Shown: one piece after another, positions 1 through 64,000 of the stretch
Layout: every line of letters starts with the position of its first letter
Numbering within the stretch: the stretch's first letter is position 1
Assembly (NCBI RefSeq): GCF_022227845.1
Contig: NZ_JAJNQN010000008.1
Coordinates: 1-64,000 of the forward strand
Source of the DNA: Ectothiorhodospira lacustris
GTDB lineage: Bacteria; Pseudomonadota; Gammaproteobacteria; Ectothiorhodospirales; Ectothiorhodospiraceae
Length of the DNA: 64,000 nt
Direction: 5' to 3'
Translations under genes and position numbers: made by a program
The notes under the pieces: generated by a model
What the model was told of the DNA's origin: nothing
Seen by the model: the letters and a program-made list of their open reading frames with translations, nothing else
Database searches by the model: none

Positions 1-8
1 GGACCATT

Positions 9-42
9 CCCCCCCGGGGCCGGCAGGCCGGCCCCGGGGGGG
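9..42. terminator. Long perfect hairpin downstream of the cytochrome c' gene
   Basis: Positions 9-23 and 28-42 are perfect 15-base complementary arms around a 4-base loop. The hairpin lies about 10 bases beyond the stop of the minus-strand cytochrome gene. Neither side carries a clear T-tract, so it may be a 3' stabilising or attenuating structure rather than a classical intrinsic terminator. Confidence 0.5.
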
Positions 43-52
43 ATAGGGGGAT

Positions 53-508
53 TTAGCGCGAGACGCGGAAATCGTCGTGGCAGGCCTTACAGGCCTGACC
101 CAGGCGACCGATCTCCATGCGGACCTCACGCTCGCCGGCATCACTGCTGGCCACCTCAAGCAGGCGGGCGGCCTGGGCCTCGAAGTTGCCGGCCAGTTCA
201 TCGAACCGGGCGCGGTTGGTCCAGACTTCGGGCTTGGCGGCGGTGTCACCCAAGTCGGAACCGTCCACATAGCCCTGCCAGGGCAGGTTCGCGGTGCGGG
301 CCATCTGCTCCGCGTGCTTGACCAGGACCTCCCGGTCAAACGGTCTGTCTCCCTGAGCCATGGCGCCCATGGGACCCATGTTCCACTTGAAGACCTGGAA
401 GACGGCCTTTCGATACTCGATGGCATCATCCGCTTCCACGGCCCATGCGGTGCCTGCAGCGACGGTCAGGGCCAGTCCGGCAATCAGTGCCTTTGCAGCG
501 ATCTTCAT
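53..508 (-). CDS. cycP: Cytochrome c' (class II c-type cytochrome)
   Basis: This encodes a periplasmic 151-residue haem protein. Residues 1-23 form a signal peptide ending in an Ala-rich cleavage site (AWA). The mature part is a four-helix-bundle cytochrome c' with the haem attachment motif CKACH near the C-terminus (about residues 140-144), the usual place for class II. The length is typical (about 130 mature residues). Cytochromes c' bind NO, CO or O2 at a five-coordinate haem and are linked to NO tolerance; which role applies here is not visible. The gene is transcribed alone, away from the chemoreceptor that follows, and ends just before a strong hairpin. Confidence 0.9.
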   Translation of the reverse strand: MKIAAKALIAGLALTVAAGTAWAVEADDAIEYRKAVFQVFKWNMGPMGAMAQGDRPFDREVLVKHAEQMARTANLPWQGYVDGSDLGDTAAKPEVWTNRARFDELAGNFEAQAARLLEVASSDAGEREVRMEIGRLGQACKACHDDFRVSR

Positions 509-604
509 GGTGTCGTACCTCCGTTGTTACTGAATTATCAAGCGTGCAAGTCTATCAATTCCTTCTAAGTATGTAACGCCTGCTTTGTGAGAATGCCGGC
601 CGAT

Positions 605-633
605 CTTTAAGGAATCCCTGTTTCGGCCGCTAT
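605..633 (+). promoter_or_regulatory. Possible sigma-28 (FliA) promoter for the chemoreceptor gene
   Basis: TTTAA at 605-609 and GCCGCTAT at 626-633 are 16 bases apart. They resemble the flagellar sigma-28 pattern TAAA-N15-GCCGATAA and lie about 75 bases upstream of an MCP gene, a common sigma-28 target. The match is imperfect. Confidence 0.3.
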
Positions 634-709
634 CGGGAAATAAATTCGTTCATGCGGCAGGGGCTCCGTTTCCTGTCGGATATCGGCAGCCACATCCAAG
701 GAGCATGCC

Positions 710-2335
710 ATGGGAATCAATCTGACCATCCGCCAGCGCCTGATCTTCATGATCGTGGCCAGCCTCGTCTTGATGACTGCCATTGGATTCCTCGGTCTGA
801 TGGGCATGTCTCAGGTCGAGCGGCAGCTTAAGACCGTCTACGACGACAGGCTGGTACCCATGGGTCAATTGGGCAATATCAACGAGATGCTGGTGAGTTC
901 CCGCATGAGTCTGCGGATGGCACTGAGCGACCCCCGCCAGCAGGTGATCGATGCGGCCATTGAGGAGGTGCAGGAAAACCGGCGCCGCATGGATCGGATC
1001 TGGGCTGATTACATGCAGACCTATCTCACGCCCCGGGAAGCCCAGATGGCGGCGAGCTTCGAAGCCCATCACACCGATTTGCAGCGCCGTGGCATTGATC
1101 CCCTGGTGAACGCCCTGAGGGCATGGAACTGGGAGGAAGCAGAGCGCATCCTCTTGGGAGACCTGGCCCGGACCTATCAGCAGGCTACGGACAGCCTCGG
1201 GAGATTGATGGACCTCCAGCTTGAGGTGGGCCGGCAGGTTTATGAGGACTCCCTGGTGCTTCACGGGCGTATTCAAAATGGGATGATCCTGATCCTGCTG
1301 CTGGGCCTGGCGGCCACCATGACAATCGGGTTATTGCTGATGCGGCGGATCACTGCCGCCCTGGAGCAGCTGGTGACGGCCAGCGGCCGGATGGCCCAGG
1401 GTGACCTGCACGCGACGGTACCGGCCAGCGGGGATGACGAATTGACCCGCGTTGCCCGTGCCTTCAACAGCATGGCAGACGGTTTCCGCACCATTCTCGG
1501 TCAGGTGAACGGCGCCACGGCCCAGTTGGCGGCAGCTTCGGAGCAGCTCTCCACCGTGACAGAACAGACCCTGCGGCGGGTGGGTGAGCAGCAGTCCCAG
1601 ACGGAGCTGGTGGCCACCGCCATGAACGAGATGACCGCCACCGTGCTTGAGGTGGCTCGCAGCGCGTCCGAGGCATCGTCTGCCGCCGGTCGGGCCAACG
1701 ACGAGTCCCGTGAGTCCCAGGCGACATCGGCGCAGGCCATCAAGGCCATTCAGGAACTGGCGGGAGAGATCAGCCGGGCCGCCGACGTGATCCAGAAGCT
1801 GGAGGCGGACAGTGAGAAGATCGGTGCCGTACTGGATGTGATCCAGGGCATTGCCGAGCAGACCAACCTGCTGGCCCTGAATGCGGCCATTGAGGCGGCC
1901 CGGGCCGGTGAGCAGGGGCGTGGCTTTGCCGTGGTGGCGGACGAGGTGCGGACTCTGGCAAGCCGGACCCAGACCTCCACCCGGGAGATCGAGTCCATGA
2001 TCAAGACGCTGCAGGACGGTGCCAGGGCCGCCGTGCAGGTGATGCAGTCAGGCCGCAAGCGGGCGGAGGACACCTCGGCGGGGGCCGGCGAGGCCGACAA
2101 GTCCCTGCGCGCCATCGTCGCGGCGGTGGGCACCATCACCGACATGAGCGCCCAGATCGCCAGCGCCGCCGAAGAACAGAGCGCCGTGGCCGAGGACATC
2201 AACCAGAATGTGGTGCGCATCAGCGAGGGCGGTCATGACGTCTCTTCGGGAGCCCGGGAAACCGCTCACGCCGCCCGTGATCTGGCCCGCCTGGCGGCTG
2301 AGCTGAGAAGTGCGGTGGAGCGATTCAGGATCTAG
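710..2335 (+). CDS. Methyl-accepting chemotaxis protein
   Basis: This is a 541-residue transmembrane chemoreceptor. TM1 is about residues 13-33 and is followed by a roughly 155-residue periplasmic four-helix-type sensor region. TM2 is about 189-211, a HAMP domain about 212-265, and the rest is a coiled-coil signalling domain. The conserved hairpin tip ([20 protein letters not shown]...) begins near residue 383. AAGGAG lies 6 bases before the ATG. There is no C-terminal CheR/CheB-binding pentapeptide (it ends ...ERFRI), unlike the receptor in the che cluster. The ligand cannot be predicted. Confidence 0.93.
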
Positions 2336-2377
2336 CACAGGCTGTATTCCGACCGTGCAACTGGGTATGCTTGCGGG

Positions 2378-3064
2378 ATGAACATACGCTGCATCACCTT
2401 CGATCTGGATGACACCTTGTGGGACTGTGCCCCCGTGATCCAGAACGCGGAACGGATCTTTCATGACTGGCTCACGGCCCACTATCCGCGCATTGCCCAG
2501 CGCCATGGCCTGGAGGCCATGGTTCGTCATCGCCAGGCCTGGTTTGCCGAGCGCCGTCACCTGCACTACGACATGACCCGTCTGCGCAAGCACTGGCTGC
2601 GCATCCTGGCGGCCCAGTCGGGTTATGGCGATGAGTTGGTGGAACCGGCGTTTCGGGTATTTTGGGAGGCGCGCAACCAGGTGTCTCTCTATGACGATGT
2701 GCTGGAGACGCTGGACCGTTTGCGGGGGCATTTTCGCATCGGCGCCATCACCAACGGCAATGCCTGTGTGCACCACATCGGTATCGGTGACCGGTTCGAT
2801 TTCGTGATCACCTCCGCCACCGCCGGGGTCGCCAAGCCGTCGGCGCGGATCTTCACCGCCGCCTTGGACGAGGCCGGGGTCGAGGCGTCCCAGGCCCTGC
2901 ATGTGGGGGATGACGCCGAGCGGGATGTGCGCGGGGCGGCCCGGGTGGGGATGCGTACCGCCTGGGTCAATCCCCATGCTCTGGCCTGGGAGAGCGGCGG
3001 TTCACCCCCTGATCTGACCCTGCGGTCGGTGTCGGAACTGCCGGCCCGACTGCTGCCGCGCTGA
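2378..3064 (+). CDS. HAD-family hydrolase (HAD-IA, YigB-like)
   Basis: This 228-residue soluble phosphatase-type protein carries the HAD motifs in order. Motif I is DLDDTLWD near residue 9, with the nucleophile Asp and general acid Asp. A helical cap follows. Motif II is TNGN about residue 125, motif III the Lys in AKPSARIF about 150, and motif IV the acidic pair in HVGDDAERD. The layout matches HAD-IA phosphatases such as YigB (FMN phosphatase), but the cap decides substrate and I cannot assign one. It lies 42 bases after the MCP gene on the same strand and may be co-transcribed with it. Confidence 0.85.
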   Translation: MNIRCITFDLDDTLWDCAPVIQNAERIFHDWLTAHYPRIAQRHGLEAMVRHRQAWFAERRHLHYDMTRLRKHWLRILAAQSGYGDELVEPAFRVFWEARNQVSLYDDVLETLDRLRGHFRIGAITNGNACVHHIGIGDRFDFVITSATAGVAKPSARIFTAALDEAGVEASQALHVGDDAERDVRGAARVGMRTAWVNPHALAWESGGSPPDLTLRSVSELPARLLPR

Positions 3065-3069
3065 CCCGC

Positions 3070-3113
3070 CATCCCCTCTCCCTTGGGGGGAAGGGTCGGG
3101 GATGAGGGGGAAG
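3070..3113. repeat. Pyrimidine/purine hairpin repeat between convergent genes (copy 1)
   Basis: A C/T-rich arm (3073-3084) is followed by G-rich sequence containing GGGTCGGGGATGAGGGGG. The element lies between the stop of the HAD gene and the stop of tesA. Related elements occupy the gaps at 12839-12885 and 44765-44801, again between convergent genes, so it is probably a bidirectional terminator-like repeat. Confidence 0.55.
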
Positions 3114-3127
3114 GCGGATCAGACAGG

Positions 3128-3751
3128 CTACGGATCACCTTGTGCCAGCACCTCCTCCAGCACCGTCCATACCGTATCCAGCATGATCGGCTGGGCCTCG
3201 GCGGTGGGATGGATGCCGTCCGCCTGCATCAGATCCGGTTCCAAGGCCACCCCCTCCAGCAGGAAGGGCACCAGCGGCACGTCATATTCCTGGGCCAGCT
3301 CATGGTAGATCCGGTGGAACCTCTCGGTAAAATGTCTGCCCAAGTTGGGCGGTACCTGAATGCCCACCAGCAGCACCCGTGCACCGCTGTCCTGACTGAG
3401 CCGGATCATGCGGGACAGGTTTTCCCGGATCTCGCCCAGGGCGGTGCCCCGCAGCCCGTCGTTACCTCCGAGGCTGATGATGACCAGCTCGGGCTGGTGC
3501 CGTTCCAGGGCTCGGGGCAGCCGGGTCAGGCCGCCACGGCTGGTTTCGCCGCTGATGCTGGCGTTGACCACAGTCCAGGCATGGCCGTTTTCCTCCAGTC
3601 GGTGTTCCAGCAGGGCCACCCAGCCTTGTTCCACCGGGATGCCCCAGGCAGCACTCAGGCTGTCGCCCATGATGAGCAGGGCAGGGCGTTCGGCCGCCGC
3701 CAGGGCGGGCAGGCACAACAAGCACAGCAGCAAAAGGAGTCGTGATCGCAT
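3128..3751 (-). CDS. tesA: Periplasmic arylesterase / thioesterase I (SGNH hydrolase)
   Basis: This is a 207-residue GDSL/SGNH esterase. Residues 1-20 form a signal peptide, so it acts in the periplasm. Block I is MGDSLSAAWG with catalytic Ser31. The block II Gly and block III Asn (SLGGND) follow, and the DGIHP Asp/His dyad is near the C-terminus. Length and motifs fit E. coli TesA (thioesterase I / lysophospholipase L1). It is divergent from ybbA, as in E. coli, but here the two start codons overlap on opposite strands (3749-3752), so each ribosome-binding region lies inside the other gene. Confidence 0.93.
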   Translation of the reverse strand: MRSRLLLLLCLLCLPALAAAERPALLIMGDSLSAAWGIPVEQGWVALLEHRLEENGHAWTVVNASISGETSRGGLTRLPRALERHQPELVIISLGGNDGLRGTALGEIRENLSRMIRLSQDSGARVLLVGIQVPPNLGRHFTERFHRIYHELAQEYDVPLVPFLLEGVALEPDLMQADGIHPTAEAQPIMLDTVWTVLEEVLAQGDP

Positions 3752-4442
3752 GGTGTTGTCTCAATCCTCCGCCGCCGTGGTGTCGGCGAGCAGTCTCGTC
3801 AAATCCGTAGAGGGTCCGGGTGGTGAACTTGCCATTCTAAAGGGGGTGGACCTGACCGTGGCAAATGCCGAGGCGGTGGCCATCGTCGGTGCCTCGGGGT
3901 CGGGCAAGTCCACCCTGCTGGGTCTGTTGGCCGGATTGGACCTGCCCACGGATGGGGAGGTTCAGTTGCTGGGTCGTTTCCTGGGCGGACTCACCGAAGA
4001 TCAGCGGGCCATGCTCCGGGCCGGGCAAGTGGGATTCGTGTTTCAGTCCTTTCAGCTGCTGCCGGCCCTGACCGCCCTGGAGAACGTGATGCTGACCCTG
4101 GAACTGTCCGGGCGGGCCGGGGATGCACGGGCGGGCGCCCTTGAGGCCCTGGAGCAGGTGGGACTGTCCCGGCGAGTGGCTCATTATCCCGGTCAGCTCT
4201 CCGGTGGTGAGCAGCAGCGGGTGGCCATCGCCCGGGCCTTTGCCGCCCACCCCCGGGTACTGTTTGCCGATGAACCCACCGGCAACCTGGACCAGCAGAC
4301 CGGGGAGCAGATCATCCGCCTGTTGTTCAACCTCAAGGAAGCCTACGGCACGGCCCTGGTACTGGTGACCCACGACATGGATCTGGCGGCCCGGTGCGAG
4401 CGTCGCTACCGACTCAGTGACGGCGTGCTGGAGGCGACATGA
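3750..4442 (+). CDS. ybbA: ABC transporter ATP-binding protein YbbA
   Basis: This 230-residue LolD/MacB-type ATPase has Walker [10 protein letters not shown] (about residues 47-55), the Q-loop in [17 protein letters not shown], signature [14 protein letters not shown], Walker [13 protein letters not shown] and the H-loop VTHDMD. The ATG at 3750 is chosen because it follows AAAGGAG (3732-3738) and gives the normal family length. It overlaps the next gene by ATGA, indicating translational coupling to the YbbP permease. The pair is a FtsX/MacB-superfamily complex. In E. coli ybbA-ybbP is also divergent from tesA, and a link to lipid or thioesterase function has been suggested but is not established. 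Confidence 0.93.
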
Positions 4443-6931
4443 ATCAGGTATTGCGGTATTCCTGGCTGTCTCTGGGGCGGGAATGGCGCGCCGGTGAGTT
4501 GCGCATCCTGGCCGTGGCCTTGGTCATCGCGGTGGCGGCCGTCACCTCGGTCAGTTTTTTCACCGACCGGGTGCAGCGGGGCATGTCCCAACAGGCCACC
4601 CAGTTGCTGGGGGGCGATCTGAGCATCACCTCGTCGGCGCCGCCGGCGGCGGCCGTCACGGCGGAGGCTCGCCGCCTGGGGCTGGAGACGGCCCGCCATG
4701 TGAGTTTCCCCAGCGTGGTCATGGCCGGGGATGCCTCCCAGCTTACCGAGATCAAGGCCGTCAGCGGCGGTTGGCCCTTGCGTGGTTCGGTGAGGATCAG
4801 CGGGGTCCTGTTCGGCGATGAGCAGGAGACTCGTGAGGTCCCCGGTCGTGGTGAGGCCTGGGCCGAACCCCGCCTGCTGCAGCTGCTGGGCCTGTCGGTG
4901 GGTGACCGGCTGCAGGTGGGGGATCTGGAGATGACCCTTTCCCGCGTCATCACCTATGAGCCGGACCGGGGCGGTGATCTGTTTCAGCTCGGACCCCGGG
5001 TGCTGATCCATCTGGATGATCTGGGCGCCACGGGACTGGTGGTGCCGGGCAGCCGGGTGAGTCACCGGTTGCTGGTCGCCGGCGGTGAATCCCAGGTGGC
5101 GGCGTTTCGTGACTGGGCGCAATCGCACCTGACGGAGCGGGAGCGGCTGGAAGGGGTCGGGGATGCCCGCCCCGAACTGCGAGGCGCCATCGCCCGGGGT
5201 GAACAGTTCCTCGGGCTGGCGGCCCTGGTGGCCGTGCTGCTGGCGGGGGGCGCCGTGGCGGTGGCGGCCCGTCACTACAGTGATCGCCAGTCCGATGTGA
5301 GTGCGATCATGCGTTGCCTGGGGGCCTCCCGGGCCTTCGTGCTGCAGGTCTTCATCCTGCGCATCCTCTGGCTGGCCCTGGCCGCCAGTGTCGTGGGGTT
5401 GGTGCTCGGCTTCCTGGCCCAGTGGGCGCTGGCGGCCCTGCTGGCCCAGTGGTTCCCGGGCACCTTGCCCCTGCCGTCCCTGTGGCCGGCCTTTACCGGC
5501 CTGGCGGTCGGCGTGGTGACGGCCCTGGGCTTTGGCTTGCCGGCCCTGCTGCGAATCGGCCAGGTGCCGCCGCTGCGGGTATTGCGCCGTGACCTGGGGG
5601 CGCCGCCCCCGGCCATGTGGCTGGCGCTGGTGCTGGCCCTGACCGCCCTGGGCGGGTTGTTGCTGTGGCAGGCGGGGGATGTGCGGCTGGCGGCCTGGGT
5701 CCTTGGGGGGGGCGGCCTGACGGTGGTGATGTTGTGGGGCGCGGCCTGGGCGCTGGTGCTGGGACTCAAGCCCCTGCGTACCCGGGGCGGGGTGGCACTG
5801 CGGTTCGGCCTGGCCAATCTGTCCCGGCGCGGGGCCTTGAGCGCGGTCCAGCTGGCGGCCTTCGGGCTGGGGATCATGGCCCTGTTGCTGTTGGCGCTGG
5901 TGCGGGTGGATCTGCTCTCCAGTTGGGAGGGTAGCCTGCCGCCTGAGGCCCCCAATCACTTCATGATCAACGTCCAGCCGGACCAGGTGGTCCCCCTGCA
6001 GGCACTGTTCGAGGATAAGGGGTTGCCGGCGCCCACGTACTACCCCATGATCCGTGGCCGTCTGACGGCGATGAACGATGTGCCGGTGCGCCCGGAGACG
6101 TTCGAAAATCCCCGGGCGGAGCGGCTGGCCTCACGGGAGTTCAATCTCTCCTTTGCCCGTGATCTGCAGCCGGATAACCGGGTGGTGGCCGGGCAGTGGT
6201 GGTCCGGCGATTCCGCCGGGCGGGAGTTTTCCCTGGAGGAGGGATTAGCGGAGACCCTGGGAGTGGCACTGGGCGATGTGCTGGAATTCAACATCTCCGG
6301 TGAGCCGCTGATCGGTCGCGTCACCAGCCTGCGCAGCGTGGAGTGGGATTCCTTCAATGTGAACTTCTTCGTGTTGTCACCGCCGGGTCTACTGGAAGAT
6401 CATCCCATGACCTACGTGACCAGCTTCCACCTGGCGGAAGGGCAGTCCGATCTCCTGACGGAGATGGTGAGGCAGTTCCCCAGCATCACCATCCTCGACG
6501 TGCGGGCCCTGATGCAGCAGGTGCGTGACATCATCGACCGGGCCAGCCTGGCAGTGGAGTATGTGTTCCTGTTCACCCTGGCGGCGGGGGTGACCGTGCT
6601 CTATGCGGCCATTCATGCCACCCGCGATCTGCGCCGGCGGGAAAGTGCCATCCTGCGCACCCTGGGCGCCGGGCGGCGCCAGGTGCTGGTGGGCCTGCTG
6701 GCGGAGTTCACCGTCATGGGGGCCCTGGCGGGCCTTTTGGCCGGCGCGGGGGCGAGCGGCATCGGCTGGGTGCTGGCCCGGCAGGTGTTCGACCTGTCCT
6801 ATGTCTTCAACCCCTGGCTCTGGGTGCTGGGCATCGGCGGTGGCGCCCTGGGGGTGGGACTGGCCGGCTGGCTGGGTGCCCGCTCCGTGCTGCGGCAGCC
6901 ACCCCTGCTCACCCTGCGGCAGCTCACCTGA
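4439..6931 (+). CDS. ybbP: ABC transporter permease YbbP (FtsX family)
   Basis: This is an 830-residue inner-membrane permease with the duplicated FtsX/MacB layout. An N-terminal TM (about residues 20-42) leads to a large periplasmic domain (about 45-255). A multi-helix block spans about 260-500, a second periplasmic domain about 500-700, and a final three-TM FtsX block about 700-820. It contains the FtsX-type stretch RRESAILRTLGAGRRQVL. It is coupled by a 4-base overlap to YbbA. The substrate is unknown; the fold suggests mechanotransmission or lipid/lipoprotein handling rather than classical import. Confidence 0.9.
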   Translation: MNQVLRYSWLSLGREWRAGELRILAVALVIAVAAVTSVSFFTDRVQRGMSQQATQLLGGDLSITSSAPPAAAVTAEARRLGLETARHVSFPSVVMAGDASQLTEIKAVSGGWPLRGSVRISGVLFGDEQETREVPGRGEAWAEPRLLQLLGLSVGDRLQVGDLEMTLSRVITYEPDRGGDLFQLGPRVLIHLDDLGATGLVVPGSRVSHRLLVAGGESQVAAFRDWAQSHLTERERLEGVGDARPELRGAIARGEQFLGLAALVAVLLAGGAVAVAARHYSDRQSDVSAIMRCLGASRAFVLQVFILRILWLALAASVVGLVLGFLAQWALAALLAQWFPGTLPLPSLWPAFTGLAVGVVTALGFGLPALLRIGQVPPLRVLRRDLGAPPPAMWLALVLALTALGGLLLWQAGDVRLAAWVLGGGGLTVVMLWGAAWALVLGLKPLRTRGGVALRFGLANLSRRGALSAVQLAAFGLGIMALLLLALVRVDLLSSWEGSLPPEAPNHFMINVQPDQVVPLQALFEDKGLPAPTYYPMIRGRLTAMNDVPVRPETFENPRAERLASREFNLSFARDLQPDNRVVAGQWWSGDSAGREFSLEEGLAETLGVALGDVLEFNISGEPLIGRVTSLRSVEWDSFNVNFFVLSPPGLLEDHPMTYVTSFHLAEGQSDLLTEMVRQFPSITILDVRALMQQVRDIIDRASLAVEYVFLFTLAAGVTVLYAAIHATRDLRRRESAILRTLGAGRRQVLVGLLAEFTVMGALAGLLAGAGASGIGWVLARQVFDLSYVFNPWLWVLGIGGGALGVGLAGWLGARSVLRQPPLLTLRQLT

Positions 6932-7000
6932 TCATCATGGAAATCACCTGCCGGGGTTGGACATCGCCCCGGCAGCTACAGATGGATATACTCTGCCCCC

Positions 7001-9172
7001 ATGCGTCATACCCGATACGACAAGTCGTCCCTGGTCCATGAGTCCCGCGAAGCCCTGGCGGCGCGTTTTACGCCTCCCGGGGGAGGGACCGATGTCCGTC
7101 TGTCCATGGCCCTCACCTATGCCCTGGCGGATCACGAGCGTCAGACCCGCCAGCCCCATTGCCTGGACGTGGCCGAGAACCTGCGGGTGCTGGGGGTGGA
7201 CAAGGACACCCTGATCGCCACGCTGTTGCTGGATGCCCATTTCGACGGCAGTCTCTCCGACGAGGACCTGTCCCGCCACTTCGGTGAGCACGTCACCCGG
7301 CTGGTGAAGAACGTACATCTGCTCACCACATTCCGCAGTGCCCCGGGTCAGCTGGACGGGGCGCCGGAGCAGGCCGAGCGGCTGCGCCGCATGTTGCTGG
7401 CCATGGTGGACGATGTCCGGGCCGTGCTCATCAAGCTGGCCTATCGCCTGCAGCATCTGCGGCTGATGTCCCAGGAGCCGGATGAACTGGCCCGGGCCTA
7501 TGCCCGGGAGACCCAGGAGATCTTCACCCCCCTGGCCAACCGTCTGGGCGTGGCCCAGCTCAAGTGGGAGATGGAAGACCTGGCGTTCCGCATCCAGGAC
7601 CCGGATCACTACCGCATGGTGGCCAAGCTGCTGGAAGAGAGTCGGCTGGAGCGGGAGCAGTACATCCAGGACTTCACCGAACGCCTGCGCCAGGCCTTGG
7701 TGGAAGAGCATGTGGCCGGGGAAGTGCGGGGTCGGCCCAAGCACATCTACAGCATCTGGAAGAAGATGGATCGCAAGCAGCTGGAATTTCAGGACCTGTA
7801 TGACCTGCGCGCGGTGCGGGTGATCGTGGACCGGGTTTCCACCTGCTACGCGGTACTGGGGGTGGTGCACAGCTGCTGGCCTCACATTCCCAAGGAGTTC
7901 GACGATTACATTGCCAACCCCAAGGACAACGGCTATCAGTCCCTGCATACGGCGGTCATCGGCCCCAACGGCAAGGTGGTGGAGGTGCAGATCCGCACCC
8001 GCGATATGGATGCGTTCGCCGAACTGGGGGTGGCCGCCCATTGGCGCTACAAGGAAGGGGGGCGTGAGGATCAGGCCCTGATGCGTGCCATCGCCTCCCT
8101 CAGACGCTTGCTGGATCACCAGGAGGATGACCGGGAGTTGTTGGAGGATTTCCGTTCCGAGCTGTTCCAGGATCGGGTCTTCGTGCTGACCCCTCGGGGG
8201 GATGTGGTGGACCTGCCCAAGGGGGCCACCCCGCTGGATTTTGCCTACGCCATTCATACCGAAGTGGGGCATCGTTGCCGGGGCGCCAAGGTCAACGGCC
8301 GCATCGTGCCCCTGACCCATGAGCTGCGCTCCGGTGAGCGGGTCGAGGTCCTCACCACCCGTCAGGGCGGCCCCAGCCGGGACTGGATGAATCCCAATAT
8401 GGGCTATCTGCGCACCTCCCGAGCCCGGTCCAAGGCGCGCAGCTGGTTCAAGCTCCAGGATCATGACAAGAACCTCCATGAGGGGCGTCAGATCCTGGAG
8501 CGGGAGGCCCAGCGTCAGGGCGTGAGCGAGCCGGATATGGATGAACTGCTCAAGCGCTTCCATCAGCCCAGTCGGGATGAACTGCTGGTGGCCGTCGGTG
8601 CGGGTGAGATCACTCCGGCCCAGTTGGCCAGCGCCATGCAGGTGCCCATGGCCCTGACTGCTGAAGAGACCCTCATGGGACGGCGCAGCCGCCGTCCTGC
8701 GGAGAAGGGCGGCACTGGCGAAAAGGGCATTCAGATCCGTGGTGTGGGCAATCTGCTCACCCAGGTGGCGCGTTGCTGCCGGCCGGTACCGGGGGACCTC
8801 ATCGTCGGTTACATCACTCGGGGTAAGGGGGTGACCATCCACCGGCGGGACTGCATCAATATCCTGCGCATGCCTACCGAGAAGCGCTATCGCCTGGTGG
8901 AGGTGACCTGGGGGGAGGAGCGTCAGGCCTATCCGGTGGTGGTCCACGTCGAGGCCTTTGACCGCCAGGGGTTGTTGCGGGACATCACCCAGGTCCTGGC
9001 CAATGAGCGGATCAATGTCCTGGCCGCCTCCACCCGCACCGACCCGGCGGAACGCTCCGTCACCATGGATCTGACCCTGGAGATTACCGATACGGGGCAG
9101 CTCAGTACGGTGATGGACAAGATCGGAGCCCTGCCGAACATCTTTGCGGTGCGGCGGGTGGCCACCGGCTAG
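7001..9172 (+). CDS. relA: GTP pyrophosphokinase RelA, hydrolase-dead
   Basis: This 723-residue long RSH protein makes (p)ppGpp from ATP and GTP/GDP on stalled ribosomes. The N-terminal HD hydrolase region is inactivated: the usual HDxxED is replaced by LLDAHFDG (about residues 74-81), as in gammaproteobacterial RelA. The synthetase domain is intact, with RPKHIYSIWKKM near 245, DLYDLRAVRV, and EFDDYIANPKDNGYQSLH near 300. TGS (about 390-450), a Cys-rich CC-type segment (VARCCRPVPGD) and a C-terminal ACT domain (about 645-720) follow. A TATACT sequence sits 8 bases before the ATG and there is no clear ribosome-binding site, so the 5' leader may be very short. Confidence 0.95.
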   Translation: MRHTRYDKSSLVHESREALAARFTPPGGGTDVRLSMALTYALADHERQTRQPHCLDVAENLRVLGVDKDTLIATLLLDAHFDGSLSDEDLSRHFGEHVTRLVKNVHLLTTFRSAPGQLDGAPEQAERLRRMLLAMVDDVRAVLIKLAYRLQHLRLMSQEPDELARAYARETQEIFTPLANRLGVAQLKWEMEDLAFRIQDPDHYRMVAKLLEESRLEREQYIQDFTERLRQALVEEHVAGEVRGRPKHIYSIWKKMDRKQLEFQDLYDLRAVRVIVDRVSTCYAVLGVVHSCWPHIPKEFDDYIANPKDNGYQSLHTAVIGPNGKVVEVQIRTRDMDAFAELGVAAHWRYKEGGREDQALMRAIASLRRLLDHQEDDRELLEDFRSELFQDRVFVLTPRGDVVDLPKGATPLDFAYAIHTEVGHRCRGAKVNGRIVPLTHELRSGERVEVLTTRQGGPSRDWMNPNMGYLRTSRARSKARSWFKLQDHDKNLHEGRQILEREAQRQGVSEPDMDELLKRFHQPSRDELLVAVGAGEITPAQLASAMQVPMALTAEETLMGRRSRRPAEKGGTGEKGIQIRGVGNLLTQVARCCRPVPGDLIVGYITRGKGVTIHRRDCINILRMPTEKRYRLVEVTWGEERQAYPVVVHVEAFDRQGLLRDITQVLANERINVLAASTRTDPAERSVTMDLTLEITDTGQLSTVMDKIGALPNIFAVRRVATG

Positions 9173-9196
9173 CCGCTATATCTGGAGGAGTCGTTT

Positions 9197-9817
9197 GTGA
9201 GACCCTGTGATCGATTGGTGCGGTATTCGACCGCCTTGGTGCTGCTGCTCCTGTCCGGCTGCGCTGCTGTACCCGACCTGCGTCCGCCGCCCCCAACACC
9301 CGTGCCGGTACCCGCGCCGGTGCCGCAGGCCCCGATCCCGATCCCGGCGCCTGCCCCTCAGCCTGAAGTGCGTGCCCCCCAGGCCCCGGTGATTGCCGGC
9401 GATACCCGGGCGCAGCGTCCGGCCGTGCCCGCCGGTGCCGGTGACCGGGCCGACCCGGCGCCCCCGGCCCGCCCTCCCCAGGCCCCCGCCGTGGTGGCCC
9501 TGGCCGGGGATGCGGATCGTCACATGGCCGCCGGGCAGCCGGATCGGGCCGCCGCCGCCCTGGAGCGTGCCCTGCGCATTGCCCCGGCTGATGCCGGGCT
9601 CTGGCATCAACTGGCCATGGTGCGGTTGCATCAGGGGCAGGCCGATGAGGCGGAGAGCCTGGCCGCCAAGTCCAACAGCCTGGCCGGGAGCGACCGGGCG
9701 CTGCAGTCCGACAACTGGCGCATCATTGCCCAGGCCCGGCGTTTGCGGGGAGATGAGCGGGGTGCACAGAATGCCTTGGAGCGTGCCCGGGCGCTGCAGC
9801 CGGGACGCACCGGATGA
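9197..9817 (+). CDS. Proline-rich lipoprotein with C-terminal TPR repeats
   Basis: This is a 206-residue envelope protein. The GTG start follows GGAGG (9185-9189). A lipobox LLSGC puts the lipidated Cys at residue 22. A long Pro/Ala/Val linker follows (about 27-100, many P-V-P and P-A-P steps), then two or three TPR-like helix pairs containing DRHMAAGQPDRAAAALERALRIAP and a second copy ending in ALERARALQP. TPRs bind protein partners; the linker would let the domain reach across the periplasm. Its 3' end overlaps the helicase start by ATGA. I do not recognise a named family. Confidence 0.8.
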   Translation: MRPCDRLVRYSTALVLLLLSGCAAVPDLRPPPPTPVPVPAPVPQAPIPIPAPAPQPEVRAPQAPVIAGDTRAQRPAVPAGAGDRADPAPPARPPQAPAVVALAGDADRHMAAGQPDRAAAALERALRIAPADAGLWHQLAMVRLHQGQADEAESLAAKSNSLAGSDRALQSDNWRIIAQARRLRGDERGAQNALERARALQPGRTG

Positions 9818-11754
9818 CCGAACAGATATCGGCGGCGGCGGTGCTGGGGGACACCGGTCCCCTGGCGGATGCCATTGAGGGGTTCCGCGCCCGTCTGCCC
9901 CAGCAGCAGATGGCCGCTGCCGTGGAGCAGGCCCTGGCGGATGGTGAAACCCTGGTGGTGGAGGCGGGCACCGGCGTGGGCAAGACCTTTGCCTACCTGG
10001 TGCCCGCCCTGCTCAGCGGCCGCAAGGTCATCGTCTCCACCGGCACCCGCAATCTCCAGGACCAACTGTTTCACAAGGACCTGCCCCTGATCTGCCGGTC
10101 CTTGGGGGTGTCGGTGCGCTGTGCCCTGCTCAAGGGGCGCTCCAACTACCTGTGCCCCCATCGCCTGCGCCTGGCCGCGGCCGAAGGGCCGCTGCTGGAG
10201 GCCCGGCTGCACGCCCCCCTGAGGCTGGTGGAGCGCTGGGCGGCGGGGACCCGCACCGGGGATACCGCGGAGCTGTCTCAACTGGCCGAGGATGCGGAAA
10301 TCTGGCCCCGGGTGACCTCCACGGCGGACAACTGCCTGGGGGCGGAGTGCCCTGAATACTCCGGGTGTTTTGTGCTGCGGGCCCGTCGCCGCGCCCAGGA
10401 GGCCGATCTGGTGGTGATCAACCATCATCTTTTGTTCGCGGATCTGGCACTCAAGGACGAGGGATTTGGTGAGTTGCTGCCGTCGGCGGAGGCCTTCATC
10501 CTGGATGAGGCCCATCAGCTGCCGGAGGTGGCCGGCAGTTTCTTCGGTGTCAGCCTCAGTGCCCGGCAGTTACTGGAACTGGCCCGGGATACCGTCTCGG
10601 AGCAGGTGAACGAGGCCCCGGACATGCCCCAGCTACGGGCGCGGGCGGATGGACTGGGCAGGGCGGTGAAGGATTTCCGGCTGGCCATGGGGGAGGGCAT
10701 GCGTCGTGCGCCCTGGCCGGCCCTGGCGGCCAGGGCGGGGATGGACGAGGCCTTGCAGGGTCTGCGCGCGGCCCTGCAGTCCCTGACCGAGGCCCTGGAG
10801 GTGGCGGCGGAACGGGGTAAGGGCCTGGAGGGTTGCGCCCGGCGGGCCCTGGACCAGATGCAGCGCCTGGCCCTGTTCGACGGCCCCCAGGCGGAGGCGG
10901 TCCAGTGGTACGAAACCTGGACCCGGACCTTCAGTCTGCACCTGACGCCGTTGGATGTGGCGGGGCTGTTCCGCCAGCATCGCGGCGCCTGCGACAGTGC
11001 CTGGGTCTTCACCTCGGCGACCCTGTCCGTGGATGGCCGCTTTGATCACTTCAACCGGCGCCTGGGTCTGGAAGCACCCCGTGGCCTGCAGCTGGACAGT
11101 CCGTTCGACTATGCCGGCAATGCCCGGCTCTATATCCCCGCGGGCCTGCCCGAACCCAATGATCCCCGTTACACGGAGGCGGTGGCGCGGGCCGCCTTGC
11201 CGGTGATCGAGGCCAACCCGGGCGGCACTTTCATGCTCTTTACCAGCCACAAAGCCCTGCAGGCGGCCGCCGCCTGGCTGTCCCGACATCTGGACCGGCC
11301 CGTGCTGGTGCAGGGAACGGCGCCCCGGCAGGAGCTGGTGGCCCGCTTTCGTGAAGCGGGTAATGCAGTCCTGCTGGGGGCCCAGAGTTTCTGGGAGGGG
11401 GTGGATGTGCGAGGCCGCGCCCTGAGCTGCGTGATCATCGACCGTCTGCCCTTCGCCTCGCCGGGTGATCCGGTACTGGAGGCCCGCCTGGAAGCCGTCC
11501 GCCGGGATGGCGGCAGTCCCTTTACCGTGCTGCAGATCCCCCAGGCGGTGATCGCCCTCAAGCAGGGGGTGGGACGCCTGATCCGTGATCCGGAGGACAA
11601 GGGCCTGCTGGTGCTGTGTGATCCCCGTCTGCAGACCAAGTCCTATGGCCGCATCTTCCTGAAAAGCCTGCCGCCGGTGGGACGGGTCAAGGACCTTGCG
11701 GAGGCCCGGGGTTTTCTGCAGGGCCTGGGTGAGCCGTCCTGTCCGCACGCCTGA
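9814..11754 (+). CDS. yoaA: ATP-dependent Fe-S DNA helicase, YoaA/DinG (XPD-like) family
   Basis: This 646-residue superfamily 2 helicase has Walker A EAGTGVGKTF near residue 51, four Cys in the position of the XPD/DinG [4Fe-4S] cluster (NYLC about 112, then NCLGAEC and SGC about 172-185), the Walker B DEAH box (ILDEAHQL about 230), and C-terminal motifs V-VI (GVGRLIRD). YoaA-type helicases unwind 5'-3' and act in replication-fork repair with HolC. The length matches YoaA (about 636) better than DinG (about 716). It is coupled by 4 bases to the lipoprotein upstream. Confidence 0.88.
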   Translation: MTEQISAAAVLGDTGPLADAIEGFRARLPQQQMAAAVEQALADGETLVVEAGTGVGKTFAYLVPALLSGRKVIVSTGTRNLQDQLFHKDLPLICRSLGVSVRCALLKGRSNYLCPHRLRLAAAEGPLLEARLHAPLRLVERWAAGTRTGDTAELSQLAEDAEIWPRVTSTADNCLGAECPEYSGCFVLRARRRAQEADLVVINHHLLFADLALKDEGFGELLPSAEAFILDEAHQLPEVAGSFFGVSLSARQLLELARDTVSEQVNEAPDMPQLRARADGLGRAVKDFRLAMGEGMRRAPWPALAARAGMDEALQGLRAALQSLTEALEVAAERGKGLEGCARRALDQMQRLALFDGPQAEAVQWYETWTRTFSLHLTPLDVAGLFRQHRGACDSAWVFTSATLSVDGRFDHFNRRLGLEAPRGLQLDSPFDYAGNARLYIPAGLPEPNDPRYTEAVARAALPVIEANPGGTFMLFTSHKALQAAAAWLSRHLDRPVLVQGTAPRQELVARFREAGNAVLLGAQSFWEGVDVRGRALSCVIIDRLPFASPGDPVLEARLEAVRRDGGSPFTVLQIPQAVIALKQGVGRLIRDPEDKGLLVLCDPRLQTKSYGRIFLKSLPPVGRVKDLAEARGFLQGLGEPSCPHA

Positions 11755-11781
11755 ACTTTTACAACCCGATCGAGTTCCCTG

Positions 11782-12810
11782 ATGACCGCCTTCCATAGCC
11801 TTCCCCGTCCCCTGACGGCCGTCCTGCGCCGCCGCCCCGAAGATTTCCTGGTGGAAGAGATCCCCGCAACCCTACCGGAGGGGGAGGGCGAGCATGTCTG
11901 GCTGAGCATCCGCAAGCGGGGCATGAATACCGATACCGTCGCCGGGTTGCTGGGGCGCATCGCCGATGTGCCGCGCCGTGCCGTGGGCTATGCGGGCCGC
12001 AAGGACCGTCATGCGGTGACCACCCAGTGGTTCAGCGTCCATCTACCGGGACGGGAAGCCCCCGCCTGGTCCGAACACCTGCCGCCGGAAGTGGAGATCC
12101 TGGAGTCGCGGCGGCATCGCCGCAAGCTCCAGACCGGCCACCTACAGGGCAACCGGTTCGTGCTGGTGTTGCGTCAGTGTGAGGGGGATCGAGACATCGC
12201 ACAAGAGCGGCTGACGGTGATGCAACGCCGGGGGGTGCCCAACTTTTTCGGTGCCCAGCGCTTTGGCCGTGACGGCGGTAATATCGCCAAGGCGCAGGCC
12301 CTGTTCCAGGGCAGTCTGCAGGTGCGCGACCAGAAACTGCGGGGGATCTACCTGTCCGCGGCCCGCTCGGAAATCTTCAACCAGGTGCTGGCGGCCCGGC
12401 TCGAAGACGAAACCTGGGACCAGGCGCTGCCCGGCGATGCCCTGCAACTGGATGGCCGGGGCAGTTTCTTCATTTACCAGGAGGATGACCCGACGGTGCC
12501 CGACCGGGTTGCAGAGCAGGCCCTGCATGTGACCGGTCCCCTGTGGGGGCGGGGCGAATTGCCGACGACGGGTGCGGTGGCGGCACTGGAGTCCGGTATC
12601 GCGGCGACGATGCCGGTATTGGCCCAGGGGCTGGAAGCGGCGGGCCTGACCCAGGAACGGCGCGCCCTGCGCATCCGCCCCCAGGCCCTGACCTGGACCT
12701 GGGAGGACGAACAGACCCTGCAGCTGGGTTTCACCCTGCCCGCCGGGGCCTTCGCCACCACCCTGGTGGAGGTCTTTGCCGACACCGGTGCCGGCGGTGG
12801 AGAGGGTTAA
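11782..12810 (+). CDS. truD: tRNA pseudouridine(13) synthase TruD
   Basis: This 342-residue protein makes pseudouridine at position 13 of tRNA-Glu. The TruD catalytic loop GYAGRKDRHAVTTQ is present with catalytic Asp75. Other family signatures are the N-terminal RRRPEDFLVEEIP, the insertion-domain stretch GVPNFFGAQRFGRDG and a C-terminal ALRIRPQ segment. The gene starts 27 bases after the helicase and ends opposite tsaB, with a hairpin repeat between the two stops. Confidence 0.96.
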   Translation: MTAFHSLPRPLTAVLRRRPEDFLVEEIPATLPEGEGEHVWLSIRKRGMNTDTVAGLLGRIADVPRRAVGYAGRKDRHAVTTQWFSVHLPGREAPAWSEHLPPEVEILESRRHRRKLQTGHLQGNRFVLVLRQCEGDRDIAQERLTVMQRRGVPNFFGAQRFGRDGGNIAKAQALFQGSLQVRDQKLRGIYLSAARSEIFNQVLAARLEDETWDQALPGDALQLDGRGSFFIYQEDDPTVPDRVAEQALHVTGPLWGRGELPTTGAVAALESGIAATMPVLAQGLEAAGLTQERRALRIRPQALTWTWEDEQTLQLGFTLPAGAFATTLVEVFADTGAGGGEG

Positions 12811-12838
12811 CCTGGAAGGCCCCGGGTTTGGCCACGGA

Positions 12839-12885
12839 TACTCCCTTCTCCCCCTGAGGGAGGAGGGCCGGGGATGAGGGGGGAG
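12839..12885. repeat. Pyrimidine/purine hairpin repeat between convergent genes (copy 2)
   Basis: This C/T-rich then G-rich element ends in GGCCGGGGATGAGGGGGG. It shares the GGGGATGAGGGG core with the copy at 3070-3113. It fills the gap between the stops of truD and tsaB and can fold into a hairpin that serves both strands. Confidence 0.55.
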
Positions 12886-12906
12886 TCCGGGACAGGCGCC
12901 GTGCCG

Positions 12907-13599
12907 TCAGAGGGTCCGGCGCCCGGGTTTTTCCGCCACTCGGTTGCGCAGGTACACCGGCAGCACCGCTTCCGCCGGGACGGCCATGCCTTGGGTAAAA
13001 TCCCGGGCGGCGAGCCGGGCAACCTCGGCGGCGCTGGGCAGGCAGTCCGCCAGCGGCGCCCCGCTCAGGCAGTCCCGGAAGCGGGTGGTCAGCACGTCCC
13101 CATGGGCCGACCAGCCATGCCCCACCCCGAGCCAGCCCTGCCATTCCGGCAAGGGGGCATCGCTCGGGGCGCAGACCTGCTCTTCTCCTGCAGGGATGGC
13201 CAGGCCATCCTCATCCCCCCGGAAGGCACCCCAGTAGACTTCCCCCATGCGGGCATCCAGGGCGGCCAGGACCTGATTCGCCCCTTCATCCAGGCCCTGC
13301 TGAGCCAGGGCCGCCAGGGTGGAGACGGGCACCACCGGCAGATCGGCGGCAAAGGCGGCCCCCTGGATTACCCCGGTGGCGATCCTGACGCCGGTGAAGG
13401 CTCCCGGCCCCCGCCCGAAGGCCAGGGCATCGAGCTGCCCCAGGGATAATCCGGCCTCCGCCAGCAGTCCTTCCATCATGGGCAGGATCAGGCGGGCATG
13501 GGCGCGGGGTTCCACCTCGAAGCGGACCCAGACATCCCGGTCCAGGAGCAGGGCGGCGGAACAGGCCTCGGTGGCGGTTTCAATGGCCAGCAATTTCAT
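12907..13599 (-). CDS. tsaB: tRNA threonylcarbamoyladenosine biosynthesis protein TsaB
   Basis: This 230-residue ASKHA-fold protein is the TsaD partner in forming t6A37 on ANN-decoding tRNAs. The N-terminal MKLLAIETATEACSAALL is the phosphate-binding strand, and GRGPGAFTGVRIATGVIQG (about residues 65-85) is the family signature. The frame is open far upstream, but homology begins exactly at the Met codons near 13599-13602. The region upstream (13600-13831) separates it from the divergent kaiC-like gene. Confidence 0.94.
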   Translation of the reverse strand: MKLLAIETATEACSAALLLDRDVWVRFEVEPRAHARLILPMMEGLLAEAGLSLGQLDALAFGRGPGAFTGVRIATGVIQGAAFAADLPVVPVSTLAALAQQGLDEGANQVLAALDARMGEVYWGAFRGDEDGLAIPAGEEQVCAPSDAPLPEWQGWLGVGHGWSAHGDVLTTRFRDCLSGAPLADCLPSAAEVARLAARDFTQGMAVPAEAVLPVYLRNRVAEKPGRRTL

Positions 13600-13773
13600 C
13601 ATTTTGCGCGGGTTTTCAGGGGGCTTGGTAGTGAATATGGAGCGTGATCTGGTTCTGCTTTCGCATGCCGGGCACCGTAACCGCCCCGATGTGCGTTTGT
13701 CCAGCCGGAGATTGATGGGGGTTTTCGACTGGCAGGGGCAGAATTTCGCACTCGGTGGCCTACCGCACATACG

Positions 13774-13784
13774 ATGCAGTGCAT
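13774..13784. promoter_or_regulatory. Short palindrome in the tsaB-kaiC intergenic region
   Basis: ATGCA-G-TGCAT is a perfect 11-base palindrome about 48 bases upstream of the kaiC-like start. It could be an operator, but nothing else supports it. The remaining 230 bases of this gap show no clear gene or promoter. Confidence 0.2.
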
Positions 13785-13831
13785 AGCGGGGATCATCCGG
13801 GGATGGATGCACCTGGGGAGGATACAGCCAC

Positions 13832-15592
13832 TTGAACGCCTCCCACCCATCAAATACCGACAACGCCGTTCCCGGGGCGCCCGAAAAGGCGCCGACCGGC
13901 ATCGCCGGCTTCGACCACATCACCGGGGGCGGGCTGCCTCGCGGGCGCACCACGCTGCTCCTGGGCGGGCCCGGCTCGGGCAAGACCGTCTTTGCGCTGG
14001 AATTCCTGGTGCACGGCGCGCGCAGCTTCGAGGAACCGGGCATCTTTGTCGCCTTCGAAGAGCGCTCGACGCGTATCCTCGCAAACGCCCATAGCTTCGG
14101 CTGGAACCTCCCTGAGCTGCAGCGCGAAAGGCTCTCGTTCGTCGACGCGCAGCCCGTGTCCGATCTGGTGCAGTCGGGTAGCTTCGATCTCAACGGCATG
14201 CTGGCCGCGTTGCAGGCGATGATCGAGTCGACTGGCGCGCGGCGCATCGTCTTTGACGCCCTCGATATCGTGCTCGCGCTGCTCGCCGACCCCGCCGCCA
14301 GACGCGCAGAAACCTATCGCCTGCATGGCTGGCTGCTGGCGCACGAGCTGACCGCAGTCATCACCGCCAAGGCCTTTGGTGACGATGTTTTCCTTATGGG
14401 CCAGGAGTCCTTCGGCTTCATGCAGTTCATGGTGGACTGCGCGGTCATCCTCAACCACAAGGTGGTGCTGGGCGTATCTCAGCGCAACCTGAGGGTTCAG
14501 AAGTACCGCGGTACCAACTTCGACGAGAACGAGTTGCCGTTCCTCATCGGCAAAGACGGGTTCGAGGTCTCGGTGGCACACCCGCTGGAGCGCGGCTCAC
14601 TCACGGTGAGCAAAGAGCGCGTTTCGAGCGGCCTTGAGCGGCTCGATACCATGCTCGGCGGCGGCTACTACCGCGGTGTGAGTGCGCTGATTACGGGCTC
14701 TCCGGGTACGGCCAAGACCACGCTGGTTGGCCTCTTCGCGCAAGCCGCATGCCAGCGCGGCGAACGCACCCTGTTCGTGAGCTTCAGTTCCGACCCCAAC
14801 GAGGTCATCCGCGACCTCGCGTCAGTGGGGATTCGTCTGGCGCGTTACGTCAAGAACGGGCACCTGCGCATGGTCTCCGCGCGCGCCATATCCGGAAGTG
14901 CGGAGCTCTACCTGGCGCACATCATGTCCCTGGCGAAGGAGCACAAGGCCCGATGCCTGGTGATTGACCCGGTGTCAACCTGGTCGTCACAGTCCGGCAC
15001 CCACCTGAGCGCACACAGAATCTCGGAGCGGCTCATCAACTGGTCGAAGGTCGAGGGCATCACGCTGTTGTGCAGCTGCCTGGTCGATGAGCGGACCGTT
15101 CCATCGGAAGACAGCACGTTCCGCCAGATCTCCACGCTTGCCGATACCTGGATCCACTTGAGCTACCTGGTGCAGTCGGGGGAGCGCAACCGTGCCCTTT
15201 CGATCATCAAGTCGCGCGGCACGGCGCACTCGAACCAGGTGCGCGAACTGATCCTCAGCAACAAGGGCGTGACCCTTGCCGATACCTACAGCGCAGGCGG
15301 TGAGGTACTTATGGGCACCTTGCGCTGGCAGAAGGAAGGCGCAGAGCGTGCAGCCGCCGAGACGGCCGAGGTCGCCAGAAAGGTCAAGCGCGTGAGGCTT
15401 GACGCCGAGGAGGCGGAACTTGAGGTGCGGCTGCGGGCGCTGGGCGTGGAGCTCAAGGCGAAGAAGACCGAGAAGGCGCTGCTCATGCGCGCCACCGCCA
15501 CGCGCCGGGGCGAAACCTCGCGCAAGCGCACGCGCATGGAAGTGCTGCGCGGCGCCGATGTCGCGGAAGACAAAGACGGGGATAGACAGTGA
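13832..15592 (+). CDS. kaiC: KaiC-like double-domain ATPase (CII catalytic Glu pair lost)
   Basis: This is a 586-residue protein with two RecA/KaiC domains. CI has Walker A GGPGSGKT (45-52) and the intact catalytic pair Glu76-Glu77 (VAFEER). CII has Walker A GSPGTAKT (289-296), but the position of the Glu-Glu pair reads SFSSDPNE (317-324), without the paired acids. The CII phosphorylation region is recognisable: Thr429, Ser434 and Thr435 (QISTLADTW) align with Synechococcus T426/S431/T432. A Lys/Glu/Arg-rich C-terminal helix (about 500-575) replaces the usual A-loop tail. Translation starts at TTG after GGGGAGG (13814-13820). It is coupled by 4 bases to kaiB. The codon pattern (many GCGC and GAGC runs) differs visibly from adjacent genes, suggesting transfer. 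I predict ATPase activity in CI and weak or no CII autokinase. Confidence 0.88.
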   Translation: MNASHPSNTDNAVPGAPEKAPTGIAGFDHITGGGLPRGRTTLLLGGPGSGKTVFALEFLVHGARSFEEPGIFVAFEERSTRILANAHSFGWNLPELQRERLSFVDAQPVSDLVQSGSFDLNGMLAALQAMIESTGARRIVFDALDIVLALLADPAARRAETYRLHGWLLAHELTAVITAKAFGDDVFLMGQESFGFMQFMVDCAVILNHKVVLGVSQRNLRVQKYRGTNFDENELPFLIGKDGFEVSVAHPLERGSLTVSKERVSSGLERLDTMLGGGYYRGVSALITGSPGTAKTTLVGLFAQAACQRGERTLFVSFSSDPNEVIRDLASVGIRLARYVKNGHLRMVSARAISGSAELYLAHIMSLAKEHKARCLVIDPVSTWSSQSGTHLSAHRISERLINWSKVEGITLLCSCLVDERTVPSEDSTFRQISTLADTWIHLSYLVQSGERNRALSIIKSRGTAHSNQVRELILSNKGVTLADTYSAGGEVLMGTLRWQKEGAERAAAETAEVARKVKRVRLDAEEAELEVRLRALGVELKAKKTEKALLMRATATRRGETSRKRTRMEVLRGADVAEDKDGDRQ

Positions 15593-15885
15593 TGACTGGG
15601 TGCGAGAAGTTCAGCTTCCGGCTCTATGTGGCCGGCGACGCGTGGAACTCGGCCCAGGCGGTGTCCAACCTTGGCGCGGTGTGCCGGGAGCACCTGGCAG
15701 GTCGTCATACGATCGAGGTGGTGGACGTGTTCCGCGAGCCACAGCGCGCGCTTGCCGATGGCATCTTCATGACGCCGACACTGATCAAGCTCGCACCTCT
15801 CCCCGCCCCCGTGCAGGTGGTGGGCTCCCTCAGCCAGAGGTTGCCACTGATGCAGGCCTTGGGACTGCAGGGCGTGCCGGAATGA
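15589..15885 (+). CDS. kaiB: KaiB-like thioredoxin-fold clock protein
   Basis: This 98-residue protein aligns along its length with KaiB: FRLYVAGDAWNSAQAVSNL at the N-terminus, EVVDVFREPQRALADGIFMTPTLIKL in the middle and VVGSLSQR near the end. It keeps the cis-Pro-type TPTL strand that takes part in KaiB fold switching. In cyanobacteria KaiB binds the KaiC CI ring. The start is GTG, immediately followed by ATG, overlapping the kaiC stop; its stop overlaps the start of the EAL gene. No kaiA is present, as is usual outside cyanobacteria. Confidence 0.9.
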   Translation: MMTGCEKFSFRLYVAGDAWNSAQAVSNLGAVCREHLAGRHTIEVVDVFREPQRALADGIFMTPTLIKLAPLPAPVQVVGSLSQRLPLMQALGLQGVPE

Positions 15886-18671
15886 AGCCGTCTCCCACAG
15901 AGGGCGAGCAAGAGGAGATTTCCGCGCTGATCGCCACACTGCACGAGACCGGGCAACGCCTGGAGCTGCTCACCGCGGGCGAAGTGGACTCGGTGAGCGA
16001 CGCCGAGGGCAGGCCCTTCCTGCTACTGAGCGCCCAGGAGCGGCTGCGCCATATCGAGGCCACGAAGCAGGCTGCCGTGCTCAACGCCCTTCCCGCACAT
16101 ATTGTCCTGCTCGACGCCCAGGGTGTCATCGTCTCCGTGAACGAAGCGTGGCGGCATTTCGGCGATGCCAATGCTGCACAGTGCCCGGGTTATGGCGTCG
16201 GCGTCGACTACCTCCGGGTCTGCGACCAGGCGCAAGGAGAAGGCTCCGCCGAGGCGAGCCAGGCCGCCGCCGGCATCCGCGCGGTGCTCGCGGGCAAGAC
16301 GAAGCGCTTCTCGCTCGAGTATCCCTGCCACTCACCGACCGAGAAGCGCTGGTTCCTGATGAGCGCGACCCCGCTCACTGAGGACGGCGGGAACGGTGCT
16401 ATCGTCATGCACATCGATATCTCGGAGAGAAGGCAGGCCGAAGAGGACCTGCGCGTGAGCGAGACGCGCTTGCGCGAGATGGCCGAGAGCATCCGCGACG
16501 TCTTCTTCCTGCGCGACAAGGTGGGCGGGATGTTGTATGTGAGTCCGGCCTACGCGGAGATCTGGGGCCGCAGCTGCGAGAGCCTGTACGTCGACCCGGA
16601 CTCGTGGCGCGATGCGATCCACCCCGATGACCGTGCGGCGACGCTGAAGAAAATGCGCAGTGAGCTGATGGAGGGCAAGATAGAGATCGAATACCGCATC
16701 GTGCGCCCCGACGGCTCGGTCCGCTGGATCGAATCCCGCGGCTTCCCGGTGCGCGATACCGCCGGCACCATCGTGCGTCTCGCCGGGGTCTCCACCGACA
16801 TCACCGTGCGCAAGCGCGCCGAGCTCAGCATCCAGCGCCTGAACCGGGTGAACGCGATGCTGAGCCGGATCAACGGCCTGATCGTGCGCGTGCGCACCCG
16901 CGACGAGTTGTTCGAGGAAGCCTGCCGCATCGCCGTCGAGGCCGGTGGTTTCCGCATGGCGTGGATTGGCCTCACCGACCCCACTTCGATGAAGCTCGTG
17001 CCGGCCGCCTCGGCAGGTACCGATGATATTCTCGCCGATGCGAAATCCTGCATGATGCTTCAGGACGACGCGCCAGGCGGGTACGGCCCCTCCGCGATGG
17101 CGGTGCGCGAACGTAAGGCGATCCTGGTCAACGATGTCGCAAGCGACGTGCGGATCCTGGATAAGGGCGCTCACCTGCAGCGGGGGATCCACTCGCTCGC
17201 CAGCCTGCCGTTGATGATCAACGATGAGGTGATAGGCGTGTTCGGCCTGCAAGCGCCGGACACCGGTTTCTTCGACGAGGCGGAGGTGAAACTTCTGCAT
17301 CAGCTGGCCGAAGACATCGCATTCGCCATCGATCATATCGACAAGCAGGACCGGCTCGACTACCTCGCCTACTACGATGCGCTCACCGGGCTGGCGAACC
17401 GCAGCCTTTTCATCGAGCGCGTGTCGCAGTACATGAAGACCGCCGCCGCCGCCGGGCATTCGCTCGCCCTCTTTCTGGTGGACCTGGAGCGGTTCAAATA
17501 TTTCAATGACAGCCTCGGCCGCCCGGCGGGTGACGCCTTACTGCGACACGTGGCCCAGTGGCTCACACAAAGCATCGGGGACGCCAGCCTGCTCGCACGG
17601 ATTGGTGCAGACCAGTTCGCGGTGGTGCTGCCCGAAGTCCGCAATGAAGGGGACGTGGCGCGGCTGCTGGAGAAGTTGATGGCAGTCTTTCAAGATCGAT
17701 CGTTCAACCTGGAGGACGACACCTATCGCGTGGCCGCGAGAACCGGCGTGGCGCTATTTCCCCAGGACGGCAAGGAAGCCGAGGCCCTGTTCCTGAACGC
17801 CGAGGCGGCGCTGAAGAATGCCAAGACCCGCGGCGACCGCTACCTCTTCTATTCGCACAAGATGACCAAGGCCATGGCCGGCAAGTTGATTCTGGAGAAC
17901 CAGCTGCGCCAGGCGATCGACCGAGAGGAGTTCGTGCTGCACTACCAGCCCAAGGTGAGCTTCGCGAGCGGCAAGCTCACCAGCGCCGAGGCGCTGATCC
18001 GCTGGAACGATCCGCGCACCGGGCAGGTGCCGCCGGGTCAGTTCATCCCGGTGCTGGAGGAAACCGGGATGATCTACGAGGCGGGTCGCTGGGCACTGCG
18101 CAAGGCGATCGCGAACTACCTGCGCTGGCTGGACACGGGGCTGCCTGCGGTGCGTGTTGCGGTCAACGTATCGGCCCTGCAGCTGCGCAGCCCCGGCTTC
18201 ATCGCCGAACTGGAGCAGGCCCTTGCCGTCGATACGCGCGCCGCGGCGGGCCTGGAGCTTGAGATCACCGAGAGCCTCATCATGGCGGACGTGGAGCACA
18301 GCATCGCCACGCTGCAGGCGGTGCGCGCCATGGGCGTCACTGTCGCGATCGACGATTTCGGCACCGGCTTCTCTTCACTCAGTTATCTGATGAAGCTGCC
18401 CGTGGACACGCTGAAGATCGACCGCTCCTTCGTGTTGGCGATGACGCAGTCCCCTCAAGGGTTGGCCCTGGTCACGACCATCATCAATCTGACGCATTCG
18501 CTCAAGCTCAATGCGGTGGCGGAGGGCGTGGAGACGCAGGAGCAGTCGCGCCTGCTGCGTCTGATGGGCTGCGACGAGATGCAGGGCTACCTCGTCAGTA
18601 AGCCGCTGCCTGTCGAGATATTCGAAACGCGCTTCCTGGCGCGGGTCAGCTCCGAGCAAAGGCAGCGTTAG
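15882..18671 (+). CDS. PAS-PAS-GAF-GGDEF(degenerate)-EAL c-di-GMP phosphodiesterase
   Basis: This is a 929-residue soluble sensor protein. A PAS-like domain (about 55-180, start of HIVLLDAQGVIVSVNEAW), a PAS/PAC domain (about 185-315), a GAF domain (about 330-480), a GGDEF domain and an EAL domain follow in order. The cyclase signature is GADQF (575-579), so synthesis is probably lost, although it may bind GTP. The EAL domain keeps its metal/catalytic set: Glu703 of EAL, NVSALQL, EITES, DDFGTGFSS, KIDRSF and EGVE. It should hydrolyse c-di-GMP to pGpG. The ATG at 15882 overlaps the kaiB stop (ATGA) and begins at the first residues not belonging to KaiC/KaiB frames. No transmembrane segments are seen. 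Its stop overlaps that of the convergent LOV gene. Confidence 0.9.
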   Translation: MKPSPTEGEQEEISALIATLHETGQRLELLTAGEVDSVSDAEGRPFLLLSAQERLRHIEATKQAAVLNALPAHIVLLDAQGVIVSVNEAWRHFGDANAAQCPGYGVGVDYLRVCDQAQGEGSAEASQAAAGIRAVLAGKTKRFSLEYPCHSPTEKRWFLMSATPLTEDGGNGAIVMHIDISERRQAEEDLRVSETRLREMAESIRDVFFLRDKVGGMLYVSPAYAEIWGRSCESLYVDPDSWRDAIHPDDRAATLKKMRSELMEGKIEIEYRIVRPDGSVRWIESRGFPVRDTAGTIVRLAGVSTDITVRKRAELSIQRLNRVNAMLSRINGLIVRVRTRDELFEEACRIAVEAGGFRMAWIGLTDPTSMKLVPAASAGTDDILADAKSCMMLQDDAPGGYGPSAMAVRERKAILVNDVASDVRILDKGAHLQRGIHSLASLPLMINDEVIGVFGLQAPDTGFFDEAEVKLLHQLAEDIAFAIDHIDKQDRLDYLAYYDALTGLANRSLFIERVSQYMKTAAAAGHSLALFLVDLERFKYFNDSLGRPAGDALLRHVAQWLTQSIGDASLLARIGADQFAVVLPEVRNEGDVARLLEKLMAVFQDRSFNLEDDTYRVAARTGVALFPQDGKEAEALFLNAEAALKNAKTRGDRYLFYSHKMTKAMAGKLILENQLRQAIDREEFVLHYQPKVSFASGKLTSAEALIRWNDPRTGQVPPGQFIPVLEETGMIYEAGRWALRKAIANYLRWLDTGLPAVRVAVNVSALQLRSPGFIAELEQALAVDTRAAAGLELEITESLIMADVEHSIATLQAVRAMGVTVAIDDFGTGFSSLSYLMKLPVDTLKIDRSFVLAMTQSPQGLALVTTIINLTHSLKLNAVAEGVETQEQSRLLRLMGCDEMQGYLVSKPLPVEIFETRFLARVSSEQRQR

Positions 18672-19141
18672 CCCGTGCCGTCCTGACGGGGTATTGGGGA
18701 GAGGGCGCCGAGGCGGCTCAGCTCCCGCTGGGCGGCCTCCAGGGCCTGCTCGGCTTCCACTTGCGTGGTGATGTCCTTCTGGATGCCGATGTAGTAAGTC
18801 AGCCGGTCCTCGTCATTGAACACCGGCGTGATGCTCAGTTCGTTCCAGAACAGGCTGCCGTCCTTGCGGTAGTTGCGCAGCCGCACCCGGCAGGGCATGC
18901 CCCGCTCCATGGCCTCCCGTATTTGCACCAGGCCGGGTTGGTCGCGATCATCGTTCTGCAGGAAGCGACAGTCCCGGTACAGGATTTCATCGGCACGATA
19001 ACCCGTCAGCCGTTCAAAGCCTGCGTTCACATAGATGAGTATGGTGTCATCGCCTTCCCGCTCGGCGATGGTCACGCCGTCATCGGAGGCGTCCACCGCC
19101 AGGGCCAGTAAGGCAGGATCAATCAGACGCTCACGTACCAT
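18668..19141 (-). CDS. Short LOV blue-light photoreceptor (PpSB1-LOV type)
   Basis: This 157-residue protein is a single LOV (PAS) domain with short flanking helices. The flavin-adduct motif DCRFLQ places the photoactive Cys at residue 58. The downstream LOV signatures NYRKDGSLFWNELSITPV and YYIGIQKDIT are intact, including the Gln that senses the flavin. It closely resembles, from memory, the Pseudomonas putida short LOV protein PpSB1-LOV, including EGDDTILIYVNA and DEILY-x-DCRFLQ. The usual Asn of GxNCRFLQ is Asp, as in that protein. Having no output domain, it must act by dimer rearrangement or partner binding. It lies 1 base after the FNR-like gene on the same strand and shares stop bases with the EAL gene. 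Confidence 0.92.
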   Translation of the reverse strand: MVRERLIDPALLALAVDASDDGVTIAEREGDDTILIYVNAGFERLTGYRADEILYRDCRFLQNDDRDQPGLVQIREAMERGMPCRVRLRNYRKDGSLFWNELSITPVFNDEDRLTYYIGIQKDITTQVEAEQALEAAQRELSRLGALSPIPRQDGTG

Positions 19142-19142
19142 A

Positions 19143-19937
19143 TCAGATCCCGGGGACGGATTCCGAGCCGCTCAGGCTTTCCAGGGCTTCCAGGTCATGG
19201 AGATAGATGATGCCGGCCTTCTCCGACAGATAACCCCGCCGTTTCCAGTCGGCAAAGAAGCGGCTGACCGTCTCCACGGTCAGGCCCAGCAGTGCGCCGG
19301 TCTCGGTGCGGGACAGGGGTAGCGGCATGCTGGGGTAGTGGCCGTTCTTGGCCCGCCAGTAGAGCAGGAAGGCAGCAAGCCGTTCACCGGCCTTTTTGGT
19401 ACCCAGTTCCAGGGCCAGGTTTTCCACCTGCTGCAGGGCCAGGGCCCAGCGGGCCAGCAGGGCATGGTTCAGGGTGGGGTGCTCCGCCTGCAGTCGTTTG
19501 AGCACCGGCAACGGCAGCCGGCAGATCTGGACCGGAGTCAGGGTGGTGGCCGTGTGGTTGTAGGCATGCCCCATCAGTCCTTCCGCCCCCATGACATCCC
19601 CCCGGGTCAGCAGGCGCAGGATCTGGTCGCGACCGTTCACGGCGGTACGCGTCAGTTTGATCACTCCGTCCTTGAGGGTGAACGCCGCATTGGCCTCGGC
19701 GCCTTCCCGGTAGAGGACATGGCCTGCAGGAAGATCAAGGTGTTCCGCCGGGTTGTTGAGCCTGAGCACCACCTCGTCCGGCAGATCGCCGAACAGGCTG
19801 ACGTCCCTGACCGGGCAGCGACCGCAGTCGTTATCCATCTGCGGCGTGACGGCCCGGCCCGGCTGGATATTTTTATCGCGCCGCCGGCGGCCGGCCGGGT
19901 CGCCATCGCCCAAGGCGAGATCACATGGGTTGGACAA
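19143..19937 (-). CDS. FNR/Crp-family transcription regulator with partial Cys set
   Basis: This 264-residue regulator has an N-terminal extension, a cyclic-nucleotide-type beta-roll (about 50-160), a dimer helix and a C-terminal winged helix. The recognition helix reads TVETVSRFF, which keeps the Glu-x-x-Ser-Arg that reads TTGAT half-sites. N-terminal cysteines are Cys5 and the CGRC pair (about 38-41), and another Cys sits in QICRLPL where FNR has Cys122. The third N-terminal ligand of E. coli FNR (C-x2-C-x5-C) is Ser here, so a standard [4Fe-4S] site is uncertain. The TTG start at 19937 follows AGGGGGAG by 9 bases; Met at 19838 is an alternative. Confidence 0.87.
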   Translation of the reverse strand: MSNPCDLALGDGDPAGRRRRDKNIQPGRAVTPQMDNDCGRCPVRDVSLFGDLPDEVVLRLNNPAEHLDLPAGHVLYREGAEANAAFTLKDGVIKLTRTAVNGRDQILRLLTRGDVMGAEGLMGHAYNHTATTLTPVQICRLPLPVLKRLQAEHPTLNHALLARWALALQQVENLALELGTKKAGERLAAFLLYWRAKNGHYPSMPLPLSRTETGALLGLTVETVSRFFADWKRRGYLSEKAGIIYLHDLEALESLSGSESVPGI

Positions 19938-20047
19938 CGGTGAACGCTCCCCCTAACGATGGGTCTCTTCAAGGTTTTCCATACTAGCATGGTATGAAAC
20001 TGCCCTGGGTATCGAAAAGATGCCCTGTACGAGCCTTTTTCAGCCCG

Positions 20048-20596
20048 TCATTCGATGAGTCTGAGCAGGACCAGCACGGCGCCCGTACCGCCGTCCGCGG
20101 GGCGTGCCGAGCAGAAGGCCAGGATGTCCGAGCGTTGCTGTAGCCAGTGGGCCACCCGGCTCTTGAGTACCGGTCCCCGGTTGCTGGAGCGCAGGCCCTT
20201 GCCGTGGATGATGCGCACACAGCGCAGGCGGCGCGTCCTGGCTTCGGCGATGAACAGGCCCAGCTCCGCATGGGCTTCGCGGGCCGTCATGCCGTGCAGA
20301 TCCAGTTCCGCCCCGATCCGGTAATGCCCACGCCGCAGCTTCTTGAAGACCTGTCGCTGCAGGCCTTCGCGCATGAAGATGAGTTCGTCGCCTGGCTGGA
20401 TGTCGGTGACCTGGAAGGGGTCCTCAACCATGGCTTCCAGGGCGCGCTGGTGCTGGGCCTCGGTCTGGCGGGGTCTGGGGGGTGGCCGCCGGGGTTGCAG
20501 CGTGGCCCGGTCTGCGCGCACGGGCTCCACCGGGCCTACGGCCTGGCGGAAGAGGGCGATGTCATCATCTTGATCTTGCGAGTCTTGCGGCGGCAT
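20048..20596 (-). CDS. Smr/MutS2-type domain protein (SmrA/YfcN-like endonuclease)
   Basis: This 182-residue protein has a charged, Gln/Asp-rich N-terminal arm (DALFRQAVGPVEPV-type DUF1318 region) and a C-terminal Smr domain (about 95-180). The Smr signatures LDLHGMTAREAHAEL and the Gly-rich HGKGLRS are present, then a VLL strand at the end. Smr proteins nick DNA or RNA. The start at 20596 (MPPQDSQDQ) is chosen as the first Met before conserved sequence; the frame is open to 20713. It is divergent from surE. Confidence 0.85.
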   Translation of the reverse strand: MPPQDSQDQDDDIALFRQAVGPVEPVRADRATLQPRRPPPRPRQTEAQHQRALEAMVEDPFQVTDIQPGDELIFMREGLQRQVFKKLRRGHYRIGAELDLHGMTAREAHAELGLFIAEARTRRLRCVRIIHGKGLRSSNRGPVLKSRVAHWLQQRSDILAFCSARPADGGTGAVLVLLRLIE

Positions 20597-20734
20597 GTCA
20601 GGGATCCGTTGCCGGTGGTTTGAGCCTGCTCGGGCCGTCGGCGGCATGAGCGTGTCGGCCGGAAAGATTCGGTGGACATGCGCCGGGGACGGGCTTTCCA
20701 GTATATTAACCACTTGACTTCAAAGTGACTCGAT

Positions 20735-21487
20735 ATGCGCATACTGCTCAGTAACGATGATGGTGTCCACGCTCAGGGCCTGCAAACGCTGGCCAAGGCC
20801 CTCAGGACCTGTGCCCAAGTCCATGTGGTGGCACCGGACCGTGACCGCAGTGGTGCCAGTAATTCCCTGACCCTGTCCCGCCCGCTGCGCCCGGAAACTC
20901 TCGACAGCGGTGATGTGCGGGTGGACGGCACACCCACCGACTGTGTCCATCTGGCCATCACCGGCCTGCTGGAAGAGGAGCCGGACATGGTGATTTCGGG
21001 GATCAACTCGGGCGCCAATCTGGGGGATGACGTCCTTTACTCGGGTACCGTGGCCGCGGCCATGGAAGGCCGCTTTCTCGGGTTGCCGGCCATTGCCGTT
21101 TCCCTGGCCGGCTACCCTTGTCAGCACTTCGATTCCGCCGCCCGGGCGGTGATGCAGTTGCTGGAACGTCTGCGCAACATGCCTCTGCCTTCCGACACCA
21201 TCCTGAATGTCAATGTTCCGAATCTGCCCTGGGGAGAGATCCGCGGTTTCCAGACCACCCGGCTGGGGCATCGTCACAAGGCGGAACCGGTCACCCGTGC
21301 CACGGACCCCCGGGGACGACCCATTTACTGGGTGGGTCCCGCCGGGCCGGAACAGGACGCCGGGCCGGGCACCGACTTTCACGCAATCCGCTCCGGGTAT
21401 GTGTCCGTCACGCCGATTCAGGTGGATCTGACCCGCTACGATGCCATGGATGTGGTGAGTCGCTGGCTGACGGGAGAGCAGGCTTGA
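20735..21487 (+). CDS. surE: 5'/3'-nucleotidase SurE
   Basis: This 250-residue divalent-metal phosphatase acts on nucleoside monophosphates and short polyphosphate. The N-terminal metal site [13 protein letters not shown] (Asp-Asp, about residues 8-9) and the ligand Asn in [11 protein letters not shown] (about 92) are present, with [10 protein letters not shown] following. The length is typical. It is the first gene of the surE-pcm-yqaA-nlpD-rpoS run. Confidence 0.96.
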
Positions 21488-22149
21488 ACCAGGATCTTGC
21501 GGGAATCGGCATGACCTCCCAGCGTGCTCGTGATCGACTGGCCCGCCGGCTGCAGGAGCTGGGAATCCGTGATGTCCGGGTGCTGGAGGTGATGCGCTCC
21601 ACCCCGCGACATCTGTTCGTGGATGAGGCGCTGGCCCATCGGGCCTATGAGAACACAGCCCTGCCCATCGGGTTCGGCCAGACCATTTCCCAGCCCTATA
21701 TCGTGGCCAGGATGACCGAAGCCCTGCTGGAGGAGGGAGTGCCGGAACTGGTGCTTGAGGTGGGCACCGGGTCAGGGTATCAGGCGGCCGTACTGGCCCA
21801 ACTGGTGGGGCGCGTGATCAGTCTGGAACGGGTCCGCCCCCTGCAACGCCGGGCCCGTGAGGTGCTCAGCAGCATGCGTCTGCACAATGTCAGCCTGCGC
21901 CATACGGACGGCACCCACGGGTGGTCGGAAAATGCCCCCTATGACGGGATCCTGCTCACGGCGGCACCTCGGCAGATTCCCGAGCCCCTGCTGATGCAGC
22001 TCAAGGTGGGGGGGTGGCTCCTGGCCCCCGTCGGCGGCGAGCATGAATCCCAGTCCCTGGTGCGCATCACTCGCACCACCAAGGCCTTCGTCAAGGATGA
22101 GCTGGGGCCGGTGAGCTTCGTACCGCTGTTGCCGGGAGAGGTTCTATGA
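21484..22149 (+). CDS. pcm: Protein-L-isoaspartate O-methyltransferase
   Basis: This enzyme of about 221 residues methylates isoaspartyl residues in damaged proteins for repair. It has the family hallmarks [15 protein letters not shown] (substrate loop), the SAM motif [16 protein letters not shown], and FVPLLPG near the end. The TTG start at 21484 overlaps the surE stop and follows GGGAGAG; the ATG at 21511 ([10 protein letters not shown]) is the alternative and matches many relatives. Its end overlaps yqaA by ATGA. Confidence 0.94.
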
Positions 22150-22730
22150 AGCTGTTCGGTCCGCTCTATGACCGGGTCATGGGCTGGTCACGGCATCGCC
22201 ATGCGCCTCGCTATTTGGCGGCCCTGTCCTTTGCCGAGTCGTCCTTCTTTCCGGTACCGCCGGATGTGATGCTCGCACCGATGGTGGCGGCACAGCCGCA
22301 ACGGGGGGTGTATCTGGCCTTCATCACCACACTGTTTTCCGTGCTGGGCGGATTGTTGGGGTATCTGTTGGGGTATCTGGCCTTCGGTATGCTCGAACCC
22401 CTGATCCTGAACGCCGGCTATGGTGAAGAACTGGCATTGGCACAGGAATGGTTTACCCTCTGGGGGGTGTGGGTCGTGCTCGTCGCGGGTTTTTCTCCCA
22501 TTCCCTACAAGCTCTTCACCATCACCGCCGGTGCCCTGTCCATGGCCCTGCTGCCTTTCGTCATCGCCTCGTTCCTGGGGCGGGGGGCGCGTTTCTTTGC
22601 CGTTGCGCTGTTGATTGGCTGGCTGGGGCCGCGGGTGGAACCAAAATTGCGGCCTTATATCGAATGGCTGGGATGGCTGACGGTAGTCTGCCTGTTACTG
22701 GCGGTTGCTCTCTATCAATGGTACGGATGA
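22146..22730 (+). CDS. YqaA/DedA-superfamily inner-membrane protein
   Basis: This is a 194-residue membrane protein of the VTT (DedA) fold with four or five hydrophobic segments. The characteristic re-entrant stretches are present: FAESSFFPVPPDVML near residue 28 and AGFSPIPYKLFTITAGAL near 116, the latter with the conserved Pro-x-Pro. DedA relatives are flippases or transporters linked to membrane energetics; the substrate here is unknown. It is translationally coupled to pcm and lies between pcm and nlpD, a position also seen in some other proteobacteria. Confidence 0.85.
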   Translation: MKLFGPLYDRVMGWSRHRHAPRYLAALSFAESSFFPVPPDVMLAPMVAAQPQRGVYLAFITTLFSVLGGLLGYLLGYLAFGMLEPLILNAGYGEELALAQEWFTLWGVWVVLVAGFSPIPYKLFTITAGALSMALLPFVIASFLGRGARFFAVALLIGWLGPRVEPKLRPYIEWLGWLTVVCLLLAVALYQWYG

Positions 22731-22740
22731 ACGAGACACG

Positions 22741-23649
22741 GTGAAGGGACTGGCACTCATTCTGCTGATGCTCATGGTTTCGGGCTGCGCCGCCGTCAAG
22801 CCCGAAGATCCGGCGTTTCGTTCCGGTACCTATACCGTCCGCCAGCATGAAACCCTGTATTCCATCGCCTGGCGTTACGGCCTGGAGTGGCAGGCGCTGG
22901 CGCGTTGGAACGGGATCCGTGAGCCTTATACCATCTATCCCGGCCAGCGCCTGCGCATGAATCCGCCGCCGGGACAGTCCAGGACGGCATCGGCACCGAC
23001 ACCGGCCGCCACGCCGGCACCGCGGACCACTGCGGCGACACCCCGGGAAACCCGGACCGAGCCGCCGCCGCGGGCGGCCACGCCGACACCGGCGCCGCCG
23101 GCTTCCGCTTCCGCGCGTCCCGCTCCCACCGCATCGGTCCCGCCCCCGACTTCATCCTCTCCGGCCCCGACGCCGCCGCCGTCTTCATCGGCCAGTTCCA
23201 CCCCGCCCCGGCCGGCCCCCGTGGCCCAGCCGGTGCGTGAGCCGGCCACCCCCACCTCCGCCCCGGCGGCCACCGGTCCCCTGGTGTGGCAGTGGCCCAC
23301 CGAAGGGCAGGTAGTGCGCCGCTTCGATGCCCAAGGGACCGGGAAAAAGGGCATCGCCATTACCGGCCAGCGGGGCCAGCCGGTACGGGCCGCCGCCCCC
23401 GGCCGGGTGGTCTACAGCGGAAGTGGACTTGTCGGATATGGAAAGCTTATTATCATCAAGCATAACGACAGTTATTTAAGTGCTTATGGTCACAATGAAA
23501 AAATCCTTGTGAATGAAGGCGCTACGGTATCTGCTGGACAGCAGATCGCCCTGCTGGGGGACACCGGTACGGACCGGCCCATGCTGCATTTCGAAATCCG
23601 CGAGGATGGCAAGCCGGTCGATCCCCTGCGCTACATACCGGACCGATAA
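22741..23649 (+). CDS. nlpD: LysM-M23 lipoprotein NlpD (amidase activator)
   Basis: This envelope lipoprotein of about 302 residues has lipobox MVSGC (Cys about residue 16), a LysM domain (about 30-75: YTVRQHETLYSIAWRYGLEWQALARWNG), a long Pro/Ala/Thr-rich linker (about 80-190) and a C-terminal LytM/M23 domain (about 195-300). The M23 domain lacks the catalytic HxH/HxxxD set: the HxxxD position reads GQRGQ and the LHFEIR His is the main one kept. It should therefore activate amidase AmiC rather than cleave. GTG at 22741 is chosen because it opens directly on the signal peptide. It precedes rpoS by 33 bases. Confidence 0.9.
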   Translation: MKGLALILLMLMVSGCAAVKPEDPAFRSGTYTVRQHETLYSIAWRYGLEWQALARWNGIREPYTIYPGQRLRMNPPPGQSRTASAPTPAATPAPRTTAATPRETRTEPPPRAATPTPAPPASASARPAPTASVPPPTSSSPAPTPPPSSSASSTPPRPAPVAQPVREPATPTSAPAATGPLVWQWPTEGQVVRRFDAQGTGKKGIAITGQRGQPVRAAAPGRVVYSGSGLVGYGKLIIIKHNDSYLSAYGHNEKILVNEGATVSAGQQIALLGDTGTDRPMLHFEIREDGKPVDPLRYIPDR

Positions 23650-23682
23650 CTAGGGGCGTGGCAGCCCCGCACAGGAGGTCAC

Positions 23683-24720
23683 ATGCCCAAAAGGCGAGAC
23701 AAGAACCCCGTGTATGAGGATATGGAGGAACGACTGGATGAGGAGGAGGATGCCGGGGATGAGCCGCCGGACCCGGAACAGACAGCGTCATCACCACTGA
23801 AGGACGATGCCGATGAAGCGGAGGAGAGCCTGACGGAAGACGAAGAGCCGTCCATGGTCTTTGCGGCGGGCGAAGTGCCCAAGAGCGACATGGACGCCAC
23901 CCGGATCTATCTGAGCGAGATCGAATTCTCACCATTGCTGACCCCGGAGGAGGAGGTTTATTACTCGAGGCTGGCGCAACAGGGTGATGAATACGGCCGC
24001 CGGAAGATGATCGAATGCAATCTGCGACTGGTGGTCAAGATCGCCCGGCGCTACATGAATCGTGGTCTGGCCCTGCTGGATCTGATCGAAGAGGGCAACC
24101 TGGGGCTGATCCGTGCCGTGGAAAAATTCGATCCGGAACGTGGTTTCCGCTTTTCCACTTACGCCACTTGGTGGATTCGCCAGACCATCGAACGCGCCAT
24201 CATGAATCAGACCCGAACCATCCGTCTGCCCATCCACGTGATCAAGGAACTGAACGTCTACCTGCGCGCATCCCGTCAGCTGGCCCAGGAACTGGATCAT
24301 GAGCCGACGGCGGAGGAGGTGGCCAGACACCTGGACAAGCCGGTGCAGGACGTGAAGCGGATGCTGGCGCTGTCGGAACGGGTGACCTCGGTGGATCTGC
24401 CCATCGGCAAGGAGAGTGATCGTCCTTTGCTGGATGTCATTCCCGACGAGCAGACCCCGGAGCCTGCGGCGCTGATTCAGGACGAAGACGTGATCCACTA
24501 CGTGGATGAATGGCTGATGGAGCTGGATGAAAAGCAGCGCGAGGTGATCGTCCGTCGCTTCGGGCTGCATGGTTTTGAGCGCAGTACCCTGGAGCAGGTG
24601 GGGCTTGAACTGGGCGTCACCCGGGAGCGGGTACGGCAGATCCAGATGGATGCCCTCAAGCGCCTGCGCAAGATCCTCGAAAGTCGGGGGTTTTCCGAAG
24701 AAACGCTGTTGCAGAACTGA
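23683..24720 (+). CDS. rpoS: RNA polymerase sigma factor RpoS
   Basis: This is a 345-residue group 2 sigma-70 factor for stationary phase and general stress. After a Glu/Asp-rich N-terminal arm (about 8-60), region 1.2 begins at [11 protein letters not shown]. Region 2 has [27 protein letters not shown] and the -10 binding stretch [16 protein letters not shown]. Regions 3 and 4 follow, with the helix-turn-helix [12 protein letters not shown] near the end. AGGAGG (23674-23679) sits 3-4 bases before the ATG. A 5-bp GGGGC/GCCCC hairpin (23653-23668) lies between the nlpD stop and this site. As elsewhere, an additional promoter inside nlpD is likely. Confidence 0.96.
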
Positions 24721-24742
24721 AGTGCCCGGCAAGCCGGCGTTG

Positions 24743-25120
24743 TCAGTCTCCGGGCACCATCAGGGCGGCGGCTACGCGCCGTCCTTCGTTCATGATGACG
24801 TTATAGGTGCGACAGGCGGCAGCGGTATCCATGACTTCCAGTCCGATGCCCCGGTCCTTGAACAGGCGCAGGATGTCCCGTCCGGGAAAGCGCATGACCG
24901 GACCGGTGCCCAGGAGGAGGATCTCCGGTGATCGTTCCAGGATGGGGGCGAGTGCAGCCGCCGTCAGCGTTTCCGGGTCGGTGGGTCCCCAGTTCGGGAT
25001 GAGGGCGTCCGGCAAGACCACCAGGCTCTTTTCGTAGCGGGTCTGATTGACCTGAATCCATGTCGCATCATGGGCCGTGATCACATGCCGACCATCTCCG
25101 TATTCGCGTGTCATCTTCAT
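24743..25120 (-). CDS. Mth938-like domain protein (DUF498/Xcc1710 family)
   Basis: This 125-residue soluble protein is of the Mth938/NDUFAF3-like family. It shows the pattern SLVVLPDALIPNWGP, a central LLLGTGPVMRFP loop and the C-terminal GIGLEVMDTAAACRTYNVIMNEGRRVAAALM. Bacterial members are small proteins of unknown molecular function; mitochondrial relatives help assemble complex I. It ends 23 bases from the rpoS stop (convergent) and is divergent from alaC. Confidence 0.85.
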   Translation of the reverse strand: MKMTREYGDGRHVITAHDATWIQVNQTRYEKSLVVLPDALIPNWGPTDPETLTAAALAPILERSPEILLLGTGPVMRFPGRDILRLFKDRGIGLEVMDTAAACRTYNVIMNEGRRVAAALMVPGD

Positions 25121-25173
25121 GGGCTGAAGCTAACGCGACGGCCCCGCGCAAGGCAAGTGCAAGTCCACCCTGA

Positions 25174-25202
25174 TTGACAGGTTTCCGGGTGCCCAGTATC
25201 GT
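25174..25202 (+). promoter_or_regulatory. Sigma-70 promoter for alaC
   Basis: A perfect -35 TTGACA (25174-25179) is followed 17 bases later by TATCGT (25197-25202). The expected start lies about 50 bases upstream of the alaC GTG. Confidence 0.6.
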
Positions 25203-25259
25203 TCCTGGTTTATCTGTACTCTCCTTATTCACCCCCCTTCTGCAACGCGGATTACCCCT

Positions 25260-26468
25260 GTGATCGAAGAGTTTCCGAGAATCAAGCGACTCCCCCCCTA
25301 TGTCTTCAGCATCGTCAACGACCTGAAGGCCAAGGCCCGTGCCAGAGGCGAGGATGTGATTGATTTCGGGATGGGGAATCCGGATCAGCCCACCCCGGAT
25401 CACATCGTTGACAAACTGGTGGAAGCCGCCCAGCGTAGCGATACTCACCGCTATTCCATGTCCAAGGGCATTCCGCGTCTGCGCCGCGCCATTTGTCGCT
25501 GGTACAAGGATACCTATGATGTGGACCTGGATCCGGAGACCGAGTCCATCGTCACCATCGGCTCCAAGGAAGGGCTGGCCCATCTGGCGCTGGCGACGCT
25601 GGGTCCCGGCGATGCCGTGCTGGTGCCCAATCCGGCCTATCCCATTCATCCCTATGGCTGCGTCATTGCCGGCGCCGACATCCGTCATGTCCCTCTGACG
25701 CCGGATGTGGACTTTTTTGCCGAACTGGAGCGGGCCATCCAGGATTCCTGGCCCCGTCCCAAGATGCTCATCCTGAATTTCCCCGCCAATCCCACCACCC
25801 AGTGCGTGGAGCTGGAGTTCTTCGAGAAGGTGGTGGCCATCGCCCGGGAACACAAGATCTGGGTGGTCCACGACCTGGCCTATGCGGAGATCGTGTTTGA
25901 CGGCTACAAGGCACCGTCCATCCTGCAGGTGCCCGGGGCCAAGGATCTGGCAGTGGAGTTCTACACCCTGTCGAAGACCTACAACATGCCCGGCTGGCGC
26001 GTGGGCTTCATGTGCGGCAATCCCACCCTGGTGGCGGCGTTGGGTCGAATCAAGTCCTATCTGGATTACGGCACTTTCACCCCGATCCAGGTAGCGGCCA
26101 TCACCGCCCTGGAAGGTCCCCAGGAGTGCGTCGAAGAGATTCGCCAGCTCTATCGGGTACGCCGGGACGTGCTCTGTGACGGCCTCAATGCCCTGGGCTG
26201 GCCGGTGGAGAAACCCAAGGCAACCATGTTCGTATGGGCGCCTATTCCCGAACAGTATCGGCATATGGGATCCCTGGATTTTTGCAAGAAGCTGTTGCGG
26301 GATGCCAAGGTGGCGGTGTCCCCGGGTATCGGCTTCGGCACCTATGGCGATACCCATGTCCGCTTCGGCCTGATCGAAAACGAGCATCGTACCCGGCAGG
26401 CCCTGCGGGGGATCAAGGCCATGTTCCGCACCGATGCCAGGGCCGAGGCTGAAGAGCGGCCCGGCTGA
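25260..26468 (+). CDS. alaC: Alanine transaminase AlaC (fold-type I aminotransferase)
   Basis: This 402-residue PLP enzyme is of the aspartate aminotransferase family. It has the N-terminal [30 protein letters not shown], the cofactor-ring contacts in NFPANPTTQ and [12 protein letters not shown], and the Schiff-base Lys in [13 protein letters not shown]. AlaC transfers an amino group between glutamate and pyruvate. In many related genomes this gene sits directly before hom-thrC; here that pair lies about 13.5 kb further on, beyond the chemotaxis cluster. It is followed by an intrinsic terminator. Confidence 0.92.
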
Positions 26469-26495
26469 GGGCCCCACGCCACTGGTGGGTTCTTT

Positions 26496-26530
26496 GAGGG
26501 GGGCTTTGTGGCCCCCTTCTTTGTTTGTTC
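26496..26530 (+). terminator. Intrinsic terminator after alaC
   Basis: GGGGGC (26499-26504) and GCCCCC (26511-26516) form a stem, extended by G-T and A-T pairs, around a 6-base loop. A T-rich tract (TTCTTTGTTTGTT) follows directly. Confidence 0.8.
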
Positions 26531-26720
26531 CTTGCGGGCTGTTACCACAGATCTCTGTGCTTTCCCGGTTGGAAGTCACTGCGCCTGTTTTTGCGCGGTT
26601 CGTCACGTTTTGTGTACCGGTCCGTTCGGTTTGTATTTAGGATATATCCAGATATGGAGTCTGCGTGGCTCAAGAATGTTCAGTCCGGGCCGATTATTCC
26701 GGGTAAGACAAAGGAGAAGC

Positions 26721-27092
26721 ATGCCAATGCCCAAAACGATCCTCACGGTGGACGACTCCGCTTCGATTCGCCAGATGGTGTCCTTCACCCTCAAGGGGGC
26801 GGGTTATACCGTCACCGAGGCCATGGATGGTCAGGATGGACTCGACAAGGCCCGTGCGGGTAGATTCGATCTCATCTTCACCGACCAGAACATGCCGCGC
26901 ATGGATGGCATCAGCCTGATCAAGGCATTGCGAGGCCTGCCCCAGTACAAGACCGTCCCCATCCTCATGCTGACCACCGAGTCCGGGGATGCCATGAAGT
27001 CCCAGGGCCGGGCAGCCGGGGCGACGGGGTGGCTGGTCAAGCCCTTCGATCCGCAAAAGCTGCTGGAGGTCGTGCGCAAGGTCATCGGCTGA
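26721..27092 (+). CDS. cheY: Chemotaxis response regulator CheY
   Basis: This single-domain receiver is about 123 residues. It has the acidic pocket Asp11-Asp12, phosphoacceptor Asp55 (IFTDQNMPRMDG), the switch Thr in MLTTES and the Lys in LVKPFDP. It lacks any output domain and would bind the flagellar switch or act with cheA. AAGGAG (26711-26716) serves the ATG at 26721 or the in-frame ATG at 26727. It is the first gene of the che cluster. The roughly 190 bases between the alaC terminator and this start hold no promoter I can support. Confidence 0.93.
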   Translation: MPMPKTILTVDDSASIRQMVSFTLKGAGYTVTEAMDGQDGLDKARAGRFDLIFTDQNMPRMDGISLIKALRGLPQYKTVPILMLTTESGDAMKSQGRAAGATGWLVKPFDPQKLLEVVRKVIG

Positions 27093-27127
27093 ATCAGGAG
27101 ATTCCAACCCGTGTGGGGACAAGCGGC

Positions 27128-29437
27128 ATGACCATCGACATGAGCCAGTTTTATCAGGTGTTTTTCGAGGAGGCCGCCGAGCACCTGGCCGAAATGGAGA
27201 GCCTGCTCCTGGAATTGGATGTGGAGGCTGCCGACAAGGAGATGCTCAACGCCATCTTTCGTGCGGCCCATTCCATCAAGGGAGGCGCGGGCACCTTCGG
27301 TTTCACCGACATGGCCCAGATGACTCATGTGCTGGAGTCCCTGTTGGATCGCCTGCGCCGGCAGGAACTGCAGCTGACCACGGCCATGGTGGATGCCTTT
27401 CTGGATGCCGGTGACATCCTCAAGGCGCAGCTGGCAGCCCATCAGGAAGGCGGGGTATTTGAAAACCCCCGCATTGCCGAGGTCTGCAACAGGCTGGAAA
27501 GACTGTCCATGCTGGAGGCTGAGCCGGGGGCTCCTGTATCGCCCCCGCCCTCGGATGTACCCCGTCAAGTTGAGTCCGCTGCCGCCCCGGGGGGGGATGC
27601 GCCGGACTGCCGGGTCTGGCGCATCCGGATTCATCGGGAACAGGCCGGACTCAAGCCGGATACCTCTCTGGAGGGATTGGTGTCGGCCCTGGCTGAGCTG
27701 GGTCCACTGGAGCCTTTTACAGAGGAAGAAGATGGTGACTGCCTGGGGTGGCAATTGACCGCGCCGGTTGCCCATGCCGATATCATGGATCTGCTGGATT
27801 TCGTCTGCGATGCCGCCGGCGTGCGTGTGGAATCCATGCCGGCCTCCGCAGCGACGGATGAAGACCCCGGTTACGGCTTTTTTGAACCGATGGGTGAGAC
27901 TCCCGGCGACGGCGTTCCGGATACGGATACGGATCCGGGCTACGGATTGTTCGAGGACGCTCCGGGCGCGGTACAGGCACTGGACCAGGAGCATCCCGGA
28001 TATGGTCTGTTCGGCGGCAGTCCGGGAATGGGGCAGGTTGCCGAACAGGTGGCACGAGAGCAAGATGAGACCGATCAGGGCTTTGGCTTCTTCGACGGCG
28101 CGCCCGGTGTTGTCCCCGCAGACTCCTCAGGCCCTTCTGCCGCCAATGCCGGCCCGCCCGCCGGTGGAGGCGGCACACCAACACCGGAAGGCGGTCGGCA
28201 ACCCCCGGCCCGGCGTACGCCGGCCGGTGACACCTCCATCCGCGTGAGCGTGGAAAAAGTGGATCAGCTCATCAATCTGGTGGGAGAGCTGGTGATCACC
28301 CATGCCATGCTGGCGGAGTCGATTTCCGCCCTGGACCCGGTGGGTCATCAGTCCGTTTTCAACGGTCTGGCCAACCTGGAACGCAATTCGCGTGATCTGC
28401 AGCAGTCCGTCATGTCCATCCGCATGATGCCCATCAGCTTCGTGTTCAACCGTTTCCCCCGGGTGGTCCGGGATACGGCCGCCTCCTTGCACAAGAAGGT
28501 CAATCTCAAACTGGTGGGGGAGGATACCGAACTGGACAAGGGGCTGATCGAGCGCCTGGCCGATCCGTTGAACCATCTGGTGCGTAACAGTATCGATCAT
28601 GGCATCGAATCACCGGATCAGCGCCGGACCGCCGGCAAGTCCGAGACAGGTGAGATCATGCTGCGTGCCAGCCATCAGGGCGGCAACATCGTGGTGGAGG
28701 TGAGTGATGACGGCGCTGGCCTGAACCGGGACAAGCTGCTGGCCAAGGCCGCGGAGAAGGGGATTGCCCTACCCGACAACCCGTCCAGCAAGGAGGTCTG
28801 GCAGCTTATCTTTGCCCCCGGGTTCTCCACTGCGGAGAAGGTGACGGACATCTCCGGGCGCGGCGTGGGCATGGATGTGGTGCGCCGAAATATCGAACAG
28901 ATGAATGGCCGGGTGGAGATCGACTCCGAACCGGGCAAGGGGACCCGGATCATCATCCGGCTACCCCTGACCCTGGCCATTCTGGACGGCATGTCGGTGC
29001 GCATGGCGGACGAGATCTTCATCCTCCCGCTGACCGCTATCCGCGAGTCCGTGCAGCCTCGTCGCACGCAGGTGAAGACGGTATCCGGCAAGGGGCGAGT
29101 CTTCCAGGTGGGTGGCGATTATCTGCCCCTGGTGGAACTGGGACGCCTCTTTTCATCGGGTGGGCGCAGGTTCCCCGTTGAAGAGGGTATCGTGGTGATC
29201 GTGGATACCAATGAGGGCAGGGCAGCCCTGCTGGTGGACGAACTCATGGCCCAGCACCAGGTCGTGATCAAGAGTCTGGAAACCAATTACCGCAAGGTGG
29301 AAGGGGTGTCCGGGGCCACCATCATGGGGGACGGGCGGGTCGCGCTGATCCTGGACGTGGACGAACTGATGCGACTCAATCGCAGGCTCGGTTCATCAAT
29401 GGCAACCTTCGAGGTGCGGGAGCAGGCACATGACTGA
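27128..29437 (+). CDS. cheA: Chemotaxis histidine kinase CheA
   Basis: This is a 769-residue class II histidine kinase. P1 (about 8-110) carries phosphoacceptor His48 ([14 protein letters not shown]). A P2-like region (about 155-240) is followed by a repetitive acidic linker (about 246-325) with four P-G-Y-G-[FL]-F type units. P3 dimerisation begins near 370 ([26 protein letters not shown]). P4 has the N-box [13 protein letters not shown] and G-boxes DDGAGL and [10 protein letters not shown]5, the CheW-like domain, closes the protein. The ATG at 27128 gives the normal P1 start. It overlaps cheW by 8 bases. Confidence 0.95.
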
Positions 29438-29933
29438 GACAGCAAAGGATCGGGCGATCATCGGCAGTGATGAAAGCCGGGAATACCTGACGTTCACCCT
29501 GGGCGACGAGGAATACGGCATCGATATCCTCAACGTGCAGGAGATTCGCGGCTACGACGCGGTTACCAAGATTGCCAATTCTCCCGACTTCATCAAGGGC
29601 GTGATCAACATGCGTGGGGTGATCGTGCCGATCATCGACATGCGCCTTAAATTTCACCTGGGTGTGGCCGAGTACAACCAGTTCACCGTGGTCATCATCC
29701 TCAATATCAGCGGCCGGGTGGTGGGCATGGTGGTGGACGGTGTCTCCGATGTCATCGCCCTCAGAGCCGAGCAGATCCGCCCGGCTCCGGAGTTCGGCGC
29801 CATCCTTGATACTGCCTATATCGACGGGCTGGCCACTCTGGATGACCGTATGGTCATCGTGGTGGATATCGAGAAACTCATGAGTAGCGGAGAGATGGGG
29901 CTGGTGGATCAGGTTCAGTCCGGTTCGGCCTAG
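29430..29933 (+). CDS. cheW: Chemotaxis coupling protein CheW
   Basis: This 167-residue adaptor is a single CheW/SH3-like domain linking CheA P5 to receptors. Typical stretches are [24 protein letters not shown], the [16 protein letters not shown] strand pair and [10 protein letters not shown]. The length is normal. It overlaps the end of cheA and lies 35 bases ahead of the cluster MCP. Confidence 0.95.
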
Positions 29934-29968
29934 TCGTTTTGCTCAGGAATCCAGTAGAGGATACGCAC

Positions 29969-32434
29969 ATGCGCTGGTTCGACAATCTTTCAGCAGGGAT
30001 CAAGATCGGCTTCCTTGGCGGGGTGCTGATCCTGGCCTTGGGCTACGCCGCCTACGAGGCCTATCTGGGCTTCAGCAGTTGGTCCAATTATTCACAGCAG
30101 ATCCGGGACAACCGTCTGCCGTCGATCCGGGCGTTGACCACGCTCAATACCGAACGGATGGTCATCCGTGCCCAGACGGTGGAGGTGCTGGTACAGATTG
30201 ATGGCCATACGGACAAGACGGCCCTGCGCAGCATTGCCGGTCAGCGGACGCGGTCCTGGGAGATCATTGATCAGAACTGGAACGAGATCAGCAGCATTCC
30301 CCGGCTGACGGAAGAGGGGCAGCGGCTCTTTACCCGTCTAAGCGGCGAATACCTGGCCTGGAGAACCATCTATGTAGAACTGGATCGCCTGATTCAGGGG
30401 ATGATCAACACCACGGATCCGGTACGTTACGATCAGCTGATGGATGAATACCGGGCCATCATCAACCGCATGGTGCCTATTTCCAATACCATGGGCGCCA
30501 CTTTCGATGAACTGGTGAACGGCAACCTGGTGCGGGCGAGCACCCAGGCCACTGCCGCAGTGGTTGCCTCCGAAGCGGAGATTCGCAAGGTGATCTGGCT
30601 GGCCGCGATCGCCATGCTCCTTGCCATCGTTCTGGCCACCCTGACCTTCATCAGCCTGGTCCGCCCCCTGCGATCCCTGGTGGCCCATTTCAGCGCCATC
30701 GGTGAAGGTCATTACGATCAGAAGATCGAGGAAAATCGAAAGGATGAGATCGGTCTGGCCCTCAAGGGGTTGTCCGAAATGCAGGCCAAGCTGAAGGCGG
30801 ACATCGCCGAGACCCGGCGGGTGGCGGCCGAGAACCTGCGTATTCGCTATGCGCTGGACAGCGTTTCTTCCAGCGTGATGGTGTCCGAGCCCGGTGGTCG
30901 AATCATTTACGTCAACGAGGCGGTCTTGGGCATGTTCCGCCGTGCCGTCAATGAGATCCGCAAGGATCTGCCCAGTTTCAACCCGGACCAGGTCCTGGGT
31001 GCCAGCGTGGATATCTTCCATAAGAATCCGGCCCATCAGCGCCAGATGATGGACACCATGCGCTCCACCCATGACACCCAGGTCATGATCGGTGGACGTA
31101 CCTTCCGTCTGGTGGCCAATCCAATCATGAACACCGAAGGTGAGCGGGTGGGCGTGGTCATCGAATGGACGGATCGCACTCAGGAGCTGAAGGTCGAAGA
31201 GGAAGTGAGTACGTTGGTGGAAGGTGCCGTGAAGGGTGATTTCACCAAGCGCATCCCCACGCAGGACCTGAGTGGTTTCTTCAAGCGCCTGGGCGAGGGC
31301 GTCAATACCCTGATGGAAAAGACCGCCACCGGGCTGTCGGAAGTGGTCCGGGTGCTGGATGCGGTCTCCCACGGCGATCTGACGCAGCAGGTGAGTGGCG
31401 AGTACGAGGGCACTTTCGGTCAGCTCAAGAACGACACCAACAGCACGGTGAGCCGTCTCAAGGAGCTCATCACCCAGATCAAGGAATCCGTGGATGCCAT
31501 CAATACCGCGGCCCGAGAGATCTCGGTGGGCAACGCGGATCTGTCCCAGCGCACGGAGGAGCAGGCCTCCAGTCTGGAGGAGACCGCTTCCAGCATGGAG
31601 CAGCTCACCTCCACGGTCAGGCAGACCGCAGACAATGCCCGGCAGGCCAACCAGTTGTCCAATACTGCCCGTGAAACCGCGACCCAGGGTGGCGACAAGG
31701 TCAGGGAGGCCGTGACCTCCATGAAGGCCATTACCGAAAGTTCGGAGAAGATCAGCGAGATCATCACCGTTATCGACGGTATTGCCTTCCAGACCAATAT
31801 CCTGGCCCTGAACGCGGCAGTGGAAGCGGCCCGTGCCGGTGAGCAGGGGCGGGGCTTTGCAGTGGTGGCGGGAGAGGTCAGAAACCTTGCCCAGCGCTCG
31901 GCCTCGGCTGCGAAGGAGATCAAGGCCCTGATCGCCGAGGATGCCGCCACCATCAGCCAGGGGAGCAAACTGGTCCTCGAAGCCGGTGGGGCCATGGAAG
32001 AGATGGTGAATCAGGTCAAACGTGTGGCCGACCTCATTTCCGAGATATCCGCCGCCGCCGATGAGCAGAGTTCGGGTATCGAGCAGGTGAATACCGCCGT
32101 GACCCAGATGGATGACGTGACCCAGCAGAATGCCTCACTGGTAGAAGAGGCAGCCGCCGCGGCTGAATCTCTGGAGGAGCAGGCACAGGGGCTGGCCCGT
32201 GCGGTCAGCGTCTTCCGGGTGGATGACACGGGCATCGGCAGTGGTGCAGGCACCGTACTCACCTCTCCCCAGCGCAAGAAGGCCCTGTCGGCGGTGGAGG
32301 TCGCCAGGCCCAGGGTGCAGGCAGCGCCCCGGGCGATGCCCAGACCCGCGGCCGGTGCCAGGCCCGCGACGGGTGGGACGAAAAAGGTGCCACCGCCGAG
32401 CAAGCCGTCGGATGATGAATGGGAGGAGTTCTGA
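29969..32434 (+). CDS. PAS-containing chemoreceptor with C-terminal tethering pentapeptide
   Basis: This 821-residue receptor has TM1 about 13-33, a four-helix periplasmic domain (about 35-205), TM2 about 208-232 and a HAMP. A cytoplasmic PAS domain begins near 285 ([24 protein letters not shown]), followed by a second HAMP-like segment and the signalling domain with tip [20 protein letters not shown]. It ends in ...DDEWEEF, which fits the x-W-x-x-F docking peptide for CheR and CheB (NWETF in E. coli). The ATG at 29969 is chosen because it opens on the MRWFDNLS leader typical of this receptor class. Its end overlaps cheR by 16 bases. Confidence 0.94.
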
Positions 32435-33255
32435 GCCGGGAATTCCACTTTACGGATCAGGATTTTGAGTACGTCCGTGGCCTGATCCACACCCATGCCG
32501 GCATCTCCCTCAACCCGGGCAAGCGCGACATGGTCTACAGTCGCCTTGCCCGCCGGTTGCGGGCCAATCGGCTGCGGTCTTTCGGGCAGTATCTGGACGG
32601 CCTGGAAGTGGACTCGCCGGAATGGGAGCACTTCGTCAATGCCCTGACCACCAATCTGACCGCCTTCTTCAGGGAGTCTCATCACTTTCCCGTCCTGGCG
32701 GCGCATCTGGTCAGCACCCATGCCGGGAACCGGCGTCCGTTACGGATCTGGTCCGCTGGTTGCTCGACGGGGGAGGAGCCCTATACGATCGCCATGACGG
32801 CCATCAATGCCTTCGGTTCTTGGAACCCGCCGGTGAAGATCCTGGCCACCGACCTGGATACTCAGGTGGTGGAACATGCGTCACAGGGCATCTATGCCAT
32901 GGAACGGGTGAGCAAGGTGCCGGCGCAGGAGCGGCAGCGCTTTTTCCTGCGGGGCCGAGGTCGTCAGGACGGCATGGCCCGGGTGCGTCCCCAGGTCAGG
33001 GAACTGGTCACCTTTCGCACCTTGAATCTGCTAGGTGGTGCCTGGCCCCTGAAAGGCCCTTTTGATGCCATATTTTGCCGTAACGTATTGATCTATTTTG
33101 ACAAGCCGACACAATACAGGCTGATGAGCCGCTTTCATCCCCTCATGACCCCCGATTCACTGCTGTTTGTGGGGCATTCAGAGAGTCTGGCTCACGCCGC
33201 GGACTTGTTCCGACTCAAGGGAAAGACCATTTACGAGCCTGTCGCCAAGACGTGA
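32419..33255 (+). CDS. cheR: Chemotaxis protein methyltransferase CheR
   Basis: This 278-residue SAM-dependent enzyme methylates receptor glutamates. An N-terminal helical domain ([23 protein letters not shown]) is followed by the Rossmann domain with motif [18 protein letters not shown] (about residue 110) and [10 protein letters not shown]. The ATG at 32419 lacks its own Shine-Dalgarno; GGGAGG lies just after it, so an in-frame CTG at 32431 that overlaps the MCP stop is a possible alternative start. Confidence 0.94.
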
Positions 33256-33268
33256 GGCATCTGTCTGC

Positions 33269-33880
33269 ATGACCAAGAGCTTTGAAGAAGTTCTGGCCGC
33301 CACCCATTACTTTGACAGGCATTTCGAAATGAATGCGGTCAAGGTGCTGCCCGGGGAATACTACGTGTCCGAGCCCGGCCTGCTCATGGTGACCGTGCTG
33401 GGCTCCTGCGTCGGGGCCTGCATCCGGGATCGGGTGACCGGGATCGGCGGCATGAACCATTTCATGCTGCCCGATGACCGGCGGGAAGAAGACTCACGGG
33501 TGGGGAGTGCCATGCGGTATGGTGATTACGCCATGGAGATCCTCATCAATGAACTGCTCAAGAAAGGCGCCAGGCGCGGCAATCTCGAGGCCAAGTTGTT
33601 CGGGGGCGGGAACGTGATCCCCGGCTTCACCCATAATGTCGTCGGGGAGCGTAATTCACGCTTCGCGGTGGATTATCTCAAGACGGAGGGTATTCCCGTC
33701 CTGGCCAGGGATCTGATGGGGAGTCACCCGCGCAAGGTCTATTTTTTCCCGGCGGATGGACGGGTGCTGGTGCGTAAGCTGAGGACGTTGCAGAACGACA
33801 CCATCCTGGAACGGGAAATGAAATACAGTCAGCGCCTGCGTCAGGCCCCCGTGGCCGGGGATGTGGAACTGTTTTCCTGA
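33269..33880 (+). CDS. cheD: Chemoreceptor glutamine deamidase CheD
   Basis: This 203-residue protein deamidates receptor glutamines. The catalytic Cys47 (LGSCVGACI) and His64 (GGMNHFMLP) are present, with the substrate loop KLFGGGNVI. The ATG at 33269 begins the recognisable N-terminus. The C-terminus is GDVELFS, very like the GEIELF end of the next protein. Confidence 0.95.
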   Translation: MTKSFEEVLAATHYFDRHFEMNAVKVLPGEYYVSEPGLLMVTVLGSCVGACIRDRVTGIGGMNHFMLPDDRREEDSRVGSAMRYGDYAMEILINELLKKGARRGNLEAKLFGGGNVIPGFTHNVVGERNSRFAVDYLKTEGIPVLARDLMGSHPRKVYFFPADGRVLVRKLRTLQNDTILEREMKYSQRLRQAPVAGDVELFS

Positions 33881-33902
33881 CCACTGAAGCAGGGGGAGAT
33901 CG

Positions 33903-35180
33903 GTGAGCCTTCGGCCTGTGATTGTGTGGACCATGAGGAAGCAAGACATGCAGGGCTTGAGTGTGAAGGACATGATGGACAGGCTGAGGGAACACTGGCC
34001 CGCGGCAATGGCCACTGTGTTGGTGTTGCTGCTGTCGTTGCTGCTCTCTGCCTGGTTTCCGGCCTGGCTCTGCGTCCTGCTGGTGGCGCTGATCTGGTCG
34101 CTGTCCATCCTCATGGCAGGGCAGCCGGGGCGGTCTTTTGAAGGGGATGGTCCTCTTTCGACCAAGGGGGACGGCAAAGCCTCGCAGGATCTTGACCAGG
34201 CGCTGTGGGATCTGGTGCTGGAGATCGACCAGCTGATGGTCACCGAAATCACCGAGCTTCGCGAGCTGGTGCAGCAGGCAGTCAATCTGGTCTCCCATGG
34301 TGCCGGTAATCTGCGTCAGAGTTTCGAGAACCTGTCCACTGCCTCCGAAGAACAGCAGGCACTGGTCCTGCGCCTGGTGGGCGGTTTGTCCGTTAAAACC
34401 GGCTCTACCGGGGAAATGATCGATCTCAACACCTTCATGCTGGAGAACTCAAGGGTCATGAACGACCATGTGCAGATGCTGATCGATGTCAGCAAGCACA
34501 GCGTGGAAGTGGCTCATCAAGTGGACGATCTGTCCAACCAGATGGGGCAGATCTTTTCCCTGCTGGACAGCGCCAAGCATATTGCCGGTCAGACCAATCT
34601 GCTGGCGCTCAATGCGGCCATCGAGGCGGCCCGGGCGGGAGAGGCCGGCCGTGGATTCGCCGTGGTGGCCCAGGAGGTCCGCAAGCTGTCCCGGGATTCC
34701 GATAAGTTCAACGAAGAGATCCGCCATCTGGTGGAGCAGGCCAATCGCGTATTTGCCCATACCCGTGAGATTGTCAGTCGCATGGCCTCTCAGGACATGA
34801 ACGCATCGATTGATGCCAAAGGATCGGTGGACGAGATGATGGTTCAGGTACGACAGATGAGCCAGGTTATCGAGGAGGGATTGCAGCAGGTTTCAGGTGG
34901 GATGGCGCGGGTGCAGCAGAGTGTGGGCGATGCGGTCCGCCTGCTGCAGTTTGAGGATATCACCACCCAGGTGCTGGAGCGGGCCGGCCACCGCATTGAT
35001 TTCATGGATCGATTCATTGCCGAGTTGCGTCAGTTACCCTTGGTTGAACCGGCTCATTCCCGGCTCCAGCTGGAAGATTCGCGGCGTCGACTGGAGGCGC
35101 TGCGCTCCCAGTTGCGCGAGTCGGCCCACCGGCCGGTGCATCAAAAATCAATGGAAGAAGGTGAGATCGAGCTTTTTTGA
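33903..35180 (+). CDS. MCP-like membrane protein with CheZ-like DxxxQ motif
   Basis: This 425-residue protein has two N-terminal TM helices (about 35-53 and 57-75) with almost no periplasmic loop, then a coiled coil with an MCP tip ([31 protein letters not shown]). Residues 349-357 read LQFEDITTQ: Asp352 and Gln356 match the Asp-x-x-x-Gln phosphatase motif of CheZ (DFQDLTGQ). No separate cheZ is present nearby. It ends in GEIELF. I infer a receptor-like protein that may dephosphorylate CheY-P; this is not shown. GTG at 33903 follows GGGGGAG; the ATGs at 33933 and 33948 are alternatives. Confidence 0.75.
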
Positions 35181-35229
35181 TGCCGCTTCCCATTGGCATC
35201 GTTACGCATCCCTTCATTGGAGGAGCAGC

Positions 35230-35247
35230 ATGGTGATCATGCCTTGA
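35230..35247 (+). other. Possible leader micro-ORF coupled to the cheB start
   Basis: GGAGGAG (35219-35225) is well placed for the ATG at 35230, which opens only five codons (MVIMP) before TGA. The stop overlaps TTG at 35244, the first plausible cheB codon. This could be translational coupling, or the trace of a frameshift or base-call error. Confidence 0.35.
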
Positions 35248-36308
35248 GCCGGAAGACTCGCGTACTGATCGTCGATGATTCCGCGCTGGTCAGAAAGGTC
35301 CTGACCGAGATCCTGGACTCCGCGCCGGATATCGAGGTAGTGGGCACCGCCCAGGACCCCTATGTGGCACGGGAGCGGATCAAGAGCCTGAATCCGGATG
35401 TGCTGACGCTGGATGTGGAAATGCCTCGCATGGACGGGCTGACCTTTCTGCGCAATCTCATGCGTTTGCGTCCCATGCCGGTGGTTATGGTGTCGTCCTT
35501 GACCGCCCGGGGCGCCGATGTCACCCTTCAGGCCCTGGAACTGGGGGCGCTGGACTTCGTCACCAAGCCCACCCTGGATGTATCGCGCACCCTGAGCGAA
35601 TACAGTGATCAGTTGATCGGCAAGGTCCGCATGGCGGCAGGTGCCCGTGTGCGTGCGCAGGTACAATTGGCCCCGCCGCCGCCCCGGCACTCGGTGGATC
35701 AGGTGATCCCCCTGCGGCCGGCAGCGGTGCGGCTGCATACGACCGACCGCCTGCTGGCCATCGGTGCATCCACGGGTGGGACCGAAGCGGTCAAGGATGT
35801 GCTGATGGGGCTTGCTTCCGACTGTCCGGCCGTGGTGGTCGCGCAGCATATCCCGCCCGGTTTCAGCAGGGCCTGGGCGGAACGCATGAATCGACAGACT
35901 CGGTTGGTGGTCCGGGAGGCGGAGGATGGCGATCGTCTGGTGAACGGCCATGTCTATATCGCCCCCGGCGATCATCATCTGCTGGTGGCCAGGGATGGCG
36001 CACGCTATGTGTGTCGTCTCAGCCGGGCGGAGCCCGTGAATCGCCATCGCCCCAGCGTGGACGTGCTGTTCCGTTCCGTGGTCCAGTCCGCCGGTACCAA
36101 TGCCTGCGCCGCGTTGTTGACCGGAATGGGGGCGGATGGGGCACAGGGACTCAAGGAACTCCATGATGCCGGGGTTTTTACTATTGCCCAGGATGAGGCC
36201 ACCAGTGTGGTCTGGGGCATGCCGGGAGAGGCAGTGAAGCGTGGGGGGGCCTCCAGGGTGTTGCCGTTGCAGGAGATTGCCGCCGCCTTGCTCAAGGCCT
36301 CTTCGTGA
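35244..36308 (+). CDS. cheB: Chemotaxis methylesterase/glutaminase CheB
   Basis: This is a 354-residue enzyme from the TTG at 35244. A receiver domain carries Asp57 (LTLDVEMPRMDG), then a Pro-rich linker (about 140-165), then the esterase domain with Ser in IGASTGGTEAV, His in AQHIPPGFSRAWAERM and Asp in GMGADGAQGLKEL. It removes methyl groups from receptors when phosphorylated by CheA. Upstream in-frame TTG codons (35193, 35217) are possible starts, but homology begins at RKTRVLIVDDSALV. Confidence 0.93.
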   Translation: MSRKTRVLIVDDSALVRKVLTEILDSAPDIEVVGTAQDPYVARERIKSLNPDVLTLDVEMPRMDGLTFLRNLMRLRPMPVVMVSSLTARGADVTLQALELGALDFVTKPTLDVSRTLSEYSDQLIGKVRMAAGARVRAQVQLAPPPPRHSVDQVIPLRPAAVRLHTTDRLLAIGASTGGTEAVKDVLMGLASDCPAVVVAQHIPPGFSRAWAERMNRQTRLVVREAEDGDRLVNGHVYIAPGDHHLLVARDGARYVCRLSRAEPVNRHRPSVDVLFRSVVQSAGTNACAALLTGMGADGAQGLKELHDAGVFTIAQDEATSVVWGMPGEAVKRGGASRVLPLQEIAAALLKASS

Positions 36309-36385
36309 CGCTAAGGACGGATGATGCTATGAAGGACGTCTTGGATAAGTCGTTTCAGTGTCTGAGCAGGTCAGTGTCTGAGTAC

Positions 36386-36484
36386 GTCATTCCCGCGAAA
36401 GCGGGAATCCAGTGACAGACTGAAAACCCTGGACTCCCGCCTGCGCGGGAGTGACGGTGAGGGGACTTTGCGGGAGTGACGGCA
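36386..36484. repeat. Intergenic REP-like paired hairpin element (unit 1)
   Basis: One hairpin, ATTCCCGCGAAAGCGGGAAT, is followed by CCAG, a short spacer, CTGG and a second hairpin, ACTCCCGCCTGCGCGGGAGT. The whole is roughly self-complementary. A shorter GCGGGAGTGACGG tail repeats behind it. A near-identical unit follows at 36513-36638. Confidence 0.85.
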
Positions 36485-36512
36485 AAGAAGGCTTTACTCC
36501 AGCGTCTGAACA

Positions 36513-36638
36513 CGTCATTCCCGCGAAAGCGGGAATCCAGTGACAGACTGAAAAACCCTGGACTCCCGCCTGCGCGGGAGTGACGGTAGGGGGGCTTCGC
36601 GGGAGTGACGGTGAGGGGACTTTGCGGGAGTGACGGCA
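36513..36638. repeat. Intergenic REP-like paired hairpin element (unit 2)
   Basis: This is a second copy of the unit at 36386-36484, with an extra base in the A-run and two copies of the trailing GCGGGAGTGACGG. The two units fill the 410-base gap between cheB and the STAS gene; I see no gene there. Similar elements lie at 44021-44152 and 51983-52052. Confidence 0.85.
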
Positions 36639-36718
36639 ATGAGGGGTGGATGGGGGTGTGGTGTGCCCGGGGGTTGGGTCTGTTACCTGCCTAGTCAATT
36701 TTTAGCGGAGTATGTGTC

Positions 36719-37024
36719 ATGAGTATCAGTCGCCAGGTCGACAGCGGAAACGCGCTTGTCATCATCAATATTGAGGGGCGTTTTGATTTTTCCGAACACC
36801 GTCCGTTTCGCGATGCTTACCGGGATATTGCCCCTGGCTCCGTGCGTTTTCTGGTGGATCTGTCCCGTGCCGACTATCTGGACAGCTCGGCCCTGGGGAT
36901 GTTGCTGCTGCTGCGTGAGCACGCGGGTACCGATGCCGGGCGCGTCACCATCCGGGGCTGCACCGAGGATGTTCTGAGAATCCTCAGGATTGCCAATTTC
37001 GACCGTCTGTTCATCCTAGAGTAG
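36719..37024 (+). CDS. STAS-domain anti-sigma factor antagonist (HsbA-like)
   Basis: This 101-residue protein is a single STAS domain. The phosphorylatable Ser lies in YLDSSALGML (Ser56 or Ser57). Such proteins are dephosphorylated by a PP2C phosphatase and phosphorylated by an anti-sigma kinase domain; the next gene encodes both activities in one chain. In Pseudomonas, HsbA with HsbR works this way to control flagella and c-di-GMP. GCGGAG lies 12-13 bases upstream of the ATG. Confidence 0.9.
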   Translation: MSISRQVDSGNALVIINIEGRFDFSEHRPFRDAYRDIAPGSVRFLVDLSRADYLDSSALGMLLLLREHAGTDAGRVTIRGCTEDVLRILRIANFDRLFILE

Positions 37025-37036
37025 CGTGGTTTCCAG

Positions 37037-38734
37037 ATGGGTCTTCACATTGCCTCTTCGCCCGCTACGCGGGGCATGGCCCTGGTGGTGGATGACGAGT
37101 CCACCAACCGCCTGGTGCTGGCCGCCATGCTCAAGCGCGAAGGCTTCCATGTCGTTGAGGCCCGGAACGGCAGCGAGGCCCTGACCCGGTTCGAGGCATC
37201 ACGGCCGGATATCATTTTTATGGATGTGATGATGCCCGGCATGGACGGCCTGGAGGCGACACAACATCTCAAGACCCTGTCCGGCAACGACTTTGTCCCG
37301 ATCATTTTCCTGACCGCACTGCATGACGACCAGTCTTTGGTGCGCTGCATCGAGGCCGGTGGTGACGATTTTCTGTCAAAGCCCTTCAGCTTCAATGTGC
37401 TCAAGTCCCGCATCGTGGCCATGGAGCGGGTGCGTGACCTGCATCGTCACATTGCGGCCAAGAACCGGATGCTGGCGAGGCTGCTGGAGATCGATCGTCA
37501 GGAACAGGTGCTGGCCGAGAGAATCTTCAGTCATGCGGTCAACGACCGCAATGTGGCCGGAGAGAATCTGGGTATCCTGATGCGCCCGGCGGCCACCTTC
37601 AATGGCGATCTGTTGCTGAGCCAGTATCTGCCCGATGGCAGTCTGCGCGTTCTGCTGGGAGATTTTACGGGGCACGGCCTGTCGGCGGCCATCGGGGCAT
37701 TGCCGGTTGCCGACGCCTTTCACTCCATGACCCGCAAGGGGGTGGCCGACGAAGTGGTGCTGGAGGAGATCAACCGCAAGCTTCACCGGGTGTTGCCCAC
37801 CGACCGCTTCATGTGCGCCTTCATGGTGACTTTTCCGGTATCGGGGGGGGATTTGCGTTGGTGGAATGGCGGGATGCCGGACGGGTTGGTTTGCCATGCC
37901 GAGGGCATCCATCGGCTGGCCTCCCATGCCCTGCCTCTGGGCATCCTGCCCGAACTGTCCCATAGTGACGCCCCGCGGCGCAGACCCCTGCGGATGGGGG
38001 ACCGTCTCCTACTCATCACTGATGGTCTGCTGGAAGCCCAGGATGCCGAAGGACGTGCCTTCGGGCAGGCCGGGTGGCCGGAGCTGATCGCGAACTGGAC
38101 CTGTGACCGCAGTCTGCTGGCGCCTTTGCTGCAATCGCTGGATGCCCACTGCGCGGATACGGATCAACAGGATGATATCGGTGCGGTGGAGATCCCGGTG
38201 ACTGTGGATATTTTCGGGTGCGCCAATCTGGGTGCCGTTCCATCTTCCCAGGGAGGGGTCGCCTGTTCAGTATTGTTACGGGACGGACGTCTGGCGCGGA
38301 CGCCTTCAATGGCGCATCTGCTGGGGCCTCTGGGGCTGCAGGAGGAACTTGGTGCCCATTTGGGTGCCCTGGAAACCGTCCTCCACGAGCTCTACACCAA
38401 TGCGCTGGAGCACGGTATCCTGCGCCTGCCTTCCTGGATGAAGGCGACGCCGGACGGTTTTTCGGCCTATTATGTGGAGCGGGAGAGCAGACTCGCGGCA
38501 GGCCCCGTCGGCAGCATACGGGTGGATATCGCTTATGAGTCCGGACCGCCCGGTACGATCAGAATCACCATTACGGACAGCGGCCAGGGGTTCGATTTCG
38601 GCAAACCCCCTGAACCACTGAGTGTCTCGGTCAAGCCTTGGGGGCGTGGTATCGCCCTGGTGCGGGAACTGTGCGAGTCCGTGAACTACTGCAATCTAGG
38701 CACCCAAGTGGAGGCAGTCTATCGGTGTGTCTGA
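37037..38734 (+). CDS. REC-PP2C-HATPase partner-switching regulator (HsbR-like)
   Basis: This 565-residue protein has a receiver domain (Asp63 in IFMDVMMPGMDG), a coiled linker and a SpoIIE-type PP2C phosphatase (about 175-385) with metal Asp motifs FNGDLL, GDFTGHGLSAAI, LLLITDGLLEAQD and QQDDIGAV. A C-terminal GHKL kinase domain (about 440-560) has N-box HELYTNALEHGIL and G-box DSGQGFDF. One chain can thus phosphorylate and dephosphorylate the STAS protein encoded 12 bases upstream, gated by the receiver. The architecture is that of Pseudomonas HsbR. Confidence 0.88.
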   Translation: MGLHIASSPATRGMALVVDDESTNRLVLAAMLKREGFHVVEARNGSEALTRFEASRPDIIFMDVMMPGMDGLEATQHLKTLSGNDFVPIIFLTALHDDQSLVRCIEAGGDDFLSKPFSFNVLKSRIVAMERVRDLHRHIAAKNRMLARLLEIDRQEQVLAERIFSHAVNDRNVAGENLGILMRPAATFNGDLLLSQYLPDGSLRVLLGDFTGHGLSAAIGALPVADAFHSMTRKGVADEVVLEEINRKLHRVLPTDRFMCAFMVTFPVSGGDLRWWNGGMPDGLVCHAEGIHRLASHALPLGILPELSHSDAPRRRPLRMGDRLLLITDGLLEAQDAEGRAFGQAGWPELIANWTCDRSLLAPLLQSLDAHCADTDQQDDIGAVEIPVTVDIFGCANLGAVPSSQGGVACSVLLRDGRLARTPSMAHLLGPLGLQEELGAHLGALETVLHELYTNALEHGILRLPSWMKATPDGFSAYYVERESRLAAGPVGSIRVDIAYESGPPGTIRITITDSGQGFDFGKPPEPLSVSVKPWGRGIALVRELCESVNYCNLGTQVEAVYRCV

Positions 38735-38757
38735 ATCATTGAAAGGATCAATATTTC

Positions 38758-39891
38758 ATGTCCAGTCATCATAAACAGGATGAGAACTATCATCTGAGCC
38801 GCAACTCCGCTCGCATCATGGTGGTGGATGATGAGCGCGCCAACCTGGTGTTGATGGAGCGTCTCCTGCGCAGTGACGGCTACGGCAATCTGGTGATGGT
38901 GCAGGATCCCCGTCAGGTCATGACTGCCTATCGGGAAGAGAGAACGGATCTGATCCTGCTGGATATTCAGATGCCCCATATGGATGGCTTCCAGGTGATG
39001 GAGCAGTTTGCGGTGCTCAATGACCCTTTGGTGCCGCCGATTCTGGTGCTCACCGCCCAGGCGAGCCGGGAGTACATGCTGCGTGCCCTGAATGTGGGTG
39101 CGAGGGATTTCATCGGCAAGCCGTTTGACCGTGCCGAGGTGCTGGCCAGGGTCCGCAACATGCTGGACGTACAGCTGGCCCACCGCATGACCCATAACCA
39201 GAAGGATGTACTGGAGCAGATGGTTCGTGAGCGGACCGATGAGATTCGCCGTACCCGTCTGCAGGTGGTTCAGCGACTGGGGCGTGCCGCCGAGTACCGG
39301 GATAATGAAACCGGGTATCACATTCTGCGCATGAGCCACACTTGCGAGCTGCTGGCCCGCCATCTGGGGTGGAGCCACGCCGAATGTGAGCGCATGCTCC
39401 ACGCCAGTCCCATGCACGATGTGGGCAAGATCGGCATCCCCGACCAGATCCTGCTCAAGCCTGGGAAACTCACCCCCGAAGAATGGTCCATCATGCAATC
39501 TCATGCCACCATCGGTGGGGACATCCTCAGCGGAGACGAGTCGGAACTGCTGAATCTGGCCCGGGAGATCGCTCTGACCCATCACGAAAAATGGGACGGC
39601 AGTGGTTACCCTCTGGGACTGGCCGGGGAAGAGATCCCCGTCAGCGGACGTATCGTCGCCCTGGCGGATGTGTTTGATGCCCTGACGTCCGAGCGGCCGT
39701 ACAAGAAGGCCTGGCCGGTTCAGGATGCCCTGGATCTGATCCGGGATTCGAGCGGCAGCCATTTCGAACCACGGCTGACGGCGGTATTTTTCAAGCTGGT
39801 GCCGGAGATTCTTGCCATCCGTGACCGCTTTGCCGAACCGCCAAGCCCGGCGTCGGAACCGCACAGTTTCACGGGGCGTGTCGCCGACTGA
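38758..39891 (+). CDS. Response regulator with HD-GYP phosphodiesterase domain
   Basis: This 377-residue protein has a receiver domain (about 18-135; phosphoacceptor in LILLDIQMPHMDG), a connecting helix and an HD-GYP domain (about 165-355). The HD pair is His220-Asp221 (MHDVGKIGIPD). The GYP loop is intact in HHEKWDGSGYPLGLAG. It should hydrolyse c-di-GMP to GMP when its receiver is activated. It lies 23 bases after the HsbR-like gene, probably in the same operon. Confidence 0.92.
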   Translation: MSSHHKQDENYHLSRNSARIMVVDDERANLVLMERLLRSDGYGNLVMVQDPRQVMTAYREERTDLILLDIQMPHMDGFQVMEQFAVLNDPLVPPILVLTAQASREYMLRALNVGARDFIGKPFDRAEVLARVRNMLDVQLAHRMTHNQKDVLEQMVRERTDEIRRTRLQVVQRLGRAAEYRDNETGYHILRMSHTCELLARHLGWSHAECERMLHASPMHDVGKIGIPDQILLKPGKLTPEEWSIMQSHATIGGDILSGDESELLNLAREIALTHHEKWDGSGYPLGLAGEEIPVSGRIVALADVFDALTSERPYKKAWPVQDALDLIRDSSGSHFEPRLTAVFFKLVPEILAIRDRFAEPPSPASEPHSFTGRVAD

Positions 39892-39935
39892 TGCAAGGCG
39901 GCCGGTATCCCGCCCATCCGGCGCCATGATTCCGT

Positions 39936-39941
39936 TATAAT
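39936..39941 (+). promoter_or_regulatory. -10 element of a hom promoter
   Basis: A perfect TATAAT lies 33 bases before the hom TTG start and 20 bases before its AAGGAG. No good -35 hexamer is visible at normal spacing. Confidence 0.45.
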
Positions 39942-39974
39942 CTCGCGATTTCCCGCGCCGAAGGAGTGTTCCTT

Positions 39975-41285
39975 TTGAAACCCGTCAAGCTTGGCCTGCT
40001 GGGCCTGGGTACCGTGGGCAGCGGTACCGCCAACGTGCTCAAACGCAACAGTGATGAGATCACCCGCCGGGCCGGTCGGGGCATCGAGATCGTGGCCGCC
40101 GCCGGCAAGAATCTGGACAGCCACAACTGTCACGATGTGAGCGGCATGCGCCTGACCGATGATGCCTTCTCGGTGGTCAATGACCCGGAGGTGGAAGTGG
40201 TGGTCGAACTGATCGGCGGCACCACCCTGGCCCGCGAACTGGTGCTTGGCGCCATCGATCAGGGCAAGCACGTGGTCACCGCCAACAAGGCCTTGATCGC
40301 CCTGCACGGCAACGAGATTTTTGCCCGCGCCCAGGAAAAGGGCGTCATTGTCGCCTTCGAGGCGGCGGTGGCCGGCGGCATTCCCATCATCAAGGCGATC
40401 CGCGAAGGACTGGCGGGCAACCGCATCAACTGGGTGGCCGGTATCATCAACGGCACCGGGAACTTCATCCTTACCGAGATGCGGGACAAGGGCCGCGATT
40501 TCCAGGATGTGCTGGCCGAGGCCCAGCGCCTGGGTTATGCGGAGGCCGACCCCACCTTCGACGTGGAAGGCATCGACGCCGCCCACAAGCTGACCATCCT
40601 GGCCTCCATTGCCTTCGGTATCCCGCTGCAGTTCGATCGGGTATATACCGAGGGGATCACCGGCATCACCCGGGAGGATGTGGCCTATGCCAACGAACTG
40701 GGCTACCGCATCAAACATCTGGGGATTGCCCGGCGCACGGCTCAGGGCATCGAGCTGCGGGTGCATCCCACCCTCATCCCGGAGCGACGTCTGATCGCCA
40801 ACGTGGACGGGGTCATGAACGCGGTGTTGGTGTCCGCCGATGCCGTGGGGCCGACCCTCTATTACGGTGCCGGTGCCGGTTCCGAGCCCACCGGATCCGC
40901 AGTGGTGGCGGACATCGTGGACGTGGTGCGGGCCATGACCACGGATCCGGAGAACCGCGTCCCTCATCTGGCCTTCCAGGCGGACACCCTGTCGGATACC
41001 ACCATCCTGCCCATGGAAGCGGTGAAGACCTCCTTCTACCTGCGTCTGCGGGTGCTGGACCGCCCCGGTGTGATGGCCGACATCACCCGCATCCTGGCCA
41101 ACGAGGACATCAGCATCGAGGCCATCCTGCAGAAGGAACAGGATGACGACACCACGGAAGCGGACGTGATCCTGCTCACCCACGAGGTGCGCGAAGGCAA
41201 CATGATCCAGGCCATTCGGGAGATCGAGGCCCTGGAGACCGTGAAGACGCCGGTGATTCGCATCCGCCTCGAGAATCTCAAGTAA
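39975..41285 (+). CDS. hom: Homoserine dehydrogenase
   Basis: This 436-residue enzyme reduces aspartate semialdehyde to homoserine for threonine and methionine synthesis. It has the N-terminal NAD(P) fold LGLLGLGTVGSGTANVL, the signature GIINGTGNFILTEM and DPTFDVEGIDAAHKL, and a C-terminal ACT domain (about 350-430) for feedback control. TTG at 39975 is preferred because AAGGAG (39961-39966) sits 8 bases upstream. It is 24 bases ahead of thrC. Confidence 0.95.
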   Translation: MKPVKLGLLGLGTVGSGTANVLKRNSDEITRRAGRGIEIVAAAGKNLDSHNCHDVSGMRLTDDAFSVVNDPEVEVVVELIGGTTLARELVLGAIDQGKHVVTANKALIALHGNEIFARAQEKGVIVAFEAAVAGGIPIIKAIREGLAGNRINWVAGIINGTGNFILTEMRDKGRDFQDVLAEAQRLGYAEADPTFDVEGIDAAHKLTILASIAFGIPLQFDRVYTEGITGITREDVAYANELGYRIKHLGIARRTAQGIELRVHPTLIPERRLIANVDGVMNAVLVSADAVGPTLYYGAGAGSEPTGSAVVADIVDVVRAMTTDPENRVPHLAFQADTLSDTTILPMEAVKTSFYLRLRVLDRPGVMADITRILANEDISIEAILQKEQDDDTTEADVILLTHEVREGNMIQAIREIEALETVKTPVIRIRLENLK

Positions 41286-41309
41286 GCCATCCGTACCCGA
41301 GAGAACATC

Positions 41310-42449
41310 ATGCCTTTTCGACCCCGTTACACCGGTATCATCGAGCGTTATCGCGACCGTCTGCCGATCCACGATGATACCCGCATCATCGGTCTGGGGG
41401 AGGGCAATACGCCCCTCATCCGCCTGAACAACATTCCGCGCCTGATCGGCAAGGAAGTGGATATCTACGTCAAGTACGAGGGCCTCAACCCCACCGGGTC
41501 GTTCAAGGACCGGGGCATGACCATGGCAGTGACCAAGGCGGTGGAAGAAGGCTCCAGGGCCATCATCTGCGCCTCCACCGGCAATACCTCCGCGGCCGCC
41601 GCGGCGTATGCGGCCCGGGCCGGCATCACCGCCTTCGTGCTGATCCCGGACGGCAAGATCGCCCAGGGCAAGCTGGCTCAGGCCATGATGCACGGTTCGA
41701 TGGTGATTCAGATCAAGGGCAATTTCGATGACGGCATGCGCCTGGTGAAGGAAGTGGCGGAAAGTGCGCCGGTGACCATCGTCAACTCGGTCAATCCTTA
41801 TCGCCTGCAGGGCCAGAAGACGGCGGCCTTCGAGATCGTCGAAGAACTGGGTCGGGCACCGGATTATCACTGCCTGCCGGTGGGCAATGCGGGCAACATC
41901 ACCGCTCACTGGATCGGTTACTGCGAATATTCCTCCGCCTCCGGCGATCACGTCACCGAATCCTGTGGTTTCTGCAAGGGCCGCTGCATGTATGCCGGTG
42001 GCGCGGTGGTGGGCAACCGGCCCAGGATGGTGGGCTATCAGGCCTCGGGCAGCGCGCCCTTCATGCGGGGGCATATGGTGGATAACCCGGAAACCGTGGC
42101 CACCGCCATCCGCATCGGGCACCCGCAGTCCTGGGACTATGCCTGGAAGGTCAAGGAAGAGTCCGGCGGCTGGTTTGACGAGTGCAGCGACGAGGAGATC
42201 CTGGCGGCGCAGAAGCTTTTGGCAGAGAAGGAAGGCGTGTTCTGCGAACCGGCCTCCGCCACTTCTTTGGCAGGCGCATTGCGGGATGTGCAGCAGGGCA
42301 AGATCCCCGAAGGCTCCAGCATCGTCTGCACCCTGACCGGCCATGGTCTGAAGGATCCGGATACTGCCATCCGCCAGTCCAGCCGGGTACCGGTGACGGT
42401 GGATGCGACCCTTGACTCGGTCAAGCGGGCGATCCTGGAGAATATGTAA
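41310..42449 (+). CDS. thrC: Threonine synthase with Cys-rich insert
   Basis: This 379-residue PLP enzyme converts O-phosphohomoserine to threonine. The Schiff-base Lys is in [12 protein letters not shown] (about residue 65), and the phosphate loop is [14 protein letters not shown]. After the latter, an insert of about 20 residues brings Cys205, Cys219, Cys222 and Cys226 (C-x13-C-x2-C-x3-C) before the conserved [18 protein letters not shown]. Short-form ThrC proteins usually lack these cysteines; a metal or redox site is possible. The gene is convergent with the AAA ATPase gene. Confidence 0.94.
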
Positions 42450-42468
42450 GTTGACCCGGTGATGAGGG

Positions 42469-42481
42469 GGAGGCAGCCTCC
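42469..42481. terminator. Compact hairpin between convergent thrC and ATPase genes
   Basis: GGAGGC-A-GCCTCC forms a perfect inverted repeat in the 55-base gap. GATGAGGGGG precedes it and CCTCACCCTCAC follows, recalling the convergent-gene repeats elsewhere in the window. Confidence 0.4.
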
Positions 42482-42504
42482 GGCCCACAACCGGCGCCTC
42501 ACCC

Positions 42505-43362
42505 TCACTTCACCTGAAGTCCCCCCACCCAGTCCCGGGCAAACTGCCACGCAACCCGTCCACTGCGCGATCCGCGCAGCAGGGCAAACCGCAGGGCTTG
42601 TGTCCGGCAGTTGTCGTCCATGGTCACGCCACCGAGGCGTGTCAGCCAATGTTCCACTACCGCCAGGTATTGCCCCTGATTGAAGGGGTGAAACGACACC
42701 CACATCCCGAACCGCTCCGACAGAGACACCTTTTCCTCCACCGCCTCCCCGGGGTGGATCTCATCACCTTCCCGCCGGACTTCCAGGTTGTCCGTCAGTC
42801 GCTCCGGCATCAGGTGGCGTCGATTGGAAGTGGCATAGATCAGCACATTGTCCGGTGTCCCTTCCAGGGCGCCGTCCAGGGCGGCCTTCAGGGCCTTGTA
42901 GGCGGGCTCGTCTGCCTCGAAGGACAGGTCGTCGGCAAACAGGATGAACCGTTCGGGGCGGTCACGCAGCGGGGCCACGATCTCCGGCAGATTGACCAGG
43001 GACTGGGCATCCACCTGCACCATGCGCAGACCTTGATCCCCATAGCGGGTGAGCAGGGCGCGCATCAGGGAAGACTTGCCCGTACCTCGGGCGCCCCACA
43101 GCAGGGCGTTGTTGGCCGGAACACCCTGCACGAACTGGCGCGTGTTGCGGTCCAGCAGGGACTTGGGGCGGTCGATGTGCAGCAGATCGTCAAGGTCCAG
43201 CGGCGGCACGCTGGGAATGCTTTGCAGATGATGGTCTCGCCAGCGGAAGGCCGGGGCCTTCCAGTCGGGTGCCGGGGCGGTCCCGGGCAGCAGGGTATCC
43301 AGGCGGTTCAGCAGTGATTCCGCCTGATCCAGCAGTTGATGGAGTGGATGGGTGTCGTGCAT
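42505..43362 (-). CDS. AAA-type ATPase, DUF815 family
   Basis: This 285-residue predicted cytoplasmic ATPase has Walker A GARGTGKSSLM (about residues 90-97), Walker B FILFADDLSFE and a sensor-1-like YATSNRRHLMPER. The pattern and length fit DUF815, a conserved AAA family of unknown function. An N-terminal helix (HQLLDQAESLLNRLDTLLP) precedes the core. It is transcribed toward thrC, in line with the DUF2721 gene behind it. Confidence 0.85.
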   Translation of the reverse strand: MHDTHPLHQLLDQAESLLNRLDTLLPGTAPAPDWKAPAFRWRDHHLQSIPSVPPLDLDDLLHIDRPKSLLDRNTRQFVQGVPANNALLWGARGTGKSSLMRALLTRYGDQGLRMVQVDAQSLVNLPEIVAPLRDRPERFILFADDLSFEADEPAYKALKAALDGALEGTPDNVLIYATSNRRHLMPERLTDNLEVRREGDEIHPGEAVEEKVSLSERFGMWVSFHPFNQGQYLAVVEHWLTRLGGVTMDDNCRTQALRFALLRGSRSGRVAWQFARDWVGGLQVK

Positions 43363-43445
43363 GGATGATCAGTGGGTTCGGTGTCGCTGCCGCAGGAGAA
43401 GGTATTTTATCCCACCCGGCAAGACAGGGGAGAGCCGGTCGGCGA

Positions 43446-43895
43446 TCATGATTTGCCGATCTGGGTGAGGTTGAGGCTGCGGATGGCCAGAAAGACCTCT
43501 CTGAGGAAGGCCAGCAGGGCGCCAATGAGGCAGAACATGGCGAGCACGAACAGGGCGCCGATGAGTAGCGGGTTGTCGATGCCGAGAAAGTATTCGATGA
43601 AGGCGGAGACGATGGTCAGGCAGATCAGCAGGGCGGTGGTGATGCCCAAGGTGATGCCCAGGTGCACCATTCTTACCCTTCCCTCCAGCAGTTCCAACTC
43701 ACGGATGGCGGTCTTATGGAACTCATGGTCTTCATGGCGGATGCGTTCCAGCAGGTGACGCCGCCGATCCACCACCCGGGACAGTCGAGAGACAAAGGCG
43801 TTGATGAAACCTGCGATGCCCACCAGTAGGAATACCGGGGCGACCGAAAGCTGGATCACGGTGGAAATATCGTAAAGGGTCTGTGCCGACGACAT
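43446..43895 (-). CDS. DUF2721 family membrane protein
   Basis: This 149-residue membrane protein has one N-terminal hydrophobic segment (about 14-34, LSVAPVFLLVGIAGFINAFV) and a conserved basic cytoplasmic stretch SRLSRVVDRRRHLLERI. Two more segments follow (about 76-98 and 108-130). This layout is DUF2721; no function is established. It lies 83 bases upstream of the ATPase gene and may be co-transcribed with it. Confidence 0.8.
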   Translation of the reverse strand: MSSAQTLYDISTVIQLSVAPVFLLVGIAGFINAFVSRLSRVVDRRRHLLERIRHEDHEFHKTAIRELELLEGRVRMVHLGITLGITTALLICLTIVSAFIEYFLGIDNPLLIGALFVLAMFCLIGALLAFLREVFLAIRSLNLTQIGKS

Positions 43896-44020
43896 GGGTT
43901 TTCCTGATGGGGTTTCCTGTGGTGTTGTAACGGCCCGCGCGGACCCGGTTCATTCCCGGTTCATTCCCTCACAAACGAGCGTCCAGTGGAAGCAAGGATC
44001 GTCCGCCACGGGTTACTACC

Positions 44021-44152
44021 GTCATTCCCGCGCAAGCGGGAATCCAGTTACATCAGGGTGAGGGCATGCGCCTCGGCTATCGTCATTCCCGCGCAAGCGG
44101 GAATCCAGTGGCGGACTGAGAATATTGGACTCCCGCTTCTGCGGGAGCGACG
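44021..44152. repeat. REP-like hairpins (one single and one paired unit)
   Basis: A lone ATTCCCGCGCAAGCGGGAAT hairpin with CCAG (44021-44047) is followed by a paired unit (44082-44152) ending in ACTCCCGCTTCTGCGGGAGCGACG. It is the same family as 36386-36638, with CGCAAGCG loops instead of CGAAAGCG. Together they occupy much of the 416-base gap between the DUF2721 and hemerythrin genes; the rest shows only a GGTTCATTCCC direct repeat. Confidence 0.85.
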
Positions 44153-44311
44153 AAAAAATCCTCCGCAGTGACGAGAAAAGACTCGTCGCAGTGGTGACAA
44201 GACCCATCGGAGTGGCGGCATGAGGGTTTTTCAGGACTGCCTTCGCAATTTATCCTGCTCCGCTGTGCTATGGTCATAGGCGAGATGAACGGGCTGATCG
44301 AGAGGTGCTGC

Positions 44312-44761
44312 ATGATGACCGAGCACACCGAGTTTGCAGATATACCTCAGGTGGCGGTGAATTTCATGAACCAGGACCACGATGAGGCGATGGCTCTGCT
44401 GGAGCGGGTGGTCGGCTGTCTGGCCGATGTGCCGGCATCTCAAGCCGACAGCGGGAGGCTGCGCGATGATCTGCGTGATTTCATCGAGCACAGCCGGGCT
44501 CACTTCCGGCGTGAGGAGGTTTTGATGAAGGCGGTGGCATTTCCACCGTTCCAGCTCCACAAGCAGGAGCATGATGCCCGCCTGGAAGACCTGGTGGCTT
44601 GCGTGGATGACCTGGATGCGGGGGTCATTGATCTGGCGGATCTGAGGCGGGTGCTGGTGGAGGACTTCGTGCCCTGGTACCAGCGCCATTGTGCCACCAT
44701 GGACAAGGCAACCGCCCGGTTCGTGGCCCGACGTGGCGCGGAGTCGGCCAAGATTCCTTAG
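44312..44761 (+). CDS. Bacteriohemerythrin
   Basis: This 149-residue di-iron oxygen-binding protein has the full ligand set in order: His in MNQDHDEAMALL, HxxxH/E in EHSRAHFRREEVLM, HxxxH in LHKQEHD, and HxxxxD in RHCATMD. It is a stand-alone domain, suggesting oxygen sensing, storage or delivery. The ATG at 44312 follows AGAGG by 6 bases; an upstream in-frame ATG (44270 or 44285) would add residues without similarity. Confidence 0.9.
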   Translation: MMTEHTEFADIPQVAVNFMNQDHDEAMALLERVVGCLADVPASQADSGRLRDDLRDFIEHSRAHFRREEVLMKAVAFPPFQLHKQEHDARLEDLVACVDDLDAGVIDLADLRRVLVEDFVPWYQRHCATMDKATARFVARRGAESAKIP

Positions 44762-44764
44762 CCA

Positions 44765-44801
44765 CCATCCCCCTCTCTCCCAAGGGGAGAGAGGGGGATG
44801 G
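44765..44801. terminator. Perfect 17-bp hairpin between convergent genes (repeat copy 3)
   Basis: Arms 44765-44781 and 44785-44801 are perfectly complementary around a 3-base loop, running from CCATCCCCC to GGGGGATGG. The element begins 3 bases after the hemerythrin stop and ends 12 bases before the ettA stop. It is the best-formed member of the family at 3070 and 12839. Confidence 0.75.
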
Positions 44802-44813
44802 CGAGTGGCCTGC

Positions 44814-46481
<1,668 letters not shown>

Positions 46482-46701
46482 GGACTCAACCTGTAGTGAA
46501 ACGTAACCCCTTATTATGTGGAATCGCCCCTGGAGTTTCCAGTGGCCGGTGCCGACCGCTTGCGCGCCCCACCAATACGCTGATCGGTTTCAGGGTTGCA
46601 AGTGCGTGATCAGTTTGCAATGCTGGGAATTGATCTTTGCGCCGCATCATTGATGACCTGGAGCCCATGCCCCCCTCAGCCGTGTTGTCTCGGGAAGTGC
46701 C

Positions 46702-48513
46702 GTGATGCCTGGTCCCGAGGGAAATTCGCCCTTACTGCATGGCGGACTGGTGGCCTTGCTGGCCCTGATGCTATTCGTGGTGGCGGACATGACTTGGGAG
46801 CAACGGCTCACGGACCGGTCCCGGGCTGAAGTGACCAGCCAGCTGGCCGCGCTGCGTGCCCGCCTGGAGGGCGAACTCAACGCCACCATCTTCCTGTCCC
46901 AGACACTGGCCACCTACGCAACCCTGAATCCTTCACTGACCCAGGCAGATTTCGGTCGCGTGGCCGGACACATCATGCGGGAACGACCGCAGGTCATCCG
47001 CAGCATTGCACTGGTGCCGGATAACGTGATCCGCTTCATCTATCCGCTGGAGGAAAATCGTGCCGCGCTCGGTGCGAATCTGTTTGATCATCCTTTGCAG
47101 GGAGACTCTGTCCGACTGGCGATGGCATCCGGCGAACCGGTGCTGGCAGGTCCCTGGCCGCTGGTGCAGGGTGGGGAGGCACTGATCATCCGGGTGCCGG
47201 TCCATGTCCCGGAATATCCAGGGGATGCAGGGCGTGGGACATACTGGGGTCTGGCCAGTGTCGTCATCGACATGGATGCGATCTATGCGATGGTGGGCAT
47301 GGGAGAGTTCCAGCGGACGTTGGCCATTGCCATCCGCGGTCGTGACGGCATGGGGGCCCAAGGTGACATCATTTTCGGCAGCCCTGAACCGTTCGACATC
47401 ACGGGTGTGGTGCAGGACGTGGTGATGCGCGGCGGCCACTGGGAACTGGGGGCGGTCCCCCGGGAAGGCTGGGGCGCGGTGTCACGCAGGCCGTTGGCCT
47501 GGTACTGGGCTGGTGCCCTGCTCATTGTTTTGTGCGGTGGGATGGCGTGGAAGCTGTCTCACCAGGCCCTTCAGGTCAGGACCTCGGAACTCCGCCACCG
47601 CGCCCTGAGTGAACGCCTGGAAGCCATCATTGCCGCCATGCCCGATATCTGCTTCATCCTGGACGCTCAGGGGCGGTATATGGATATCTTCGGGGGGGCG
47701 GATTCCCGGTACTACCACGATGGTCATCAGGCCCTGCTGGGCAAGACCGTGCATGAAGTGCTGCCCGCTGACAAGGCGGACGTTTTTCTGCGCATGATCG
47801 ACCTGGCCCTGAACAGAAGACAGCTGCAATTCATCGAATATGACCTGGATGCCGGTGAGGTCGGTGGTCTGGACGCCGATTCGGGGCCGTCCGAACCGCA
47901 GTGGTTCGAGGGCAGGATCATGCCTCTCGGGACTCAGGTGATGGGACGTCCGGCGGTGATCTGGCTATCCGTGAACATCACTCAGCGCAAGAAGGCCCAG
48001 GACCGGATTCGTCATCTGGCTCTGCACGATCCCCTGACCGGCCTGGCCAACCGCACGTTGCTGCAGGAACGCCTCATTCATGCCCTGGAACGGTCCCGGC
48101 GCCATGGTACCCATAGCGCCCTGATGTTTCTGGATCTGGATGAGTTCAAGCCTGTCAATGACCGTTTCGGTCATGCGGCGGGCGACCGGTTGCTGTGCGA
48201 GGTGGCCAGACGCCTGGAGAGTTCGGTACGGGCCATGGACATGGTGGCAAGGCTCGGGGGAGATGAGTTCGTGATCCTGCTGGAGGATTTTCCAGGGGGC
48301 GAGCTGCCCTGTGTGGTGGCCGAGAAGCTGCTGGCGGTGCTGGGCGCACCGATTCCGGTTCAGGATAGCGAATGCACCATCAGCGGCAGTATCGGCATCA
48401 GCATCTACCCTATCCATGGCGAGGACCATGACACACTGATGCGCCATGCGGACCAGGCCTTGTATCAAGCCAAGAGCCTGGGCAAGAACCGCTACCGGGT
48501 GTTCACTGCCTGA
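46702..48513 (+). CDS. Membrane diguanylate cyclase with CHASE and PAS domains
   Basis: This is a 603-residue protein: TM1 about 14-30, a periplasmic CHASE domain (about 55-240), TM2 about 268-288, a PAS domain (about 305-425) and a GGDEF domain (about 440-600). The catalytic signature is intact (GGDEF 519-523), and the inhibitory I-site RxxD (RAMD) is 5 residues upstream, so product inhibition is expected. It should make c-di-GMP in response to an extracytoplasmic signal. GTG at 46702 is directly followed by ATG. It overlaps yadH by 11 bases at the 3' ends. Confidence 0.92.
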   Translation: MMPGPEGNSPLLHGGLVALLALMLFVVADMTWEQRLTDRSRAEVTSQLAALRARLEGELNATIFLSQTLATYATLNPSLTQADFGRVAGHIMRERPQVIRSIALVPDNVIRFIYPLEENRAALGANLFDHPLQGDSVRLAMASGEPVLAGPWPLVQGGEALIIRVPVHVPEYPGDAGRGTYWGLASVVIDMDAIYAMVGMGEFQRTLAIAIRGRDGMGAQGDIIFGSPEPFDITGVVQDVVMRGGHWELGAVPREGWGAVSRRPLAWYWAGALLIVLCGGMAWKLSHQALQVRTSELRHRALSERLEAIIAAMPDICFILDAQGRYMDIFGGADSRYYHDGHQALLGKTVHEVLPADKADVFLRMIDLALNRRQLQFIEYDLDAGEVGGLDADSGPSEPQWFEGRIMPLGTQVMGRPAVIWLSVNITQRKKAQDRIRHLALHDPLTGLANRTLLQERLIHALERSRRHGTHSALMFLDLDEFKPVNDRFGHAAGDRLLCEVARRLESSVRAMDMVARLGGDEFVILLEDFPGGELPCVVAEKLLAVLGAPIPVQDSECTISGSIGISIYPIHGEDHDTLMRHADQALYQAKSLGKNRYRVFTA

Positions 48514-49285
48514 TGCCGATGCCTTTGTTGAGCAGGTAGAGGGCAGTGGCGTAGAGGATCAGGATGAAGCCGATGATGATGCCGTAGGAGAGCCACAGGT
48601 TGAAGTCCGTTACCCCCAGAAAGCCGTAGCGGAAGGCGTTCACCATGTAGAGGATGGGATTGAACATGGAAACTCCCTGCCAGAATGCCGGCAGCAGGCT
48701 GACGGCGTAGAATACCCCGCCCAGGTAGGTCAGGGGGGTGAGGATGAAGGTGGGGATGATGGAGATGTCATCGAAGCTACGGGCAAATACGCCGTTGATC
48801 AGCCCGGCCAGGGAGAACAGGGCGGCGGTGAGGACCACCACGGACAGGGCGACGGCCGGGTTGTGGATGCTGAAGGGACTGAAAAGCAGCGACACCAGGG
48901 TGACCGCCACGCCCACCGCCAGACCCCGGCAGATGCCGCCGCCGATAAAACCAAGGATGATCAGGTAGTTGGGTACGGGGGAAACCAGCATTTCTTCCAG
49001 GTGGCGCTGGAACTTGGAACTGTAGAACGAGGACACCACGTTGGCATAGGCATTGGTGATTACCGCCATCATGATCAGGCCCGGGACGATGAAGTCCATG
49101 TAGCGGATGCCGTCCATCTCGCCGATGCGCGACCCGATCAGCCCGCCGAAGATCACGAAGTACAGGCCCATGGTGATCATGGGGGGCAGGATGGTCTGGA
49201 TCCAGATGCGCGAGAAGCGCAGGACTTCCTTGATGATGATGGTCTTGAAGGCGATCCAGTTGCTGCGGGCATTGTGGGCATTCAT
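48503..49285 (-). CDS. yadH: ABC-2 type permease YadH
   Basis: This 260-residue inner-membrane permease has six predicted TM segments of the ABC-2 type. The ABC-2 signature spans the middle (SSKFQRHLEEMLVSPVPNYLIILGFIGGG), followed by FARSFDDISIIPTFILTPLTYLGGVFY. The start at 49285 overlaps the end of the ATPase gene by 4 bases. It is the partner of YadG; the export substrate is unknown. Confidence 0.92.
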   Translation of the reverse strand: MNAHNARSNWIAFKTIIIKEVLRFSRIWIQTILPPMITMGLYFVIFGGLIGSRIGEMDGIRYMDFIVPGLIMMAVITNAYANVVSSFYSSKFQRHLEEMLVSPVPNYLIILGFIGGGICRGLAVGVAVTLVSLLFSPFSIHNPAVALSVVVLTAALFSLAGLINGVFARSFDDISIIPTFILTPLTYLGGVFYAVSLLPAFWQGVSMFNPILYMVNAFRYGFLGVTDFNLWLSYGIIIGFILILYATALYLLNKGIGIRQ

Positions 49286-50205
49286 ACGCCGCGCCCCTTG
49301 TCCACCATGTGCATGAAGAGTTGTTCCAGTCGATTGGTCTTGTTGCGCATGCTGCGTACCTGGATGCCTTCCCGATTCAGATCCACGAACAGACGATTCA
49401 GGCTGACGTCCCGGTCCACGTCCGCCTCCAGGGTGAGTTCGTCCACCCAGCGCAGGCGATGACCGGTTATATCGGGTAGGTGTACCAGGGGGCGGATCAG
49501 ATCCAGGATGAAGGTCTCCGTGTTGAGTTGTCCCAGCAGGCCCTTCATGGTGGTGTTTTCGATGATCCGGCCGTGATCGATGATGGCGATGTTGCGGCAG
49601 AGGGTCTCGGCCTCTTCCAGATAGTGGGTGGTGAGGATGATGGTGCACCCCTGCCGGTTGATGTCCTTGAGGAACTGCCACATGGAACGGCGGATCTCGA
49701 TGTCCACCCCGGCGGTGGGTTCGTCCAGGATCAGCAGCCGGGGCTCGTGAACCAGAGCGCGGGCGATCATCAGGCGTCGCTTCATGCCGCCGGAGAGCGT
49801 GCGGGCCATATCCTTGCGCTTGTCCCACAGGCCCAGTTCCACCAAGTACTTTTGTGCCCGTTTCCAGGCCTCCTTGCGGGGGATGCCGTAGTAACCGGCC
49901 TGATTCACCAGGATCTCCTGCACCGGTTCGAAGGTATTGAAGTTGAATTCCTGGGGCACCAGGCCCAGGCAGCGCTTGGCGGCGTACAGGTCTCGATCCA
50001 GGTCATGGCCGAAGATGGAAACGCTTCCGCCGCTCTTGTTCACCAGGGAGGCGATGATGCTGATGGTGGTGGACTTGCCGGCCCCGTTGGGGCCGAGCAG
50101 GGCAAAGAAATCCCCCGGGGCCACGTCCAGGTCGATACCCTTGAGGGCCTCAAGGCCGTTTTTGTAGGTCTTGGTGAGCTGACGGATGCAGAGGGCTTTG
50201 GGCAT
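49282..50205 (-). CDS. yadG: ABC transporter ATP-binding protein YadG
   Basis: This 307-residue ATPase has Walker A GPNGAGKSTT (about residue 38), the Q-loop VPQEFNFNTFEPVQE, signature LSGGMKRRLMIARAL, Walker B LLILDEPTAGVD and H-loop TTHYLEEAE. A C-terminal extension of about 80 residues is typical of YadG-like ABC-2 exporters. The start at 50205 (MPKALCIRQLTKTYKNGLEALKGI) is where family similarity begins. It is divergent from the aminopeptidase gene. Confidence 0.92.
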   Translation of the reverse strand: MPKALCIRQLTKTYKNGLEALKGIDLDVAPGDFFALLGPNGAGKSTTISIIASLVNKSGGSVSIFGHDLDRDLYAAKRCLGLVPQEFNFNTFEPVQEILVNQAGYYGIPRKEAWKRAQKYLVELGLWDKRKDMARTLSGGMKRRLMIARALVHEPRLLILDEPTAGVDIEIRRSMWQFLKDINRQGCTIILTTHYLEEAETLCRNIAIIDHGRIIENTTMKGLLGQLNTETFILDLIRPLVHLPDITGHRLRWVDELTLEADVDRDVSLNRLFVDLNREGIQVRSMRNKTNRLEQLFMHMVDKGRGV

Positions 50206-50337
50206 GGTCTGTCTGTAGTGGTCCTGCGGCCGCGGAGGGGGAGGGGTAAAACAGAAAATTCTAACATATCGTCTCGAAGCCGGGCTTCTGCGCATCGCGA
50301 AAGCGCGTAAAATGCCCATTTCACGCCCTCCCAGGAC

Positions 50338-51726
50338 ATGCCCATGCTCGACTGTTTCGATAGCCGTTCCGACGCCGATTCCATCGCCCTCATCCCTGTG
50401 GAAGGCGATATGCTGGAGCGCTGGCTGGCGGATCAGCCCTCCCGCATCGTCAACTGGGTCCGGGCCTCGCGTTTTGAGGGGCGCACCGGCAGTGTCCTGC
50501 CTCTGCCGGACGAGGACGGCCATGTGCGCCGGGTGTTGGTGGGTGTGGACCGGGAGGCCTCCACCTGGGCCATCGGCAATGTCTCCAGCCGCCTGGGGGA
50601 GGGCACTTATCATCTGGACTGTGGCTGGCCGGCGGAGCGGCTGACCCGAGCGGCCATCGGCTGGGGCCTGGGGGCCTATCGCTTCGAGCGCTACAAGTCT
50701 TCCGGGCGGCCCCGGCCCCGGCTGAGCCTGGCGGGTCTGCCCGATGCCGATGCGGTGGTGCGGACGGTGGCAGCCATCGGGCTGGTTCGGGACCTGATCA
50801 ATACGCCGGCCCACGACATGATGCCCCAGCATCTGGCCGGTGCGACCCGGGCACTGGCAGAGCGGCATGGGGCCACCTTCAGCGAGATCGTCGGCGAGGC
50901 CCTGCTGGCGCAAAACTACCCCTGCATCCATGCCGTGGGTCGTGCCAGCAGCCATCCGCCGCGCCTGATCGAACTGCGCTGGGGGGATCCGTCCCACCCC
51001 CGGGTCACCCTGGTGGGCAAGGGGGTTTGCTTCGACAGCGGCGGGCTGGATATCAAGCCCGCCAGCGGCATGAGATTGATGAAGAAGGACATGGGCGGTG
51101 CTGCCCATGTGCTGGGACTGGCCGACCTCATCATGGGCGCCGGGCTGCCCGTGAGCCTGCGGGTGATGGTGGGTGCGGTGGAGAACGCCATCTCCGGCAA
51201 CGCCTTTCGCCCCGGCGACGTGCTGCGTTCCCGCAAGGGGTTGACCATCGAGATCGACAACACGGATGCGGAAGGCCGGTTGGTGCTCTGTGACATGCTG
51301 GCCGACGCCGCCGAGGAATCCCCAGAGGTGCTGCTGGATTTCGCCACCCTGACGGGGGCGGCCCGGGTGGCGGTGGGCACCGAGATCGGGGCCTTCTTCA
51401 CCAACGATGAGACCCTGGCCGAGGGCGTCAACCGGCATGCGGCGGCACAGGAGGATCCCTGTTGGCGCCTGCCGCTCCACGCCCCCTATCGCTCTCAGCT
51501 GGACAGCCGGATCGCTGACCTGACCAACACCGGCAGCGGACCCTACGCCGGGGCCATCACCGCCGCCCTGTTCCTGCAGGCCTTTGTGCCCGACGGGCAG
51601 GTCTGGGGGCATTTCGACATCATGGCCTGGAATAATCGCAACCGCCCCGGCCGTCCCAAGGGCGGTGAGGCGCTGGGGGTGCGGGCCGCCTTTGCCTGGC
51701 TTGAAGATCGCTACGGTAAGCGCTGA
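50338..51726 (+). CDS. Leucyl aminopeptidase family protein (M17)
   Basis: This 462-residue metallopeptidase has the M17 core: the Lys-containing VGKGVCFDSGGLDIKP, the MKKDMGGAAHVLGLA helix, the metal signature NTDAEGRLVLCD and TGAARVAVG. It releases N-terminal amino acids in the cytoplasm. The N-terminal domain is shorter and different from PepA, so a PepB or generic M17 name is safer. The start MPMLDCFDSR follows AGGA. Confidence 0.92.
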   Translation: MPMLDCFDSRSDADSIALIPVEGDMLERWLADQPSRIVNWVRASRFEGRTGSVLPLPDEDGHVRRVLVGVDREASTWAIGNVSSRLGEGTYHLDCGWPAERLTRAAIGWGLGAYRFERYKSSGRPRPRLSLAGLPDADAVVRTVAAIGLVRDLINTPAHDMMPQHLAGATRALAERHGATFSEIVGEALLAQNYPCIHAVGRASSHPPRLIELRWGDPSHPRVTLVGKGVCFDSGGLDIKPASGMRLMKKDMGGAAHVLGLADLIMGAGLPVSLRVMVGAVENAISGNAFRPGDVLRSRKGLTIEIDNTDAEGRLVLCDMLADAAEESPEVLLDFATLTGAARVAVGTEIGAFFTNDETLAEGVNRHAAAQEDPCWRLPLHAPYRSQLDSRIADLTNTGSGPYAGAITAALFLQAFVPDGQVWGHFDIMAWNNRNRPGRPKGGEALGVRAAFAWLEDRYGKR

Positions 51727-51732
51727 CCTGGG

Positions 51733-51918
51733 TCAGGTATCGGATTCCGGCTGCCGTTGGCCGAGTTTGTCCCGCAGCACCCGCCGAGTGTTCTTATCGG
51801 CGTCGCTGAAGACGAAGCGGCCGGCCAGCACGCAGCCCTTCATGCCCGGCTCGCAGGGGCGGTTTTCCACCTTGTGGCAGAGCCCATTGCTTTCATGGGG
51901 ACAACCCCAGCCTCCCAT
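51733..51918 (-). CDS. Small Cys-rich conserved hypothetical protein
   Basis: This 61-residue protein has four evenly spaced cysteines (6, 14, 22 and 29 from MGGWGC), in the pattern GWGCPHE-x4-C-x7-C-x2-GMKGC, followed by VLAGRFVFS and a charged tail. AGGAGG sits 5 bases before the Met at 51918. The pattern looks like a small metal-binding or disulfide-rich cytoplasmic protein; no function is known to me. Its stop is 7 bases from the aminopeptidase stop. Confidence 0.7.
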   Translation of the reverse strand: MGGWGCPHESNGLCHKVENRPCEPGMKGCVLAGRFVFSDADKNTRRVLRDKLGQRQPESDT

Positions 51919-51982
51919 CATGGCCTCCTAGTTCTTTTGTCATTTTCGGGAATCTTCCCCGCCATCACTCCCGCTGTCTGCC

Positions 51983-52052
51983 GTCACTCCCGCGAAAGCG
52001 GGAGTCCAGGGCTCCGGCCCGTGACTGGGTTCCCGATTTCGCGGGAATGACG
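51983..52052. repeat. REP-like paired hairpin (inverted-end variant)
   Basis: The hairpin ACTCCCGCGAAAGCGGGAGT with CCAG is followed by a second, TTCCCGATTTCGCGGGAA, then TGACG. It is the same family as 36386-36638. It lies just downstream of cydC. Confidence 0.8.
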
Positions 52053-52067
52053 CAATTCCTGCAAAAT

Positions 52068-53744
52068 CTACGATGACGCCATTTCCTGCAAGCGTCCCCC
52101 CTGCAGCATGTAGTGGGTGGTGCAGGGCGGGGCCATGTCCGGCTCATGGGCGATCACCAGGGTGGCCCGTCCGGACAGCCAGGGTGTCAGGCGCTGCTTG
52201 AGCCGCTCGATGGTGGCCGGGTCCAAGCCCCGGAAGGGCTCGTCAAGGATCACCACAGGGGCACCCTTGAGGATCAGGCGGGCCAGGGCAAGGCGCCGGG
52301 CCTGGCCGCCGGAGACGAGGGCGCCGCCTTCACCCACCGCAGTCTCCAGCCCCTGGGGCAGAGCGGCGATGAAGTCGTCCAGCCCGGCCAGGAACAGGGC
52401 CTCTTCCAGGGCCGCGTCATCCGCCTCGGGGCGCGCCAGGCGCAGGTTCGCGGCGACGGTATCGGCAAACAGGACGGTCTCCTGGCTGAGCACCCCCAGG
52501 GTGCTGTACAGGTCTTCATAACGCATGGACTGGACCGGGACCCCTCCCACTCGGGCCTCGCCCGCCTGGGCGGACACCAAGCGCAAGGCCACGGCAATCA
52601 GGCTGCTTTTGCCGGCTCCGCTGGCGCCGGTGATGAGCACGGTCTCGCCGGGATGGACGCTCAGGTCCACCCCGTCCAGGACCCAGGGTGCGTCGTTACT
52701 GTAGCGCAGCCGGACGCCTTCCAGGGCGAGCGTACCTTCGCTGGTGGGCTGCCGCGGCGGCACCGGTTCCGGCAGGGCCGGGCGGGTATGGGCCACGTCC
52801 AGCAGCCGGGCGGCGGCGGCACGAATCTGTCCCAGGCGCTGATAGGCCCCCGGCAGCATGGCCACGGCCTCCGACAGGCCCAGGGTGGCCAACACCAGCA
52901 GCACCACGATGGGTGCCGTCACCTGGTCTTGCGACAACCAGCCCACGCCCAGCCACAGGGCCAGCCAGACGGCCCCCAGGCCTGCCAGCATGGCGGCTGT
53001 ATCTCCCAGGGCACCCCAGCGCACCAGCTGGATCTCGGCCCGGGCCCGGGCCTGTTCGGCCGCAGCAAGGCTCGCCCGTTGCCGGGGCAGGGCACCGAAC
53101 ACCCGCAACTCCGCCAGCCCCTGCACACCTTCCACCGCCCGTTCCCGCACTCGGGCGGCAGCCTCAATGCGCGCTGCGCCGCTACGGCCGCCCAGGACCA
53201 CGGCGATGGCGGGCAGGATCAGGCCGGCCAGGGCCAGCACCGCCACCACCCAAAGCACCGTGAGAGGGGCCAGCAGGCCGAAGAAGAGGGCGCCGCCCAG
53301 GAGGGTCAGCACGGCGGTGAGAGTGGGGGTGATGACCCGCAGGAACAGACCGTCCAGGGTGTCGATATCCCCTACCAACCGCTGCAAGAGGTCGGCGGAA
53401 CGGAACCGGGCCAGAGTGCCGGGGTCCAGAGGCGCCAGGGCCCGGAACAGCCAGCTGCGCAGGTCCGCCAGATGCCGCAATACCGCTTCGTGGTTGACGA
53501 TGCGCTCCCCATAGCGGGCCACGGTACGCCCCACCGCCAGGGCGCGAATGCCGCCGGCGGGCCGGTAGACATCCAGGGCGATGATCAGCCCCGCGCCCGC
53601 CAGGGCCGACGCGGTAATGAACCACCCGGACAGGGCCAGCAGGCCGGTGGCCGCCACCACGGTGAGGACGGCCAACAGGAGGCCGCCCAGAAACCAGGGC
53701 AGGCGCGGGATGGAGAGGCGAAGGAAGGGAATCAGATCGTTCAT
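52068..53744 (-). CDS. cydC: Glutathione/cysteine ABC exporter subunit CydC
   Basis: This 558-residue half-transporter has six TM segments in residues about 18-310 and an ATPase domain (about 335-555). Walker A is TGASGAGKSSLI, signature LVSGGQARRLALARL and Walker B VVILDEPFRGLD. With CydD it exports thiols (cysteine, glutathione) and haem-related cofactors needed for cytochrome bd assembly. Its start overlaps the cydD stop by 4 bases. Confidence 0.93.
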   Translation of the reverse strand: MNDLIPFLRLSIPRLPWFLGGLLLAVLTVVAATGLLALSGWFITASALAGAGLIIALDVYRPAGGIRALAVGRTVARYGERIVNHEAVLRHLADLRSWLFRALAPLDPGTLARFRSADLLQRLVGDIDTLDGLFLRVITPTLTAVLTLLGGALFFGLLAPLTVLWVVAVLALAGLILPAIAVVLGGRSGAARIEAAARVRERAVEGVQGLAELRVFGALPRQRASLAAAEQARARAEIQLVRWGALGDTAAMLAGLGAVWLALWLGVGWLSQDQVTAPIVVLLVLATLGLSEAVAMLPGAYQRLGQIRAAAARLLDVAHTRPALPEPVPPRQPTSEGTLALEGVRLRYSNDAPWVLDGVDLSVHPGETVLITGASGAGKSSLIAVALRLVSAQAGEARVGGVPVQSMRYEDLYSTLGVLSQETVLFADTVAANLRLARPEADDAALEEALFLAGLDDFIAALPQGLETAVGEGGALVSGGQARRLALARLILKGAPVVILDEPFRGLDPATIERLKQRLTPWLSGRATLVIAHEPDMAPPCTTHYMLQGGRLQEMASS

Positions 53745-55480
53745 CGGTTGGCGTCCGCCCCGCCGGTGTCGTGGACCACGCAGCCATCCTGGATGGTGAT
53801 GACCCGGTTTGCCCAGGCCAGCACTCGGGGGTGATGACTGGCGATGAGGATGGTGGCACCGGCGGTGGCGGAACGCTCCAGGGCCTCAAGTACCAGGGCC
53901 TCCGCCTCCGGGTCCAGTCCCGCGGTGGGCTCGTCCAACAGCCACAGGGGGGCCTGCTTCAGGGCGGCCCGGGCCAGGGCGACCCGCTGGGCCTGACCGC
54001 CTGACAGACCGCGCGCCCGTTCGCCCAGGACGGTCTCCAGGCCCTGGGGCAGCCGGGCGGCAAAGGTCATCACTCCGGCTTCCGTGGCGGCCCGGATCAC
54101 CGCGCCCTGATCGGCGTCGGGGCGGCTCAGACGGATGTTGTCGGCCAGGGTGCCGGTGAAGAGATGGGGGCGTTGCCCCACCCATGCCGCCTGATGCAGG
54201 GGGTCGGGGTCGGCGCCGTCCACGGTCACCTGTCCTTGATTCGGCGCGATGAACCCGGCCAGCAGGTGCAGCAGGGTGGACTTGCCGGCGCCGCTGGGAC
54301 CGGCCAGGGCCACGCGCTCACCGGGCCGTATCTCCAGGCTGATCCCAGCCAGGGCGGTGCGGCGGCCTTCATCAAAGCAGACACTCACCTCCTGGAACCG
54401 GATCGATACCCCGGTGGGGCGTGGTGACGGCGCCACCGGGCTGGGCGGTGCGGCGGGCGCCTCGCGGCTGAGCAGGGGCAGGATGGTCTGGGCAGCGCCC
54501 AGGGCGGCGGCCCGGTCATGGTAGTGCAGGGCCAGCTGCCGCAGGGGCTGGAAGAAATCCGGCGCCATCAGCAGGATGAATAGTCCCGAGAACAGGCTCA
54601 GCTGGCCGGCCGGCCCCCATTGCAGATAGCCGATCAGGGCAAAGCCCACGTACATGGCCACCAGGGCGATGGCCACGGCGCTGAAGAATTCGAGCACGGC
54701 GGAAGAGAGAAAGGCTACCCGCAGGACCTTCATGGTGGTGGCCCGGTAGCCATCGGCGGCCTCGGCGACTTCCTGAGCCGCCCGTCCCTGGGCGTTGAAC
54801 AGCCGCAGGGTGGTCAGGCCCTGGAGCCGGTCGAGGAAATGCCCGCCCAGGCGGGAGACGGTTTCTTGCTGACGGCGGCTGACCTGTTCGGCCCCCATGC
54901 CCAGTAGGGCCATGAAGAAGGGGATCAGCGGGGCGGTGAACAGCAGGATCAGGGCGGCGACCCAATCCTGGGTCAGGGCGGCGATGAAGATCCCCAGGGG
55001 GACCAGCAGGCTCACCGCCACTTGCGGCAGGTAACGGGCGTAATAGCCATTCATGCCTTCTACCTGCTCGACGACGGCCGAGGCCAGGCTGCCGCTGTGC
55101 CGATCCGCCAGGCGCACCGGCCCCAGGGCGGCCATGTGGGCAAAGAGCTCGTCCCGCAGCCGGCCCTGAATCCTGAGGGCTGCCGCCTGCCCCAGGGTTT
55201 CCCGGGACCAGTTCAGGGCGCCACGCAGTCCCATCACCAGGGCCAGCCAGACAAAGGCCCCGGTCAGTGCCGACAGGCCGTCGCCATGGGTGATGGCCCG
55301 ATCCAGTATGAAGGCCAGCAGGCCCGCCTGGGCGATGACCAGCAGGCCCGACAGGATACCGGCACCACTGGCCAGGTTGAGCAGGCCCCGAACCGGTGCG
55401 ACGCGGGCATTGAGCCAGCGTTTCGCCTCGGCATTGGGAATGGGGGGGGCATGGCCTGAGGATGTGCTTGCGTCGTTCAG
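53741..55480 (-). CDS. cydD: Glutathione/cysteine ABC exporter subunit CydD (CTG start)
   Basis: This half-transporter is about 579 residues. Walker A is [12 protein letters not shown], signature LSGGQAQRVALARA and Walker B LWLLDEPTAGLD. The first ATG/GTG/TTG in frame (GTG 55237) would delete the first TM. Upstream the frame stays open and reads as real CydD N-terminus (AKRWLNARVAPVRGLLNLA, then GILSGLLVIAQAGLLAFILD). The best start is CTG at 55480, which overlaps the cydB stop (CTGA) and follows GGAGAGG by 7 bases. Confidence 0.88.
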   Translation of the reverse strand: MNDASTSSGHAPPIPNAEAKRWLNARVAPVRGLLNLASGAGILSGLLVIAQAGLLAFILDRAITHGDGLSALTGAFVWLALVMGLRGALNWSRETLGQAAALRIQGRLRDELFAHMAALGPVRLADRHSGSLASAVVEQVEGMNGYYARYLPQVAVSLLVPLGIFIAALTQDWVAALILLFTAPLIPFFMALLGMGAEQVSRRQQETVSRLGGHFLDRLQGLTTLRLFNAQGRAAQEVAEAADGYRATTMKVLRVAFLSSAVLEFFSAVAIALVAMYVGFALIGYLQWGPAGQLSLFSGLFILLMAPDFFQPLRQLALHYHDRAAALGAAQTILPLLSREAPAAPPSPVAPSPRPTGVSIRFQEVSVCFDEGRRTALAGISLEIRPGERVALAGPSGAGKSTLLHLLAGFIAPNQGQVTVDGADPDPLHQAAWVGQRPHLFTGTLADNIRLSRPDADQGAVIRAATEAGVMTFAARLPQGLETVLGERARGLSGGQAQRVALARAALKQAPLWLLDEPTAGLDPEAEALVLEALERSATAGATILIASHHPRVLAWANRVITIQDGCVVHDTGGADANR

Positions 55481-56481
55481 TGGTAACCCTCTCCGATACG
55501 GACCTTGCCGCGGAATACCCAGTAGGTCCAGGCGGTGTAGGCAAGGATGATGGGGATGACGAACAATAGTCCGATCAGGGTGAACAGCTGGGAATCAGGT
55601 GAGGAGGCAGCATCCCAGAAGGTGTGGTGGGGCGGGACCGCGTAGGGCCACATGCTGATCAAAAGGCCCAGGTAGGCCAGCAGGAACAGGGCCAGGGTGG
55701 CGACGAAGGGCGTGCCCTCGGCTCGATGTCCCAGACCGCGCCACAGCCACACACCGGCCACCAGGGACAGGGTCGGGAAGATCCACAGCACGGCGGCGTG
55801 TTCCAGCCAGCGTTCGAGGATATGTGGGTGGGCCGCGGCGGTCCACAGACTCACCAGCAGGAAGACGAACAGTACGGCCACCACCATGCGGCCGGCGATG
55901 CGGTAAGCCAGGGTCTGCAGTTCGCCTTCGGTCTTCATGATCAGCCAGGTGGCCCCCAGCAGGGTATAGCCGGCTACCAGGCCCAGGCCGGTCATCACCG
56001 TGAAGGGCGTGAGCCAGTCAAAGGCGCCGCCCACATAGGAGAAGCCCTCCACCTCGAAACCCTGGATGTAGGCGCCCACCACGGCACCCTGGGCGAAGGC
56101 AGCCACGAGGGAGCCGCCGAAGAAGGCGATATCCCAGGGGCGCCGCTTTTCCGGAGCCGCCTTGAAGCGGAACTCGAAGGCCACGCCGCGGAAGATGAGT
56201 CCCGCCAGCATCAGGAAGACCCCGATGTAGAGGGCGGGCAGGAACACGGCATAGATGAGCGGAAACGCCGCCAGCAGGCCGGCGCCGCCCAGTACCAGCC
56301 AGGTTTCGTTGCCATCCCATACCGGGGCTACGGAGTTCATCATCACGTCGCGGTGTTCGTCACTGCCGGCAAAAGGGAAGAGTATACCCACTCCCAGGTC
56401 GAAACCGTCCATGAACACGTACATGAACACGCCAAAGCCGATGATGAAGATCCAGATCAGGGTCAGGTCGATCAGTTCCAT
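55477..56481 (-). CDS. cydB: Cytochrome bd-type quinol oxidase subunit II
   Basis: This 334-residue membrane subunit has about eight TM helices. The family N-terminus is MELIDLTLIWIFIIGFGVFMYVFMDGFDLGVGIL, and NSVAPVWDGNETWLVLGG is the most conserved stretch. The start at 56481 follows GGGAG; the longer open frame adds 24 unrelated residues. It lies 19 bases after cydA and overlaps cydD. Confidence 0.95.
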   Translation of the reverse strand: MELIDLTLIWIFIIGFGVFMYVFMDGFDLGVGILFPFAGSDEHRDVMMNSVAPVWDGNETWLVLGGAGLLAAFPLIYAVFLPALYIGVFLMLAGLIFRGVAFEFRFKAAPEKRRPWDIAFFGGSLVAAFAQGAVVGAYIQGFEVEGFSYVGGAFDWLTPFTVMTGLGLVAGYTLLGATWLIMKTEGELQTLAYRIAGRMVVAVLFVFLLVSLWTAAAHPHILERWLEHAAVLWIFPTLSLVAGVWLWRGLGHRAEGTPFVATLALFLLAYLGLLISMWPYAVPPHHTFWDAASSPDSQLFTLIGLLFVIPIILAYTAWTYWVFRGKVRIGEGYH

Positions 56482-56500
56482 GTCTGTGCGCTCCCGGCCT

Positions 56501-57892
56501 TCAGGCCATGGTCTTGTCGTCGGCGGCGGAGAACGGCCGTTTGGCGTGGGCACCCGGCAGGTCTTCCGACAGGTCCGCCTGATCGGGACCCTGGCGGATG
56601 ATGCGCACCAGGAAGGTGATGCCGGCGATGAACACCACCGCGTAGACGGTGATGTATCCCGTCAGGGTGAACAGGGCCATGGCGCCGGTCAGGGAGGGGG
56701 TTAGCCCTTCCGAGGTGCGGTGCAGGCCATGGACCAGCCAGGGCTGACGTCCCACCTCGGTGACGAACCATCCGGCCAGGACAGCGGCAAAGGGTAGCGG
56801 AATCATCAGGCTGGTCAACCTCAGGAAGCGTTTTGATTCCACCAGGCGATCCCGCCAGGTGAGCCAGGCACCCCACAGGGCAATGATGATCATGAGCAGG
56901 CCGATGCCCACCATGACCCGGAAAGACCAGAACACGATGGGCATGTTGGGACGATCCTCGGGGGCCCATTCCTTCAGGCCGGGAAGGGTGCCGTTGAGTT
57001 CATGGGTAAGGATCAGGCTGGCCATGTTGGGGATGCCGATCTCCAGGAAATTGCGTTCCTGGGACTGACTGGGAATGGCGAACAGGAGCAGGGGGGCGCC
57101 ATCGGTGGTTTCCCATACCCCTTCCATGGCCGCCACCTTGGCGGGCTGGTGCTTGAACGTGTTGAGACCGTGCACATCCCCCACCAGCAGCTGGGCCGGG
57201 GCGGCGAAGGCCAGCATGATCAGGCACATCTGCAGGGCCTTCCTGGATGCCTCCGGCGCCTTGCCCTTGAGCAAATACCAGGCCGATACCCCGGCGACCA
57301 CGAAGCCGCCGGTGAGGAATGAGGCCAGGGCCACGTGGAAGAAACGCGGACCGAAGGAGGGATTGAAGATCGCCTCGGTCCATGACGTCACATGGAAGAT
57401 GCCGTCCCGCAACTCAACGCCCGCCGGGGTTTGCATCCAGCTGTTGGCGGAAAGGATCCAGAACGAGGAGATGAGGGTGCCCAGCGCCACCATGCAGGCG
57501 GCGAAAAGATGGGTGCCCCGGGGGACCTTGTCACGACCGAACAGCAGCACGCCCAGGAACACGGCCTCCAGGAAGAAGGCGGTGACCACTTCATAGGCCA
57601 GGATGGGACCGAGGAAGTTGGCACTGGCATAGGAGAACACGCTCCAGTTGGTGCCGAACTGGAACGACATGACGATGCCGGACACCACTCCCATCCCGAA
57701 GACCACGGCGAAGACCTTGGTCCAGAACCGGGATAACTGCTCATAGGCGAGGTTGCCGGTACGGTAGAGCAGTCCTTCCAGCAGGGCGATGTAGGAAGCC
57801 AGTCCGATGGTGAAGACGGGGAAGATGGCGTGGAACGAGACCACGAAGGCAAACTGGATTCGGGATAGGAGTAGGGGGTCAAGCTCCATCAT
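56501..57892 (-). CDS. cydA: Cytochrome bd-type quinol oxidase subunit I, short Q-loop (CIO-like)
   Basis: This 463-residue membrane subunit carries haems b558, b595 and d. The His ligand lies in FVVSFHAIFPVF, another His in GPRFFHVALASFLTGGF, and the Met in FRVMVGIG. The quinol motif KHQPAKVAAMEGVWET and GWFVTEVGRQPW are intact. The protein is about 60 residues shorter than E. coli CydA because the C-terminal part of the Q-loop is missing, as in cyanide-insensitive oxidases (CioA). It begins the cydABDC run and has an FNR-type site upstream. Confidence 0.94.
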   Translation of the reverse strand: MMELDPLLLSRIQFAFVVSFHAIFPVFTIGLASYIALLEGLLYRTGNLAYEQLSRFWTKVFAVVFGMGVVSGIVMSFQFGTNWSVFSYASANFLGPILAYEVVTAFFLEAVFLGVLLFGRDKVPRGTHLFAACMVALGTLISSFWILSANSWMQTPAGVELRDGIFHVTSWTEAIFNPSFGPRFFHVALASFLTGGFVVAGVSAWYLLKGKAPEASRKALQMCLIMLAFAAPAQLLVGDVHGLNTFKHQPAKVAAMEGVWETTDGAPLLLFAIPSQSQERNFLEIGIPNMASLILTHELNGTLPGLKEWAPEDRPNMPIVFWSFRVMVGIGLLMIIIALWGAWLTWRDRLVESKRFLRLTSLMIPLPFAAVLAGWFVTEVGRQPWLVHGLHRTSEGLTPSLTGAMALFTLTGYITVYAVVFIAGITFLVRIIRQGPDQADLSEDLPGAHAKRPFSAADDKTMA

Positions 57893-57927
57893 GGTTCGGT
57901 CCTCGGGTCCCGATTTTGAAGGTTCGC

Positions 57928-57933
57928 ATTCTG
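57928..57933 (-). promoter_or_regulatory. -10 element for cydA
   Basis: On the minus strand this reads CAGAAT, 4 of 6 matches to TATAAT. It implies a start near 57921, about 29 bases before the cydA ATG, and places the FNR-type box exactly at -41.5. Confidence 0.4.
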
Positions 57934-57955
57934 TCCGGAGTGCCTGTTATTTCCC

Positions 57956-57969
57956 ATGATTTTGGTCAA
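57956..57969 (-). promoter_or_regulatory. FNR/ANR-type box upstream of cydA
   Basis: The minus strand reads TTGAC-CAAA-ATCAT, matching 8 of 10 bases of TTGAT-N4-ATCAA. Its centre is 41.5 bases upstream of the start predicted from the -10 at 57928-57933, the class II activator position. FNR/ANR control of bd oxidases is well known, and this window encodes an FNR-like protein with the matching Glu-x-x-Ser-Arg helix. Confidence 0.5.
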
Positions 57970-58002
57970 TCTTTGTTGGCTCGATGGTTTGTGAGTCGGG
58001 CA

Positions 58003-58031
58003 TTGAAAAGATACCAGCCGGTTGGTATGTT
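58003..58031 (+). promoter_or_regulatory. Promoter of the tetR-smr pair
   Basis: TTGAAA (58003-58008) and TATGTT (58026-58031) are 17 bases apart. The predicted start falls on or next to the ATG at 58038, so the mRNA would be leaderless; no ribosome-binding site is visible. Confidence 0.6.
58011..58028. promoter_or_regulatory. TetR-family operator palindrome
   Basis: ATACCAGCCGGTTGGTAT is an 18-base palindrome, perfect except for one symmetric pair. It fills the spacer of the tetR promoter, so binding of the repressor would block RNA polymerase: classical autoregulation. Confidence 0.7.
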
Positions 58032-58037
58032 CTCGCC

Positions 58038-58607
58038 ATGAATCCTCAGGACAGCTTGCGCAAGAAACAACCGGCCCGGGTTCGGCGGGCACTGCTGGAT
58101 CAGGGGGCGCGCCTGTGCTCCGAACATGGCGTGTCGGGGCTGACCCTGCAAGCTGTTGCGGACGCCGCCGGCGTGACCAAGGGGGGGCTGTTGCACCATT
58201 TCCCCTCGAAACAGGTGCTGGTGGAGGCCATCTTTGATGACCTGTTGCAGCGTTTCGAACACAGTATCGACCGCCTGATGGCCCTGGATGCCGAGCCCCA
58301 CGGGCGTTTTACCCGGGCCTATGTGACCGCGACGATGGAACTGATCGGCATGGACGAGTTCATCAAGTGGCAGAGCCTCATGATGACCATGCTGACCGAT
58401 CCGGGCATCAGACAGTGCTGGAAGTGCTGGATGGAAGCCCAGCAGGCACGATACAGGGAATCCGATGAGGATGGCCGGTTGGTGCTGGCCCGGTATGCCG
58501 CTGATGGGATCTGGCTGGCCGCGGTGCAGGGGCATTCCATCCTGGAGTCCGGCAGGCAAAAGGATGAGTTGCTGGCGCACTTGATAGACATGACGAGGAG
58601 CCCGTAA
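58038..58607 (+). CDS. TetR-family transcriptional repressor
   Basis: This 189-residue regulator has an N-terminal helix-turn-helix (about 15-60: RALLDQGARLCSEHGVSGLTLQAVADAAGVTKGGLLHHFPSKQVLVEAIF) and a C-terminal helical ligand domain. The ATG at 58038 is chosen because it coincides with the predicted transcription start and family N-terminus. It sits 3 bases ahead of a drug exporter gene and probably represses both. It is divergent from cydA. Confidence 0.9.
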   Translation: MNPQDSLRKKQPARVRRALLDQGARLCSEHGVSGLTLQAVADAAGVTKGGLLHHFPSKQVLVEAIFDDLLQRFEHSIDRLMALDAEPHGRFTRAYVTATMELIGMDEFIKWQSLMMTMLTDPGIRQCWKCWMEAQQARYRESDEDGRLVLARYAADGIWLAAVQGHSILESGRQKDELLAHLIDMTRSP

Positions 58608-58610
58608 TCC

Positions 58611-58955
58611 ATGAATCCATCTCTGGCCGTGTACGGTGTGCTGGGAATGGCCATCCTGCTGGAAGTGATCGGCACGATGTTCCTGCAAAAATCCGATCAG
58701 TTCACCCGTCCCGCGCCAACCCTGCTCATGGGGCTTTGCTATCTTGGGGCTTTTTATTTTCTCTCCCATGTCTTGAAGAGCATCCCGGTGGGGGTGGCGT
58801 ACGCCCTCTGGAGCGGCTTGGGCATCCTGCTTATTTCTCTGGTGGGTTATCTGGTTTTTCGGCAGTCTCTGGATCTGGCGGCCTGGATCGGCATCGGCTT
58901 CATCATTCTGGGGGTCATCATCCTGAATGTTTTTTCCAGTACTGTGCCCCATTGA
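58611..58955 (+). CDS. SMR-family multidrug/quaternary ammonium exporter
   Basis: This 114-residue protein has four TM helices. The essential Glu lies in TM1 (AILLEVIGTMFLQKS), and the conserved GVAYALWSGLGILLISLVG is in TM3. It exchanges cationic hydrophobic compounds for protons as an antiparallel dimer (EmrE/QacE type). AGGAG lies 11 bases upstream. It is the likely target of the TetR repressor encoded just before it. Confidence 0.92.
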   Translation: MNPSLAVYGVLGMAILLEVIGTMFLQKSDQFTRPAPTLLMGLCYLGAFYFLSHVLKSIPVGVAYALWSGLGILLISLVGYLVFRQSLDLAAWIGIGFIILGVIILNVFSSTVPH

Positions 58956-59082
58956 CGTGCAAGGTATCCGATTCCGTGGCCGGAGAGTGTAATCTGCCTC
59001 TTTTCAGGTTCCGCGCCGCGGCTTGGGCGGCGGTCGTTCCCATCAACTTTTCTGCTGGTCTGCCAAAGGCTGTGTCCCGGAC

Positions 59083-60216
59083 ATGAACAGAAGACCCATC
59101 AATCGACGCATGATCCTCATGCTGCTGGCGGTTTCCCTGCTGCTGGGTGCGGTGTTTGGCTACAAAGCCTTCATCGGTGCCCTGATCACGGACATCTTTG
59201 ACAATATGCCCGAGCCGGTGGCCACCATCACGGCGACTGAGGCCGGGGAACAGGTCTGGCGCCCGCAACTGGAGGCGGTAGGCAGTTTTGCCGCGGTGCA
59301 GGGGGCCGAGCTGACCACCGAGGTGAGCGGCATCGTGCAGGAGATCCTGTTCGAGAACGGTGCTCGGGTCAGGGCCGGGGAGATGCTCCTGCGCCTGGAC
59401 AGCCGTACGGACATGGCTCAGCTGCGGCGCCTGGAGGCGGCGGCCCGCCTGGCGAATCTGGAACTGGAGCGAGCCCGTCGGCTGGTGCGTCAAAACAATA
59501 TCTCCGAAGCGGAAGTGCAGCGCCGGGAGAGCGAGGCCGAACAGGCTGCGGCGGCGGTGCAGGAACAGGCGGCCCGCATCCAGCAAAAGACCCTGACCGC
59601 GCCCTTCTCGGGGCAGCTGGGGATTCGGCGGGTGAATCCGGGCCAGTTCCTGTCCGCCGGAGATCCTGTGGTGTCTTTGCAGGCTCTGGATCCGATCTAC
59701 CTCAATTTCTCACTGGCGGAGCGTCGCATCGGCGAAGTGGTCGCCGGACAGCCCCTGCAGGTGATGGTGGATGCCTACCAGGATAGCTTTGAAGGCCGCG
59801 TCAAGGCCATCGAGCCCGCCATGCAAGCCTCTACCCGTACGTTCGAGGTTCAGGCCATCCTGCCCAATGCGGAGCAGAGGCTGCGCCCCGGCATGTTTGG
59901 TCGCGTGACCCTGGACGTGGGGGAGTCTGCGACGGTGGTGGTGGTGCCTCAGTCGGCGGTGAGCTTCAATCCCTACGGCGACTCGGTCTATGTGATCCAG
60001 CCGGGGGAGGGGGATGAATTGCGGGTGCGCCAGCGCTTCGTGCGGACCGGGATGCGTCGGGGGGATCTGGTGGTGATCCTGGAAGGGCTGGAACCGGGCG
60101 AGCGGGTGGCCACCAGTGGCCTGCTCAAGCTGCGCAACAACGCCGTGGTCAGGATCAGCGATGATCCCGACCTGCAGCCCGGCGAAGAGGCGGCACCCAC
60201 GCCGCCCAACGCCTGA
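59083..60216 (+). CDS. RND efflux periplasmic adaptor subunit
   Basis: This 377-residue membrane fusion protein has an N-terminal TM anchor (about 9-30), no lipobox, then a lipoyl domain (about 68-100 and the mirrored half near 180), an alpha-hairpin (about 105-165, LEAAARLANLELERARRLV), a beta-barrel and a membrane-proximal domain ending near 355. The conserved FSGQLGIRRVNPGQFL and the motif RTFEVQAILPN are present. It links the RND pump that follows to an outer-membrane channel not encoded nearby. Confidence 0.92.
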   Translation: MNRRPINRRMILMLLAVSLLLGAVFGYKAFIGALITDIFDNMPEPVATITATEAGEQVWRPQLEAVGSFAAVQGAELTTEVSGIVQEILFENGARVRAGEMLLRLDSRTDMAQLRRLEAAARLANLELERARRLVRQNNISEAEVQRRESEAEQAAAAVQEQAARIQQKTLTAPFSGQLGIRRVNPGQFLSAGDPVVSLQALDPIYLNFSLAERRIGEVVAGQPLQVMVDAYQDSFEGRVKAIEPAMQASTRTFEVQAILPNAEQRLRPGMFGRVTLDVGESATVVVVPQSAVSFNPYGDSVYVIQPGEGDELRVRQRFVRTGMRRGDLVVILEGLEPGERVATSGLLKLRNNAVVRISDDPDLQPGEEAAPTPPNA

Positions 60217-60234
60217 TGTGGCCGGAGAGCCCCG

Positions 60235-63200
60235 ATGCGATTCACTGATGTCTTCATTCGCAAGCCGGTGCTGGCCACGGTGGTCAGCCTGTTCATCCTG
60301 TTGCTGGGGATCCGCGCCGGTTTTGACCTGAACGTGCGCCAGTTCCCGGAGATCCAGAATGCGGTGGTCACTGTCAGCACCACCTATATCGGTGCCGATG
60401 CCAACCTCATTCAGGGCTTCATCACCACCCCGCTGGAACGGGAGATTGCCGCCGCCGAGGGGATCGATTACCTGGTCTCCACCAGTGTCTCCGGTGTCAG
60501 CACGGTGCAGGCCTATCTGCGCATGGACTATGACCCCAACGAGGCGCTGACCCAGATCGCCGCCCAGGTGAACAAGGTACGCTCGGACCTGCCCCAGGAG
60601 GCGGAAGAGCCGGTGATCCAGCTGTCGGTGGGCGAGACCATTGCCGCCATGTACATGAGCTTCTATTCCGAGGTGCTCAGCGACAATCAGATCACCGACT
60701 ATCTGGTACGGGTGGTGGAGCCTCAGCTGGCCACCTTGCCGGGGGTGCAGCGGGCCGAGATCCTGGGCGCACGGACCTTTGCCATGCGCATCTGGCTGGA
60801 CCCGGAACGCATGGCCGCCCTGGAGGTGACCGGCGCCGACGTGCGCCGGGCCTTGCAGGCCAATAACGTGATCTCCGCAGTGGGGCGCACCAAGGGCCGG
60901 CTCGTTTCGGTGGAACTGACGGCGGAAACGGACCTGTCCAGTCCCGAAGCCTTCGAACAGCTGGTGGTCCGCTCCGAACAGGGGGCCATCGTGCGGTTGC
61001 AGGACATCGCGCAGGTGGAACTAGGTTCCGAGAGCTATGACAGCTCCGTGAGCTTCAATGGCCAGTCGGCCACCTTCATCGGCATTGAGGTTTCGCCGGA
61101 CGCCAATGCCCTGGATGTGATCGCCGATGTGCGTCAGGTCTGGGCACGGGAGATCGAGCCCCAGTTTCCCGAGGGCCTCAAGGGGGACATCGTCTACGAC
61201 TCCACCCTCTACATCGAGAGCGCCATTCAGGAGGTCATGATCACCATCGTGCTGGCACTGGTGATCGTGGTGGCGGTGATCTATGCCTTCCTGGGCTCCA
61301 TGCGCAGTGTGATCATTCCGGCCCTGGCGGTGCCGTTGTCCTTGATCGGCACCCTGTTCCTGATGCTGCTGATGGGCTTTTCCATCAACCTGCTCACGCT
61401 GTTGGCCATGGTCCTGGCCATCGGCATCGTGGTGGATGACGCCATCATCATGGTGGAGAACGTCCATCGCCATATCGAGGAGGGCATGCAGCCGTTGGAG
61501 GCGGCCCTGCAGGGCGCCCGGGAACTGGCCTGGCCCATCGTCGCCATGTCCACCAGTCTGGTGGCGGTCTTCATTCCCATCGGTTTTGTCGGCGGCATCA
61601 CCGGCACCCTGTTCGTGGAATTCGCCTTCACCCTGGCGGCCTCGGTGATTCTCTCCGGGGTCATCGCCCTGACCCTGTCCCCCATGCTCTGCTCGCGCCT
61701 GCTCAAGCCCCATGGCGAGGGTAGCAAGGGGCGTTTCGAGGCCTGGCTGGATGCCCGCTTCGAGGGACTGCACCGGCGCTATGAACGCCGTCTCCACGGC
61801 GCCCTGGAAGATCGTCACGTGGTGCTGGTGTTCGGTCTCATCGTGCTGGTGTCCTGCTATTTCCTGTTCGTCACCAGCAGCAGTGAGCTGGAGCCGCCCG
61901 AGGACCAGGGCTTTGTCTTCTCCATCGCCCAGGGGGATGCGCCCATGACCCTGGATCAATTGGAACGCAACACGGCGGTGATCAACCGGTATCTGGACGA
62001 GATTCCGGAACTGTCCAACATTTTCATCATCAACGGTTTCGGCGGGGGCGGTCTGGGGGCCACCAATTCCGCGGTGGCCGGGTTTGTGCTGGCGCCCTGG
62101 GATGAACGCGACCGCAGCACCCAGGTGGTTCTGGATCATGAACTGCAGCCTCGCCTGGAAGAGATCCCGGGTCTGAGCATCTTCGCGCTGGTGCCGCCAT
62201 CCCTGCCCAGTGCCGGGGGCGGTGCACCGGTGGAATTCGTCATCCGTTCCACTGATCCGGCGGAAAACCTGCTGGAGGTCTCCCGCGAGGTGATCGGCCG
62301 GGCCATGGCCAGCGGCCGCTTCATCTACATCGACGGCGACCTGAAGATCGATCGCCCCCGGACCGAGATCCATATCGACCGGGAAAAGGCCGCCCTCATG
62401 GGGGTGGACATGCAGACCCTGTCAGCGGATCTTTCATCCCTGTTCTCCGGCGGGTTCGTGGGTCGTTTTGCCCTGGATGACCGTTCCTACCGGGTCATTC
62501 CCCAGCTGCAACGGGTGGATCGGCTGACGCCGGATCAGATCGAGGACCTCTATACCCGCAACCGGGACGGCGAACTGGTGCCCCTGGATACCCTGATCAC
62601 CCTGAAGGACTCGGTGCATCCCCAGCAGCTCAAGCGCTTCCAGCAGCTCAACGCGGTTACCTTGTCCGGGGTGCCTCGGCCCGGCGTCACCCTGGGTGAC
62701 GCCCTGGCGGTGCTGCAGGAGATTGCCGCCGATGTCCTGCCGCCGGGCTACAGCGTGGACTATGGTGGTCAGTCACGCCAGTTCATGAGCGAGGGCCGTC
62801 AGCTGGTGGTGACCTTCTTCTTTGCCCTGGTGGTCATCTATCTGGTGCTGGCGGCCCAGTTCGAGTCATTCCGTGATTCACTGATCATGCTGATGACCGT
62901 ACCGATGTCCATTGCCGGCGCGCTGCTGTTCGTCAGCCTGGGCCTGACCACCCTGAACATCTATACCCAGGTGGGATTGCTGACCCTGATCGGCCTGATC
63001 GCCAAGCACGGCATCCTGATCGTGGAGTTCGCCAACAAGCTACAGGAGGAACAGGGCTTATCCCGGCGCGAGGCGGTGGAGAAGGCGGCGGGTATTCGTC
63101 TGCGACCCATCCTCATGACCACCGCCGCCACAGTGCTGGCCATGATTCCGCTGCTGATCGCCGGTGGTCCCGGTGCCGGTTCCCGGTTTGCCATGGGGTT

Positions 63201-63309
63201 GGTGATCGCCGCCGGCATGACCATCGGGACCCTGTTCACCCTGTTCGTGGTGCCGGCGATATATACCTACCTGGCCCGGGATCGTGCCGGGGTCACCGGG
63301 GCGGCGTGA
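60235..63309 (+). CDS. RND multidrug efflux permease (HAE1-type)
   Basis: This 1024-residue, 12-TM inner-membrane pump starts with MRFTDVFIRKPVLATVVSLFILLLG. The proton-relay Asp pair lies in TM4 (IGIVVDDAIIMVENVHRHI), and the Lys of TM10 in LIGLIAKHGILIVEFANKL. Two large periplasmic loops lie between TM1-2 and TM7-8. It pairs with the adaptor 18 bases upstream. Its stop overlaps the convergent hybrid kinase gene by 17 bases. Substrates cannot be read from sequence. Confidence 0.95.
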   Translation: MRFTDVFIRKPVLATVVSLFILLLGIRAGFDLNVRQFPEIQNAVVTVSTTYIGADANLIQGFITTPLEREIAAAEGIDYLVSTSVSGVSTVQAYLRMDYDPNEALTQIAAQVNKVRSDLPQEAEEPVIQLSVGETIAAMYMSFYSEVLSDNQITDYLVRVVEPQLATLPGVQRAEILGARTFAMRIWLDPERMAALEVTGADVRRALQANNVISAVGRTKGRLVSVELTAETDLSSPEAFEQLVVRSEQGAIVRLQDIAQVELGSESYDSSVSFNGQSATFIGIEVSPDANALDVIADVRQVWAREIEPQFPEGLKGDIVYDSTLYIESAIQEVMITIVLALVIVVAVIYAFLGSMRSVIIPALAVPLSLIGTLFLMLLMGFSINLLTLLAMVLAIGIVVDDAIIMVENVHRHIEEGMQPLEAALQGARELAWPIVAMSTSLVAVFIPIGFVGGITGTLFVEFAFTLAASVILSGVIALTLSPMLCSRLLKPHGEGSKGRFEAWLDARFEGLHRRYERRLHGALEDRHVVLVFGLIVLVSCYFLFVTSSSELEPPEDQGFVFSIAQGDAPMTLDQLERNTAVINRYLDEIPELSNIFIINGFGGGGLGATNSAVAGFVLAPWDERDRSTQVVLDHELQPRLEEIPGLSIFALVPPSLPSAGGGAPVEFVIRSTDPAENLLEVSREVIGRAMASGRFIYIDGDLKIDRPRTEIHIDREKAALMGVDMQTLSADLSSLFSGGFVGRFALDDRSYRVIPQLQRVDRLTPDQIEDLYTRNRDGELVPLDTLITLKDSVHPQQLKRFQQLNAVTLSGVPRPGVTLGDALAVLQEIAADVLPPGYSVDYGGQSRQFMSEGRQLVVTFFFALVVIYLVLAAQFESFRDSLIMLMTVPMSIAGALLFVSLGLTTLNIYTQVGLLTLIGLIAKHGILIVEFANKLQEEQGLSRREAVEKAAGIRLRPILMTTAATVLAMIPLLIAGGPGAGSRFAMGLVIAAGMTIGTLFTLFVVPAIYTYLARDRAGVTGAA

Positions 63310-64000
63310 CCGGATCGTTCCCAGGGCCGGCATCCAGTCTTTGCCGCAATGCCGGCAGCAACCTGTCCATCTGCTCCAGCAGGCTGTGAAGCGCCTGCCG
63401 GATCCGCGGGAATTCGGCCTGTTGGCGGCAGAGATCCTCCAGTTGTTGGGCGGCATCCCTGGCGGGCAGGGCGCACAGGGTTCCGCATTGTCCCTTCAGG
63501 GTATGCGCCTGGATGCCCAGATCGCCGAGATGGGACGACGCCAGATTGTGCCGCATGTCATGAAGTTGGTTATCGATGCTTTCCAGGAAAAGCGCCAGCA
63601 CTTGCAGCAGCAGAGGTTCGTCATCACCGATCTGCCTGAGTGCGTTCTGCCAGTTGAAAATGGGAGATTGATCGGTGGGCGCCGGGTCGGGGATGGGGGC
63701 GCCGAGGGTCATGGCCTCCATGAACCAGGTCGGTTCGTTTTCAGCATGGATATTGCTGATTTCCAGGGTGCTCGGCGACACTGAATCGGTGTCGGGATGA
63801 TGATCATGGCCGATGACATTAAGGACCTCCTGAATCAGCAGGGCGTACTGGATGGGTTTTGCCACATACCCTTGAATCCCGCCGGCGAGAAAGCGTTCAC
63901 GATCACCGGCCATGGCATGGGCCGTCAGGGCAATGATGGGGCAGGGTGACCAGTGATTTTCGGCCTCCTGCTGGCGAATGTGTTGGGTGGCCTCCATGCC
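63293..64000 (-). CDS. Hybrid sensor histidine kinase, C-terminal REC and HPt domains (partial)
   Basis: The gene runs off the window at 64000. The visible part starts inside a receiver domain (GMEATQHIRQ, then IIALTAHAMAGDRERFLAGG and the Lys in YVAKPIQ), passes through a linker of about 60 residues, and ends in an HPt domain with the phosphoacceptor His in QAHTLKGQCGTL. This REC-HPt order fits unorthodox kinases of the BarA/EvgS type. The input and kinase parts lie outside the window. Confidence 0.88.
   Translation of the reverse strand, partial: GMEATQHIRQQEAENHWSPCPIIALTAHAMAGDRERFLAGGIQGYVAKPIQYALLIQEVLNVIGHDHHPDTDSVSPSTLEISNIHAENEPTWFMEAMTLGAPIPDPAPTDQSPIFNWQNALRQIGDDEPLLLQVLALFLESIDNQLHDMRHNLASSHLGDLGIQAHTLKGQCGTLCALPARDAAQQLEDLCRQQAEFPRIRQALHSLLEQMDRLLPALRQRLDAGPGNDPVTPPR

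Follow-up and report, generated by a model that had tools for sequence, protein, structure and literature searches.

The kaiC, kaiB and EAL genes of the window, i.e., the whole 64,000-nucleotide stretch of Ectothiorhodospira lacustris contig NZ_JAJNQN010000008.1 analyzed here, form a real and conserved unit, the third protein of which opens with a short N-terminal module. Judged from sequence comparison, this module, which is shared by third proteins of different output types, looks new, and our inference is that it links KaiB/KaiC to outputs that can be exchanged for one another, which here would be the breakdown of c-di-GMP.

Organization and conservation of the kaiC-kaiB-EAL unit

The three genes are arranged as an operon (Table 1). 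The initial annotation of an overlapping row of kaiC, kaiB and PAS/PAS/GAF/GGDEF/EAL genes was borne out both by Pfam, the cut-offs of which were exceeded by the matches of kaiC, kaiB and the third protein (59.3 bits against 27 for the KaiB domain, PF07689), and by the gene junctions. The window KaiB scores below the NCBIfam KaiB cut-offs (54.1 versus 110 and 51.6 versus 145.3). Regarding the 4-base overlaps proposed in that annotation, the one between kaiB and the EAL gene is present (ATGA, 15882-15885), while kaiC and kaiB have four bases (GTGA) in common only if kaiB starts at the GTG at 15589, and a single base if it starts at the ATG at 15592. The true start of kaiC may lie slightly downstream of the annotated TTG.

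Table 1. Features of the kaiC-kaiB-EAL unit and its surroundings in the window
Feature	Position	Strand	Description	Basis
tsaB	12907-13602	-	Upstream flank of lineage-specific stretch	
Lineage-specific stretch with kaiC-kaiB-EAL	13600-18670	.	Boundaries approximate	Same-genus comparison
kaiC	13832-15592	+	586 aa, double-domain KaiC, TTG start	PF06745 in two stretches, 2.4e-88
kaiB	15589-15885	+	98 aa	PF07689, 3.1e-16; matched by solved KaiBs
PAS-PAS-GAF-GGDEF-EAL protein	15882-18671	+	929 aa	Pfam: EAL 4.7e-72, GGDEF 4.4e-35
KaiB-linked N-terminal module	15912-16070	+	Residues 11-63 of third protein, ~53 residues	Alignment A1, kaiB adjacency, fold
EAL domain	17898-18605	+	Residues 673-908 of third protein	PF00563, 4.7e-72
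Short LOV photoreceptor	18668-19141	-	157 aa	Judged outside kai unit
Crp/Fnr-family regulator	19143-19937	-	Directly upstream of LOV gene	Pfam cNMP_binding, HTH_Crp_2

A third gene lies directly downstream of kaiB in the window and in 75 of 80 related kai loci, the contig ends having cut off this region in the remaining five. Linkage in relatives, which had been named at the outset as a check, is therefore conserved, together with gene order and overlaps; cultivable relatives bearing kaiC-kaiB-EAL include Methylomonas methanica and a Massilia. The set is not undescribed, as had been supposed; kaiC-kaiB clusters with such a third gene have been known since 2011, the part of PMC3164672 considered here stating that in nearly all of those outside the cyanobacteria the gene directly after kaiC-kaiB encodes a histidine kinase or a GGDEF/EAL protein. 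The first ("orange") KaiC context of that study resembles the window in gene order and in the type of third gene. Its section 17 describes neither an altered CII pair nor an N-terminal module common to outputs of the EAL, kinase and Crp types; a legend in its supplement mentions an N-terminal region of hybrid kinases without further specification.

The unit occupies a stretch which is extra relative to the corresponding, empty sites of the same genus, where the gap between tsaB and the LOV gene measures 11 bp (G003) or 66 bp (G002), as opposed to approximately 5.07 kb here; only short matches of up to 33 bp were found between the stretch and these two loci. The cassette was probably acquired horizontally. 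No signs of mobile elements were seen at the edges of the stretch, where only short, chance-like repeats were present, and no Rfam match was found. Promoter-like sites occur at chance level (1 versus 0.8 in shuffles), terminator-like sites number 7 versus 3.9 +/- 2.0, and the G+C content (about 0.63 to 0.66) resembles that of the downstream side and is slightly under that of most of the upstream side.

A kaiB-linked module at the N terminus of the third protein

The module is predicted to fold as a helix, a beta-hairpin and a helix, its long helices running straight into the PAS domain. As regards known domains, Pfam returned only chance-level names (E values of 0.1 or worse) and NCBIfam returned nothing. 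A structure search with a module-plus-PAS model was silent on the module, since mainly PAS-domain proteins were found among the 50 listed of its 1016 matches.

Among the related kai loci, 74 of 75 third genes open with the module; 29 of these 75 loci, together with the window, served to train the module profile, the other 45 being independent. The exception is locus L050, in which 729 bp remain after kaiB and no module is seen. The outputs which follow the module include an EAL domain, a histidine kinase and a Crp-type helix-turn-helix protein, and their labels require nine changes by parsimony on the KaiC tree, where three would be the minimum possible; for the EAL label, well-supported branches force at least four changes. 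On the KaiC tree, therefore, the outputs behind the module are exchanged repeatedly.

The link with kaiB extends beyond these loci. The module was detected, as a match to one of two profiles, in 15 of 610 surveyed genomes, and in 14 of the 15 it lies on the same strand as kaiB and within about 265 bp 3' of it. Of these genomes, 11 had no part in training the profile by which they were initially detected, and in 10 of the 11 the module is likewise placed beside kaiB. Since the surveys scored 28 to 35 first-look candidates, at most, per genome, with profiles built from kaiB-linked rows, unlinked relatives of the module may be missed in these counts. When 72,556 plasmid records were searched with one divergent module sequence, all 13 matches lay just 3' of a KaiB match; as nine of them are Cereibacter sphaeroides plasmids, the 13 represent five lineages. 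Against the proposed coupling, KaiB exceeded the cut-off in 21 genomes of the class survey, only 9 of which carry the module, and no KaiB-module fusion protein was present in 201 loci.

Module-like sequences also occur elsewhere. In 30 kai-bearing genomes that were scored more fully, six module copies were found beyond the one kai locus of each, two of them at a kaiB and four (L177, L178, L179 and L180) with no kaiB nearby. A Methylosinus plasmid kinase (L193) carries a module-like piece and no kai genes, and one genome (G060) contains a weak match in a 53-codon frame without KaiB. The notion of a common leader of PAS kinases was considered as a separate reading of the module and was not supported, because all six matches of profile A3 in two classes, drawn from survey genomes outside one 188-genome set, lie at a kaiB, though copies elsewhere exist.

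A rather unlikely explanation, though one that deserves weight, is that the module is a mere structural N-cap or dimerization element, the Kai proteins and the third protein being co-expressed and acting through PAS/GAF ligands or transcription with no docking. While the predicted long helices leading straight into the PAS domain and the copies away from kaiB are compatible with such a role, the same PAS domain occurs without the module (among the best 20 of 49 plasmid matches, 9 begin only at residue 64 to 66), and the module persists when the part that follows is another PAS domain or a Crp-like protein. Its position beside kaiB in all but one of the survey genomes bearing it likewise argues against a simple cap.

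The proposed role of the module in coupling to the Kai proteins has counterparts in known systems. For the cyanobacterial SasA kinase and the Ramlibacter RtaNt kinase domain, too, contact with the Kai proteins is proposed to be made by an N-terminal piece of the output protein; whereas these are described as KaiB-like in the relevant part of PMC3164672, the module comprises approximately 53 residues with a predicted helix-hairpin-helix fold, and Pfam gave no KaiB match, and hence no SasA-type KaiB-like N terminus, in the third protein of the window. The KaiC-KaiB-HWE kinase operon on plasmid pB of Rhodobacter (Cereibacter) sphaeroides, the KaiC of which matches PDB 8dba/8fwi and the KaiB 8fwj, has the same gene order as the window, and a diverged version of the module opens its third protein, the output there being a kinase rather than an EAL enzyme.

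Catalytic residues of KaiC

The window KaiC, to which 8dba is the nearest solved structure, possesses two tandem KaiC ATPase domains, PF06745 being matched over two stretches. The CI domain retains the Walker A motif GGPGSGKT and the catalytic glutamate pair EE, which is found in 77 of 79 aligned KaiC rows, the other two being gaps. In CII, Ser-Ser replaces the catalytic glutamate pair expected of an autokinase, opposite the glutamates of the solved R. sphaeroides KaiC; across the 79 rows this position reads DS in 60, DE in 9, DT in 7, DA in 1, SS in 1 and a gap in 1. The CII phosphosite pair is Ser-Thr (79 rows: ST 58, SA 12, SS 3, SK 2, SE 1, SM 1, FT 1 and gap 1). The CII Ser-Ser pair, the degenerate GGDEF motif and the Crp/Fnr gene beside the LOV gene had not been part of the initial annotation.

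With both CII glutamates replaced, the window KaiC is less likely to be a phosphorylation clock that sustains itself than an energy reporter or a timer running in one direction. That a true circadian or hourglass oscillator, operating through KaiC phosphorylation in the cyanobacterial manner, drives the phosphodiesterase appears quite improbable, even with the Ser-Thr phosphosite pair retained and with KaiC-dependent timing reported for Rhodopseudomonas palustris in the portion of PMC4794148 considered. The Ser-Ser pair itself speaks against a clock of this type, most relatives have Asp-Ser, Asp-Thr or Asp-Glu rather than Glu-Glu at this position, and the second phosphosite is variable.

The EAL output protein

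The signature residues of the EAL domain are intact (AEALIRWND, VNVS, EITESL, IDDFGTG, LKIDRSF and AEGVET), and the motifs checked are retained in most of 39 aligned EAL rows. These motifs have metal- or substrate-related roles and mark active enzymes. The GGDEF active-site motif is degenerate, reading GADQF instead of GG(D/E)EF. The third protein is consequently a probable c-di-GMP phosphodiesterase with a degenerate GGDEF domain, and, the EAL domain being intact, c-di-GMP breakdown is the likely output, as originally proposed. It is highly improbable that the protein functions as a LapD-like c-di-GMP receptor without catalysis, a role which the degenerate GGDEF half would suit and against which the conserved EAL motifs, in the window protein and in its aligned relatives, argue.

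The adjacent LOV gene

The LOV protein finds its closest PDB match in 7r5n (3.2e-58), with short LOVs of the PpSB2 and PpSB1 types next in order, in agreement with its first description as PpSB1-like, and carries an intact cysteine motif (YRDCRFLQ), no effector and only PAS-type Pfam matches. The gene is convergent with the EAL gene, and their stops (18668-18670 and 18669-18671, respectively) overlap by two bases, as had been noted in outline. At 13 of 13 fetched LOV ortholog loci of the same family, kai genes are absent, and none of the 80 related kai loci contains the LOV cysteine motif. The adjacency is, on these comparisons, probably accidental; such a lack of LOV proximity in relatives had been specified beforehand as evidence against a light- and time-tuned control of c-di-GMP, the light part of which is not supported.

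A Crp/Fnr-family gene ends one base before the LOV start on the same strand, and is likewise found beside the LOV gene in G003 and G002 and absent from the 11 other fetched loci; within the genus, this regulator is a likelier LOV partner than the kai genes. The window LOV resembles the PpSB1/PmSB short LOVs of Pseudomonas in sequence, length, cysteine motif and, as far as the pertinent section of PMC9758184 describes them, in having a transcription regulator as neighbor, albeit Crp/Fnr, and only in the genus of the window (2 of 13 fetched loci), rather than LitR/MerR.

A single light- and time-tuned circuit of LOV, KaiB/KaiC and the EAL protein, to which direct adjacency, overlapping stops, the intact LOV cysteine and EAL domain, and partial GGDEF-like matches near LOV in G012 (38% over 98 residues, about 1 kb away) and G015 (about 7 kb away) might point, is the least probable reading and was rejected on the kai-free LOV loci, the empty sites in G003 and G002 and the kai loci devoid of the LOV motif; moreover, LOV and the kai genes, being convergent, are not one transcript, and in the same section of PMC9758184 the Pseudomonas mendocina short LOV acts on its adjacent regulator.

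Proposed mechanism and implications

The kaiC-kaiB-EAL genes would represent a self-contained signaling cassette, probably gained horizontally, the LOV gene presumably being a member of an older neighboring locus. KaiC is proposed to form an ATP-driven ring, with its CI domain providing the catalytic glutamate pair, to which KaiB would bind; the third protein would then dock on the KaiB-KaiC assembly via its N-terminal 53-residue module, and the state of the KaiC ring would alter how active the EAL phosphodiesterase is and thereby the level of c-di-GMP. In other bacteria, the same KaiC-KaiB-module core is combined instead with histidine kinases or with a DNA-binding protein of the Crp type. 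We regard this scheme, taken whole, as evenly balanced between being right and wrong. The module could, alternatively, be a generic dimer cap.

More tentatively, the module may be the connector through which KaiB/KaiC systems outside the cyanobacteria generally reach their outputs; by it a portable sensor or timer, carried in a cassette that moves whole, would be linked to the breakdown of c-di-GMP, to phosphorelays or directly to gene control, and would sometimes act in trans, the last idea referring to the module copies away from kaiB.

For Kai signaling in bacteria which possess only kaiB and kaiC, one short connector common to three output chemistries would offer a concrete and cheap test, and in R. 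sphaeroides the gene of a kinase with the module directly adjoins those of a KaiB and a KaiC of solved structure. If the proposal is true, an ATP-driven Kai ring would be tied directly to c-di-GMP lifestyle control.

Organization and conservation of the kai cassette

In the window, the kaiC, kaiB and EAL genes are joined by coding overlaps, the EAL gene and the oppositely oriented short LOV gene overlap at their stop codons, and the Crp/Fnr gene ends one base ahead of the LOV start. As these kai, EAL and LOV genes are all clear family members, a chance reading is excluded, and the kaiC-kaiB-EAL order with a convergent short LOV gene, as described in the initial annotation, is confirmed by family matches and junction overlaps. 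The encoded KaiB is divergent, scoring above the Pfam cut-off and below the NCBIfam cut-offs, while the third protein retains the EAL signature residues and carries GADQF as its GGDEF motif.

Features of the kai cassette and adjacent genes
Feature	Position	Strand	Basis
kaiC	13832-15592	+	family match
CII-pair codons of kaiC (Ser-Ser)	14786-14791		alignment
kaiB	15589-15885	+	Pfam match above cut-off
PAS-PAS-GAF-GGDEF-EAL gene (929 residues)	15882-18671	+	Pfam
Short LOV gene	18668-19141	-	family match
Crp/Fnr gene	19143-19937	-	same strand as LOV

A KaiC scan of named genomes returned 136 stretches, with 94 relatives, 80 of which were kept. Linkage is conserved across these loci: kaiB follows kaiC in 76 of 80 and a third gene was seen in 75, the remainder ending at contig ends. 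Almost every non-cyanobacterial kaiC-kaiB cluster is reported to have, directly 3', a gene for a histidine kinase or a GGDEF/EAL protein (PMC3164672), and a kaiC-B-PAS/HK operon has been named in Rhodopseudomonas and Rhodobacter (PMC4794148). The kai-EAL linkage is therefore real and already known, and the earlier statement that the set was undescribed can apply only to the combination with LOV, which is itself unsupported.

The short LOV gene and its neighbors

The proposal that the LOV protein confers light integration on the kai-EAL circuit was not supported. Among 58 genomes (that of the window and 57 relatives), LOV matches of at least 68% identity occur in 25 others; neither kaiC nor kaiB was found in any of the 13 of these loci that were fetched (11 to 18 kb each), all of which place LOV with smr, surE, pcm, yqaA and nlpD, and nine also with dinG, tsaB and truD. 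The gap between the tsaB and LOV matches is 11 and 66 bp in two same-genus genomes and approximately 5.07 kb in the window, where it contains the kai cassette. KaiB matches at fetched places of relatives G003 (two), G029, G020 and G055 share only 31-43% with the window KaiB. Furthermore, the LOV cysteine motif, sought on both strands, was present in none of the 80 KaiC-found loci, whose flanks extend at least 2 kb past the third gene in 53 of 75 and at least 2 kb ahead of kaiC in 66 of 80; the anticipated short LOV gene near kai in relatives was thus not recovered. The adjacency looks accidental, although two observations count against calling it so without qualification, namely a partial GGDEF-like match approximately 1 kb from the LOV ortholog of G012 (L152:2065-2361), at a place without kai genes, and another such partial match approximately 7 kb from LOV in G015.

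Of the 13 fetched loci, only the two from the same genus have the Crp/Fnr gene adjoining LOV. Because the short LOV protein of Pseudomonas mendocina is reported to target an adjacent transcription regulator (PMC9758184), the LOV-Crp/Fnr pair would, by analogy, be the likelier unit in the window's genus. A Tll0287-like gene, present at LOV in all four other-genus loci tested and in G003, is a candidate old LOV partner; it lies between smr and LOV or Crp/Fnr (L148:11771-12385, L153, L155, L156 and L158).

An N-terminal module shared by exchangeable outputs

The first 190 residues of the window's third protein gave a BLAST match in 67 of the 75 third genes; an EAL match was present in 41 of these, a different output in 15, and the remaining 11 were cut off. 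A kinase ATPase domain was detected in all 14 Pfam-scanned members of those 15, one of which (L028) combines kinase and EAL. Residues 11-63, N-terminal to the first PAS domain, form a separate module, and a profile thereof (A1; 30 rows, 29 from the 80-locus set) matched 74 of the 75 third genes. These include seven proteins missed by BLAST, namely L076, L078 and L079, which carry a Crp-type HTH by Pfam, and four more that resemble these three; the sole third gene lacking a match (L050) has 729 bp left past kaiB. The predicted fold (AlphaFold2, 35 rows; mean pLDDT 87.5) consists of a helix (7-30), a hairpin (37-39/45-47) and a second helix (49-69), followed by PAS. Searches of Pfam and NCBIfam yielded no credible match, and keyword searching of the open-access literature, which reaches neither sequence motifs nor supplements, returned no description of the module.

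Outputs were labeled on a KaiC tree for 63 of 73 rows (EAL, 37; HK, 17; HTH, 7; HK+EAL, 2), using EAL matches and Pfam, kinase motifs (L033, L042, L054 and L068 as HK, L052 as HK+EAL) and, for four HTH proteins, likeness. The tree omits L038, L048, L051, L063, L065, L067 and L071 (KaiC disrupted or incomplete, or a third gene not observed) as well as L087 and L088 (partial matches only). These labels require nine changes, against a possible minimum of three and a shuffled mean of 23.5, a number that is soft, given a brief tree search that left 25 of 70 inner branches open. Four changes for EAL and four for HK are the minimum required by the well-supported branches. At the sequence level, the output has been exchanged and the kaiC-kaiB-module core kept. 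On this tree, a Natronospirales MAG and a second MAG, named Thioalkalivibrio paradoxus, form a group with the window KaiC (SH-aLRT 99).

Seven loci (L076, L077, L078, L079, L081, L082 and L084) have the module fused to a Crp-like DNA-binding protein 3' of kaiC-kaiB, an arrangement that might carry Kai output directly to promoters; they come from Competibacteraceae, Rubrivivax and an unplaced Pseudomonadota MAG.

Association of the module with kaiB

Surveys scoring up to 28-35 first-look candidates per genome were performed with A1 and with A3, a profile of four divergent members. Among 232 evenly drawn genomes of the window's class, A1 matched eight, seven at 50-265 bp 3' of a same-strand KaiB; the eighth (G060) is a weak match in a 53-codon frame. 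Two of 190 genomes of Fodinicurvata's class and two of 188 from the phylum of a Myxococcales bacterium (using a KaiB profile built here) also matched, all beside KaiB. A3, run on the 232- and 190-genome sets, matched four and two genomes, all beside KaiB, including G075, G144 and G342 from outside its training set. Together, the profiles locate the module in 15 of 610 genomes, beside kaiB in 14; A1 training rows come from four of the 15 (G000, G217, G292 and G295), and the association holds in 10 of the 11 genomes not used to train the profile first finding them. Among 72,556 plasmid records, 13 matched one divergent module sequence, each with a KaiB match just 5', and nine of these are from Cereibacter sphaeroides, so that only five lineages are represented; this single query found no module in three of 16 plasmid records with KaiB.

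Only nine of 21 window-class survey genomes with KaiB above the cut-off yielded the module. Fuller scoring (up to 150 candidates) recovered it in all of 30 kai-bearing genomes, with 36 copies in total; of the six beyond one per genome, two lie at a second kaiC-kaiB and four elsewhere (L177, L178, L179 and L180). Copies away from kaiB could be outputs acting in trans. A kinase on Methylosinus trichosporium OB3b plasmid pOB3b1 (L193:3434-5725), found with the window's first 190 residues, bears a module-like piece with no kai genes within the 8.6 kb of that locus, and is a clear exception; its neighbors include a chemotaxis-receptor gene and a response-regulator gene. The module is strongly, not exclusively, tied to kaiB.

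KaiC catalytic residues and additional kai genes

In cyanobacterial KaiC, the CII glutamate pair serves autophosphorylation. That of the solved KaiC 8dba aligns to Ser-Ser in the window KaiC, the sole such case among 79 rows (DS, 60; DE, 9; DT, 7; DA, 1; SS, 1; gap, 1), all others with residues at this position beginning with Asp. A phosphorylation clock of the cyanobacterial type is consequently unlikely in this genome. EE occupies the CI pair in 77 rows (gap in two), and CI ATPase activity and KaiB binding are plausible for the window KaiC; of the phosphosites, the first keeps Ser in nearly all rows and the second varies.

The genome of the window also encodes a second kaiC-kaiB pair at a contig end (G000:C2:42-1963; L161), with EE at CII and resembling a pair in same-genus G003 (L163), and a third kaiB (G000:C12:318498-318731; L162:4472-4753, minus strand), with no kaiC nearby, which overlaps a downstream PAS-kinase-receiver gene by 4 bases. 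Elsewhere, kaiC-kaiB-kaiB precedes a module protein (L174/L167 of G055, L181 of G287, L191 of G368, L201 of G342 and L203 of a Pararhizobium plasmid); such paired KaiB types might take on separate roles within a system.

On plasmid pB of C. sphaeroides 2.4.1, kaiC and kaiB are directly followed by a gene for an HWE kinase. The KaiC and KaiB encoded there match the solved chains (8dba/8fwi and 8fwj, respectively) over nearly their whole length, KaiB being identical over 88 residues, and the kinase opens with the module, as does the EAL protein of the window. The new claim is that of a KaiB-linked, output-swapping putative connector module, which the encoding of structurally solved KaiC and KaiB beside a module-bearing kinase renders testable.
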